This document shows, piece after piece, positions 1 to 40,722 of a stretch of 40,722 nucleotides of DNA. Each line of letters starts with the position of its first letter. Position 1 is the first letter of the stretch. Under the pieces are notes generated by a model. The model saw nothing but the letters and a program-made list of their open reading frames with translations, was not told the DNA's origin and ran no database searches. A program made the translations under genes and the position numbers. The stretch covers positions 1 to 40,722 of the forward strand of contig JAGCFU010000004.1 in assembly GCA_017649945.1 (NCBI GenBank), written 5' to 3'. Origin of the DNA: Bacteroidales bacterium (GTDB lineage: Bacteria > Bacteroidota > Bacteroidia > Bacteroidales > F082).

Positions 1-1274
1 TCTTTGAATGTCTCGAGCTTATCGTAGTTGATGAAATCTTTATGTTTGCCTTCGGCTTTCCAGATGTCGATGAGGGTAGGGATGAAGTAACATCCTGGCT
101 CGTCGGTGATCACGAAGCCCGGTTTCAGCACCTTGCCGCAGCGGAGGCAGCTGAAGCCTTGCTGTGTGGAGCGTGGGGTTTCTTTGTTGTAACCAACGTT
201 TATCTCGCCGAGACCTTCCATGTCGTGCACGTCCATGCCGAGCATGTGGCCCAGGCCGTGAGGCTGGAACAGGAAGTGTGCGCCGACTGCCAAGGCGTCG
301 TCAACGTTGCCTTTCATGAGGCCGATGCCTTGCAAGCCCTCGATGAGCGTACGTGCCGCGAGTTTGTGCATCTCCATATATCTCATGCCTGGCTTAGTGT
401 TCTTCGCCACTTCAGTGTTGGCTTTCAAAACGATTTCGTAAACGTCACGCTGGCGTGAGTTGAACTTACCGCCGACAGGTGTGGTACGTGTGAAGTCGCT
501 GGCGAGGTAGTTTCCGGTCTCAGCGCCGCAGTCGCAAACCATCATGCGGCCTTCTTTCAGCACGTTGCCGTGGTTGTGGTTGTGCAATGTCTGACCGTCC
601 ATGCTCACGATGTTAGGGAACGACACGATGCCGCCTCTCGCGATGGCGATGCCTTCGATGGTGCCGCTGATCTCCTGCTCGATGACGCCTGGCTTACACA
701 TTTTCATGGCCGTGGTTTGCATGTAATATGCTGTGTCGGCCGCGTATTCCATCTCCTTAATCTCAATATCACTCTTGATTTCGCGCAAGCTCACGATAGC
801 TTCAATCAACAGCTGGCTCACGTAGTTTTTCACCTCACCGGTGCATATATCCATGAAGTTTGCAATCTTGATGGTCTGGTCGCCACGGTAAGGCGGTGTG
901 ATGTGAATCATGCGGCCTTTTTCGACGGCTTCACGGATATATTCCGGGAAGCGGTTGATGTCGCGGCAGTCTTTGATGCCAATCATGTCGCCTTGTTCCT
1001 GCAACGACGGCAGTGGACCGCACCAAATCACGTCGTCGATGGTCACTTCCTGACCGAAGAGGATGTCTTCGCCTGATTCAAAGTCGATGACACCGACCAA
1101 ATCCGGGTGGTTGAGACCGAAGAAATATGCGAAGTTGCTGTCCTGACGGTAATGATAGGTGTTGTCAGGGTAGTTCATTGACGCCTCGTCATTAGCCACG
1201 AAGAAAGCGATGCCTTTATTCATCAGCTTTTTCAGGGCTGCTCTGTTTTTTACATAGAATTCTTTTGTGAACAT
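1..1274 (-). CDS. pepP: Aminopeptidase P family protein (Xaa-Pro aminopeptidase), C-terminus cut by window edge
   Basis: M24-family metallopeptidase predicted to remove an N-terminal residue that precedes proline. The first ~140 residues resemble the AMP_N domain (a DSNFAYFFGL stretch near residue 45). The catalytic pita-bread domain follows, with metal ligands Asp248 (CDCGAETGNY) and Asp260 (SDFTRT), the His of HGLGHMLGMDVHD near residue 345 and the Glu of DEPGCYF near 395. The frame runs open to base 1, so the last metal-binding Glu, expected in an IRxED motif, lies outside the window. The start is the ATG at 1272-1274. It lies 23 bp downstream of the permease stop, as the last visible gene of an operon read from 5280-5310. 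A second, divergent paralogue sits upstream in the same operon. Confidence 0.9.
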   Translation of the reverse strand, partial: MFTKEFYVKNRAALKKLMNKGIAFFVANDEASMNYPDNTYHYRQDSNFAYFFGLNHPDLVGVIDFESGEDILFGQEVTIDDVIWCGPLPSLQEQGDMIGIKDCRDINRFPEYIREAVEKGRMIHITPPYRGDQTIKIANFMDICTGEVKNYVSQLLIEAIVSLREIKSDIEIKEMEYAADTAYYMQTTAMKMCKPGVIEQEISGTIEGIAIARGGIVSFPNIVSMDGQTLHNHNHGNVLKEGRMMVCDCGAETGNYLASDFTRTTPVGGKFNSRQRDVYEIVLKANTEVAKNTKPGMRYMEMHKLAARTLIEGLQGIGLMKGNVDDALAVGAHFLFQPHGLGHMLGMDVHDMEGLGEINVGYNKETPRSTQQGFSCLRCGKVLKPGFVITDEPGCYFIPTLIDIWKAEGKHKDFINYDKLETFK

Positions 1275-1297
1275 AGCTTTATATTTTGAATTATTAT

Positions 1298-2596
1298 TTA
1301 CAAAAACGCGTATTTTAACATGAATAAAACCGCTAAAATATATAATGTCAGATTCAGTTTCTTGAATTTTCCGGTTAGGACGTTTATCATCACGTAGGTA
1401 ATGAGTCCAAGAAGTATTCCGTCGGCTATGCTATATGCTAACGGCATGATTATCAATGTGATAAATGTTGCGATACCTTCGGAATAATCTTCAAAATCGA
1501 TGTCTTTTAATTGTGTTATCATGAACACGCCGACGATGATAAGTACCGGTGCTGTCGCTGCGTTTGGAATAGCCAGGAAAATAGGGGAGAAGAGCATCGC
1601 GAGGATGAAACATACCGCTGCTGTGAACGCTGTGAGTCCCGAGCGTCCGCCTGCCGCTATACCCGATGCGCTCTCGATGAAAGTGGTCGTGGTGCTGACG
1701 CCGAGACACGAGCCTGTGATGATTGCGGCGGAGTCGGCGAAGAACGCTTTTTTCAAACCGACGGGGTTGCCGTTTTTGTCAATCTCACCGCATTTCGTGG
1801 CGACGCTGACGAGAGAGCCGATGGAGCTGAACAAATCGATGGAAAGGAACATCAACACGAGTTTGAACATGTCGGCACTCAACACATTGTTCCAGTCGAA
1901 TTTGAAAAGAATAGGCTCGATGGACGGTGGAGTGGAGATGAACCCGTTGTAATGTGTCACTCCAAGCGGAATGCCTATAACCGTAGTTATGAGGATGCCC
2001 CACAGAAGCGCGCCTTTCAACTTGAAAATCATAAAGACAGCGCATAATATAAGGCCTAAAAGCGCCAGACTTGTGTGCACGTCGTTGAGTGTTCCGATGG
2101 TTACCAAAGTGTCTTTACTCGGTACTACCAGACCCGAATTTTGTAATCCGATGAATGCAATGAACAATCCGATGCCTGGAGCTATTGCGTTTTTGAGAGA
2201 TTTCGGTATCGCGTTGACGATAGCCATCCTTATTCCGGAGACGGTGAGAATGAAGAAAAGTATACCTTCGATGAGGATGGCTGTGAGTGCAAACTGCCAC
2301 GAATATCCCATGTTGATACACACGGCGAACACGAAAAACGAGTTCATGCCCATGCCGGGTGCCATCACAAACGGACGTTTTGCATAGAAAGCCATCAGGA
2401 GTGTGCCGATGGCGGCGGCGAGGGCAGTGGATGAGAACACAGCCTTCCCGTCATAGCCCATTCCTGCAAGATTGCTGAAGATAAACGGATTCACGGCAAG
2501 GATGTAACACATCGTCAAAAACGTGGTTAATCCTGCCAAAATCTCAGTCTTGACAGACATTGTAGAAGAGTCGAATCCGAAAAGTTTCTTCAGCAT
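1298..2596 (-). CDS. NCS2-family permease, AzgA-like (adenine/guanine/hypoxanthine uptake)
   Basis: A 432-residue polytopic inner-membrane protein with about a dozen hydrophobic segments. It belongs by sequence to the AzgA-type branch of nucleobase:cation symporters (COG2252). Recognisable family stretches are the N-terminal VKTEILAGLTTFLTMCYI, the VMAPGMGMNSFF loop near residue 77, and a GVSTTTTFIESASGIAAGG segment near residue 300. Length is normal for the family (about 430-450). It lies 7 bp downstream of the gene for a putative outer-membrane nucleoside channel, so the two are probably co-translated as an uptake pair. Exact substrate (adenine, guanine or hypoxanthine) cannot be read from the sequence. 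Confidence 0.92.
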   Translation of the reverse strand: MLKKLFGFDSSTMSVKTEILAGLTTFLTMCYILAVNPFIFSNLAGMGYDGKAVFSSTALAAAIGTLLMAFYAKRPFVMAPGMGMNSFFVFAVCINMGYSWQFALTAILIEGILFFILTVSGIRMAIVNAIPKSLKNAIAPGIGLFIAFIGLQNSGLVVPSKDTLVTIGTLNDVHTSLALLGLILCAVFMIFKLKGALLWGILITTVIGIPLGVTHYNGFISTPPSIEPILFKFDWNNVLSADMFKLVLMFLSIDLFSSIGSLVSVATKCGEIDKNGNPVGLKKAFFADSAAIITGSCLGVSTTTTFIESASGIAAGGRSGLTAFTAAVCFILAMLFSPIFLAIPNAATAPVLIIVGVFMITQLKDIDFEDYSEGIATFITLIIMPLAYSIADGILLGLITYVMINVLTGKFKKLNLTLYILAVLFMLKYAFL

Positions 2597-2603
2597 AATT
2601 ATT

Positions 2604-3311
2604 TTAGAAAACCCATTTCAAGCCGAGGCAAGGTGAGGCGTTGAAGCCTTTGTTGTCTACCAGTTCTTTACGCCAAGCGCCTGCGAAGTTATATGCTAAC
2701 TCGATCTCGCCACCGAGATGCAGGTTGTCGCATCCGAAGTGCTGACCGATATTGTACCAAACCTGTGGCTCGCTGATGAAGACGCAAGAGGTCTTGTCGT
2801 TACCCCATACGAGTGTCTCCCACCAGAAATCGGCGAAACCGCTGAAAGCGAGACCTTTAATGCCGGCGAGGTCCTTGATTCCCCAAACGATAGTGAACTG
2901 CATCGGGACATCCTGATCGGCCTTTGCAATGGTTTTGTACAACACCTCAAGTGTCAAGGTGTATCTGAAATCTTCTGAATGCAACAAATACTCAGCACCG
3001 AAGAGCCATGCATTGTTGGCAAACTGACCGCCGTTCCATTCGACGTGAGCGCTCAAATCACCGAGTGCGGTGTTTTTCCAGAAGTTGAGGCCACGTGCAA
3101 TCTCAGTGTAATAACCTGTCGGAGCGTCACTCTCTGTCGGGTGATAGATATCGGTGAAGAAGAACGTGCTTCCCCACTTATCCATGTTGAACATTTCCAA
3201 AGTGGTTGTCAGATGCTCACGGTTAAAATCGTACTGTTCCTGAATGTTGACCTGTGCCTTTGCACATAATGCTGTAGCGATGAAAGCTACGATGAATAAT
3301 AATTTTTTCAT
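2604..3311 (-). CDS. DUF5020 family outer-membrane protein (Tsx-like channel)
   Basis: A 235-residue exported protein with a signal peptide ending near ALCAKAQ (residue 20) and a C-terminal Phe, as in outer-membrane barrels. The body is rich in alternating aromatic beta strands (WGSTFFFTDIYH, FADFWWETLVWG, LGGEIELAYNF). It matches what I know of DUF5020, a Bacteroidota family related to the Tsx/OmpK nucleoside channel. That fits its place directly upstream of a purine permease (7-bp gap) and downstream of an aminopeptidase gene (9-bp gap). The role as a nucleoside or nucleobase channel is inferred from family and context. Confidence 0.75.
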   Translation of the reverse strand: MKKLLFIVAFIATALCAKAQVNIQEQYDFNREHLTTTLEMFNMDKWGSTFFFTDIYHPTESDAPTGYYTEIARGLNFWKNTALGDLSAHVEWNGGQFANNAWLFGAEYLLHSEDFRYTLTLEVLYKTIAKADQDVPMQFTIVWGIKDLAGIKGLAFSGFADFWWETLVWGNDKTSCVFISEPQVWYNIGQHFGCDNLHLGGEIELAYNFAGAWRKELVDNKGFNASPCLGLKWVF

Positions 3312-3320
3312 GATATGATT

Positions 3321-4598
3321 TTATTTTGTTATGTCGTTAATTTCAATTGCCAAATCACCGAAGAGGTTGACCGGTTCACCTTCAGTGATTAAGATGTCGT
3401 CTTCGAGACGGATGCCGATGCCTTCCTCGCGTATGTAGAGCCCCGGTTCGCATGAGAGAATCATGCCCGGTGCGAAAGGCTCGTATTTGTCAAGGTTGTC
3501 GTGGCAGTCGAGACCGATGTGGTGTGCCATGCCATGCATGAGGTATTTTCTGTACAGCGGCTTCTCCGGATCTTGATTTTCAACGTCTTTCTCAGTGAAC
3601 AGACCGAGTTTTATCATCTCTTTCTCCATCAACTGATAAGTCGTCCGGTTGATTTTGTCGATTGTGCCGCCAACCTTGTATAGTTTCGTTATTTCTTTTT
3701 TCACTTTCAGAACGGCCTCGTAACATTCTTTCTGACGTGGCGTTAACTTGCCGTTAATCGGGATGGTGCGGCTCAAATCTGAGGCGTAGTTTTGATATTC
3801 GCAGCCCATGTCGAAAAGAAGTAACTCGTTGTCGTTCAAGATGCTGTCGTTTTTCGAGTAGTGCAAACAGCAGGCGTTTTTGCCTCCTGCCACTATTGGA
3901 TGGAATGCGTGACCTGATGCGTTGTTCATCTTGAAGATGTATTCCATCTCGGCCTGCATTTCATATTCGTAACGTCCCGGTTTCACGGTCTTCATGCAAT
4001 GCAGGAAGGCTTTTCCTGTGATGTCGCAGGCGTGTTTTATGATTTCAATCTCCTCTTGAGATTTTATCTTGCGCAGTTTGTTGAGAATCGTTGCCGAACG
4101 GTCGAAGGTGTGTAGCGGATACTGATTCATTATCTCTTTCACGAAACGGTCTTGAATCGTCGACACTTTTGTCTCGAAACGTGAGTATTCGTAAAGGTTG
4201 AGATATACCTTTGAGCTGCTGAGTATCAACTCTTTAAGCAGGTCGTTGAAGCTGTCGGCATACATCACGTTGTCGCAACCTGATATTTCCTTGGCTTGTT
4301 TTGCGTCGAGCATCTCGCCACGCCATATTGCTTTTGTCTCGCTGTACGGTTCGATGAACAGGATTTCGCGCATCGAAGGGTTCGGATGGTCGGGATATAA
4401 TATCAAAAACGCCCCCTCGCGGTCGATGCCGGTGAGGTAGAAGAAGTCAGAGTTCTGCCGGAAAGGATAACACTGGTCGCCATTGCGCGGCATCTCCTCG
4501 TTGGCTGTAAACACAGCAAGAGCGCCTTTTGTCATCATCGAGGCGAAATTCCTGCGATTTCTGACAAAAAGCGCACTGGGTATCTTATTGATAGACAT
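3321..4598 (-). CDS. pepP: Aminopeptidase P family protein (Xaa-Pro aminopeptidase)
   Basis: Complete 425-residue M24 metallopeptidase with an AMP_N domain (RNRRNFASMM near residue 13, NSDFFYLTGIDREGAFL near 49) and the pita-bread catalytic domain. All five metal ligands are visible: Asp263 (LFDMGCEY), Asp274 (SDLSRT), His359 (HGMAHHIGLDCHD), Glu384 (SCEPGLY) and Glu399 (IRLEDD). No signal peptide, so cytoplasmic. It is the second gene of the operon that begins with the small beta-barrel gene (8-bp gap) and is only distantly similar to the paralogue at the left edge, so the two are not a recent duplication. Confidence 0.93.
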   Translation of the reverse strand: MSINKIPSALFVRNRRNFASMMTKGALAVFTANEEMPRNGDQCYPFRQNSDFFYLTGIDREGAFLILYPDHPNPSMREILFIEPYSETKAIWRGEMLDAKQAKEISGCDNVMYADSFNDLLKELILSSSKVYLNLYEYSRFETKVSTIQDRFVKEIMNQYPLHTFDRSATILNKLRKIKSQEEIEIIKHACDITGKAFLHCMKTVKPGRYEYEMQAEMEYIFKMNNASGHAFHPIVAGGKNACCLHYSKNDSILNDNELLLFDMGCEYQNYASDLSRTIPINGKLTPRQKECYEAVLKVKKEITKLYKVGGTIDKINRTTYQLMEKEMIKLGLFTEKDVENQDPEKPLYRKYLMHGMAHHIGLDCHDNLDKYEPFAPGMILSCEPGLYIREEGIGIRLEDDILITEGEPVNLFGDLAIEINDITK

Positions 4599-4606
4599 TT
4601 CGTTTA

Positions 4607-5254
4607 TTACAATCCTAAACTGATTAGTTTAAATCCTAATGTAACCGTAAACATGTTTTGTTTTGTGGCATCCAAAACAAATGACTCGCCTTCAATTACT
4701 AAGCTTTTCTTATCGATGATGTTGGTCAAAGCGAAGCTGTAGTTGATGTCGAGAGTGAACCAAAGCACGTCAATACCCACGTTGACGGCGCCACCCCATG
4801 TCATGTTGTTGGCATCGGCTTTTACCTCTTGATTTGCGTGGTTGATTTCTTTTTTCTGGTTGACGACAAAATACATCACAGGGCCGACATTGCCTCTAAG
4901 TTTGAAGAACTTGAAGTCGAGGAACTGATAACCCAAGAAGATCGGCACTGCGAGATTTTGCTGGCTGAATTCCAGTCTTGGATTGAAATCCATCAGATCA
5001 GTGCCTTTGAAATTGTACACCTGACCGCTCTTGAACCACAATAATTCCGGTTGGATAATGAAATTCTTGATTGTGAAACGTCCGAACAAACCAAGTGTCA
5101 AATGTTCGTCGAAACCTGTTTTGATATCAGCCTTGTCGAGTGATAATGAAGCGGTTTGGTAACCGACTTTTGGTCCGATATGAATACCTAAACCTTCAGC
5201 TTTTGCCATATTGGCGAAAAGTACGATTGTTAAAATAAGTAATAATTTTTTCAT
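4607..5254 (-). CDS. Small outer-membrane beta-barrel protein (PorT/OMP_b-brl-like)
   Basis: A 215-residue protein with a signal peptide (cleavage near NMAKA, residue 19), then the GIHIGPKVGYQ opening typical of Bacteroidota eight-stranded barrels. It contains IIQPELLW, FLGYQF and a WGGAVNVGIDVLWFTLDINYSF strand pair. It is the first gene of the minus-strand operon that continues through both aminopeptidases and the purine transport pair. Function beyond an outer-membrane barrel is not visible. Another barrel of similar size is encoded divergently from the overlapping promoter region. Confidence 0.8.
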   Translation of the reverse strand: MKKLLLILTIVLFANMAKAEGLGIHIGPKVGYQTASLSLDKADIKTGFDEHLTLGLFGRFTIKNFIIQPELLWFKSGQVYNFKGTDLMDFNPRLEFSQQNLAVPIFLGYQFLDFKFFKLRGNVGPVMYFVVNQKKEINHANQEVKADANNMTWGGAVNVGIDVLWFTLDINYSFALTNIIDKKSLVIEGESFVLDATKQNMFTVTLGFKLISLGL

Positions 5255-5271
5255 AGCTATTAAAAATTTAT

Positions 5272-5279
5272 TATTTTTG
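5272..5279 (+). promoter_or_regulatory. -7 box of the facing promoter (beta-barrel/nitrilase-like unit)
   Basis: TATTTTTG fits TAnnTTTG and stands 36 bp before the plus-strand start at 5316. It directly abuts the minus-strand -7 box at 5280-5287. The -33 position (5249-5252) reads TTTC, so this promoter looks weaker than its partner. Confidence 0.5.
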
Positions 5280-5310
5280 CAAAGATATTTAAAATAATCA
5301 AACGAACAAC
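5280..5310 (-). promoter_or_regulatory. Promoter of the aminopeptidase/purine-uptake operon
   Basis: On the minus strand GTTG (5310-5307), 19 nt, then TATCTTTG (5287-5280). This matches the Bacteroidota primary-sigma consensus TTTG-N19-TAnnTTTG. The start codon at 5254 is 26 bp beyond the -7 box. Confidence 0.7.
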
Positions 5311-5315
5311 AAAAT

Positions 5316-5942
5316 ATGAAAAAGAATTTTTACATCTTGGTTTTCGCGATGATGCTGTCTTTCGTCGCTTCAGCGCAACGCTTTGAATATCAGTTGGGAT
5401 TGAAAGGCGGTTTGGGTTTCGCATTTTTAGGCTCAAATGATGACAATATAGTTAATAAGGATAATGGACTCTGTTACAAATTCGGCTTTACCGGCGTTTA
5501 TTATTTCTATGAAAACTACGGCATAACGAGCGGTTTTAATATCATCGGGCATGATGTTTCGTATAAACTCAAAATTGCAAATACAGAGAATCCTGAGAGT
5601 TACAGTATAGTTTCAAGGAATCTTAAAAACACTTATTGTCAGGTTCCTATCTTGCTGAAGATGAGGACAGATCCTTTTGCCGACAGATACCGTGTTTTCG
5701 GCGAGATTGGTTATGGTTTGAATTTCTTTGTATCTGAACAGGATAAATACGATTCTAATCATAGTTACCGCGATGTCTGCAGCTCGTTCATCCTGCATCT
5801 TGGCATGGAAATGGAGGTGCTTAACAGAAGCACGCTGTTGTTTAGCATAGGATACGACAAATTCTTCTCAAATCTGATGTCGTCGGGCAATGAAAAGATG
5901 ACTTTGAGTAATGTGTGTTTTGAAATCGGATTTTTGTTCTGA
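5316..5942 (+). CDS. Small outer-membrane beta-barrel protein
   Basis: A 208-residue protein with a signal peptide (cleavage after ASAQ near residue 20) and a barrel-like body starting EYQLGLKGGLGFAFLG. Further strands are GVYYFYENYGITSGFNI, RVFGEIGYGLNFF and a terminal LSNVCFEIGFLF ending in Phe, the usual barrel-assembly signal. The stop overlaps the next start as TGATG at 5940-5944, so translation of the next gene is probably coupled. It resembles PorT-type barrels in general architecture. No specific function is visible. Confidence 0.78.
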   Translation: MKKNFYILVFAMMLSFVASAQRFEYQLGLKGGLGFAFLGSNDDNIVNKDNGLCYKFGFTGVYYFYENYGITSGFNIIGHDVSYKLKIANTENPESYSIVSRNLKNTYCQVPILLKMRTDPFADRYRVFGEIGYGLNFFVSEQDKYDSNHSYRDVCSSFILHLGMEMEVLNRSTLLFSIGYDKFFSNLMSSGNEKMTLSNVCFEIGFLF

Positions 5943-6700
5943 TGAAGATAACTTTAGCGCAAATTCAGTGCATTGCCGGCGATATTGACGGCAATGTGGC
6001 AAAGATAGTGGAGGCGGCTCACAAGGCAAAAGCCTCTACTTTGGTGATATTTCCTGAGCTTTCCGTGAGCGGGATGTGTCCTGCCGCGATGTTCAAGACC
6101 CCTGGTTTTGTTGATAAATGCGAACAAGCTTTAGATAAGATAGCCGCTGAATGCGAGAATATAGGCGTGCTTGTCGGATGTCCTGTCGGGAAATTCAACG
6201 CGGCGGTTTATATGTTTCAAGGACAACGCAAGGTGTTCAAAAAGAAATACTTAGAGGATTCCGAACGCGGTGTTTTCGAGCCTTCAGATGAGGATGCGCT
6301 TCTGCAAATCGGTTGTCATAAATATGCCGTGACTATCGGGCGTGACCTTAAAAACACAAACGATGACGAGTTTTTGCTTCAGAACCGCATGGACGAGCTG
6401 ATGGCTCTCAAACCTGACGTGATTATCAATATTGGTGCTGAAAAATGCGGCGTGAACCAGTCAAAAGTACGGCGTAACACGTTGAGACAGAATGTGTTGA
6501 AACATGAGATTCCGTTGGTGTTTGTGAACAACGTTGCATCAAAAAAAGAAGCCACCTATGACGGCGGCTCTATGATTTTCGGGTACGAAAGCTATGTTGT
6601 GGCCTCCGCTCCTTTCTTCGAGGAGACAGTGATGGACGTCAACCTTGAATGTCTCATCTCGATGAAGCACGAAGACGAGCAGCAAGACTACGTTTTATAA
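5942..6700 (+). CDS. Stand-alone carbon-nitrogen hydrolase domain related to the NAD+ synthetase glutaminase domain; nucleophile Cys replaced by Gly
   Basis: A 252-residue protein that aligns by eye with the N-terminal glutamine-amidohydrolase domain of long-form NadE. It has IFPELSVSGMCP with Glu39, KKKYLEDSERGVFEP with the candidate catalytic Lys at 101 or 102, and DVIINIGAEK. A C-terminal RRNTLRQN...VFVNNVASKKEATYDGGSMIF stretch matches the RRN...VYVNQVGGQDE...DGGSMVF pattern. The nucleophile motif, ICEDLW in NadE, reads IGRDLK here, so Gly133 (codon GGG, 6338-6340) stands where Cys is expected. There is no synthetase domain after it. It is therefore probably a pseudoenzyme or has a changed function. 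Translationally coupled to the upstream barrel; its stop overlaps that of the convergent phosphorylase gene (6695-6700). Confidence 0.75.
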   Translation: MKITLAQIQCIAGDIDGNVAKIVEAAHKAKASTLVIFPELSVSGMCPAAMFKTPGFVDKCEQALDKIAAECENIGVLVGCPVGKFNAAVYMFQGQRKVFKKKYLEDSERGVFEPSDEDALLQIGCHKYAVTIGRDLKNTNDDEFLLQNRMDELMALKPDVIINIGAEKCGVNQSKVRRNTLRQNVLKHEIPLVFVNNVASKKEATYDGGSMIFGYESYVVASAPFFEETVMDVNLECLISMKHEDEQQDYVL

Positions 6701-7570
6701 CCTTTCGAGGGTATTTTCAATAAGTTTCTCGACGTAAGGATGATAGTCGGCGGAGAACTTCTCCGTGACGCGGTTTGCTATTGCCACACAGATGGTCAAG
6801 CAGTTGTGTCCCAACATCTTACCGAGGCTGAACAATGCCGACGACTCCATCTCGAAGTTACAGACTTTCCAACCGTTGTAATTGAACTTCTCAATGTCAG
6901 GGTTGATTTGCGGGTATGTCAACTCGAGGCGCAGTGAGCGGCCTTGTGGTCCGTAGAAACCTGGTGACGTGGCGGTGATTCCCTGATGATAACCTGCTGT
7001 GAGACGGTCGAAAAGCTCTTTTGAACTCTCCACGAGGTAAGGTTTCGGGAGGTCGGTAGGATATTTCATGTCACGGATGAACGCATCGGTCATCTCCTTG
7101 TTAATCACTTCGTTATGTTCCTTGTAGAAATATGCGAGGCCGTCGAGTCCGATGGCGTAACGTGATGCGACGTAGCTGTCTTCAACGCCAATCTCAGGCT
7201 GTAAGGCGCCGCAAGTGCCAAGACGCACCATGTTGAGCGTGCGATGTTCTGTCTTTGGCGTGCGTGTCTTGAAGTCAATGTTGGCAACAGCGTCGAGTTC
7301 ATTAACCACGATATCGATGTTGTCGGTGCCCATGCCCGTCGACAGTGCTGTGATGCGTTTGCCTTTGTAAGTGCCGGTGTGCGTCACGAGTTCACGGTTC
7401 TGACGCTTGTATTCTATGGTGTCGAAATGCTGGGAGACCATTGCCACACGGTCAGGATCGCCAACCAAAATGATATTGTCGGCAAGCATCTCCGGAAACA
7501 GATTCAAATGATATATGGCTCCTTCGTTGTTGAAGACGAGCTGTGAGCCTGGTATGGGTTTAGTGTTCAT
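6695..7570 (-). CDS. Nucleoside phosphorylase (uridine phosphorylase-like)
   Basis: PNP/UDP-family phosphorylase of 291 residues that cleaves a nucleoside with phosphate to a free base and (deoxy)ribose 1-phosphate. Motifs seen are ILVGDPDRVAMV near the N-terminus (phosphate binding), RLGTCGAL in the middle and VCNFEMESSALFSL, which holds the Glu-Met-Glu ribose-binding signature. I place the start at ATG 7570. A longer frame opens with TTG at 7600, but that codon overlaps the -7 box at 7598-7605 and would lie upstream of the transcript. Substrate specificity is not decided by the sequence. It is a plausible salvage partner of the nearby nucleobase transport genes, though it is not in their operon. 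Confidence 0.85.
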   Translation of the reverse strand: MNTKPIPGSQLVFNNEGAIYHLNLFPEMLADNIILVGDPDRVAMVSQHFDTIEYKRQNRELVTHTGTYKGKRITALSTGMGTDNIDIVVNELDAVANIDFKTRTPKTEHRTLNMVRLGTCGALQPEIGVEDSYVASRYAIGLDGLAYFYKEHNEVINKEMTDAFIRDMKYPTDLPKPYLVESSKELFDRLTAGYHQGITATSPGFYGPQGRSLRLELTYPQINPDIEKFNYNGWKVCNFEMESSALFSLGKMLGHNCLTICVAIANRVTEKFSADYHPYVEKLIENTLERL

Positions 7571-7597
7571 AGTCAATGAATTGTTAAATTTTTTTTG

Positions 7598-7605
7598 CAA
7601 ATGTA
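7598..7605 (-). promoter_or_regulatory. -7 box of the nucleoside phosphorylase promoter
   Basis: TACATTTG on the minus strand, a full TAnnTTTG match, 27 bp before the ATG at 7570. It decides the start by excluding the longer TTG-started frame. Confidence 0.55.
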
Positions 7606-7667
7606 GGCATTTTTTTGCAAGTTGTGTTAAAAATTGTTAAAAATGAAAAACGTAAAATATTAATGTT

Positions 7668-7675
7668 TAATTTTG
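7668..7675 (+). promoter_or_regulatory. -7 box of the cinA promoter
   Basis: TAATTTTG fits TAnnTTTG and stands 40 bp before the cinA ATG at 7716. A purine-rich stretch (AAGGAAAAATG) precedes the start. No clear -33 element. Confidence 0.5.
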
Positions 7676-7715
7676 TAACGTTTTATGATTGAAAATGTTG
7701 TTTTTATAAGGAAAA

Positions 7716-8963
7716 ATGAAAAGAGATAACGATTTTGTAAAGGCTAAAATCATCTCAATAGGTGACGAACTGCTGATTGGACAGGTGGTGAACACTAATG
7801 CCGCTTGGCTTGGTAACATATTGACAACCAATGGAATAGAAGTTATTTCCACTTTGACCATAGGTGATGGCGAGCGTGACATCGTTGAGGCTTTGGATGC
7901 ATGCTCGGATGTTGAAATCATCGTTATGACAGGAGGCTTGGGACCTACCGCCGACGACATCACGAAGCCGACGCTGTGCAAATATTTCGGTACGGAATTG
8001 GAATTTTGTCAGGACGCTTACGACAATGTGATGAGCATCTTTAAAAAACGCGGTTATCAGATGACCGAGCGTAACCGTGGGCAGGCGTTCATTCCGAAGT
8101 CGTGCACATATATCCCGAACCGTTATGGCACAGCACCTTGCATGTGGTTTGAGAAAGGAAAATCGGTGTATATTTCGATGCCGGGAGTGCCTTTTGAGAT
8201 GAAAAACGTGTTTGAGCAGGAGATTTTGCCGAAACTGTTGTCGCATTTCAAGGTGACTCCTTATATTAATAAAGTCGTGATGACCACGGGCGTGGGTGAG
8301 TCGTTTCTCGCCGATAGAATCAAGGACTGGGAAGAAGCGTTGCCTGACTTTTTGTCGTTGGCGTATCTGCCGCAATACGGCATGGTGCGTCTGCGTCTCG
8401 AAGGCCGCCATCCTGATAGGGAATTTTTGAAGCAAACTGTTGATAATGAGATAGATAAGTTGCAAAAACTCATTGGTGAATTTATCTTCGGATACGATGA
8501 CAAGCCTATCGCGGAGGTTGTTTTGGACAAACTCAAGACGGCAGGGAAGACATTGGCGTCGGCGGAGAGTTGCACTGGCGGTACGATAGCGAAAATGATT
8601 ACAGCAATCCCAGGCAGCTCAGAGGTTTTCAAGGGAACTGTGGTTTCGTATGCGACTTCAGTGAAAGAAGAGGTGTTGAACGTTAATCATGAAGATGTTG
8701 AGAAATATACCGTTGTCAGTCAGCAGGTTGCGGAACAGATGGCTGCTGGCGTCAAGGCGTTGCTGAAGACGGATTATGCTGTGGCGACAACCGGCGTGGC
8801 AGGACCTGGCGGCGGGACAGAGGAAAACCCTGTAGGCACGGTGTGGATTGCAGTGGCCGGACCGAACGGTGTCATTTCAAAAAGGTATAATTTCGGAAAC
8901 GACAGAGGCAATAATATAGAACGTGCTGCAATAACGGCACTTGAAATGGTGAGAAAATATTAG
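7716..8963 (+). CDS. cinA: CinA-family protein (molybdopterin-binding-like domain + NMN amidohydrolase domain)
   Basis: A 415-residue protein with the full CinA architecture. The N-terminal MoCF-like domain has IISIGDELLIGQVVNTNAAW and MTGGLGPTADDITK at residues ~12-95. The C-terminal CinA domain has LASAESCTGGTIAKMI near residue 280, TTGVAGPGGGTEENPVGTVW near 360 and a Cys/Ser-Thr rich active site. In the family the C-terminal domain deamidates nicotinamide mononucleotide in pyridine-nucleotide recycling, and the N-terminal domain can have ADP-ribose pyrophosphatase activity. Length is normal. The start is the first ATG after the -7 box. Confidence 0.93.
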   Translation: MKRDNDFVKAKIISIGDELLIGQVVNTNAAWLGNILTTNGIEVISTLTIGDGERDIVEALDACSDVEIIVMTGGLGPTADDITKPTLCKYFGTELEFCQDAYDNVMSIFKKRGYQMTERNRGQAFIPKSCTYIPNRYGTAPCMWFEKGKSVYISMPGVPFEMKNVFEQEILPKLLSHFKVTPYINKVVMTTGVGESFLADRIKDWEEALPDFLSLAYLPQYGMVRLRLEGRHPDREFLKQTVDNEIDKLQKLIGEFIFGYDDKPIAEVVLDKLKTAGKTLASAESCTGGTIAKMITAIPGSSEVFKGTVVSYATSVKEEVLNVNHEDVEKYTVVSQQVAEQMAAGVKALLKTDYAVATTGVAGPGGGTEENPVGTVWIAVAGPNGVISKRYNFGNDRGNNIERAAITALEMVRKY

Positions 8964-8966
8964 TAG

Positions 8967-8986
8967 AGACGGTCCGCTGACCGTCT
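8967..8986. repeat. Perfect 8-bp hairpin between cinA and gldB
   Basis: AGACGGTC, loop CGCT, GACCGTCT. It starts 4 bases after the cinA stop and is followed by an A-run on the plus strand. A U-tract would therefore form only in a minus-strand transcript, and no minus-strand gene exists here to need one. It could be an RNA-processing or stabilising hairpin of the cinA message, or a copy of a dispersed palindromic repeat. Confidence 0.7.
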
Positions 8987-9001
8987 AAAAAAATTCAAAA
9001 T

Positions 9002-10006
9002 ATGTATAGATTTGGGAAAATATTCGGATTTTTGTTTGTATTGGCATTATTATCTTGTTCAAAATCAAACGGTTACAAAAAGAAACTGACTGTAGACTGC
9101 AAGAACCTTGAACCGCAGACTTTGGAGATTGTCGAGTTTAACAAGGTGCTTTTTGCCATCGACACCGCTAATTTCGATGCAGAATACAGAGCGATATTGC
9201 CTCAGTTTCAGCCATTTTTGATAGAAAATCCAAGCGATGAAGAAGTTGGATACATGAAAGACTTTGTTAAGGATACTTTTATGTTGAAAATCAACAGGTT
9301 GGTGTGTGAGACTTTCCATGATATAAGTCTTGTCGCCAATGAAATCAAAGGTGTTTATCAGCATTACAAATATTATTATCCGGAGTTTGATGTTCCTCCG
9401 ACTTATTCTTATGTTGCCGGAATGTATTACAACAGGCCGCATAGTATTAGTCCTGAATGTGCCTTGTTGGGATTGGATTTTTACCTGAGTAACAAAGACT
9501 TAGTATACGACAGGATAGGCTTTCCGAGATATTTTTCACGCCGTTGTCAGCCGGCATATCTTACGAGAGATTTCGCGGAAGAGCTTTATTATCATAAATT
9601 CGGCGACAGAAAGAATCAGAAGAATGTGTTGGATGAGATGATTGCGCAAGGTAAGATGTATTATTTTATTGAGGCGATGAACCCGTCGCTGCCAGATTCG
9701 GTCATTATGGGTTATTCCAAATCTCAGATGGAATGGGCTGACGATAACGAAGGCGCGGTGTGGGCGGCTGTTGTCGGTAATAACATGTTGTATTCCAATA
9801 ATTTGGAACAAAGACGTTTGTTGTTCAACGACGGGCCTTTTACGGCTGCTTTCTCTGAAAACGCACCTGCCAGATTGGGAGATTATTTTGGACTGCAAAT
9901 CGTCCGTTCGTTCATGTCGAACAACGACGAAACGTTGCAGAATCTGATGGAAATGACTGATTATCAGGATATTTTCCAAAGGTCGCGGTATAAACCACGA
10001 AAATAA
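9002..10006 (+). CDS. gldB: GldB-like lipoprotein
   Basis: A 334-residue protein with a lipoprotein signal: a hydrophobic stretch ending LALLSC, so Cys19 is the lipidation site. The body resembles the gliding-motility lipoprotein GldB of Bacteroidota: VEFNKVLFAID near the N-terminus, YSYVAGMYYNRPHSI, LLGLDFYLSN, and a helical C-terminus with MGYSKSQMEWADDNEGAVW and PARLGDYFGLQIVRSFM. GldB homologues persist in non-gliding Bacteroidales, where their role is not settled; presence here does not show motility. It lies 38 bp after cinA with the hairpin between them. Confidence 0.8.
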   Translation: MYRFGKIFGFLFVLALLSCSKSNGYKKKLTVDCKNLEPQTLEIVEFNKVLFAIDTANFDAEYRAILPQFQPFLIENPSDEEVGYMKDFVKDTFMLKINRLVCETFHDISLVANEIKGVYQHYKYYYPEFDVPPTYSYVAGMYYNRPHSISPECALLGLDFYLSNKDLVYDRIGFPRYFSRRCQPAYLTRDFAEELYYHKFGDRKNQKNVLDEMIAQGKMYYFIEAMNPSLPDSVIMGYSKSQMEWADDNEGAVWAAVVGNNMLYSNNLEQRRLLFNDGPFTAAFSENAPARLGDYFGLQIVRSFMSNNDETLQNLMEMTDYQDIFQRSRYKPRK

Positions 10007-10035
10007 AATCATATTATTAACAAAAACCAATTTTT

Positions 10036-11568
10036 ATGTTAGTTAAAACTTTTGGTAGTGCCTTGAATGGCATTGATGCAATTACAGTTACGATTGAGGT
10101 CAACATTGACCGTGGAGTGCAGTTTTTTCTTGTCGGTTTGCCAGACAGCGCCGTCAAAGAAAGTCAGCAGAGGATTGAATCTGCGTTGAATAACAATAAC
10201 TTACGCTATCCGAAGCGGAAAATCACAATTAACATGGCACCTGCCGATATCCGTAAGGAAGGCTCAAGTTATGACTTGCCGTTGGCGATAGCGATTCTTG
10301 CCGCGTCGGAGCAGGTAAATGTCGATTTGCTTGACAAATACATCATTATGGGTGAGCTGTCGCTTGACGGCGGCATCAACCCGATAAAAGGGGCGTTGCC
10401 GATAGCGATAAAGGCCGCTGAAGAAGGTTTCAAAGGCGTGATAGTGCCGAAAGCCAACGCAAATGAAGCCGCTGTCGTTGAAAATATTAACGTTTACGGC
10501 GTCGAGACAATAATAGATGTCATCAACTTTTTCAATGGATTTCATCATCTGGAGCCGACAAAGTTGAGCCTTGAGCAAGAAGTCAGCAACGATTTTTACG
10601 AATTCGGATTCGAGGATGTCCGCGGGCAGGAAAACATAAAACGAGCCCTTGAGGTGGCGGCGGCAGGCTCGCATAATGTTATTTTAATAGGTCCTCCCGG
10701 AAGCGGTAAGACCATGTTAGCCAAGCGTTTGCCAACGATTTTACCCCCGATGACGCTGAAAGAAGCTTTGGAGACGACAAAGATACATTCTGTGGTCGGC
10801 ATGCTTGGACATGGAGTCTCACTGATGCACACGCGACCGTTCAGAAGTCCGCATCACACCACGTCATACGTCGGTTTGGTCGGTGGTGGCACCTATCCGC
10901 AGCCTGGAGAGATATCGCTTGCTCACAATGGAGTGCTCTTTCTCGACGAATTGCCTGAATTCAAACGACAGGTTCTCGAGGTGCTTCGCCAGCCGATGGA
11001 AGACCGCATGGTGACGATAGCGCGTGCCAAGCAGACCGTGGAGTTTCCGGCGAATTTCATGCTTGTGGCCGCGATGAATCCTTGTCCGTGCGGTTACTAC
11101 AATCACCCGACGAAGGAGTGCACATGCAAGCCCGGACAAGTGGAGACTTATCTTTCGCGTATTTCCGGACCGTTACTCGACAGAATAGATTTGCATATTG
11201 AGACGTTCCCTTTGTCGTATGAGGAACTGGCACAGAAAAAGCCAGGCGAGAAGAGTGCCGACGTGCGTGAAAGGGTGGTACAAGCCCGTTTGATACAGGT
11301 GCAACGTTTCGCCGATGTGCCAGGCATACATTGCAATGCTCAGATGACCGCCAAGATGATACAGAAATACTGCGACCTCGACGAACAATGTGGTCTGTTG
11401 CTGAAAAACGCCATGGAACGATTGGGATTATCGGCTAGAGCCAGAGATAGGATATTGAAGGTGTCACGCACCATCGCCGACCTCGCCGGTTCCGAAAACA
11501 TCCAGCCAGAGCATTTAGCTGAAGCTATTCAATACAGAAGTCTGGACAGGGACAGCTGGGGGAAATAA
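10036..11568 (+). CDS. comM: YifB/ComM-family Mg-chelatase-like AAA+ ATPase
   Basis: A 510-residue protein with an N-terminal Lon-protease-like fold domain (residues ~1-165, opening [15 protein letters not shown] and containing [14 protein letters not shown]). The AAA+ domain has Walker A GPPGSGKT at 219-226, Walker [12 protein letters not shown] near 300, a [15 protein letters not shown] cysteine cluster near 353 and arginine-rich sensor regions. The C-terminal helical domain has [19 protein letters not shown]. In naturally competent bacteria ComM is a branch-migration helicase used in recombination of imported DNA. That role is established elsewhere and inferred here. Length is normal. It is 29 bp after gldB. 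Confidence 0.92.
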
Positions 11569-11584
11569 GAAAAGTATGTTTTTT

Positions 11585-11616
11585 CTTGCTGGATGTTAGA
11601 AAATTTTCTATCTTTG
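11585..11616 (+). promoter_or_regulatory. hicAB promoter with an overlapping 14-bp palindromic operator candidate
   Basis: -7 box TATCTTTG at 11609-11616, with CTTG at 11585-11588 about 20 nt upstream. The perfect palindrome TAGAAAATTTTCTA (11597-11610) fills the spacer and runs into the -7 box. That position suits autorepression by the HTH domain of HicB. The hicA start is 24 bp downstream of the -7 box. Confidence 0.55.
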
Positions 11617-11640
11617 CAGCGGAATTAAAAACCAAATATT

Positions 11641-11826
11641 ATGAAATACTCTGAAATTGAACGGAGGCTTAAAAAAGCCGGATGTTATTTTTTATATGAT
11701 GGTGATCATCCTTATCGGTATAGTCCGATTACTGGAAACATTTTTCCATTAAGTCATCATAAATCGCAAGAGGCAAAATTTGGAACGTTAAAAGCAATAA
11801 GCAAACAGTCTGGTGTTAAACTATAA
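11641..11826 (+). CDS. hicA: HicA-family toxin (mRNA interferase)
   Basis: A 61-residue protein with the double-stranded-RNA-binding-like fold signature of HicA: MKYSEIERRLKKAGCYF, then GDHPYRYS holding the probable catalytic His23, PLSHHKS, and GTLKAISKQSGV near the end. HicA toxins degrade mRNA and block growth when unbound. It is the first gene of a two-gene unit (11-bp gap to hicB). The order toxin then antitoxin is usual for this family. Confidence 0.85.
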   Translation: MKYSEIERRLKKAGCYFLYDGDHPYRYSPITGNIFPLSHHKSQEAKFGTLKAISKQSGVKL

Positions 11827-11837
11827 TACTAAAAACA

Positions 11838-12242
11838 ATGAAAATAACTGCAAAAATAGAGATTGGGAAGGATTTAACATATGACATTTACACGGTAGAT
11901 GAGAATTTGGGTTTCATGTTGCTTGGGCAGGGAAACAGTATAACCGAAGCCAAAACTGACTTTTTGAAAAGCAAGGAAGATATGAAGAATATTTTTAAAC
12001 AAGAAGGCCGTGATTTTGATTTCGATAACCTTGAGATTGAGTATAAGTATGATACTGGATCGTTTCTGAGGTATTCGCCTTTCACTCTCACATGGTTGGC
12101 GCACGCCACTGGCATTAATAAGAAGCAGTTGAGTCATTATACGACAGGATTGCGGCATCCGAGCCGTCACACATTGGAAAAAATACAAATCGCGATTCTT
12201 GGGTTCGCAAAGGATTATCAGCAGGTGGCGTTGGTTGACTAA
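11838..12242 (+). CDS. hicB: HicB-family antitoxin with C-terminal HTH domain
   Basis: A 134-residue antitoxin. The N-terminal half (residues 1-70) is a degenerate RNase H-like HicB fold with LTYDIYTVDENLGFMLLGQG and a SITEAKTDFLKSKEDM helix. The C-terminal half (~80-125) is an XRE-type helix-turn-helix: LTWLAHATGINKKQLSHYTTG followed by HTLEKIQIAILGF. It should bind HicA and, through the HTH, repress the operon. The 14-bp palindrome upstream of hicA is the natural operator candidate. Confidence 0.85.
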   Translation: MKITAKIEIGKDLTYDIYTVDENLGFMLLGQGNSITEAKTDFLKSKEDMKNIFKQEGRDFDFDNLEIEYKYDTGSFLRYSPFTLTWLAHATGINKKQLSHYTTGLRHPSRHTLEKIQIAILGFAKDYQQVALVD

Positions 12243-12329
12243 AAGTTTAGGAGTTGCTGAGTATAACATTGTAAACTCTATTATAGTAAATTATTTTACT
12301 TTTTTCTCTCTCATGTCAATTATTAATTG

Positions 12330-12337
12330 TAACTTTG
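12330..12337 (+). promoter_or_regulatory. -7 box of the aspA promoter
   Basis: TAACTTTG fits TAnnTTTG, 33 bp before the aspA start. No convincing -33 element. The presence of its own promoter separates aspA from the toxin-antitoxin unit. Confidence 0.5.
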
Positions 12338-12370
12338 CATCCCAATTTTTGAAAAAGAGAAAAAAGATAT

Positions 12371-13783
12371 ATGGAGACAGAAAAATTCCGCATCGAAAGC
12401 GACCTCCTCGGCTCAAAAGAAGTGCCGACTGATGCTCTATACGGCGTCCAGACTGTGCGAGCTATCGAGAACTTTGACATCAGCGGACACCTAATGAGTG
12501 AATATCCTAACTTCATAAAAGGCATGGCGATAACGAAAAAAGCGGCAGCTATTGCCAATTACGAGGTCGGAATGATTGATATTCAACAGCGCGACGCCAT
12601 CTGCACCGCATGCGACGAACTTCTTGAAGGCAAACATCATGACCAGTTCCCGATAGACATGATTCAGGGTGGGGCAGGTACCTCGACAAATATGTGTGCC
12701 AACGAAGTCATAGCTAACCGTGCATTGGAACTGATGGGGCACAAACGCGGAGATTATAAATACTGCTCTCCAAATGATATCGTAAATGCCTCACAGTCAA
12801 CAAATGACGCCTATCCTTGCTCTATACACCTCGCCATGGTACTCGAACACGAGGAGTTCCTGCTTCATCTCGTGAACATGATTGGCGCTCTCGACAAAAA
12901 AGCGGAAGAGTTTAAAGACGTCATCAAGATGGGACGTACTCAGCTTCAGGATGCTGTCCCGATGACGCTTGGTCAGACATTCAGCGGCTTCGCGGCGTCT
13001 CTCCGTGGTGAGCTCAAAACCTTGAACATGGCGGCTCGCGAGTTCCTTGTTGTCAACATGGGAGCGACAGCCATCGGAACGGGTATCTGCTCTAAACCTG
13101 GCTACAGTGGGGCTGTCATCAACGCTCTGCGTCGTGTGACGGGATGGAACATCACCCTCGCCGACAACCTCATCGAGGCTACAAGCGCCACATCGTGCAT
13201 GATTCAATACAGTGCCGCGATGAAACGTCTGTGCATCAAAATCAACAAGATGTGCAACGACTTGCGTCTCATGAGTTCAGGCCCGAGATGCGGCTTCAAC
13301 GAGATTAACCTGCCGCAACGTCAGCCTGGCTCGTCAATCATGCCGGGCAAAGTGAACCCTGTCATACCTGAAGTGATGAACCAAGTGTGCTACAAAGTCA
13401 TCGGTAACGATATGACAATCGCGCTGGCATCCGACAACGGTCAGCTTGAGTTGAACGTGATGGAACCTGTCATCGCTTACTGCCTGTTTGAGTCTATCCA
13501 TCTGTTAACCAACGGGTTAGATACATTAAGAACACACTGCATCGAAGGCATCGAGGCCAATGTGGAGCACTGCCGCAAGATGGTTGAGAACAGCATCGGT
13601 ATCGTCACCATGCTTAACCCGATAATCGGTTATAAAGAGTCGACAAAGATTGCGAAAGAGGCAAGCGAGACCGGACGTGGCGTGTATGAACTCGTCCTCG
13701 AACACGGTATCCTTACCAAGGAACAGCTCGACTGGATTCTCCGACCGGAGAATATGATCAAACCAGTGGAGATAAAATTTTAG
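12371..13783 (+). CDS. aspA: Aspartate ammonia-lyase (aspartase)
   Basis: A 470-residue enzyme of the aspartase/fumarase superfamily that converts L-aspartate to fumarate and ammonia. It has the N-terminal RIESDLLGSKEVPTDALYG stretch, GGAGTSTNMCANEVIANRA near residue 100, KMGRTQLQDAVPM near 190 and the superfamily signature GSSIMPGKVNP near 320 (flexible loop with the catalytic Ser). These features favour aspartase over fumarase. In anaerobic Bacteroidales it can feed aspartate into fumarate respiration. The stop codon (13781-13783) overlaps that of the convergent receptor gene, with no terminator between them. Confidence 0.93.
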   Translation: METEKFRIESDLLGSKEVPTDALYGVQTVRAIENFDISGHLMSEYPNFIKGMAITKKAAAIANYEVGMIDIQQRDAICTACDELLEGKHHDQFPIDMIQGGAGTSTNMCANEVIANRALELMGHKRGDYKYCSPNDIVNASQSTNDAYPCSIHLAMVLEHEEFLLHLVNMIGALDKKAEEFKDVIKMGRTQLQDAVPMTLGQTFSGFAASLRGELKTLNMAAREFLVVNMGATAIGTGICSKPGYSGAVINALRRVTGWNITLADNLIEATSATSCMIQYSAAMKRLCIKINKMCNDLRLMSSGPRCGFNEINLPQRQPGSSIMPGKVNPVIPEVMNQVCYKVIGNDMTIALASDNGQLELNVMEPVIAYCLFESIHLLTNGLDTLRTHCIEGIEANVEHCRKMVENSIGIVTMLNPIIGYKESTKIAKEASETGRGVYELVLEHGILTKEQLDWILRPENMIKPVEIKF

Positions 13784-16302
13784 AACTCTACAATCAATTT
13801 GAGATTTATCTGCCTGTTAGTCAAGTAATTAGGCACTGCGTATTGTATGTTGTACACGTCGGTCACCCACATGTACGAGCTCACGTTGTTCACGCCGAGG
13901 AGGTTGAACACTTCGAGGCTCAGCCAGCAGTTTCTGATGTATTTCAACGGGTTACGTGGGTTGCTGAATGAAGTCTCTTCGCCGATAAGTTGTTTGCTGA
14001 ATCCTATATCTACGCGACGATAGGCAGGTGTGCGGTATTTGTGCCTGTAACGCTCTGAATTTGACGGTCCGAATGGCAGTCCTGTTCCCACAATAAGTTT
14101 CAGGCTGACTTTGAACGACGGTATCTGAGGGATGTAATCCTGGAAGAAAATCGCGAAGTTGATGCGCTGGTCAGAAGGACGCGGGATGCCTGAGATGATA
14201 GTGTCACGCACGAAATCTGCACCGTTGTTGACGTCGGTTTGCGAGATGATGTTGCCGTTTGCGTCGATGTAATACTTGATGTTTTCGACGGTTTGCATGA
14301 CGGATACTGAAGCCCAGCTTTCGATGCCTTTCACAAATTCTCCGTTGATTTTCATGTCTAAACCGTATGCGTGTCCTGTCGCTTTCTGGTCGGCGAAGTA
14401 ACGGATGCGAATGTTGTCGACCTCGTAAGGTATGATGTCCTTGAGATATTTGTAATAAAGCTCTGTCGTGAGCAAAAACGGGCGGTCCCAAGCCGTGAAC
14501 TGGTATTCGTGACCGAGCACCACCTGATATGATTTCTGCACCGAGGCCTTGTTTTTGTCGACAAGACTGCCGTCAAACATGCGGAGCTCACGGTAAAATG
14601 GAGTCTGCACATACATGCCGCCCGACAGACGGAACGTCATATTCGGTAGTTTATGCGGTTTGAAGGCGATGCCTGCGCGCGGACTCACGTTCACTGATTC
14701 GTTGTATCCCCAATAGTTTGCACGCAAACCGGCTGTCAAGACCCAGATGTCTGTTTTCTCATTCTCAAACTGCCATGAATTTTGCAGATAACCATCGACA
14801 TTGTTGATATACAATATGTTATGACCGTTGGCGACGTTGTTCAACTCAATAGGGGTTTGGAATGGGTTGCTCGGATTTAAGATGGAGTCGACTACGTGTG
14901 GCTGCGTGTATCCTGCAGAATCAGTCATGTCCCACTCATTGATGATGTCGTCGAAGAGCTGATGTTGGTAGCGGATGCCCCATTTGAAGGTGTTTTCGTT
15001 GTATTTGTAGGCGCCTTTGTGGTCGATGTTGAACACCTGCGAATAAAAATAGTTGCGTGCATGTTCAATATATGTTCCAACTCCTTGATTGGCAATAACA
15101 TTGCCCTGTTCTTCGCTACCCGGATTCGTCTCAAGCAGACCGATCCAATACTGTCCTTGGATGTCGTAAGTCTCAGATTCCACTGCGGAGTATGTCGAGC
15201 CTATGAGTTTTAGGTTCAAATCCTCGTTCGGACTGAAGTTCAATGCCACAGCTCCGAGTCCGGTGGTGTATTTGCTGAGTTCCTGACCGTCGAAATAGAT
15301 TTTCAATCTATATGATGCCTGGAGGTTTCCGAAATCAGTCTCGCGTGTTGACGGTACCATGAGGTAGCTGTTCTGTGAGTAATAACCGAGGGCTGAAACT
15401 TCAAGGCGCGGAGTGATGTCGTATGTTACAAATCCTTGAACATCAATGAAATTAGGCTTGTAGTCGCCTTTGGTATCCATGTTGCCGAGGATGTATTTGG
15501 TGTTTTTGTATCTCGCTCCGATGAGATAGCTCATTTTGTTTTTGATGGCTCGTCCTTCTGCGTGTGCTTCGGCTCCCAAGAAGCTGAGTGTCAATGAACC
15601 TGCTGTCAGGGTGGGTTTTTTGTATGTGATGTCGAGCACTGACGATAGCTTGTCGCCGTATTCTGCCGCAAAGCCTCCGGCTGAGAAGTCGATGTTGGAG
15701 ATGAGCCGTGAGTTGATGAAGCTGAGGCCTTCCTGCTGTCCCGAGCCGACGAGGAAAGGCTTGTAAATCTCTATTCCGTTGACGTAGATGAGGTTTTCGT
15801 CGAAGTTACCGCCACGCACGTTGTATTGTGAACTCAGTTCGTTTGTCGAGCTCACGCCTGCAAGTGTCTTCACCATGTCTTCCACGCCTCCGGCTCCTGC
15901 TGATGGCAAGAGCACTGTCTCTCTTGCGTCGAGTTTGGTGATGGTTGACGTGCTTATCGACTTGTCTTGCACCATCATCTCGGGCAACATGGTGGATGAC
16001 ACCGTCATTTTGACGTCGTTTTTACGTCTTTCGCCTTGTTTCAGGCTGATTTTTATGCGTATCTCGTCGTATCCTACGAAAGAATACACCAAATTAATTA
16101 AGGTGTCGGCCGGCAATACGAGGTTGTAGCTTCCTTTTGAGTCGGAGACTACGCCGTAAGGTGTGTTGAGCACCGCCACGTTGACAAACTCGAGGGCTTT
16201 GCCGTTTTCGTCGGTGATTTTTCCATATATGACGCCCTCATTCTTCTGCGCAAAGGCAAAAGTAGGAAGTAAAATCAGTATGAAAAACAACCAACGTCTC
16301 AT
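13780..16302 (-). CDS. TonB-dependent outer-membrane receptor with N-terminal CarboxypepD_reg-like domain
   Basis: An 840-residue receptor. Signal peptide (cleavage near FAFAQ, residue 19), carboxypeptidase-regulatory-like domain (~22-110: GVIYGKITDENGKALEFVNV...), plug domain (~120-245: SAGAGGVEDMVKTLAG, YNVRGGNFDENLIYVNGIEIY, GFAAEYGDKLSSVLD) and a 22-strand-type barrel ending INLKLIVEF with C-terminal Phe. It is not a SusC (no SusD partner, different length). The substrate is unknown. The gene stands alone between convergent aspA and the rpmB terminator, with no clear TAnnTTTG box in its short upstream region (16303-16341), so its promoter is not located. Confidence 0.9.
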   Translation of the reverse strand: MRRWLFFILILLPTFAFAQKNEGVIYGKITDENGKALEFVNVAVLNTPYGVVSDSKGSYNLVLPADTLINLVYSFVGYDEIRIKISLKQGERRKNDVKMTVSSTMLPEMMVQDKSISTSTITKLDARETVLLPSAGAGGVEDMVKTLAGVSSTNELSSQYNVRGGNFDENLIYVNGIEIYKPFLVGSGQQEGLSFINSRLISNIDFSAGGFAAEYGDKLSSVLDITYKKPTLTAGSLTLSFLGAEAHAEGRAIKNKMSYLIGARYKNTKYILGNMDTKGDYKPNFIDVQGFVTYDITPRLEVSALGYYSQNSYLMVPSTRETDFGNLQASYRLKIYFDGQELSKYTTGLGAVALNFSPNEDLNLKLIGSTYSAVESETYDIQGQYWIGLLETNPGSEEQGNVIANQGVGTYIEHARNYFYSQVFNIDHKGAYKYNENTFKWGIRYQHQLFDDIINEWDMTDSAGYTQPHVVDSILNPSNPFQTPIELNNVANGHNILYINNVDGYLQNSWQFENEKTDIWVLTAGLRANYWGYNESVNVSPRAGIAFKPHKLPNMTFRLSGGMYVQTPFYRELRMFDGSLVDKNKASVQKSYQVVLGHEYQFTAWDRPFLLTTELYYKYLKDIIPYEVDNIRIRYFADQKATGHAYGLDMKINGEFVKGIESWASVSVMQTVENIKYYIDANGNIISQTDVNNGADFVRDTIISGIPRPSDQRINFAIFFQDYIPQIPSFKVSLKLIVGTGLPFGPSNSERYRHKYRTPAYRRVDIGFSKQLIGEETSFSNPRNPLKYIRNCWLSLEVFNLLGVNNVSSYMWVTDVYNIQYAVPNYLTNRQINLKLIVEF

Positions 16303-16341
16303 TATCTTAATACAACGTCAACTTATGCATTTTATTACACA

Positions 16342-16370
16342 AAAAAAGCCGCCTTGATGCAGACGGCTTC
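16342..16370 (-). terminator. Rho-independent terminator of rpmB
   Basis: On the minus strand AAGCCGTC (16370-16363), an 8-nt loop, GGCGGCTT (16354-16347), then a T-run. The 8-bp stem contains one G-T pair. It begins 20 bp past the rpmB stop. Confidence 0.85.
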
Positions 16371-16389
16371 TCTTTCTAATAGTCATATC

Positions 16390-16632
16390 TTACCAGCGGT
16401 TAAGATTACCATCCTTTGCAGCGTCAACCATAGCCTGGTAAACACCCTTCTTGTCGATGGTACGCAAACCTGCTGCAGAAACTTTCAAAACTACCCATTC
16501 ATTCCATTCCGGAACAAAAAATCTCTTGATTTTCAAGTTAGGCTGGAAAGTTCTCTTGGTCTTCTTATTTGAGTGAGAAACGTTGTTTCCACTGATGACC
16601 TTCTTACCTGTAATCTGACAAATTCTTGACAT
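16390..16632 (-). CDS. rpmB: 50S ribosomal protein L28
   Basis: An 80-residue L28 protein: MSRICQITGKKVISGNNVSHSNKKTKRTF at the N-terminus, then a core with RFFVPEWNEWVVLKVSAAGLRTIDKKG. Length is typical for Bacteroidota. It binds 23S rRNA in the large subunit. It is closed directly by a terminator and has its own promoter, so it is a single-gene unit. In better-known Bacteroidales, as I recall, rpmB is followed by rpmG and a short DUF4295 gene, which are absent here. Confidence 0.95.
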   Translation of the reverse strand: MSRICQITGKKVISGNNVSHSNKKTKRTFQPNLKIKRFFVPEWNEWVVLKVSAAGLRTIDKKGVYQAMVDAAKDGNLNRW

Positions 16633-16679
16633 TTTTCTAATATTTTATTATTCTTAATTTTCCTTTACAAAACGGAGTG

Positions 16680-16687
16680 CAAAATTA
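16680..16687 (-). promoter_or_regulatory. -7 box of the rpmB promoter
   Basis: TAATTTTG on the minus strand, 48 bp before the rpmB start. The -33 position reads GTTT (16710-16707), close to consensus. Confidence 0.5.
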
Positions 16688-16736
16688 CAACTTTTTTTGA
16701 TATGAAAAACATTTTTTTGAAAAAAATTAATTCCCC

Positions 16737-16859
16737 ATCGTCATTTCGAGCGAAATGTAACGAAGTGGAATGAAGTCGAGAAATCTCTGACCAACAAGCT
16801 ATGCAGAAATAAAAGTCGGTGATTTTTCCGTTCCGCTTTGCTCCGGTCGAAATGACGAT
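16737..16859. repeat. 123-bp palindromic intergenic repeat (REP/MITE-like) with 13-bp perfect terminal inverted repeats
   Basis: The ends ATCGTCATTTCGA (16737-16749) and TCGAAATGACGAT (16847-16859) are exact inverse complements. Inside, the arms continue as imperfect inverted copies (TTCGAGCG...AAGTGGAA on the left, TTCCGCTTTGCTCCGGTCGAA on the right). I see no gene in it. Such TCATTTCGA-ended palindromes are, from memory, common in intergenic DNA of Bacteroidota drafts. It fills most of the ~300-bp gap between the divergent rpmB and aminotransferase promoters. Confidence 0.8.
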
Positions 16860-16905
16860 TTGTGAAAAAAATACATTTTTTCTGAACATTTTTTCAAAAT
16901 TTTTT

Positions 16906-16913
16906 TATTTTTG
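16906..16913 (+). promoter_or_regulatory. -7 box of the DegT-type aminotransferase promoter
   Basis: TATTTTTG fits TAnnTTTG, 20 bp before the start codon at 16934. No clear -33 element. Confidence 0.5.
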
Positions 16914-16933
16914 CGCTTTAAAATTTTAAAAAT

Positions 16934-18055
16934 ATGAAAATTCCAATGGTTGACCTTGTTGGTCAATACAACAAAATCAAATCTGAAGTGGATGCTTCAA
17001 TCCAGCAGATTTTATCGACAGGCGGCTTTATCGGCGGTCCTGTCGTACAGAAATTTCAAGAAGATTTACAGGAATATCTCAATGTGAAGCATGTGATTCC
17101 TTGCGCCAACGGCACCGACGCTTTACAAGTTGCCATGATGGGTCTCGGCCTGAAGCCTGGCGACGAGGTCATCACTACTTCGTTCACTTTCATCGCTACA
17201 GCTGAGGTTGTCGCCTTGCTGCGTCTCACTCCTGTTGTGGTCGATGTCGATATGGAGACTTATTGTATTGATCCTGAGGCTGTTGAGCGTGCTATCACTC
17301 CTCGCACAAAGGCTATAGTGCCGGTGCATCTGTTTGGCCAGTGCGCTAACATGGATGCCATCATGGACATTGCGAAACGTCATAACTTGTATGTCGTGGA
17401 AGACAACGCACAGGCTATCGGTGCTCATTACACTTTCAAAGACGGCACAGTGAAGAAATCCGGAACCATCGGAAACATCGGCTGCACCTCGTTCTTCCCT
17501 TCAAAGAACCTCGGTTGCTACGGTGACGGTGGCGCTATTTTCACCAACGACGACGCTCTTGCCGACATGATGCGTGTGGTGGTAAATCACGGTATGAAGA
17601 CACGTTATTATCATGATTATGTGGGAGTCAACTCACGTCTCGACGCCATCCAGGCAGCAGTTCTCGACATCAAGTTGAAACATCTCGACGAATATATCAA
17701 GGCACGCCAGTATGCGGCTGCATACTATGAGAAGGCTTTTGCACAGACCGACAAGGTCATCACACCGAAGACGGCTCCGTTTACCGACCATGTCTATCAT
17801 CAGTATGTGGTGGTTCTCAAGGACTTAGACCGTGCCAAGGTGATGGAGCATCTGCAGTCGAAAGGCATAGCATGCGCCATTTATTATCCAGTGGCATTGC
17901 ACATGCAGAAAGCCTACGCCGATCCACGTTACAAGAAAGGCGACTTCCCGGTATGCGAATATCTCTGCGACCATGTGATGGCATTGCCGATACACACCGA
18001 GTTCACCGACGAGCAGTTGAAGTATGTGACTGACGCGGTGCTGGAGATGTGCTAA
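16934..18055 (+). CDS. DegT/DnrJ/EryC1/StrS-family PLP aminotransferase
   Basis: A 373-residue sugar-aminotransferase-family protein of fold type I. It has MVDLVGQYNKIKSEVD at the start, CANGTDALQVAMMGLGLKPGDEV near residue 57, VVEDNAQAIGA (Asp157, which contacts the pyridine N), and SFFPSKNLGCYGDGGA with the PLP-binding Lys191. Members transfer an amino group to a 3- or 4-keto nucleotide sugar for surface polysaccharides. The local resemblance is to UDP-sugar 3-aminotransferases of the WbpE type, but there are no other sugar genes nearby, so the substrate is open. Single-gene unit with its own promoter and terminator. Confidence 0.88.
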   Translation: MKIPMVDLVGQYNKIKSEVDASIQQILSTGGFIGGPVVQKFQEDLQEYLNVKHVIPCANGTDALQVAMMGLGLKPGDEVITTSFTFIATAEVVALLRLTPVVVDVDMETYCIDPEAVERAITPRTKAIVPVHLFGQCANMDAIMDIAKRHNLYVVEDNAQAIGAHYTFKDGTVKKSGTIGNIGCTSFFPSKNLGCYGDGGAIFTNDDALADMMRVVVNHGMKTRYYHDYVGVNSRLDAIQAAVLDIKLKHLDEYIKARQYAAAYYEKAFAQTDKVITPKTAPFTDHVYHQYVVVLKDLDRAKVMEHLQSKGIACAIYYPVALHMQKAYADPRYKKGDFPVCEYLCDHVMALPIHTEFTDEQLKYVTDAVLEMC

Positions 18056-18063
18056 GAATATTT

Positions 18064-18111
18064 GTGAAAAATAAAATGCGAAGCAGTTTTTTGATTGCTT
18101 CGCATTTTTTT
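18064..18111. terminator. Strong, probably bidirectional terminator
   Basis: TGCGAAGCA (18077-18085), loop, TGCTTCGCA (18096-18104), with A/T extension on both sides and a T7 run on the plus strand. The A-rich left flank gives a T-rich tail on the minus strand, so it can also close the accessory operon arriving from the right. Confidence 0.9.
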
Positions 18112-18138
18112 ATGATAGACATAAGGGTTGTCATATAG

Positions 18139-18615
18139 TTAGGGCTGTATCTTATACCCTACATAAGCATGTAATGCGCGGTCGTATTTCAAAAGAATGT
18201 ATTCATCGTCATCATCGTGATCGTTAATAAACGAAATTATAACTGATATTACAAATACCGCAATCAAGAGTAAAATTATTATAAGAGTTAGCCAGACAAT
18301 AAACAATTTCGCAAAAATTGATATTAGAATATACATAAATTCACCTTCGTTATGAACTATCGACATGATTGCTGTTCCGACAAAACAAAGACCAGCAATC
18401 ACAAGGCAAATTGTTTGTGCTGTATTCAACGGATGGTCAAATCCACAGCACCAGGCAATGAATATTGCAATAGGGCAGGCTAGGAGCAGAGTCATATCCC
18501 ATCCGTTGGCTGTAAGGACTAAATCACCTCTATTGGATTTAACTTTTGCGATGATGTAGAAGACGAGTAGTATCAGGAAGACAACTCCTGCGATAATGAA
18601 GTTTTGATTGGGCAT
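18139..18615 (-). CDS. Membrane protein of unknown function, last gene of the tubulin-like operon
   Basis: A 158-residue protein with about four hydrophobic segments (residues ~7-24, 43-60, 67-88 and a long 94-128 stretch that could be two helices). An acidic HDDDDEY patch near 133 and a short soluble tail follow. I recognise no family. It is 12 bp after the preceding lipoprotein gene, so it is co-transcribed, and it is followed by the terminator at 18064-18111. Confidence 0.7.
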   Translation of the reverse strand: MPNQNFIIAGVVFLILLVFYIIAKVKSNRGDLVLTANGWDMTLLLACPIAIFIAWCCGFDHPLNTAQTICLVIAGLCFVGTAIMSIVHNEGEFMYILISIFAKLFIVWLTLIIILLLIAVFVISVIISFINDHDDDDEYILLKYDRALHAYVGYKIQP

Positions 18616-18627
18616 AAGCAGTTTGTT

Positions 18628-19593
18628 TTATGGTCTTTCCACATAATCGATATAACCGTCCTCTACCACCCAACCGACGCTTGATGTATCATGAGAACCA
18701 ACTACTACTGAGAACTTTTTCCATGTACCATTCTCAAGAACTTTTCCTCCAACTTCAAGTGCTCTTTCACAATTGTTCTCTAAACAAAATGACCAGGAAA
18801 ATGCGCCAAAATATACATGTGATTTGATGCAATCACCATAATATCCAGTCTTTATAATATACAATCCCTGTGATTGTATAAAATCGATGGTCCAGTCATC
18901 ATCATCAGGTAAGATGTATCGTATTTTTACAGTTGCATCAAAAGCTTTTCCAACCTCAGAAGTAAGCCGCATCTTGGCTATGAACAAATATTCTGTTTGG
19001 GTTTCTGATAGAGTATTTATTATATGGAAATCTGAAATCTCTTTTTCCGCTATAACCCAACGCCAGCTTGAAGGATAATAACCGTTATCGACACCTTCTG
19101 ATAATGAATGTCCGATAAGGTCTTGTTGAATCTGTTTGATGCTTGGTTTGGGAGGAATTATTGACTTTATGCATAATAACACCGTTGACGGAAGTTGGGT
19201 GTTGGTAAATGCGAAACGCACGGAGTTACTGAGATCGGAATCTATGGCATTGACGAATGCTGTGTTAAATTTTGATTGAGATTTGTTATTGCTGTAACTG
19301 TTTTTTTTATCAGCCGCATTACGATATATCTCATCTATTCCCAATGTGTAATTAGTGTTTGCTTCGGATTTGGCTGTATAATAAGCAGCTTTAGCAGTCT
19401 TGCGACTGTTGTAAGATGCTCCTTTGCCAAAATTTACATCTAGTATCTGCAAAACCTCAAGATATTCTTTGTTGCATTCGTTGACTTTTTTGCCCAATGT
19501 AGATCCGTCTTTTTCGGGTGAGGCACATGATAAAATCAGCATTGGACATAATGCAACGACTAACAATTTTTTGATAATTTCTTTTATTTTCAT
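18628..19593 (-). CDS. Predicted lipoprotein of unknown function
   Basis: A 321-residue protein with a lipoprotein signal (hydrophobic run ending LILSC, lipidated Cys23). Residues ~30-135 are Lys/Asn/Ser-rich and probably helical. The C-terminal half has WRWVIAEKEISDFHII and a mixed alpha/beta stretch ending YIDYVERP. I recognise no domain. The start ATG overlaps the end of the upstream gene by 4 bp (19590-19593), which indicates translational coupling. Confidence 0.72.
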   Translation of the reverse strand: MKIKEIIKKLLVVALCPMLILSCASPEKDGSTLGKKVNECNKEYLEVLQILDVNFGKGASYNSRKTAKAAYYTAKSEANTNYTLGIDEIYRNAADKKNSYSNNKSQSKFNTAFVNAIDSDLSNSVRFAFTNTQLPSTVLLCIKSIIPPKPSIKQIQQDLIGHSLSEGVDNGYYPSSWRWVIAEKEISDFHIINTLSETQTEYLFIAKMRLTSEVGKAFDATVKIRYILPDDDDWTIDFIQSQGLYIIKTGYYGDCIKSHVYFGAFSWSFCLENNCERALEVGGKVLENGTWKKFSVVVGSHDTSSVGWVVEDGYIDYVERP

Positions 19594-19898
19594 AAATCTA
19601 ACCCATCTATAAGAAAAACATGGTTAAACATGCCTATTGAAATATATTGTGTTTCGCCATCATGGGTTATGTGACCGATATTGAGAACAACATAATCGTC
19701 GATTTCAAACTGCAACATGGTTAGCTTTAGCCTGATTTTTTCACCAAAAGCATCTAATGAATTTGGATTTTCTTTATTTATCCTTTCGGTTAATTTGTTT
19801 TCAACCATTGTACGATGGTTTTCTTCTGTTGGTATTGTAATGTACATGATACCGGCTAAAACAGCTAAAATGATAATAGTACGAATGAGTGTTTTCAT
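19590..19898 (-). CDS. Small membrane-anchored protein, DUF4359-like
   Basis: A 102-residue protein with one N-terminal transmembrane segment (residues 4-22), then ITIPTEENHRTMVENKL and a C-terminal beta-rich tail YISIGMFNHVFLIDG. The order of TM, NPS/PTEE-type motif, helical middle and terminal glycine-aromatic strand resembles DUF4359, but the match is from memory and weak. It is 12 bp downstream of the large adhesin-like lipoprotein gene and overlaps the next gene by 4 bp. Confidence 0.65.
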   Translation of the reverse strand: MKTLIRTIIILAVLAGIMYITIPTEENHRTMVENKLTERINKENPNSLDAFGEKIRLKLTMLQFEIDDYVVLNIGHITHDGETQYISIGMFNHVFLIDGLDL

Positions 19899-19910
19899 AG
19901 TTTAATTTGC

Positions 19911-22013
19911 TTAATTTCCTGTTATAATTGTAATATCATCAATATCTAATACAAATTGGTCTGAACAATTAAAATGGCGTATAGCTATCCATATTGTTTG
20001 TCCGGAATATGAATTCAAATCAATGGTTTTCAAGTACCATGTTCCCTGTTCTCTATTCCCCCTTATAATCTCGCTCTTACCAGTTTTTGCAGAAAGAGTC
20101 TCTTCCCATATTGTAGTAAAACTGCTAGCATTAGGACTGGTTACGGTTGATATTGCGACACCATAGTGTTCTGCCGCATAATTTGCGTCTTGTGCACATA
20201 CGTAAAATGATATTCTTGCTCCTGCTGTTATTGTATATTTTTGTGGTGATACGAGGTAGTTGTCAGGGTATAAAACGAGTTGGTTATCGTTGTCGTACGA
20301 TTGAGACCCCATAGTATAAATGCTATTATTATGACCGATATTCCCATCTGACCCATAAAACCTTTTCCATGCATATCCATCACCATCTGCATCAATAGTT
20401 GTCCAATTTTCCCAGTTGCTTTCAAAAGAATATGAATATGTTTGTCCTCCACTTCCGTTTTTCGACAGTTGTACATCATCAACGCACATAATGTATTGGT
20501 CGTTACAATTAAAATGACGAATGGCTATATAAACATTTTGACCTGCGTAAGCACTTAGATTAACAGAGTATTGATACCACGTACCTGTTTTTGCGCCGTT
20601 ACCATTGCGTGAAGCCATACCACCATATCCTCCATCTTTGGCTGTTAGTGTCCATTCTTGAAGCATAGTAAATGCTGATGCTGTTGGTGTTGTCGTTGAA
20701 ATGGCGACTCCAAAATGATCTTCGGGATATTCAGCATCGCATGCCGCTGCCCAGAATGAAAATGTCGAACCGTTTTTAATGGAGACTAATGGTGTGATAA
20801 GATATTCATTGGGGGTTAAGGCTCCAACACCATTAATAAACGAGCCACTGCAAATAGCATTGCTACCTGTACGGAACCAATCAAGTGGCACGGTTGCATA
20901 ATATGTCCATGTTGTTGGAATATCGCTTGTCAAAGTCCATGTCCAACTATCGTTGTTAGCGTCAAGTATGGTCCAACCTGAAGGCATTCCAGATTCGAAA
21001 CCTTCAGAAAACTCTTCAACGGCACTGCCTCCGCCGCCACTTGTTGTGAAGGTTTTTTGTGTGCCATAAGATGTTCCAGCACTGTTTGTTGCATATGCTT
21101 TAACATAATATGTCGTGTTGGCACTCAATCCTGTTATTGTACTCGTGAACTGACCTGTTCCAGTGCCGTCGGTTGTGTGCTGGTTTGATATTGTCGGATT
21201 TCCGCTGGTATTCCAACATACTCCTCGTGCTGTAACAATGGCACCTCCATCTTTAGTGACATTGCCACCACATGTAACGGAATATGTTGTTACATTAGAA
21301 ACAGAAGATGTTGTAACAGTTGGAGTATTAACGCCTCCACCACCACTTGTTGTAGTGAAGCTTTTTTGTGAGCCATAAGATGTTCCATAACTATTAATTG
21401 CATAAGCTCTAACATAGTATTTGGTATTGATAGACAAGCCTGTAATATGACACGTAAACGAGCCTGTTCCAGTACCACTTGTTACTACATTGTCTTCTGT
21501 GGTTGGATTTTGTGAAGTGCTGTAGCATATACCACGTTGGATAATAGTCGCTCCCCCGTCGGAAGTTACATTACCCCCACATGTTGCTGTGTTTGAGGTT
21601 ACGTTTGTTGGCGTTGTCGTTGTTACAGTTGGCGTCGTTGCGCTACCACCTCCGCCTCCACCACTGTCTTTGTATAGCGCAATATCCTTATAATCATATG
21701 AAGATTTGCCAACACCTTTCAAATCTAATCTCTTGTTGTGATTTCCATCGTCTAAATAGAGATAATAGTTTTCGTTTAAATCGTCGAAAGTGACATCTAA
21801 TTTAAATGTACCGGTAACACCGGTATGAGTATTGGTGTATTCTTGGTTGCCATTTGTGACAACAACATTTACATTGTTTAGTGGCATTGACTGAGATTCC
21901 TCTATAACCCTTCCACTTAATATTGTTGTTACTTTTTCCATTTTCTTTACACAACCAATTAATGCCAAGATTGTAAAAAAAATAGATATTATTAATAATA
22001 GCGGTTTCTTCAT
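19911..22013 (-). CDS. Large multidomain lipoprotein: CarboxypepD-like domain, two FN3-like repeats, two choice-of-anchor-J/cleaved-adhesin domains
   Basis: A 700-residue surface protein. Lipobox LIGC gives lipidated Cys21. Residues ~30-115 form a carboxypeptidase-regulatory-like beta sandwich, followed by a six-glycine linker. FN3-like repeats lie at ~127-222 and ~228-325, each with ATCGGNV/VTCGGNVT, a GxGTGxF segment and TGLS...TKYYVRAYA, and each followed by a Gly-rich linker. Two copies of a jelly-roll domain (~335-520 and ~525-700) each have FES...W, a VAIST strand, GTWY and IAIRHFNC(N/S)DQ, ending in DDV/DDI. These are typical of cleaved-adhesin/MAM-like domains of Bacteroidota surface proteins. 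No type IX C-terminal sorting domain is seen, so the lipid anchor is the surface tether. Likely a ligand-binding or adhesive component of the operon's product. Confidence 0.85.
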   Translation of the reverse strand: MKKPLLLIISIFFTILALIGCVKKMEKVTTILSGRVIEESQSMPLNNVNVVVTNGNQEYTNTHTGVTGTFKLDVTFDDLNENYYLYLDDGNHNKRLDLKGVGKSSYDYKDIALYKDSGGGGGGSATTPTVTTTTPTNVTSNTATCGGNVTSDGGATIIQRGICYSTSQNPTTEDNVVTSGTGTGSFTCHITGLSINTKYYVRAYAINSYGTSYGSQKSFTTTSGGGGVNTPTVTTSSVSNVTTYSVTCGGNVTKDGGAIVTARGVCWNTSGNPTISNQHTTDGTGTGQFTSTITGLSANTTYYVKAYATNSAGTSYGTQKTFTTSGGGGSAVEEFSEGFESGMPSGWTILDANNDSWTWTLTSDIPTTWTYYATVPLDWFRTGSNAICSGSFINGVGALTPNEYLITPLVSIKNGSTFSFWAAACDAEYPEDHFGVAISTTTPTASAFTMLQEWTLTAKDGGYGGMASRNGNGAKTGTWYQYSVNLSAYAGQNVYIAIRHFNCNDQYIMCVDDVQLSKNGSGGQTYSYSFESNWENWTTIDADGDGYAWKRFYGSDGNIGHNNSIYTMGSQSYDNDNQLVLYPDNYLVSPQKYTITAGARISFYVCAQDANYAAEHYGVAISTVTSPNASSFTTIWEETLSAKTGKSEIIRGNREQGTWYLKTIDLNSYSGQTIWIAIRHFNCSDQFVLDIDDITIITGN
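21020..21660. repeat. Tandem DNA repeat of about 320 bp encoding the two FN3-like domains
   Basis: Two units (about 21020-21339 and 21340-21660) remain similar at DNA level, for example CCATAAGATGTTCCA and CCTGTTCCAGT occur in both at the same offset. Each unit ends in Gly-rich linker codons. Confidence 0.65.
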
Positions 22014-22032
22014 GGTAATATATTATTGTTGA

Positions 22033-23436
22033 TTAAAACGTTAAACCAAAATTAATCCCATAAGCAATAGATTGGTCATCAGTCATTACTGTTGGCATAA
22101 ATGCATAATGTCTTTCCTTGTTTTTTTTCGACAATGAAGCAACTCTGAAAATATGTATTGTATATATTACAGCGGCGGCGGACCAACATGCGATATTTAC
22201 GCCTCGCATAGTGTTATATTGCTTTAATGCCTTGTTATATTCATCAATGCCGACATTGCTTTTGTTCATAGTGTTTTTATAATTGTTTGAAAGCAGATAC
22301 GATATTCCTGCGCCACCTATAAGCAACACTTCGCTTGTTATCACAATAATGCCTTCTCCATTGCGATCAGCCTGAAACTCGCCCAATCCTGGGACAGCGT
22401 ATGACCAGAAATTGAAGTTTTTGGGAGGATTATAATCTTTTAATTGTACCAGATATGGCTTGTTTGGATCTTCTGTTCGTACTATTTGTTTCAGCCACTT
22501 TACATCACTATAATTGTTATGGGAAATTTTTATGTCGTATTTTTTGCTTATTTGATAATTTTTATCAAAATCAAGTTTCAAAGGTGCATCACCATTGCTT
22601 TTTGATAACTCATAGTAAGGTGTTTCATTCGCATAAACAGGTGTTCCAGATGTGTAAAATAACTCTGCACGCGCACCTTCCAGCGGTCTCCCATCATGTC
22701 CCTTAACAACAACTAATGCAACATTGGGTTTTCCTTTGGGTTTGTAATTGTATAATTTAACAACAATACTATCACCTTTTTTGATGCTTTTTGTTTGATA
22801 ATCTTCATAATCTTGATGTGAAATTTTGATTTGATAAGTTTTGTCAGATGTAAAAGTCTTGTCATCTCTAAATCTTAATGTTACAATACCATCTTTGTTT
22901 GACGATTCAATCTGCTTCTCACCGTTTATTGTATACTCCACATTTGCATTAAGCAGTGGAATGTTGTCTTTCCCACGGACAGCAACTTTTGCCATTTTTA
23001 GTTGCCTCTTTGGTTCAATTGTGTAATATACTTCTTCTTGTGCTTTTCTGACAAAAACTTCTTCTAATTCATACTTTTTATAACCTGGTGCTGTTATTTC
23101 AATTGTATACCCGTGCTTGAATTGGGCGTTCACTCCTTTAGTGTCGCCTTCAGTTAATGGTTGGACGCTTAAAATATATTGGTTGGCAGAAGCATTATGA
23201 CTGTTTTTTCTTAATCTTTTAGGCCCATTGGAAATTTTGAAACTTATATTCGGGATTGTTGTCGAAAAAATAATAACTCCGTCCTCAGGATTTGAATACG
23301 ATACATTTAATGGTATCAATACACTGCTTTTGTCTTTGTCTTTCGTACAAACAAATTCATTTATCGAACCGTTTTGCGAGAATAAAGGGCTTGAAAAAAG
23401 CAATGTTAGCAGTAATATAAATATTGTTTTCTTCAT
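22033..23436 (-). CDS. Exported protein with repeated PEGA/CarboxypepD-like domains and a DUF5683-like membrane tail
   Basis: A 467-residue protein with a signal peptide (cleavage near SPLFSQ, residue 21). There are three beta-sandwich units at ~60-140, ~147-230 and ~238-332, each closing with a YxIKISHxxYxDY or YTIEITAPGYKKYEL motif like PEGA or carboxypeptidase-regulatory-like domains. The C-terminal region (~343-435) starts FNFWSYAVPGLGEFQADRNGEG and has two hydrophobic helices, which resembles DUF5683. The last residue is Phe. It lies 1 bp after the NTF2-like gene. Family members sit in Bacteroidota envelope clusters of unknown role; I infer a periplasmic or outer-membrane scaffold. Confidence 0.72.
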   Translation of the reverse strand: MKKTIFILLLTLLFSSPLFSQNGSINEFVCTKDKDKSSVLIPLNVSYSNPEDGVIIFSTTIPNISFKISNGPKRLRKNSHNASANQYILSVQPLTEGDTKGVNAQFKHGYTIEITAPGYKKYELEEVFVRKAQEEVYYTIEPKRQLKMAKVAVRGKDNIPLLNANVEYTINGEKQIESSNKDGIVTLRFRDDKTFTSDKTYQIKISHQDYEDYQTKSIKKGDSIVVKLYNYKPKGKPNVALVVVKGHDGRPLEGARAELFYTSGTPVYANETPYYELSKSNGDAPLKLDFDKNYQISKKYDIKISHNNYSDVKWLKQIVRTEDPNKPYLVQLKDYNPPKNFNFWSYAVPGLGEFQADRNGEGIIVITSEVLLIGGAGISYLLSNNYKNTMNKSNVGIDEYNKALKQYNTMRGVNIACWSAAAVIYTIHIFRVASLSKKNKERHYAFMPTVMTDDQSIAYGINFGLTF

Positions 23437-23437
23437 C

Positions 23438-24433
23438 TTATTTTATATTAAAGTCACCAATAGAGAACCTTTCTTCTTCGGTATAATTAATCTTATTTCC
23501 ATTTTCGTCTTTGTCAGGCTGCCATGTTCTGACCCAAATACGTGGCTTGTTTTCATCACTGAAATCTATTACCAAAAACAATTCGCCGTCATCGCTATAT
23601 GTTGAGGATCTCCAACGCTGATTGAGTCTGACACCGTATGTTTTAGGATTAGCTTCGCTTTGAATGATTTGAATGTTCTCAAATTTGATGTTGATATATT
23701 CGTTTTTGTCGAATAGTTTCTGGAGATTTGCGAGGTATTCTTTTTTGTTTTTAATACTGTATTCAATTCTATAATCGTTCATTAGATTTCTTGACATTTC
23801 CTTGTTTGGGTCGACAGTAACAACTCGTCCTGTAATTATCAAAGCATCTTCACTGTAGATTTTTTCAAGATAGTCGATGTCTTTGTTGTTGTATGCGTCG
23901 CGGAAATGATCCACAAAGTTTTTTATCATTTCACGATGGCGTATATCTGTTACGTCGTTACTGTTTGTTATCACTTCTGTGTACTCATGCTCAGGTATCA
24001 TGCAGTAAAAATCGCTTATTTTCCCGGTATTGTCATATTCAATTACGACATGTTGGTTCCTGTAATCATCTTTACCATCCTTAAAAAATATAGGCACATT
24101 TCTAACTTGGTAACCAGAGCCGAATTTCATTACACGTGTAATCATGGTGGTTCTTGTGCAATAAAAATGGCTCACATTCCAAGTGGTCTGAATTCTTTCA
24201 ATGGCTTCTGGGGTTAGATTTTGTGCCGACAGTTTTAACTCGTTAGTCGCCCCATATGCCCGGTTTAACTCGGCAAATAATGAGTTTGTGTTGTTTTCCA
24301 TTATGCGCAACACATTTTCAGGAGCTGTTTCGCTGAATCTGAACTTTGTAGGGTGCTGTGCAAGAATTTGATTTGTTGCTAAGATACAAATTGCCACAAG
24401 CGCAATGATTTTGAAGAAATTAGTTGCTTTCAT
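23438..24433 (-). CDS. Exported NTF2-like (nuclear transport factor 2 family) protein
   Basis: A 331-residue protein with a signal peptide (cleavage after ILAQ, residue 25). Residues ~165-315 form an NTF2/SnoaL-like cone: IKNFVDHFRDAYNNKDIDYLEKIYSEDALI, KKEYLANLQKLF, then YGVRLNQRWRSSTYSDDGELFLVIDF and IWVRTWQPD. This is a recognisable Bacteroidota family seen with PEGA-like exported proteins. The N-terminal ~140 residues are a separate region without a known match. A ligand-binding rather than catalytic role seems more likely for a periplasmic NTF2 fold, but this is inference. It is followed within 1 bp by the PEGA-like gene. Confidence 0.78.
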   Translation of the reverse strand: MKATNFFKIIALVAICILATNQILAQHPTKFRFSETAPENVLRIMENNTNSLFAELNRAYGATNELKLSAQNLTPEAIERIQTTWNVSHFYCTRTTMITRVMKFGSGYQVRNVPIFFKDGKDDYRNQHVVIEYDNTGKISDFYCMIPEHEYTEVITNSNDVTDIRHREMIKNFVDHFRDAYNNKDIDYLEKIYSEDALIITGRVVTVDPNKEMSRNLMNDYRIEYSIKNKKEYLANLQKLFDKNEYINIKFENIQIIQSEANPKTYGVRLNQRWRSSTYSDDGELFLVIDFSDENKPRIWVRTWQPDKDENGNKINYTEEERFSIGDFNIK

Positions 24434-24446
24434 ATTTTATTAAGTT

Positions 24447-25160
24447 TTATTTCTGTTGAAAATATAATAAACTATAGTTGTTGTTTCTGTAATATGTTTC
24501 GGGATTCTTGATGATTTCACCAGTTATCATATCTTTACGGCTTGAATCTCCTTTATCAAGAAGAGCGCGGAGCATGCCGTCTGAAGAAAAAACAGCAATA
24601 ATGCATTGTCCCTTATTGTCAAATCCTTCTGTGCTGTTTAAGGCACCGCTTATATACCCGTTTTGTTTCAACACTTTGCTAACTTCTTTGTAGTTTTTGC
24701 ATTGTGCAATATGTTGCAAAACAGGATCCGCTATTGTATTTGAGCTTGCTTCTTTTACTTCTGGTTTTTTGTTAGCCGGTTTTTGCTCCACTTGGAGCTT
24801 CGGCGTTTGTTGAACAGGGCGTTTTGTTGTTATGAATACATTGTCTTTTGAAATCCAGGCAAGTATGCAAATTTCGCCTTCTTGTTGGATTCTGTCGAAA
24901 TGCACAGACATTTCAAGTTCTTTTAAGTCTTCTTTGTTTTTAATTGACTGGTTTAACACATCTTTAAGTATCTCGTCGCCAAGAGTGTTCAATGCGATGC
25001 TTTTGGCTTCGTTTTCATTGTTAGGGTGGAGACCTTCGGCCCAATAATAATTATCGGTTGTTTTTATTTCAATTTCGCGTTCTTCGGTGATGTATTGCTG
25101 CGCATATGTGAAGAGAGACAACAAAAATAATGCGATTGCAAATAGAATGTTCTTTTTCAT
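24447..25160 (-). CDS. Exported protein with LPP20-like N-terminal domain
   Basis: A 237-residue protein with a signal peptide (cleavage after TYAQ, residue 21). Residues ~30-110 (NYYWAEGLHPNNENEAKSIALNTLGDEIL ... ICILAWISKDNVF) look like the LPP20 domain found in many exported Bacteroidota proteins, with the typical eAk..A...L pattern. A Pro/Lys-rich linker (~112-140) leads to a small C-terminal domain (~143-230: VLQHIAQCKNYKEVSKVLKQ, GQCIIAVFSSDGMLRALLDKG). Function unknown. It is 13 bp upstream of the NTF2-like gene and 1 bp downstream of the 382-residue exported protein gene. Confidence 0.68.
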   Translation of the reverse strand: MKKNILFAIALFLLSLFTYAQQYITEEREIEIKTTDNYYWAEGLHPNNENEAKSIALNTLGDEILKDVLNQSIKNKEDLKELEMSVHFDRIQQEGEICILAWISKDNVFITTKRPVQQTPKLQVEQKPANKKPEVKEASSNTIADPVLQHIAQCKNYKEVSKVLKQNGYISGALNSTEGFDNKGQCIIAVFSSDGMLRALLDKGDSSRKDMITGEIIKNPETYYRNNNYSLLYFQQK

Positions 25161-25161
25161 A

Positions 25162-26310
25162 TTATTTGTCTTTTCCGAATAGTGTTTTTATATTATGTTG
25201 CGGAATGTTTGAATATAAATCAATATATATTTTTCCGCTGTTCATCAAATCGTCTAAAGTTGTAGAGACAAAAGCCATGTGTATAAATTCAGCATTTTTG
25301 TTGTATAATATCAGTGTTCCAGTAAGATGATCGTTTTCAAGTGATTCTATGCCGAAATATTTCTCATAATCTTGTGAAAAGAAGCCGAAAAAATCCTTGC
25401 TTGTCATCGTGTAGATTGATTTTTTGTAGCCGTACATCCAATGTTTTACTTCAATATAATAGTTTTGGGAAGAGGGTAGAAGCATGGCGTTTGAAAACGT
25501 CAACGCCACGTATGAAGTGTCAAAAACAGGAGTATAAATGGTGTCGTTTTTAATATAAAACAAGTCGCCGTTTATTTGCGGTATTACAAAATTTTCACCC
25601 TTTTCAACATAAACACTGTCGCTTACAATGCTGTCGTTACTATAATATTGTAAATAGCTTGGTCTCAAATACATGGAGTTATTAGTGTTGCTTGCATAAT
25701 AATTGCTAAGTTGTATGGCAAGTTTTATTTCCTGCTCCTTTTTGCTCATGCCGCTTATAAAACAGCAATCTGCCTTAAATATAAACGTGAGGTTTTTATT
25801 GTTTGAGCATAGTATTGTAGCTATGTAGTTGTTGTCTCTTCGGTTGATAATTGTGCCGTAGTTATTTTTCCATAGGTCGAAAAACCACGATTTGTTGTCG
25901 AGTGAGTCGGCTGGTATATATTTGTCGTCCAATAAAATATACAATTGGTCGTCGTCGTTTGTTTTTATGGTTTCCTTGGCGTCGTTGGATAATAGTATTG
26001 ACAAAAGCTCTCTTTCAATAAATTGCGTTACGGGTTTGTTGCCAATTAATATAGAGTCGTAAAGGAATTTGCATCCGATATGTTCAATAACATTGTTTTC
26101 ATCTTTGCATATTGTTATTGTAACAGTATCGCCCAAAACCAATTCTGTACATGGAAAAGAATAGTTGTTGGATGGTATTGAATCTATTTTGCAGATATTG
26201 TTCAAAGAGTTGAATAAAACTTCTGTTTTATTTGAATAAAACAGCTCTTGAGCATTACAAGCGAAGTTCGATAATAAAAATATTATTCCAAAGACATATT
26301 TCTTGTACAT
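25162..26310 (-). CDS. Exported protein of unknown function (382 aa)
   Basis: A signal peptide (residues 1-21, probable cleavage at CNAQ) precedes a long soluble region of mixed alpha/beta character rich in Asn, Asp, Tyr and Ser. Recognisable only as exported. A Cys stands at residue 18 but the preceding SNFA does not fit a lipobox well. Segments such as NKEYLL... are absent, so I cannot assign it to any domain family. It is the first gene after the hairpin-containing gap at 26311-26403 and is 1 bp from the next gene, so it opens the distal half of the operon. Confidence 0.6.
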   Translation of the reverse strand: MYKKYVFGIIFLLSNFACNAQELFYSNKTEVLFNSLNNICKIDSIPSNNYSFPCTELVLGDTVTITICKDENNVIEHIGCKFLYDSILIGNKPVTQFIERELLSILLSNDAKETIKTNDDDQLYILLDDKYIPADSLDNKSWFFDLWKNNYGTIINRRDNNYIATILCSNNKNLTFIFKADCCFISGMSKKEQEIKLAIQLSNYYASNTNNSMYLRPSYLQYYSNDSIVSDSVYVEKGENFVIPQINGDLFYIKNDTIYTPVFDTSYVALTFSNAMLLPSSQNYYIEVKHWMYGYKKSIYTMTSKDFFGFFSQDYEKYFGIESLENDHLTGTLILYNKNAEFIHMAFVSTTLDDLMNSGKIYIDLYSNIPQHNIKTLFGKDK

Positions 26311-26336
26311 ACGATTACGATAATGCTATAGTAGAA

Positions 26337-26387
26337 ATGGAAGGTTCCTCCTAAAAGAAGATTTCTGTTTAAGAGAAACCTTTCCAT
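26337..26387 (-). promoter_or_regulatory. Long hairpin within the operon, in the 93-bp gap between genes
   Basis: ATGGAAGGTT (26337-26346) pairs with AACCTTTCCAT (26377-26387) with one bulged base; the stem extends inward through CTC/GAG. The T-run precedes the stem on the minus strand and only a weak T-stretch follows it, so it is not a standard terminator. It may be a processing site, an attenuator or an RNA stabiliser for the distal genes. Confidence 0.5.
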
Positions 26388-26403
26388 AAAAAATGTCAAA
26401 ACA

Positions 26404-27132
26404 TCATTCTTTGCTTAAATCATACGGATTCGGTCGTTTAGGCGCGAATATTTTTCCTTTTAGAACATTGTCCTTGCTGTATAATGCGCCGTTTACGATG
26501 TCGCCGTTGCCCCAAGTGCCAATGAAGTAGTCACCTTCTTCAGCATAATGCGGCGGATTTTTTTTATCATGCTTCGCTATCTGCATGTGTCGATAGTAAT
26601 ACATTGTGCCACTACCTTCGGGGATGTCTTTTTTTGCATCACCGACATACTTTCCAAAGGAATATTCAATTACATTAGTGATTATTACAGGGGGTTCCTC
26701 TATTATACGAATAGTGTCTCGTGGTTTTTCCTTATTAGTATCAATTAAAACCTCTTCCTGTTGATTCGTGCCATTTTTTTCGCTAGTTTGGGCTGGGTCT
26801 TCACCAACGATGGTGTCCGCTACAAGAGGCATTTTAGGCGATGTTTGATCATTAGATCCCTGTTTTTCTACTAATCTATTATCGCCAGAAGGTTCTTTAA
26901 CAGTCTTTTTAGGAAGTGTGAGGCATAATACGATTACAATGGCAACCACTGCTACAGATGCTGCAATCATTGTGATTTTATGCTTCTTGAACCATGATTC
27001 ACCTTTTGTATATTCGACAAGCCTTTTGCCGCATTTCGGGCAGACAAATTCCTCACCGTCAGGTATTTCGATGATTTTCTTTTTGTTTTCATCGAAATTT
27101 GGGCAATCCCAATTTGTGCAAATACCTTTCAT
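26404..27132 (-). CDS. Zinc-ribbon, single-pass membrane protein with MORN-like C-terminal region
   Basis: A 242-residue protein. The N-terminal zinc ribbon has Cys5, Cys10, Cys31 and Cys34 (GICTNWDCPN ... FVCPKCGKRL). One transmembrane helix (~53-73) follows, then a disordered acidic linker (~75-160) and a C-terminal region (~165-235) with FGKYVGDAKKDIPEGSGTMYYY and a GDYFIGTWGNGDIVNGALY segment, like MORN repeats. The predicted topology is zinc ribbon in the cytoplasm and MORN-like part outside. That makes it a natural adaptor between the cytoplasmic tubulin-like protein, whose gene is 11 bp upstream, and the exported proteins. Similar zinc-ribbon/MORN proteins occur, as I recall, near Bacteroidota Ser/Thr-kinase and phosphatase clusters. 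Confidence 0.75.
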   Translation of the reverse strand: MKGICTNWDCPNFDENKKKIIEIPDGEEFVCPKCGKRLVEYTKGESWFKKHKITMIAASVAVVAIVIVLCLTLPKKTVKEPSGDNRLVEKQGSNDQTSPKMPLVADTIVGEDPAQTSEKNGTNQQEEVLIDTNKEKPRDTIRIIEEPPVIITNVIEYSFGKYVGDAKKDIPEGSGTMYYYRHMQIAKHDKKNPPHYAEEGDYFIGTWGNGDIVNGALYSKDNVLKGKIFAPKRPNPYDLSKE

Positions 27133-27143
27133 TTCAATAGATT

Positions 27144-30100
27144 TTAATCAGTTAAACGTTCTTTGTCTCTATCTAAGATTTCCTTGGCAGGATCTTTGGC
27201 ATCGACAAACTTTTCCCAGTCGTGTTTGTTCTTTGCGCATTCTTTTTTGACAGCCTCACTTGTACTTCCATCGATTTCAGATTTTAATGATTCTCTCTTT
27301 GATCTGGACAGGTACTCTCCGGTGTTTAGTTTGTTTTCGACCATAGTACGAATCATTTCTGCGTCTTCCTCGGTGATGTTTTCAACAACATTGCGGAATG
27401 TCTGGTGCTTCAAAGAAGTTTTCTTTTCATTATCAATGTAATACACCTTTTGGTTGCCATAGCCTTTACCTTGGAAGCCGTATTTGATTAAACCCATCGA
27501 CATTGCTAATATTAAATAAGGTGAGAATTCTTCTTTCTTGGTATCGTCCCATGTCTCAGGATACAGTGATGGAAACTGTGAGCCATCGCCTTCTGTATGT
27601 AGCAATAGTTTGTGCTGTTTCTCATTGATATCAGTCAACTTTTCTTCGTAGTCGTTTTTCAAACGATTTACATCAGCGAGGTATCTTAATGGGAATCCTC
27701 CGGTCATGGATAGAATTACTATTTCGTTTGATTTAAAGTTCTCGGCTACTTCAACTTCGCTGCCAACTGTTTTGCTGAATTGTTGTTTGAATTTTTCACT
27801 GAAGTTTGTTGTGTCTTCGTATTTTGGCAAAAGCAGTGCATATTCGATGCGTAACCCATCTCTCGATGATCCCTTGTTGATTTGTTCTTCATTTTTTTGA
27901 ACCAACACGCTAGCGAGTTTAAGCTTGTCTTCAATGAATTTGCCAAGACCTTCGTCGTCGCCGTTGTATTTATTGGCAATTCTCTCCATTATATTGACTT
28001 TTACCTGTTTCTTTTGTTCGCGCTCCATTGCTGCTGTTGCACTGTCAGCGCAAACATCTTCAAACATGTTAATCAATATCTGGGTGTTCGAGATCTTGTT
28101 TACCATCTTTATGAAGTCAGGATTCTCATCGTGAGTTTCTTCAATGAGTCTCTTTCTCACATTCAAGGCATTTTCTTTGTTAACACGGTCGTCGCGCATT
28201 ATTTTCTTTGTCTTGTTCTTGACATCGTCTGGCGAATACATCTTATAAGTAATGATACCATTGCCTTCAGTTGTGGTGTCTTCTGTCTTACAGCGGGCAC
28301 TGATGGCGATGTCCATCTTGTCTAATGATTCGGTCAGGTATTTCTTGAAAACAATGACGATGTCTCTTAGCTCTCTCAGGTTTTCATTAACCTTGCGGAG
28401 TAGGCTTTGTGCGTAATCAAGACCAAGTTCTTCGGTCATTGTTTCATATTTGCGTTTAAGCAAATCGCAGTGGGTGCCTAATATCTTGTCCAGGCTTGTC
28501 AAAACACCTCTCTTGTTCCATTTTGTTCTGTTTTCAGCAATATTAGGTTCAATTGTGTCTTTTAATTCCTGTCTCTTCTTCTGTTGTTTCTCACCGAGTT
28601 TTTCTATGCGATTTTCGTTGACATCAATAAGTGTTTGAAGATACTTTTCGACTTCAACAATAGATTTGTTGCCGTTTTCCCAATCTTTGAATAAATCGTG
28701 TTCAATTAATCCGCATATTACGCTTGCATAACCTTTTAATTCTTCTTTCTGATTGCGGAAGAAATCATTAACACCAACTCCACGGAAATCTTCTTTATAG
28801 CGTTTTGTGCAAAGCTCCTCGAGTTCGTCCAAACGGTCTGTTTTTGGTTTCTCAGAGGCTATTTTCTTAAATTGACTAACCCTGTTCCAGTCTTCTTTAT
28901 ATGTTAGCCAAGGGTTTCTATTATCATCTACAATTTTTTGTGATAATGTAAGATGTTCTTCGTCAATTCGCCATTCGGGGAATTTGCCGTTGCGATCATT
29001 ACGCAAATCTGCTGCATAACCCAAACCGATTTCATCCTCTGGTTTTTCAATAAAGCCTAAATCACTCCAGTTGTTGTATTTAAACTGAAGCATAGCTTGT
29101 TTTGCAAAATTGTATTGGACGTATTCCCTGATTTCCTTTTCGGGATATTCAATTCTTCCAATACCAAATGAGATGAAGCGCTTGCTTCTCGTTCCTTCTT
29201 CGTGGTTGGCATCACCGTTTTCATTTTGTTCAAGACGTTGTAATTGCGTGTTGCCGACACGATGTATTGTTATGATTTTGTGATATAAAAAGTCCGCTAC
29301 AACTTCAAACAACTCGCCATTTGCCACGTCGAGAAAACCACCATTGACATTTGCATTTGCAAAAACGTATGTGCTATTGAATGCTTCAACACCTCGGTCG
29401 GTCATCATGCGTTTTACTCTCTGTGTCTTCGCTTCTTTGCGTCCTTGCACATCGTATGGGCAATATGCTTTTACGCTCAATGCGTTAAGTTCGAGCAATG
29501 CGGCATAACCATTTGGTTTGTAATAGCCGGTATTAGAAACCCAACCATGTGGTGGTGGTGTGGCCGTCTCAGGAAGTTTAGCGTAAACGATGATTTTATC
29601 ATTTGGGAATTCCTCTCTGATTTGTGTTATAACATCAATAATACTACCACTGCCAGTTCCTCCTGCAAGACCTGTTACTATATGGAATGTTATATTAACG
29701 TTGTTTGAACTTCTTTGCAGATTGGAAACATGACTGCCAAGTTTCTTTTTAAATTCGTTGATATTCCATGCAAACAGAAGTCTTCCAAGGCGACGACGCT
29801 GTCCTCCTGCCTCATCAGTAATACCACCTTTTATATGATCCCATGTTTGCTTGTCGCCAATCCACGGGCTGATACCTGGATAATCTTCAATTCTGTCAAG
29901 AATAGATGATGTGGTCGCATTAATCTTCACCTTGTCACCTGGGTCAAGTGCAACGCTCTTACCCATTGTGCGCCATGATTGTGTTTCATTCAAGTCTTTT
30001 TCAGATGAATCTACCCAAAGGTATGATACAGCAACCTCCCTCATTGAATCGTTCGGAACGTTGTTGCTTCTGAATTCTTCATAAACTCTTTTGCGAAAAG

Positions 30101-30155
30101 CACGGATAATATGACCACCAGTGCCGCCTAATCCGATAATTAAATGGTTTTCCAT
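27144..30155 (-). CDS. Large tubulin/FtsZ-superfamily protein (Tubulin_2-like)
   Basis: A 1003-residue protein with a tubulin-type nucleotide-binding domain in the first ~330 residues: GLGGTGG at 8-14 (T1-like loop), YLWVDSSEKDL at ~45-55 (T2-like), TDEAGGQRRRLGR at ~113-125 (T3-like), and the tubulin signature GGTGSGS at 165-171 (T4) after a HIVTGLA strand. A GYAALLELNAL helix follows near 220. A catalytic T7 loop is not clearly identifiable. The remaining ~650 residues are largely charged and helical, with coiled-coil-like stretches (~480-700: EKLGEKQQKKRQELKD and others), and end KERLTD. No TM or signal, so cytoplasmic. It matches large tubulin-like proteins in bacteria predicted to act in membrane remodelling. 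First gene of the operon. Confidence 0.85.
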   Translation of the reverse strand: MENHLIIGLGGTGGHIIRAFRKRVYEEFRSNNVPNDSMREVAVSYLWVDSSEKDLNETQSWRTMGKSVALDPGDKVKINATTSSILDRIEDYPGISPWIGDKQTWDHIKGGITDEAGGQRRRLGRLLFAWNINEFKKKLGSHVSNLQRSSNNVNITFHIVTGLAGGTGSGSIIDVITQIREEFPNDKIIVYAKLPETATPPPHGWVSNTGYYKPNGYAALLELNALSVKAYCPYDVQGRKEAKTQRVKRMMTDRGVEAFNSTYVFANANVNGGFLDVANGELFEVVADFLYHKIITIHRVGNTQLQRLEQNENGDANHEEGTRSKRFISFGIGRIEYPEKEIREYVQYNFAKQAMLQFKYNNWSDLGFIEKPEDEIGLGYAADLRNDRNGKFPEWRIDEEHLTLSQKIVDDNRNPWLTYKEDWNRVSQFKKIASEKPKTDRLDELEELCTKRYKEDFRGVGVNDFFRNQKEELKGYASVICGLIEHDLFKDWENGNKSIVEVEKYLQTLIDVNENRIEKLGEKQQKKRQELKDTIEPNIAENRTKWNKRGVLTSLDKILGTHCDLLKRKYETMTEELGLDYAQSLLRKVNENLRELRDIVIVFKKYLTESLDKMDIAISARCKTEDTTTEGNGIITYKMYSPDDVKNKTKKIMRDDRVNKENALNVRKRLIEETHDENPDFIKMVNKISNTQILINMFEDVCADSATAAMEREQKKQVKVNIMERIANKYNGDDEGLGKFIEDKLKLASVLVQKNEEQINKGSSRDGLRIEYALLLPKYEDTTNFSEKFKQQFSKTVGSEVEVAENFKSNEIVILSMTGGFPLRYLADVNRLKNDYEEKLTDINEKQHKLLLHTEGDGSQFPSLYPETWDDTKKEEFSPYLILAMSMGLIKYGFQGKGYGNQKVYYIDNEKKTSLKHQTFRNVVENITEEDAEMIRTMVENKLNTGEYLSRSKRESLKSEIDGSTSEAVKKECAKNKHDWEKFVDAKDPAKEILDRDKERLTD

Positions 30156-30212
30156 GTTATAGACATTTTAGTTAATTAGTATTTGCATAAGTTGAGTGTA
30201 AAATACACACCG

Positions 30213-30243
30213 CAAATTTATGCATAACATATTAAAAATCAAA
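30213..30243 (-). promoter_or_regulatory. Promoter of the tubulin-like operon
   Basis: On the minus strand TTTG (30243-30240), exactly 19 nt, then TAAATTTG (30220-30213): a full match to TTTG-N19-TAnnTTTG. The start codon at 30155 is 57 bp beyond the -7 box. The gap 30156-30417 otherwise holds only the repeats at 30344-30394. Confidence 0.8.
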
Positions 30244-30343
30244 GCATTACACTTCTACTTTTATTATCGGAAAATATGAAAATAATTATAGGAAAACTGA
30301 TAAGATAATTTTGTTTTTTGGGGGCTCGGTCCATATCAAGATC

Positions 30344-30394
30344 TTAAAGTATACTTTTAAAAAACAAATAAATATTTTAAAGTATAGTTTAAAA
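30344..30394. repeat. Two TTAAAGTATA direct repeats in palindromic settings, operator candidates
   Basis: TTAAAGTATA occurs at 30344-30353 and 30377-30386, start to start 33 bp, about three helical turns. The first sits in the palindrome AAAGTATACTTT (30346-30357). The second sits between arms TTTTAAA and TTTAAAA (30375-30394). They lie between the HTH gene and the promoter of the tubulin-like operon, about 100-150 bp upstream of the latter. Confidence 0.6.
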
Positions 30395-30417
30395 TAATAT
30401 AAATTTTTATGAATAAT

Positions 30418-30660
30418 TTATTTTCTCCTCTGCTCCTCAAAATGCTCCGAACATCTTTTGAAAAAGTCATAATCCAAAGCATCGCTTATTTTGAAAAGCA
30501 ACGGCATCGTAATCCATTGCTGGTTGAAAACTTTGTAAAGGTTCTCAGGTGTGCAGTTCACCTGTTTCGCTAACCATGTGGCCGTGCGTCCTTGTCTCGC
30601 AAGCTCCTGCTTGATGAGCTTACCAAGATGGAAATCGTCGGGTGTTGCCTTGTTTTTCAT
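30418..30660 (-). CDS. Small helix-turn-helix protein
   Basis: An 80-residue protein with an XRE-like helix-turn-helix: HLGKLIKQELARQGRTATWLAKQVNCTPENLYKVF at ~10-45, followed by ITMPLLFKISDALDYDFFKRCSEHF. This type, with a C-terminal DFF..CSE motif, is common in Bacteroidales as a stand-alone regulator of unknown target. The start ATG overlaps the TGA of an upstream small frame as ATGA (30657-30660). It may regulate the adjacent tubulin-like operon, though it could equally be an independent regulator. Confidence 0.8.
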   Translation of the reverse strand: MKNKATPDDFHLGKLIKQELARQGRTATWLAKQVNCTPENLYKVFNQQWITMPLLFKISDALDYDFFKRCSEHFEEQRRK

Positions 30661-30823
30661 GTTGCCTGACTTTCAAGAACCTCCATCTCTTTCAAGCAAC
30701 AAAAAAGGCGTTCCCTGTTTTGCCACTTACCGCTATTGAAGGCGTCTGGAAAAGCCTGTGGGTCGATAAGCACCAACAGTTCACGCCTAAAGACGTGAAC
30801 CTTCCCGACTTATTCTGACCCAT
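30657..30823 (-). pseudogene. Small frame upstream of and coupled to the HTH gene; start lost or frameshifted
   Basis: From 30809 to the TGA at 30657-30659 a frame of 50 codons reads with coding character (VLIDPQAFPDAFNSGKWQNR, then ERLFCCLKEMEVLES) and ends in an ATGA overlap with the HTH start. It is closed upstream by TAA (30810-30812) and has no ATG; GTG or TTG around residues 12-13 are possible starts. An ATG at 30821-30823 opens another frame, which one single-base change near 30803-30805 would join to it. It is either a small protein with a rare start, or a one-base frameshifted gene or sequence error. Function unknown. The rest of the 30661-30960 gap holds no other gene that I see. 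Confidence 0.5.
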
Positions 30824-30921
30824 GTTAGTTTTCCAGACTTCTCAATAGGAGAACAAGAGCGTAAAGTTCTGTTTTTTTTAGTTTATTTTAAAATATTTTT
30901 TAACGATTTTTCATCGCACTG

Positions 30922-30929
30922 CAAAGATA
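30922..30929 (-). promoter_or_regulatory. -7 box of the HTH gene unit
   Basis: TATCTTTG on the minus strand, about 260 bp before the HTH ATG and about 100 bp before the candidate ATG at 30823. This distance agrees with an additional small gene lying between promoter and HTH gene. Confidence 0.45.
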
Positions 30930-30960
30930 AAGAAAATTTACAAAGGATAAAATTAAAAAC

Positions 30961-30990
30961 AAAAAAAGATGCCATTCGGCATCTTTTTTT
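30961..30990. terminator. Bidirectional terminator after the lipocalin-like gene
   Basis: AGATGCC, loop ATTC, GGCATCT, flanked by A7 on the left and T7 on the right, giving a 13-bp stem counting the A/T flanks. It begins at the stop codon of the lipocalin-like gene and insulates it from the HTH unit. Confidence 0.9.
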
Positions 30991-31405
30991 ATTCAAAAAC
31001 TTTGTTATAAGTTCCCTTATAGGAAGTCTGTCCCATGTTGGGCGCTCCAGGGAAGGAGTCGCCGCTGATTGTTATCTGGTTTTCCGTCAGGTCTTCGATT
31101 TTGAACTTGGCAGTATTGTTGCTTGCCGTGATTTTTAAAGAATTACCTGACAAACTCCATGTAAATGGTACGGGGTTGCTGATCTCTGTGATTTCGATAA
31201 CACCTGTGCCGTCGGATATTATCTCGATCATAACGTCAAAATCATATGTCTGACCATTAATAATATGGTGTATCGACTGCCATTTTCCGTAAAGCATGGT
31301 CTCGTCGATTGATTCGTCTGACGCTGAGTCTTTCTTTGAACAAGCGGCAAGTATCATCGACACTGCGATAAACAATGTCATTATTTTCATAGTGGTGTTT
31401 TTCAT
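30989..31405 (-). CDS. Lipocalin-like lipoprotein
   Basis: A 139-residue lipoprotein (start ATG 31405; MKIMTLF at 31390 is an alternative). Lipobox LAAC follows the hydrophobic run. Residues ~35-139 (LYGKWQSIHHIINGQTYDF ... SYKGTYNKVF) resemble the short lipocalin-like beta-barrels of Bacteroidota, with the G-x-W opening motif. A longer frame starts at 31471, but it would begin upstream of the -7 box at 31436-31443, so I reject it. Single-gene unit with its own promoter and terminator. Ligand unknown. Confidence 0.78.
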   Translation of the reverse strand: MKNTTMKIMTLFIAVSMILAACSKKDSASDESIDETMLYGKWQSIHHIINGQTYDFDVMIEIISDGTGVIEITEISNPVPFTWSLSGNSLKITASNNTAKFKIEDLTENQITISGDSFPGAPNMGQTSYKGTYNKVFE

Positions 31406-31435
31406 GGCTGAAATTTTTATTGTTAAATCAGAATG

Positions 31436-31443
31436 CAAAGATA
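31436..31443 (-). promoter_or_regulatory. -7 box of the lipocalin-like gene promoter
   Basis: TATCTTTG on the minus strand, 30 bp before ATG 31405. It directly follows the terminator of the upstream ppiD-like gene. Confidence 0.5.
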
Positions 31444-31445
31444 AT

Positions 31446-31475
31446 AAAAAATGGGGGAGAAGCAGCTTCACCCCC
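31446..31475 (-). terminator. Terminator of the ppiD-like gene
   Basis: On the minus strand GGGGG (31475-31471), a mismatch, GAAG/CTTC inner stem, mismatch, CCCCC (31457-31453), then ATTTTTT. It lies 25 bp past the stop codon. Confidence 0.85.
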
Positions 31476-31500
31476 AGATTTTTTTAACGTTTGATGTCTC

Positions 31501-33276
31501 TTAGAAGAACAGGATTCCGTTGTTCTTTACTTTTGCCTTATCCAGCAATGCTGAATATGGTGAGCCGTTGAGGATAGCGTTGTTGAACTTCGAGACATAC
31601 TCTCTGTGGATGGCGTCGTAATCGGTCTTGCCTGCAGGTGTTGTGCCTGTGACTTTCACGATTGCCATTGCGTTGCCGCCCTCGATAGGAGCTGAGTAAA
31701 CGCCTTCTTTCATACCGAGTGTGGTGCCGCCGATCTTCTCTTCGACGCCGAAGCTACCGTAGCCACGACCTTCCATTGTGATGTTCTCAACAGTGGTCTT
31801 CTCGCCGCCGAGATCGTCGATCATCTTCTGGTAGTCGGTGCCGTAAGCCTTGGCTTTCTCTGCCAAAATCTCACCTTTCTTAATCTTCTTGATTGTTGTG
31901 GCGTAACGCTCGATGATGTCTTCGTATGGTGCGAGACCTTCAGGAACGATCTTGGTGAGCACTGCCACGACGTACATGTTTTCAAGTTCGAACACGTTTG
32001 AAATGTCACCGATCTTGGTGTCATCGTTGAATGACCAACGGACGATTTCACGTGGGTTGTTGATGCCTGAGATGCGGTTGGTGTTCTTTCTGATTGACTG
32101 GTATGTACGTTTGTTCAAGCCCTGGGCCTCAACAGCTGCGTTGAACTGTTCGGCTGTCTTGTTCTCAGTGACGAATTTGTTGACTTCGGCGAAGACTGCC
32201 TGGTCGGTTGCTGTGCTGGCTGTTATTTCGTGTGCCACGACTGCTACCTGAGCCCACAAAGTGTCGTTACGGTTTTCTTTGCCCATGATTCTTGCCACGT
32301 TGAAAGCGCCGTTGTCTTCGTATGGTCCGAAAACGAAACCGACGTTGTTTTCAGCTACTGCAGCCTCGAGTTCCACAGGGAGTTCTGAAGCTTTTCTCCA
32401 TGTGCTGTCGTATGGGGCGTCTGAGTTGTAAGCCACATAATTTGCAACGTTGCTTGTCTCAGCGAGACCTTCTTTCACGTCGCTGACGAATTTCTTTGCG
32501 TCTTCTCTGTCGGCTGCCGAAGGCTTAACCTCGAAGATGACATAGTCGATGCCGCGCATTGCGTCAGTCGGATATTTGTTCTTGTAAGTCTCGTAGTATT
32601 TCTTGTTGTCCTGCTCTGTCACTACGACTGTTGAATCAGGGATGGAGACGTAACGCACTGCGTAAACTTCAGCGGTTCTCTTGAGATTCTTGTTGTCGTT
32701 GTAACGGTCGGCGAGTTTCTTAGGCATATAGAAACCGTGTTTGAGAAGGCTCTCATACTTGGTGTTCAATCTGTCTTCAGCGATGGCATTCTCAAAGTTG
32801 ATCCATGCTGCCTGTGTCTCAGGATCGAAGTTGTCGAAGTTGTTGATGTAGCTCTGCAACATCTCTCTGTCGAATTTACCGTCTTTACCAATGAAGCTCT
32901 GTGCCACGTACTGGTTAGGTTTCTCGCCGAGGAACTGGTCGGTGAGCTCTTCTGTTGAAACAGCGATACCGAGTGCCTTGTATTCCTTTTCCATGATGAT
33001 TTCTCTGATCATCTGGTCGAGAGTCTGCTGACGGATGCTGAATGACTGGTCGTTGGTCAACTGACCGTACATTCTCTTCTGATTCTGCATGTTCTGATCT
33101 ACTCTGTTCGCATAATCCTGGTATGAAATCTTCTCGCCATTGACAACTGCGACGTCGTTCTGTCTTCTTCTGTTGGTGCTTTTGAACAAGTCACCTAAAA
33201 CAAATGCTAAAAGAGCCAAACCAATGATAACCACTAAAATACCATAGTGCTGTCTGATTTTTCCAATTGCTGCCAT
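31501..33276 (-). CDS. ppiD: PpiD-like periplasmic chaperone, parvulin domain apparently missing
   Basis: A 591-residue inner-membrane-anchored protein. A cytoplasmic N-terminus is followed by one TM helix (~12-30) and the SurA-N-like chaperone region (~40-200: DVAVVNGEKISYQDYANRV, RQQTLDQMIREIIMEKE). Then comes the long C-terminal chaperone region, with FNVARIMGKENRNDTLWAQVAVVAHEI near 325-350 and SFGVEEKIGGTTLGMKEGVYSAPIEGGNAMAIVKV near 520-555. Bacteroidota PpiD proteins are usually about 700 residues, with a parvulin (rotamase) insert after the segment corresponding to ~330. No ARHIL-type parvulin motif occurs here. It probably acts as a holdase for outer-membrane proteins. Own promoter at 33325-33355, terminator downstream. 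Confidence 0.82.
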   Translation of the reverse strand: MAAIGKIRQHYGILVVIIGLALLAFVLGDLFKSTNRRRQNDVAVVNGEKISYQDYANRVDQNMQNQKRMYGQLTNDQSFSIRQQTLDQMIREIIMEKEYKALGIAVSTEELTDQFLGEKPNQYVAQSFIGKDGKFDREMLQSYINNFDNFDPETQAAWINFENAIAEDRLNTKYESLLKHGFYMPKKLADRYNDNKNLKRTAEVYAVRYVSIPDSTVVVTEQDNKKYYETYKNKYPTDAMRGIDYVIFEVKPSAADREDAKKFVSDVKEGLAETSNVANYVAYNSDAPYDSTWRKASELPVELEAAVAENNVGFVFGPYEDNGAFNVARIMGKENRNDTLWAQVAVVAHEITASTATDQAVFAEVNKFVTENKTAEQFNAAVEAQGLNKRTYQSIRKNTNRISGINNPREIVRWSFNDDTKIGDISNVFELENMYVVAVLTKIVPEGLAPYEDIIERYATTIKKIKKGEILAEKAKAYGTDYQKMIDDLGGEKTTVENITMEGRGYGSFGVEEKIGGTTLGMKEGVYSAPIEGGNAMAIVKVTGTTPAGKTDYDAIHREYVSKFNNAILNGSPYSALLDKAKVKNNGILFF

Positions 33277-33324
33277 AGTTTATTTACTTTTTTTATTTTA
33301 TTTTCTATATTAATTTTGAGCCTG

Positions 33325-33355
33325 CAAATTTACAAAAAATGTAAATACCCCCAAC
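33325..33355 (-). promoter_or_regulatory. Promoter of the ppiD-like gene
   Basis: On the minus strand GTTG (33355-33352), 19 nt, TAAATTTG (33332-33325). It is the third consensus-spaced promoter in the window. The start codon is 48 bp downstream of the -7 box. Confidence 0.75.
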
Positions 33356-33378
33356 AAATTTTATTAAAAATTGCTAAC

Positions 33379-34650
33379 TCATTGATTATTCTTGATTTCC
33401 ACCTCTTCAAGTTTGGTGTCGGAAGCTTTGATAATCCTGAAAAGATAGTCGCCGATGGCTATTTCTTCGCCTGTTTGCGGAATACTTTCATGATAATGAA
33501 TGATATATCCGGCCAAAGTTTCGTAGTCGTCCGACTCCGGGAAATCGTATTTGTAGGTCTTGTTGAGATAGTCTATTTCAAGTCGGGCGGAGAAAATCCT
33601 GTCGTTTTCGTTGATGGTTTTCTCGATGTCGTCTTCCTCGTCGTATTCGTCCTCAATCTCTCCGAAAATCTCCTCCACGAGGTCTTCGGTGGTTATTATG
33701 CCTGCTGTGCCTCCGAATTCATCGACTACAACGGCTATGCTTTGACGCTTTTTCGACAATCTTTGCAGCAGATCCTGGGCTCCGTAAGTCTCGGGATAAA
33801 ACTCAATCTGTCTGACTTTCTTCTTTATACTTCCGCCTTTGTGCAAGAGGTCGTTGATGTGGATATAACCGACGATATTATCGATATTGTCCTCATACAC
33901 AATGATTTTCGAGTGTTTTGTCTCCTCAAAAATACGTTTCACCTCTTCAATGCTCTCGTTTATTTCGATGGCCTGTATCTCATTCCGCGGCTGCATGCAT
34001 TCGCGAAGCTTAACTGTTTGAAAATCAATGGCGTTCTGGAATAATTCTATACCTTGCTGGATGTCGTCGTCCTCTTCGTTCGGGTCGGCGTATTCCTTTA
34101 GGTAATCGTTCAAATCGACGGGACTGAGTTTGTAATCTTCGGGTGCTATTTCCATCCTGAAGATGTATTTGATGATGAGTTCCGATAGGCCTATGTATAT
34201 GAAAATCAACGGGTAAAGTATGATGTACAGTATCATCATCGGCAGTGCCATGATGTTCATCAGCTTGTTGGGGTTGATTCTGAAGAGCGTTTTCGGGATG
34301 AACTCAGCCATGAGGAGCACCAAAAGCGTAGATATGACGGTTTGGCAAATCAGGATGGTGAATTCGTTGGTGATGGCGTCGGGCATGACGCTGACGATGG
34401 CAGGTTTGAGCAGTCGGGCCATCGCGATGCCATAGATGACGTTGGCGATGTTGTTGCCGAGCAGTATGCAGCCCATGAACTGTGACTGGTGTCGCACGAA
34501 GTTGTTGATGAGCTTTGCTGAGAAGCTTTTCTTCTTGAGGTCTAGCTCGAGTTTCAACCGGTTAGAGCTGATAAAAGATATCTCGACGCCCGAGAAGAGC
34601 GCTGATGCCAGAAGTGATATTATGACTACTAACCAGTTACTCATCGTCAT
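33379..34650 (-). CDS. gldE: GldE-like HlyC/CorC-family protein with DUF21 and CBS domains
   Basis: About 423 residues with four hydrophobic segments in the N-terminal DUF21/CNNM-like membrane domain (~1-170: SALFSGVEISFISSNRLKLEL, GCILLGNNIANVIYG, AEFIPKTLFRINPNKLMNI). Two CBS domains follow (~200-325; the second has VVVDEFGGTAGIITTEDLVEEIFGEI), then a C-terminal CorC_HlyC domain. Homologues in gliding Bacteroidota are called GldE; the wider family handles Mg2+/Co2+ or membrane integrity. A longer frame opens with TTG at 34659, but ATG 34650 (or 34644) is more likely. The start overlaps lptC by up to 14 bp, so the gene is coupled to it. Confidence 0.85.
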   Translation of the reverse strand: MTMSNWLVVIISLLASALFSGVEISFISSNRLKLELDLKKKSFSAKLINNFVRHQSQFMGCILLGNNIANVIYGIAMARLLKPAIVSVMPDAITNEFTILICQTVISTLLVLLMAEFIPKTLFRINPNKLMNIMALPMMILYIILYPLIFIYIGLSELIIKYIFRMEIAPEDYKLSPVDLNDYLKEYADPNEEDDDIQQGIELFQNAIDFQTVKLRECMQPRNEIQAIEINESIEEVKRIFEETKHSKIIVYEDNIDNIVGYIHINDLLHKGGSIKKKVRQIEFYPETYGAQDLLQRLSKKRQSIAVVVDEFGGTAGIITTEDLVEEIFGEIEDEYDEEDDIEKTINENDRIFSARLEIDYLNKTYKYDFPESDDYETLAGYIIHYHESIPQTGEEIAIGDYLFRIIKASDTKLEEVEIKNNQ

Positions 34651-35206
34651 CCAATTCAATGGTTGCGCGTATGCCGAATATCTCGCGGTGCGAGAAGTTA
34701 TCCGCCGCGGTAAGGCTGTCGCCGAAAATCAGCTTGTCGGGACTTGATATCTTGACAAGGTTGCTTGTGTAAATCTTCTTTTTGCGTTGGTTCCAGTACA
34801 GTGTCTGGGTTTCCAGCTTCTCGTTTGTCTTGACGTTTTCCACCACCACGTTGTCTTTGGCTACCATCATCTCTTTTTTCTGATAGTTCACGCCGTAGTC
34901 GCCGCGAATCATTGAGGTAGGGGTGGCGTTGCCGTTTTCAAACATGTATGCTGTGAATCCTTTGGGGAACTCGAGCAGGGTGCTGTCTTTATCTTCGAGG
35001 GTGCGCATGATTGGCGCTTCGAGTCGTGCCACGAGCATGCCTGAGTCGCTGCGTTCGATGACAACATCATAAGCCATCAGTCCCGTGATGGTGTCGTTGT
35101 CGATGAACTGCTTGACTTTCTCCATCGAGTTTTCACAAGAAAACAACATCATAACAACATGTGCTATGATGTTGATTTCCAGTAATATATAGATCAGTCT
35201 TTTCAA
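34637..35206 (-). CDS. lptC: LPS export protein LptC
   Basis: A 189-residue LptC/YrbK-family protein that would bridge the LptB2FG transporter and the periplasmic LptA. An N-terminal hydrophobic segment (residues 5-22) ends MMLFSC, a possible lipobox. A beta-jellyroll follows with VIERSDSGMLVARLEAPIMR, FPKGFTAYMF and KIFGDSLTAADN-like segments. The start is TTG at 35206. It overlaps the TPR gene stop as TTGA (35203-35206), and the first in-frame ATG (35152) would leave too short a signal, so TTG is probably real. Confidence 0.85.
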   Translation of the reverse strand: MKRLIYILLEINIIAHVVMMLFSCENSMEKVKQFIDNDTITGLMAYDVVIERSDSGMLVARLEAPIMRTLEDKDSTLLEFPKGFTAYMFENGNATPTSMIRGDYGVNYQKKEMMVAKDNVVVENVKTNEKLETQTLYWNQRKKKIYTSNLVKISSPDKLIFGDSLTAADNFSHREIFGIRATIELDDDE

Positions 35207-36537
35207 TTATTTGAAAATCTTGCCTTTGTTGTCTCGTTGATCCAGCATTCCACCTGGTAGGTGTCGCCTTCAAACACGTTGTAGAAGAATGCGTCCTCGC
35301 TGGTCGGGAAGAGTTTTGAATACTCTCTTATCATTTCGTTTGCCTTTGCAGCGATTGATGGGTCAACTTCCTTTGCTCTCTGGAACTTGTCGACTGCTGC
35401 CCAGTAGACTGCTTTGGCGTGCAATGGGTTGACGTTGCATTCTTTGCTGCTTGCAGCGTAGATGTAGCCTATGATCATGTAAGGCTCACCGTCGGTCTTG
35501 TCGAGTTCGATGGCTTTTCTTGCGTAAACGCGGCCTTGTTCGCCTTTGCCTTCCTTCCACATAATCTGTGCGAGGTATTTGTATGCCTGCTGTGCTGACT
35601 TGGTGTCGTTAGATTTTGTGGCTTCGAGGAGGTAGCTTGTCGCCTTGGCGTATTCCTGGTCTGACAGATATCTCTTTCCGATGAAATAAGCTGATTCAGG
35701 TGAAGGGTTGAGTTTGTGCAGTTTGATAGCCACGGCGAGATAGAGATCTGTCTTGTCGCAGTTTCTTGCGGCGAAGGTTGTTGCGATCTTATTGAGAAGT
35801 TCAATATTATCCGGATCGGCGTCGAACTTCTTCTGATAGATGCGGACGAGGTCTTCGCAGTTGGCGTATGGCTGCACGCCGCCTTCGAGGTTACTCTTCG
35901 TTGTGGTGTAGCTGTTGAGAAGTTTCTCATCGCCGGCTTCGGTGTATTTCTTGATGTTGAAGTCGACTATATCCATGAGGCGGCTGTATTCGTCGAGGAT
36001 TGCTGACTCGTCGAGTTTGCCGGCTTTCACCATGTTGATGGTTGTTGCGAAATAACCGTCGATGAATGCGTAGTTGCTGTTGTTACCGTCGATTTCGATA
36101 GCGTCTTTCAGGGCGTTGTAAGCCTGTTCCATACGTGTAGGGAAGGCCATGAGGTCGAGACCCATACGTCCTTTGATGTTGCCGACTTGGTTGACGCCTT
36201 TGGCGGTGTTAGGGAAATACTGGATACGTGTCTCGTAAACCATGACGAGTGTGTCGATGTATTTCTCTTTCAATGCACTGTCCTTGGTGCCTCTGATGAG
36301 GGCGTTGTTGACGATTTTCGTTCCGTCGGTGAGGGTTCTCTCCTTTGAGCCCGGACAGTTGATGAAGACTTTTCTCCATGCATCCACCATGATAGGGTTT
36401 GCTGATGCGGCTTTGCCGTCCCATTGTTTGAATCGCTCTCTGTAAATCGAAATGTCCTGATCGCAATCATTCTGTGCAAATGCCACTGCTGACATGCATA
36501 AAACAGCGCTGAGAATTAATAAATTTCTTAATTTCAT
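35203..36537 (-). CDS. Exported TPR protein
   Basis: A 444-residue protein with a signal peptide (cleavage after AFAQ, residue 22). Tetratricopeptide-like helical pairs fill the rest: NALKDAIEIDGNNSNYAFIDGYF near 140, YQKKFDADPDNIELLNKIA near 235, and a clear set at ~280-370 (ESAYFIGKRYLSDQEYAKATSYLLEATKS, YLAQIMWKEGKGEQGRVYARKAIELDKTDGEPYMIIGYIY). TPR proteins in this position of the coaX-lptC operon are conserved in Bacteroidales, though no exact role is established that I know. Stop overlaps the lptC start; 17 bp after the barrel gene. Confidence 0.82.
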   Translation of the reverse strand: MKLRNLLILSAVLCMSAVAFAQNDCDQDISIYRERFKQWDGKAASANPIMVDAWRKVFINCPGSKERTLTDGTKIVNNALIRGTKDSALKEKYIDTLVMVYETRIQYFPNTAKGVNQVGNIKGRMGLDLMAFPTRMEQAYNALKDAIEIDGNNSNYAFIDGYFATTINMVKAGKLDESAILDEYSRLMDIVDFNIKKYTEAGDEKLLNSYTTTKSNLEGGVQPYANCEDLVRIYQKKFDADPDNIELLNKIATTFAARNCDKTDLYLAVAIKLHKLNPSPESAYFIGKRYLSDQEYAKATSYLLEATKSNDTKSAQQAYKYLAQIMWKEGKGEQGRVYARKAIELDKTDGEPYMIIGYIYAASSKECNVNPLHAKAVYWAAVDKFQRAKEVDPSIAAKANEMIREYSKLFPTSEDAFFYNVFEGDTYQVECWINETTKARFSNN

Positions 36538-36554
36538 TGTCTTAATATTTTTAA

Positions 36555-37841
36555 TTATTTATATCTTCGTTTTACAAACCATTTGTCATGTAATGAGATG
36601 CCAAATGACATATTGAAATATGATTCTTCTACGAGGTTGTCTTTGGTGGTGCCCATTTTGCCGAATTCAAATGCCACGTTCAGTGCCGCCATGGCGCGTG
36701 TCAGCGGAAGGCTGAAGCCGAATGTTACACCATATTTATTAATAGAGTGTCCGTAGATTTTGAAGAACGTCTGGTCATAGTGCAAACCGGCGCGGTATGT
36801 TATCTTGCGCAGATAGCTTGAAAGGGTAGTGTGTGTCGGAGTGAAGCATCCTCCGATGGCGATGTTCCAGGCGTCTTGCAGCGAGTCGTTGGCGTTGTTC
36901 ATGCGGAATTCCGACCAGTTGCTCCAGTTGAAGTCCATGCCGATGAGCCAGCGTTCGCCTTTTTGCAGTGTGACGCCGAGGCCGAGGCCTTGCGGGTATT
37001 TTATGTCCACACTCTCGCCTGATTTGTAAAGGATGGTGTCGCGTATGGTCTCTGTGCTTGAGCCGAATCCTTTGAACATCGTCCGGATGAAGGTTTTACG
37101 GTGTGCATTCATGTTGGTCGGCAGTGAATACACCAAGCCGAAGCTCATACGATAATCTTTTCTCAGCTGTTTTTTGTATATGATACCAAAGTCCCATGTC
37201 AGGTCGCTGAAGTGCAGGTTGATTGTACGTCTTTCGTTGTGGAAATAAACGTAGCTTGGGAAGTATACGGTCGTTTCGTCGTTGATATTTCCGAAGATGT
37301 AGTTCATTTTCACGCCGAAGGCGAAGTTCTTGCTGATTTTGAATCCGTTGGCCCAGTAAAGTTTGTTGAGTCCGCCAACTCCTTCATAATCAATGCTGTA
37401 AGGATATTGGTAATCGTAGTTTGACGTTGTGTTGTAGGCTCTGTTGCTGCACGGAGTGACGCCGAGACCCATTTTGAGCCATTTTGTGATGCCGAAGCCT
37501 ATGTCGAAATAGTCGAATGATGAGTTGGAGCCTTTTTCCGACTGATCAGAATTTCTGTAGGTGACGTTTTTCGTATAGAATCCGGCGTTGAACAGGAATG
37601 TGAGCGAGTCGATTTCGGCGTATGATGCAGGGTTGGCGCTGTTTAGCATGTGGATGCCGTCCAAAGCGTTGGATATGCCTCCCATAGCCTGCATTGCAGT
37701 GTTGGTTTTGTTCATTCCCATCGTTCCCAAACCGAATCTTGAATACGGTGAGGAGATATCGGACTGCGCAAAAACACCGTTTGCCATGACAAAAATCAAG
37801 GCAGTTAAAAACGATATTTTTTGTAACTTATTGAATATCAT
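36555..37841 (-). CDS. FadL/OmpP1-like outer-membrane barrel protein
   Basis: A 428-residue protein with a signal peptide (cleavage near GVFAQ, residue 26). The N-terminal YSRFGLGTMGMNKTNTAMQAMGGISNALDG region resembles the hatch of FadL-like barrels, with NSANPASYAEIDSLTF following. The remainder is alternating aromatic strands ending LHDKWFVKRRYK. It is a conserved companion of coaX, lptC and TPR genes in this group. The start overlaps the coaX end by 14 bp (37828-37841), so it is translationally coupled. Substrate unknown. Confidence 0.82.
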   Translation of the reverse strand: MIFNKLQKISFLTALIFVMANGVFAQSDISSPYSRFGLGTMGMNKTNTAMQAMGGISNALDGIHMLNSANPASYAEIDSLTFLFNAGFYTKNVTYRNSDQSEKGSNSSFDYFDIGFGITKWLKMGLGVTPCSNRAYNTTSNYDYQYPYSIDYEGVGGLNKLYWANGFKISKNFAFGVKMNYIFGNINDETTVYFPSYVYFHNERRTINLHFSDLTWDFGIIYKKQLRKDYRMSFGLVYSLPTNMNAHRKTFIRTMFKGFGSSTETIRDTILYKSGESVDIKYPQGLGLGVTLQKGERWLIGMDFNWSNWSEFRMNNANDSLQDAWNIAIGGCFTPTHTTLSSYLRKITYRAGLHYDQTFFKIYGHSINKYGVTFGFSLPLTRAMAALNVAFEFGKMGTTKDNLVEESYFNMSFGISLHDKWFVKRRYK

Positions 37842-38559
37842 TGTATTCCAAAATCAATCTTAATCCGTTAAACATAAAGTTTGAACTTGCAAAAATACAA
37901 AAATCTAACTTGTTTTGCAAAAAAATATTGTCACCTCCTGAGATAAAAACATTTAAGTCGTTGAATTTCAATGAATAAAGTTTAATAAATTCTTTAATTT
38001 CGTGTAAAACTCCGAGTTGTACGCCGCTTTGCAGGCATTCGACGGTGTCGTCGCAGATGATTTGGAGTTCGTTGTGAGTGGGTGTGCAGAGTGGCAGTAG
38101 GGCGGTATGTTCGTGCATTGCCTTGAAGCGCAGGTTCATTCCAGGACTTATCGGTCCGCCGAGGTGTCGGTCGTCGCTGGTAAGGATGTCGTAGGTGATG
38201 CATGTCCCTATGTCGACGACGAGGCTGTTTTGGTGTGGTTTTTCGGCGAATGCTGCTGCCACGAGGGCGAGGCGGTCGGCTCCGATTTTTGATTTTTCTT
38301 TGTAAGTCAGGGTGAAAGGCAGTTTTGTCTCGTTTGAGAGCACCGTCATCGGGATGCTTTTGAGTTGGGCAAGGCATTCCTGGATTTTTCCGCCGACGGA
38401 GGAGATGATACCTTTATTAATATTAGGATATCGTTGCAAAAGTTGTGTCAAATCGTCGGAAAGAGGCTCAAAAATATTGGTTTCGACGATGTTTTTATCG
38501 TTGAAGACAGCATATTTTGCCTTAGTGTTACCGATATCGATGGTTAAAATCTCGTTCAT
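37828..38559 (-). CDS. coaX: Type III pantothenate kinase
   Basis: A 243-residue enzyme for the first step of coenzyme A synthesis (pantothenate + ATP). Motifs: TIDIGNTKAKYAVF at ~5-17 (ATP phosphate loop), KIGADRLALVAAAF near 90 (pantothenate pocket), VVDIGTCITYDIL near 112 and GGPISPGMNLRFKAM near 133. I place the start at ATG 38559 directly before NEILTIDIGNTK. A frame 10 codons longer exists from 38589 but would start upstream of the -7 box. First gene of the operon coaX - barrel - TPR - lptC - gldE. Confidence 0.92.
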   Translation of the reverse strand: MNEILTIDIGNTKAKYAVFNDKNIVETNIFEPLSDDLTQLLQRYPNINKGIISSVGGKIQECLAQLKSIPMTVLSNETKLPFTLTYKEKSKIGADRLALVAAAFAEKPHQNSLVVDIGTCITYDILTSDDRHLGGPISPGMNLRFKAMHEHTALLPLCTPTHNELQIICDDTVECLQSGVQLGVLHEIKEFIKLYSLKFNDLNVFISGGDNIFLQNKLDFCIFASSNFMFNGLRLILEYNDIQ

Positions 38560-38578
38560 ATAAACAAATTTCAGGGTA

Positions 38579-38586
38579 CAAAAATA
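38579..38586 (-). promoter_or_regulatory. -7 box of the coaX-lptC-gldE operon promoter
   Basis: TATTTTTG on the minus strand, 20 bp before ATG 38559. The -33 position (38609-38606) reads GACA and falls at the edge of the hairpin element, so this promoter is less certain. Confidence 0.45.
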
Positions 38587-38606
38587 CAAATTATTTGAAT
38601 AGATTT

Positions 38607-38678
38607 GTCATTAGTCGTCATTATTGAATTGCCACCTTTCTGCGAAAGCTGAAGATTCAATAATTGACGGCTAATGAC
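38607..38678. repeat. 72-bp imperfect palindrome with a nested hairpin
   Basis: Left arm 38607-38629 (starting GTCATTAGTCGTCA) pairs with right arm 38655-38678 (ending GACGGCTAATGAC) with one mismatch and one bulge. The centre holds CTTTC-TGC-GAAAG (38636-38648). It contains no frame of note. It fills the spacer between coaX and tRNA-Phe and resembles a small dispersed repeat. Confidence 0.8.
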
Positions 38679-38704
38679 TGTGAAAAAAAATTTTTCAAAA
38701 AAAT

Positions 38705-38735
38705 GTTGTGTGTATAAAAAAATGTTGTAATTTTG
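38705..38735 (+). promoter_or_regulatory. tRNA-Phe promoter
   Basis: GTTG (38705-38708), 19 nt, TAATTTTG (38728-38735). The tRNA begins 16 bp after the -7 box. Confidence 0.75.
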
Positions 38736-38750
38736 CAGCGCGAAAAAAGG

Positions 38751-38823
<73 letters not shown>

Positions 38824-38828
38824 CGAAG

Positions 38829-38866
38829 AAGTGCTGATTCTTAATGAGTTAGCACTTTTTGTTTTA
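38829..38866 (+). terminator. Terminator of tRNA-Phe
   Basis: AAGTGCT (38829-38835) pairs with AGCACTT (38851-38857), followed by a T-rich tail. It begins 6 bp after the tRNA. Confidence 0.75.
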
Positions 38867-38900
38867 TATTTTTGTCAACGAAATGTCAACATTTAAAATG

Positions 38901-38933
38901 AGCACCTCGGAAAAATGGCTTTCCCGAGGTGCT
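38901..38933. terminator. Hairpin between the tRNA and the DUF6266 genes, probable terminator
   Basis: AGCACCTCGG (38901-38910) pairs perfectly with CCGAGGTGCT (38924-38933), with a possible AAA/TTT continuation. T4 follows on the plus strand, and a CATTTT stretch follows on the minus strand. It can close the minus-strand DUF6266 transcript. The rest of 38867-39008 holds nothing that I recognise beyond a repeated TGTCAAC motif just before the hairpin. Confidence 0.6.
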
Positions 38934-39008
38934 TTTGATGTGTTAAAAATTGTCTGTACGACGATGCAAATATACACTTTTTTTTTTAAAATATGTAACA
39001 GAAATCTG

Positions 39009-39647
39009 TTATTCGAGGATAAACTCACCACAATAGTGGGAGTTTGAGATGAGTTTGCCATCGGCTGAGCGCATTGTGATGTAGATGTGGACGTGATCGT
39101 CAACCCAACTTTCGGGTAATTCGCAATGTGTGCTCTGGATTGAACGGGTGTAGCCATTCATGAAATACGCGATTTCTTTCTTCTCTTCATTGCAGACGAC
39201 TACCATAGAGATGTCATCAGCTTTGGCATTGCCTTGACCTGAATTATCAACCCACAAGAAATCTAATGCATCGTCGTTGACATAGACTGTTTCTACCACT
39301 GGTGGAGTGAGCAGACCGTGCGACCAAACTAATTTTGTGTAGTCTGGAGCATAGTCGGGATAGTCGCCTAAGATGGCATCTCTGACCATCTGAGAGACTG
39401 CATAGTTGAGAGGTGACTGGTGCTTCGCGACATCCTTCAAGCCGACATTAAGAAATTCTTGTGCCTGCTGCAGGAAGTTGTGAGCAAACTCCATCTTCGT
39501 TCGTTGTTCGATTTGTTTTGACGTACGAGGGTTCTTAGTGTGAGTGGCAATGCCTCGCATGTAGGCCGTGCCTTTCCAAGAGGCACCGACGACGGTGCCG
39601 ACCTTGCCGGAGAAACCTCCCAGAACGCCTTGTTTAATTGTTCCCAT
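39009..39647 (-). CDS. DUF6266 family protein (212 aa)
   Basis: It opens with the DUF6266 hallmark MGTIKQGVLGGFSGKVGTVV, continued by GASWKGTAYMRG, and has KNPRTSKQIEQRTKMEFAHNFLQQAQEFL as a helical stretch near 38-66. The middle resembles beta-sandwich strands (YTKLVWSHG, DDALDFLWVDNSG, ISMVVVCNEEKKEIAYF). No signal peptide or TM. Function of the family is unknown. It is the last of three tandem paralogues on this strand (28 bp from the next). The N-terminal ~32 residues are near-identical to those of the neighbour while the rest differs strongly. Confidence 0.85.
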   Translation of the reverse strand: MGTIKQGVLGGFSGKVGTVVGASWKGTAYMRGIATHTKNPRTSKQIEQRTKMEFAHNFLQQAQEFLNVGLKDVAKHQSPLNYAVSQMVRDAILGDYPDYAPDYTKLVWSHGLLTPPVVETVYVNDDALDFLWVDNSGQGNAKADDISMVVVCNEEKKEIAYFMNGYTRSIQSTHCELPESWVDDHVHIYITMRSADGKLISNSHYCGEFILE

Positions 39648-39675
39648 AATTATTTAATGTTTTAATTGTTAATAC

Positions 39676-40332
39676 TTATTCATCTTCTTCGTTGATGTGC
39701 ATGCTGTGGAAGTCCAAGCAGTTGTTGGACACTTGACCGAGTGACTTGTCATAAACAAACACCCAACCCAAGAGATATTTATCACTGTCAATAGGGAATC
39801 CCTGCATTGTGAGTGAAGTTCCAGTGGTGAATGGCTCGTCGTGGACGTGAGTGAACCAGGTGTCGGATGTTTTATCGTAAAGGATAAGAATAAAGCCTGG
39901 ATATTCCACTTCTGAGTTGTCGTACTGAATTGCTCCAACGAACCAATGGCCATTTTCAGCAGGGTCATCGATAGCAAACATATCAAAACACTGCAGGAAG
40001 CCTTTTGAAAGCTGCAACTTTTTATAAATCACTACTGGCTCGCCATCGTGGTTTTCAATGGCGCCAGGATAGTTGATTTTAACAGCTTTATTGAAGGTTG
40101 ACATGCCGTGATCATAGTCGCCAAAAGTAAGGCGCAGCGTTGAAGCTATTGGCCTAAGAACTTCGATGATGGCGCTCAGCGCACGCTGACAGAACAATGT
40201 TCCCCAAGTTGCCTGAGTTGTGTAATGCTGAGGCATGCCTCGCATATAGGCTTTGCCTTTCCAGCTGGCACCGACGACGGTGCCAACTTTGCCGGAAAAG
40301 CCTCCGAGAATACCTTGTTTAATTGTTCCCAT
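39676..40332 (-). CDS. DUF6266-type protein with a divergent body (218 aa)
   Basis: It shares the N-terminus MGTIKQGILGGFSGKVGTVV and GASWKGKAYMRG with its downstream neighbour, then diverges at residue ~33 (MPQHYTTQATWGTLFCQRAL...). The C-terminal half (VIYKKLQLSKGFLQCFDMF ... GFILILYDKTSDTWFTHV ... YLLGWVFVYDKSLGQVSNN) is clearly homologous to the partial gene at the right edge, as one paralogue group with two parallel beta-sandwich-like domains. Function unknown. No export signal is visible. Confidence 0.82.
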   Translation of the reverse strand: MGTIKQGILGGFSGKVGTVVGASWKGKAYMRGMPQHYTTQATWGTLFCQRALSAIIEVLRPIASTLRLTFGDYDHGMSTFNKAVKINYPGAIENHDGEPVVIYKKLQLSKGFLQCFDMFAIDDPAENGHWFVGAIQYDNSEVEYPGFILILYDKTSDTWFTHVHDEPFTTGTSLTMQGFPIDSDKYLLGWVFVYDKSLGQVSNNCLDFHSMHINEEDE

Positions 40333-40364
40333 AGTACATAATCTTTATATTGTTTTTTGAATGG

Positions 40365-40722
40365 TTAACCTACCTCTACTTCGACATGCGCGATTGGATT
40401 TGAGACGGAACCAGTGACCGGATCGTAGGTGCATGCGAAAGCTAAATATTGCTTGCCGCTTTTTAGCGGCATGCCACCTCTAAATTCCAGTGTTTCTCCC
40501 AATTGGTAATGTTCCCTGATGACTCCAGCGAACCAGACGTCGTCTGTGACATCATAGATGAAAAAGATTAGACCGTTGAATTCAGGATAATTATCATCTT
40601 CATCTATTGTTTCCACGATTGTTGAAACGTAGTAGAAACCGCTTTCATCCATGTCTTCGATAAACAGGTGCTTAAATGAATTGAGATTTCCTTTGGATAG
40701 GATTAGCTTGGAATAGTCAACG
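40365..40722 (-). CDS. DUF6266-type protein, N-terminus cut by window edge
   Basis: The frame is open to the last base and reads DYSKLILSKGNLNSFKHLFIEDM before the first internal Met (40652). It aligns with the C-terminal half of the preceding paralogue (KLQLSKG..., FIYDVTDDVWFAGV versus LYDKTSDTWFTHV, FACTYDPVTGSVSN versus VFVYDKSLGQVSN). The visible 119 residues are the C-terminal part. The start lies outside the window. It is 32 bp upstream of its neighbour, in one unit with it. Confidence 0.75.
   Translation of the reverse strand, partial: VDYSKLILSKGNLNSFKHLFIEDMDESGFYYVSTIVETIDEDDNYPEFNGLIFFIYDVTDDVWFAGVIREHYQLGETLEFRGGMPLKSGKQYLAFACTYDPVTGSVSNPIAHVEVEVG

Follow-up and report, generated by a model that had tools for sequence, protein, structure and literature searches.

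Giant tubulin-like proteins of the FtsZl1 family (Tubulin_2, PF13809) were described by Makarova and Koonin in 2010 (PMC2875224), and their functions are, in the sections of that paper and of PMC9871819 that deal with them, only predicted; PMC9871819, in the same sections, leaves FtsZl1 proteins out of its trees. The family is described without identifiable T6-H7 elements in the main text of PMC2875224, so that polymerisation is uncertain. A second related group, the GAP1-N2 conflict systems of Kaur et al. 2020, is, in the sections of PMC7159879 devoted to it, membrane-proximal and reported mainly from other phyla, and combines tubulin and Zn ribbons with extracellular PEGA or NTF2 domains, FGS effectors and, in some cases, Zn-ribbon kinases.

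Here we analyse a 40,722-nt stretch of a Bacteroidales genome (contig JAGCFU010000004.1; hereafter the window) that carries a ten-gene operon, O1 to O10. It shares with the FtsZl1 loci, as set out in the main text of PMC2875224, a giant tubulin-like protein, the signature loop and a membrane-associated operon, but has a Zn-ribbon-TM connector and an exported LPP20/NTF2/O3 set where those loci have VWA and P-loop GTPase proteins. The word 'zinc' is absent from that main text, and the supplementary families B1-B9 may include part of the set. Two further FtsZl1 partners from the same text, a kinase and OmpA, occur among relatives of the window (L124, without tubulin, and L066, respectively). No VWA, GTPase or OmpA family was found among the ten proteins, as the first-pass annotation had stated.

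Among the features of GAP1-N2 systems, tubulin is firm in the window, the Zn ribbon is read from cysteines, NTF2 falls below the cut-off, and PEGA is present only in relatives. No TRAFAC/P-loop GTPase family, which serves as a GAP1-N2 criterion, was detected among the ten proteins; nor did Pfam, NCBIfam or PADLOC, in which no model was identified as GAP1-specific, give a GAP1 match on them. Compared with these systems as presented in the relevant sections of PMC7159879, the Zn ribbon here sits on a single-pass MORN connector, and sister operons have TIR or kinase domains in place of tubulin. Likeness to ThsB-type TIR proteins is confined to those sister operons (L122) and does not extend to the window; unlike ThsB, the sister-operon TIR is fused to a TM segment and MORN and lies beside exported proteins. 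A known anti-phage system was rejected on a negative PADLOC 2.0.0 scan of the ten proteins, whose best match was only PDC-S43 at 0.019 on O5.

Results

Operon layout

All ten ORFs lie on the minus strand within 18139-30155 (Table 1), with intergenic gaps from O1 to O10 of 11, 93, 1, 13, 1, 19, 12, -4, and 12 bp. The operon promoter (TTTG-N19-TAAATTTG at 30213-30243) is the sole match to the pattern TTTGN{18,22}TANNTTTG on the operon strand between 18139 and 30243. Across the window this pattern matched 7 times versus 1.47 expected, a count reached in 0 of 100 shuffles; a sigma-70 type scan found 56 sites versus 44.5 expected, no better than chance. ORF coordinates, gaps and promoter all agree with the first-pass annotation.

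Table 1 Features of the operon and its surroundings in the window
Feature	Position	Strand	Basis
Terminator-like hairpin, just past DegT gene, shared by both sides	18073..18108		Same hairpin sequence in L155 empty site
Inserted cassette, ~13.4 kb, between DegT and SurA	18117..31498		Same site empty in two same-genus genomes
O10, 158 aa, four TM segments	18139..18615	-	Lineage-specific in loci fetched
O9, 321-aa lipoprotein-like protein	18628..19593	-	Lineage-specific in loci fetched
O8, 102 aa, one N-terminal TM segment	19590..19898	-	Lineage-specific in loci fetched
O7, lipoprotein, two Cleaved_Adhesin + fn3-like domains, accessory	19911..22013	-	Cleaved_Adhesin 1.3e-62; lipobox by eye
O6, probably exported, weakly CarboxypepD_reg-like, variable position	22033..23436	-	Shr-like_HID just over cut-off; CarboxypepD_reg below
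O5, exported NTF2-like protein, 331 aa	23438..24433	-	Cds6_C 7.1e-5, below cut-off
O4, exported LPP20-like protein, 237 aa	24447..25160	-	PDB LPP20 4kzs E 0.028
O3, probably exported, fold without convincing PDB relative, 382 aa	25162..26310	-	Conserved in 9 loci
O2 connector, Zn ribbon (C5, C10, C31, C34) - TM (53-71) - MORN-like domain	26404..27132	-	Conserved Cys, domain order
O1, Tubulin_2 / FtsZl1-like giant protein, 1003 aa	27144..30155	-	Pfam Tubulin_2 4.7e-54; AGGTGSG loop
Promoter TTTG-N19-TAnnTTTG, Bacteroidota-type	30213..30243	-	Leads operon; kept upstream of different tubulin operon in L060
HTH regulator-like ORF, 80 aa, upstream of promoter	30418..30660	-	Pfam HTH_7/HTH_3 weak, below cut-off; homologue same position in L060 (5e-44)

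A conserved five-gene unit

The assignment of O1 to the tubulin superfamily was confirmed by its N-terminal Tubulin_2 domain (184.4 bits vs a Pfam cut-off of 27). The tubulin/FtsZ signature GGGTG(S/T)G is present in the O1 clade with A or S as its first G, and GGTGSG is invariant in 11/11 aligned clade members. Nine distinct Bacteroidales loci have O1 to O5 in the same order, and the tubulins of these core loci form one clade (support 100/100) in a 35-row tree in which the tool flagged long branches, L080 included. Label changes on this tree number 1 versus 10.2 in shuffles, with 0/500 shuffles that low. Across 393 genomes of the order, O3 was found in 15 and Tubulin_2 over its cut-off in 16, with both present in 9 (hypergeometric p = 9e-11, relatedness ignored).

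The conserved unit is the five genes O1 to O5 and not ten. A ten-gene unit, read at first pass as one machine, was ruled out, as O8 to O10 were confined, among the loci fetched, to the window and its relatives L003 and L004; the nine loci and their single tubulin clade did bear out the proposal that tubulin, zinc-ribbon and NTF2 genes recur together in distant genera. Five of the nine core loci have a three-TM gene upstream of the tubulin that the window lacks, which leaves the list of components open.

Position 6 differs between loci, and some other position-6 proteins match PEGA; the O6 of the window, labelled PEGA/DUF5683-like at first pass, matched neither PEGA nor DUF5683. The DUF4359-like label of O8 likewise fell short (16.7 bits vs a cut-off of 27; 0.012). 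The adhesin-like lipoprotein label of O7 stands on its domain match and lipobox; beyond the window, L003 and L004, O7 was seen only in L033 and L084 among the loci fetched.

Exported proteins and the connector

The LPP20-like label for O4 is weak and consistent, an O4-O5 fusion relative matching LPP20 at 2.5e-8, and the NTF2-like label for O5 comes from its sub-threshold Cds6_C match. PDB sequence searches with O3 and O5 profiles returned chance-like matches only. O4 and O5 are fused in proteins of ~610 aa, and 17/21 fusion-length O5 ORFs in the loci fetched also match the O4 profile. A PEGA/FGE gene lies within about 6 kb of 14/21 fusion ORFs fetched versus 0/23 non-core tubulin anchors.

The Zn ribbon of O2 is based on four near-invariant cysteines, library matches being weak, and its MORN domain draws support from the L122 homologue of that domain (MORN 5.8e-6, over cut-off). 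The N-terminus of the connector is a Zn ribbon with tubulin, a TIR domain in L122, L134 and L135, and a kinase in L124 (TIR/kinase-MORN loci are few, n = 4); after each come a TM segment and MORN, and the cluster also contains O5. PADLOC ThsB models match the TIR portion of L122 at 1.4e-9. An OmpA domain occurs on the connector of the tubulin-clade member L066 only. In L005 the connector is split into two genes, the MORN half having its own signal-like N-terminus (by eye). The domain swaps and this split gene suggest the topology of O2, and comparison of the variants indicates that O2 forms a bridge whose cytoplasmic end can be exchanged; a membrane-spanning connector joining the cytoplasm to the exported set is likely.

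A MORN profile search of 188 genomes gave 6 strong matches, all of them profile seeds and hence no independent case, and no unlinked strong copy was found in that draw. Eight more weak matches (1.8e-4 to 8.3e-4) look like generic MORN repeats and were left uncounted.

The TIR and kinase operons, in genomes without a Tubulin_2 match, contain an exported set of the same kind (MORN and O5; O3, O4 or PEGA/FGE in part). Furthermore, O3 and O5 occur with no cytoplasmic partner found in L123 and L125-L127, so the exported ensemble may have an envelope function of its own. Taken together, these two arrangements point to a signalling role in which the cytoplasmic outputs are interchangeable.

Mobility of the cassette

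In blastn against L155, homology ends at 18116 and restarts at 31499, and in both L154 and L155 SurA is directly followed by DegT, leaving the site empty. At each edge of the insert, identity between the window and L003 rises from some 70-80% to 98-100%, a shift that falls where SurA and DegT end, and dS is 0-0.76 inside the insert versus 1.2-2.1 in flanking genes, in keeping with mosaic transfer. A third same-genus genome, L060, carries another tubulin operon, of papain type, downstream of the same HTH gene and promoter. These comparisons identify the operon as a mobile, horizontally exchanged cassette of a gut bacterium, a property missed at first pass.

Integrase/att-type boundaries were rejected, given no integrase family among the insert proteins scanned and identity changes at the SurA and DegT ends; we prefer movement of the insert by homologous exchange through its flanks. 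Phage origin was also rejected: O1 had no relatives in viral_contigs or phages, the O5 alignment none in viral_contigs, and PHROGs matches were weak only (O1, 0.0065; O9, 0.0066; HTH protein, 1.1e-4 to a repressor family; O7 and O8 excluded). Plasmid carriage fared no better, with no record for O5 and one of 72,556 for O1, a Paraburkholderia megaplasmid. The nearest approach to an integrase was a weak, below cut-off match of the HTH protein to a resolvase HTH domain.

Discussion

We see about an even chance that the locus encodes a mobile, modular trans-envelope signalling or conflict system in which the tubulin would be one of several outputs. In terms of protein contacts and direction of signalling, we infer that O3, O4 and O5, together with a variable partner (PEGA or FGE in several relatives), would form a periplasmic/outer-membrane sensing ensemble whose target is the MORN-like domain that O2 exposes to the periplasm. 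O2 would be a connector that crosses the inner membrane once and recruits or switches O1 through its cytoplasmic Zn ribbon, and O1 would be the cytoplasmic output, probably through GTP-driven assembly or disassembly. In sister operons, the output would instead be a TIR domain or kinase fused to a connector of this kind. The biological role is likely to lie in surveillance of the envelope, in a response to stress, or in conflict with other bacteria or with phages.

The first-pass annotation had instead proposed a structural, non-signalling trans-envelope machine, a tubulin polymer that positions or drives surface proteins, the adhesin O7 included, through O2. Its membrane-spanning connector is retained here as likely, and the Zn-ribbon TM connector does adjoin the tubulin, with O7-like adhesins also at the end of the L033 locus. 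Nevertheless, there is a simpler reading than a polymer organising surface proteins, since genomes that lack a Tubulin_2 match have the same kind of exported set together with TIR or kinase; O7 to O10, moreover, fall outside the recurrent unit, and we consider this model unlikely. A membrane-remodelling or vesicle system, as Makarova and Koonin proposed for FtsZl1, would fit the Tubulin_2 membership of O1 and the OmpA domain on the L066 connector, but VWA and GTPase are missing among the ten proteins and the envelope proteins recur where TIR or kinase replaces tubulin, which makes it quite improbable. An envelope homeostasis module, in which tubulin, TIR and kinase genes were added for unrelated regulation to an LPP20-NTF2-PEGA scaffold on the peptidoglycan or outer membrane, could account for the PEGA/FGE genes near O4-O5 fusions and their absence from non-core tubulin anchors, but the fixed gene order and the one clade of the tubulin form, together with its island-like mobility, make it very improbable.

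Returning to the signalling or conflict system, we put forward, only tentatively, that it represents an undescribed class of trans-envelope receptors: one periplasmic ensemble (O3, LPP20, NTF2, PEGA/FGE) and a MORN connector with interchangeable effectors (TIR, kinase, or a giant tubulin-like GTPase assembly), the tubulin cassettes being swapped behind a fixed regulator and promoter. The O2 connector makes this a concrete proposal, testable with two proteins, and its variants are natural chimaeras for probing the direction of signalling. If true, the tubulin would act as an effector of immune or stress type under control from the periplasm, and its replacement by TIR or kinase on the same kind of connector would place tubulin among bacterial signalling effectors.

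A five-gene unit centred on a Tubulin_2 protein

The ten same-strand ORFs (O1–O10, first to last) and the promoter, which the first-pass annotation had read as one operon coupling a giant tubulin-like protein to envelope proteins, are real, with one gap of 93 bp and the other gaps between -4 and 19 bp. The promoter pattern has seven matches in the window (mean of 1.47 in shuffles), no second match was found within the operon on its strand, and a terminator-like hairpin is present. The tubulin (O1) and adhesin (O7, a lipoprotein) labels are firm, and those of MORN (O2) and LPP20 (O4) hold through relatives; the NTF2 label of O5 has a match below the cut-off only, and DUF5683 and DUF4359 found no support in the family scan. 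Signal peptides and transmembrane (TM) segments were called by hydropathy and eye only: signal-like N-terminal segments were seen by eye in O3, O4, O5 and O6, and the hydropathy scan flagged only some of them. No fold was assigned to O3 in a PDB sequence search.

O1 belongs to Tubulin_2 (PF13809; 4.7e-54), which corresponds to FtsZl1 of Makarova and Koonin (PMC2875224). Because an ordinary tubulin/FtsZ domain is also strongly matched elsewhere in the window's genome (155.6 bits), O1 is unlikely to be the division protein. The distribution of Tubulin_2 is patchy in genome draws that are samples, capped at 2000, and in which many genomes appear to be metagenome-assembled: 14 of 173 genomes in the window's GTDB family (13 over the cut-off), 20 of 393 in the order (16) and 13 of 395 in the phylum (10).

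ORFs were called in regions around long tubulin matches and then profile-searched. Tubulin, Zn ribbon-TM-MORN connector (O2), probably exported O3, LPP20-like O4 and NTF2-like O5 follow one another in fixed order at nine distinct loci, namely the window, L003, L005, L033, L068, L075, L077, L080 and L082 (L061, the same contig as L003, and L004, 99.6% identical to L003 over its length, were not counted again). L003 is labelled Bacteroidales and L005 Dysgonamonadaceae, which points to Bacteroidales as the order; the others lie in six families (f1, f26, f27, f81, f128, f146). Variations include an O2 split into two ORFs (L005), an extra 134-aa ORF between O2 and O3 (L033), a second, partial O5 (L077) and a shorter tubulin C-terminus (L082). 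Three further cases are incomplete: L076 runs off its contig within O2; L086, which breaks off within the tubulin, is a second, identical copy carried by the L077 genome; and in L066 an O2-type gene is followed by ~950 bp of sequence in which O3 does not appear before the contig ends, so that this locus may lack the rest of the unit. These twelve rows form one clade with 100/100 support in a tree of 35 tubulins (37 ORFs minus L004 and L061), for which the tree program flagged long branches, including L080; the core-clade label requires one change, against 10.2 in shuffles. No O3–O5 genes were found in the stretches fetched around the 23 other tubulin rows.

Outside this unit, the gene content varies among the loci fetched. 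O8–O10 occur only in the window, L003 and L004, and further O7 relatives only in L033 (two) and L084. A three-TM gene precedes the tubulin in L033, L068, L075, L077 and L082, with clear pairwise similarity among L068, L077 and L082 and weak similarity for L033 and L075; it is absent from the window. In another family, the core operon of L080 is found at the other end of the same CoaX-FadL-TPR-LptC-CNNM-SurA run that flanks the window's operon. L004 is a 12-kb contig of a MAG called 'archaeon', probably misbinned, that holds just the bacterial operon; it starts 50 bp before the tubulin and ends ~200 bp after O10, perhaps reflecting assembly breaks at the cassette edges.

Among the 393 genomes of the order draw, O3 occurs in 15, nine of which are among the 16 with Tubulin_2 over the cut-off (hypergeometric p ~9e-11, uncorrected for relatedness). 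Both genes share one operon in seven of the nine; in G800 they sit on two short contigs breaking inside the set (L076, L130), and in G920 the tubulin is of another clade and on a different contig from O3 (L083, L129). Six O3 genomes have no tubulin match (G057, G674, G702, G851, G852, G914).

Coordinates of features in the window and in regions from other genomes
Sequence	Positions	Feature
Window	18073-18108	Terminator-like hairpin
Window	18117-31498	Insert between SurA and DegT (blastn vs L155)
Window	30435-30863 and 30212-30320	HTH gene and promoter common to the window and L060 (79-82% identity)
Window	30989-31471	Lipocalin-like ORF before HTH gene
L003	9951-21899	Stretch matching L004
L060	3701-13272	Second kind of Tubulin_2 operon
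L066	5354-6916	Zn ribbon-TM-PBP_like_2-OmpA protein
L074	5644-13508	Diverged Tubulin_2-like protein beside 1145-aa protein
L080	362-9230	Core operon
L158	11923-16831	FtsZl1-like gene, Paraburkholderia megaplasmid

Cassette exchange at the SurA-DegT site

Between the window and L003, dS is 1.2–2.1 in the six flanking genes compared versus 0–0.76 in the operon genes; stretches of 99–100% identity stand beside stretches of ~72%, and identity changes at the end of SurA and within the end of DegT. Of four genomes checked, two of the same genus have SurA followed by DegT, with ~150 bp (L154) and ~350 bp (L155) between them; the L156 stretch ran to the end of its contig, and L157 showed different neighbouring genes. 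At the same site, L060 (genome G150) carries another Tubulin_2 operon, in which the tubulin is accompanied by a papain-type protein of 1188 aa, a glycosyl transferase and an AbiEii-type gene. The HTH gene and promoter are nevertheless common to both; the identity stops at the -7 element, and the promoter pattern is intact. Here, in a single case, two distinct tubulin operons stand behind one regulator gene and promoter. Within the cassette, the lipocalin-like ORF differs in length between the window and L003 and is possibly a frameshifted or degraded copy.

Six loci of this genus (L060, L035, L058, L063, L064, L065), grouped by similarity, carry this second kind of operon, ordered as two exported/TM proteins of ~290–370 aa, a tubulin of 912–978 aa and a protein of 1164–1203 aa that combines TM segments with a papain-family peptidase domain (Pfam on three loci). 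In L074, the highly diverged Tubulin_2-like protein has 512 aa (5.9e-6, just under the cut-off), and a protein related to the HTH protein of the window is encoded upstream.

Connectors with exchanged cytoplasmic ends

In tubulin-free loci, a TIR-TM-MORN gene precedes O3 (L122) or O5 (L134, L135), and in L124 a kinase-TM-MORN gene is followed by O3, O4 and O5. Pfam matched TIR_2 in L122 (3.5e-14), L135 (7.6e-9) and, just under the cut-off, L134 (4.6e-6), Pkinase in L124 (4.7e-28) and MORN in L122 (5.8e-6). The C-terminal domains of these connectors can be aligned to the O2 domain, and seven columns are invariant across the 11 sequences. The hydropathy scan gave one TM segment in the window's O2 and in each of 14 connectors with a cytoplasmic end, the window's relatives included; in these 14, K/R counts before the segment at least equal those after it. 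Since TIR and kinase domains, which function in the cytoplasm, occupy the same end, the Zn ribbon of O2 should lie inside and MORN outside. The separate MORN half in L005 agrees with this, having an apparent signal peptide at its start by eye, unflagged by the hydropathy scan at its threshold.

Other C-terminal parts also occur. In L066, from another part of the phylum, PBP_like_2-OmpA follows the Zn ribbon and TM directly 3' of a core-clade tubulin, and TPR takes this place in L070, which is outside the clade, and in a Paraburkholderia megaplasmid matched by the O2 profile at 3e-9. These connectors hint that the Zn-ribbon-TM form is older than its MORN version. A CxxC-plus-TM gene directly 3' of the tubulin occurs in just one of the 23 other rows, L070; the small CxxC proteins of L067 and L071 lack a TM segment. 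On the megaplasmid, the FtsZl1-like gene, which lacks annotation in the gene table, precedes a Zn-ribbon-TM-TPR gene, then one for a probably exported protein of 237 aa and one for a TM2 protein.

The exported set and its partners

O5 was found in 51 of the 393 order-draw genomes. O4 and O5 are fused in proteins of ~610 aa; the fusion in L131 matches LPP20 at 2.5e-8 and the O5 profile at 2e-57. Among the loci fetched, which include 20 such regions from a subset of the O5 match list as well as L131–L133, 17 of 21 fusion-length O5 ORFs match the O4 profile too, and 14 of the 21 have a PEGA or FGE-sulfatase gene within ~6 kb, versus 0 of 23 non-core tubulin anchors. Exported LPP20-NTF2 fusions of this length were noted in L131, L132 and L159–L178. 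Position 6 of the core operons is PEGA over the cut-off in L080, and FGE-sulfatase in L077; the window and L075 each have a weak CarboxypepD_reg match there, and the family scan matched no family in L068 and L082. Downstream of the TIR operons lie PEGA (L122) and FGE-sulfatase (L134, L135), and downstream of the kinase operon a histidine phosphatase family protein. In L123, L125, L126 and L127, an exported protein of ~700 aa precedes O3 and O5, with Sel1 repeats in that of L123, the only one of the four scanned; no cytoplasmic part was recognised in these loci.

Discussion

No published account of this gene combination was found in searches of the open-licence literature, and the supplementary tables of PMC2875224 may list parts of it. 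The closest published precedent found is the GAP1-N2 conflict systems, which combine tubulin, Zn ribbons, PEGA, NTF2 and FGS domains (PMC7159879), but the family scans of the window's ten proteins matched neither a GTPase nor GAP1.

The first-pass annotation proposed a trans-envelope machine in which the tubulin organises surface proteins. Such a role is possible, but it leaves the tubulin-free operons unexplained. In the reading proposed here, the exported ensemble would detect a ligand or a condition of the envelope, O2 would receive this signal through its MORN domain, and the connector's cytoplasmic end would act, through O1 in the window and through TIR or kinase in the sister operons. 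Because the exported set also occurs with TIR, kinase, as fusions or with no cytoplasmic part, it appears to serve the order as a general module, with the tubulin as one of its couplings.
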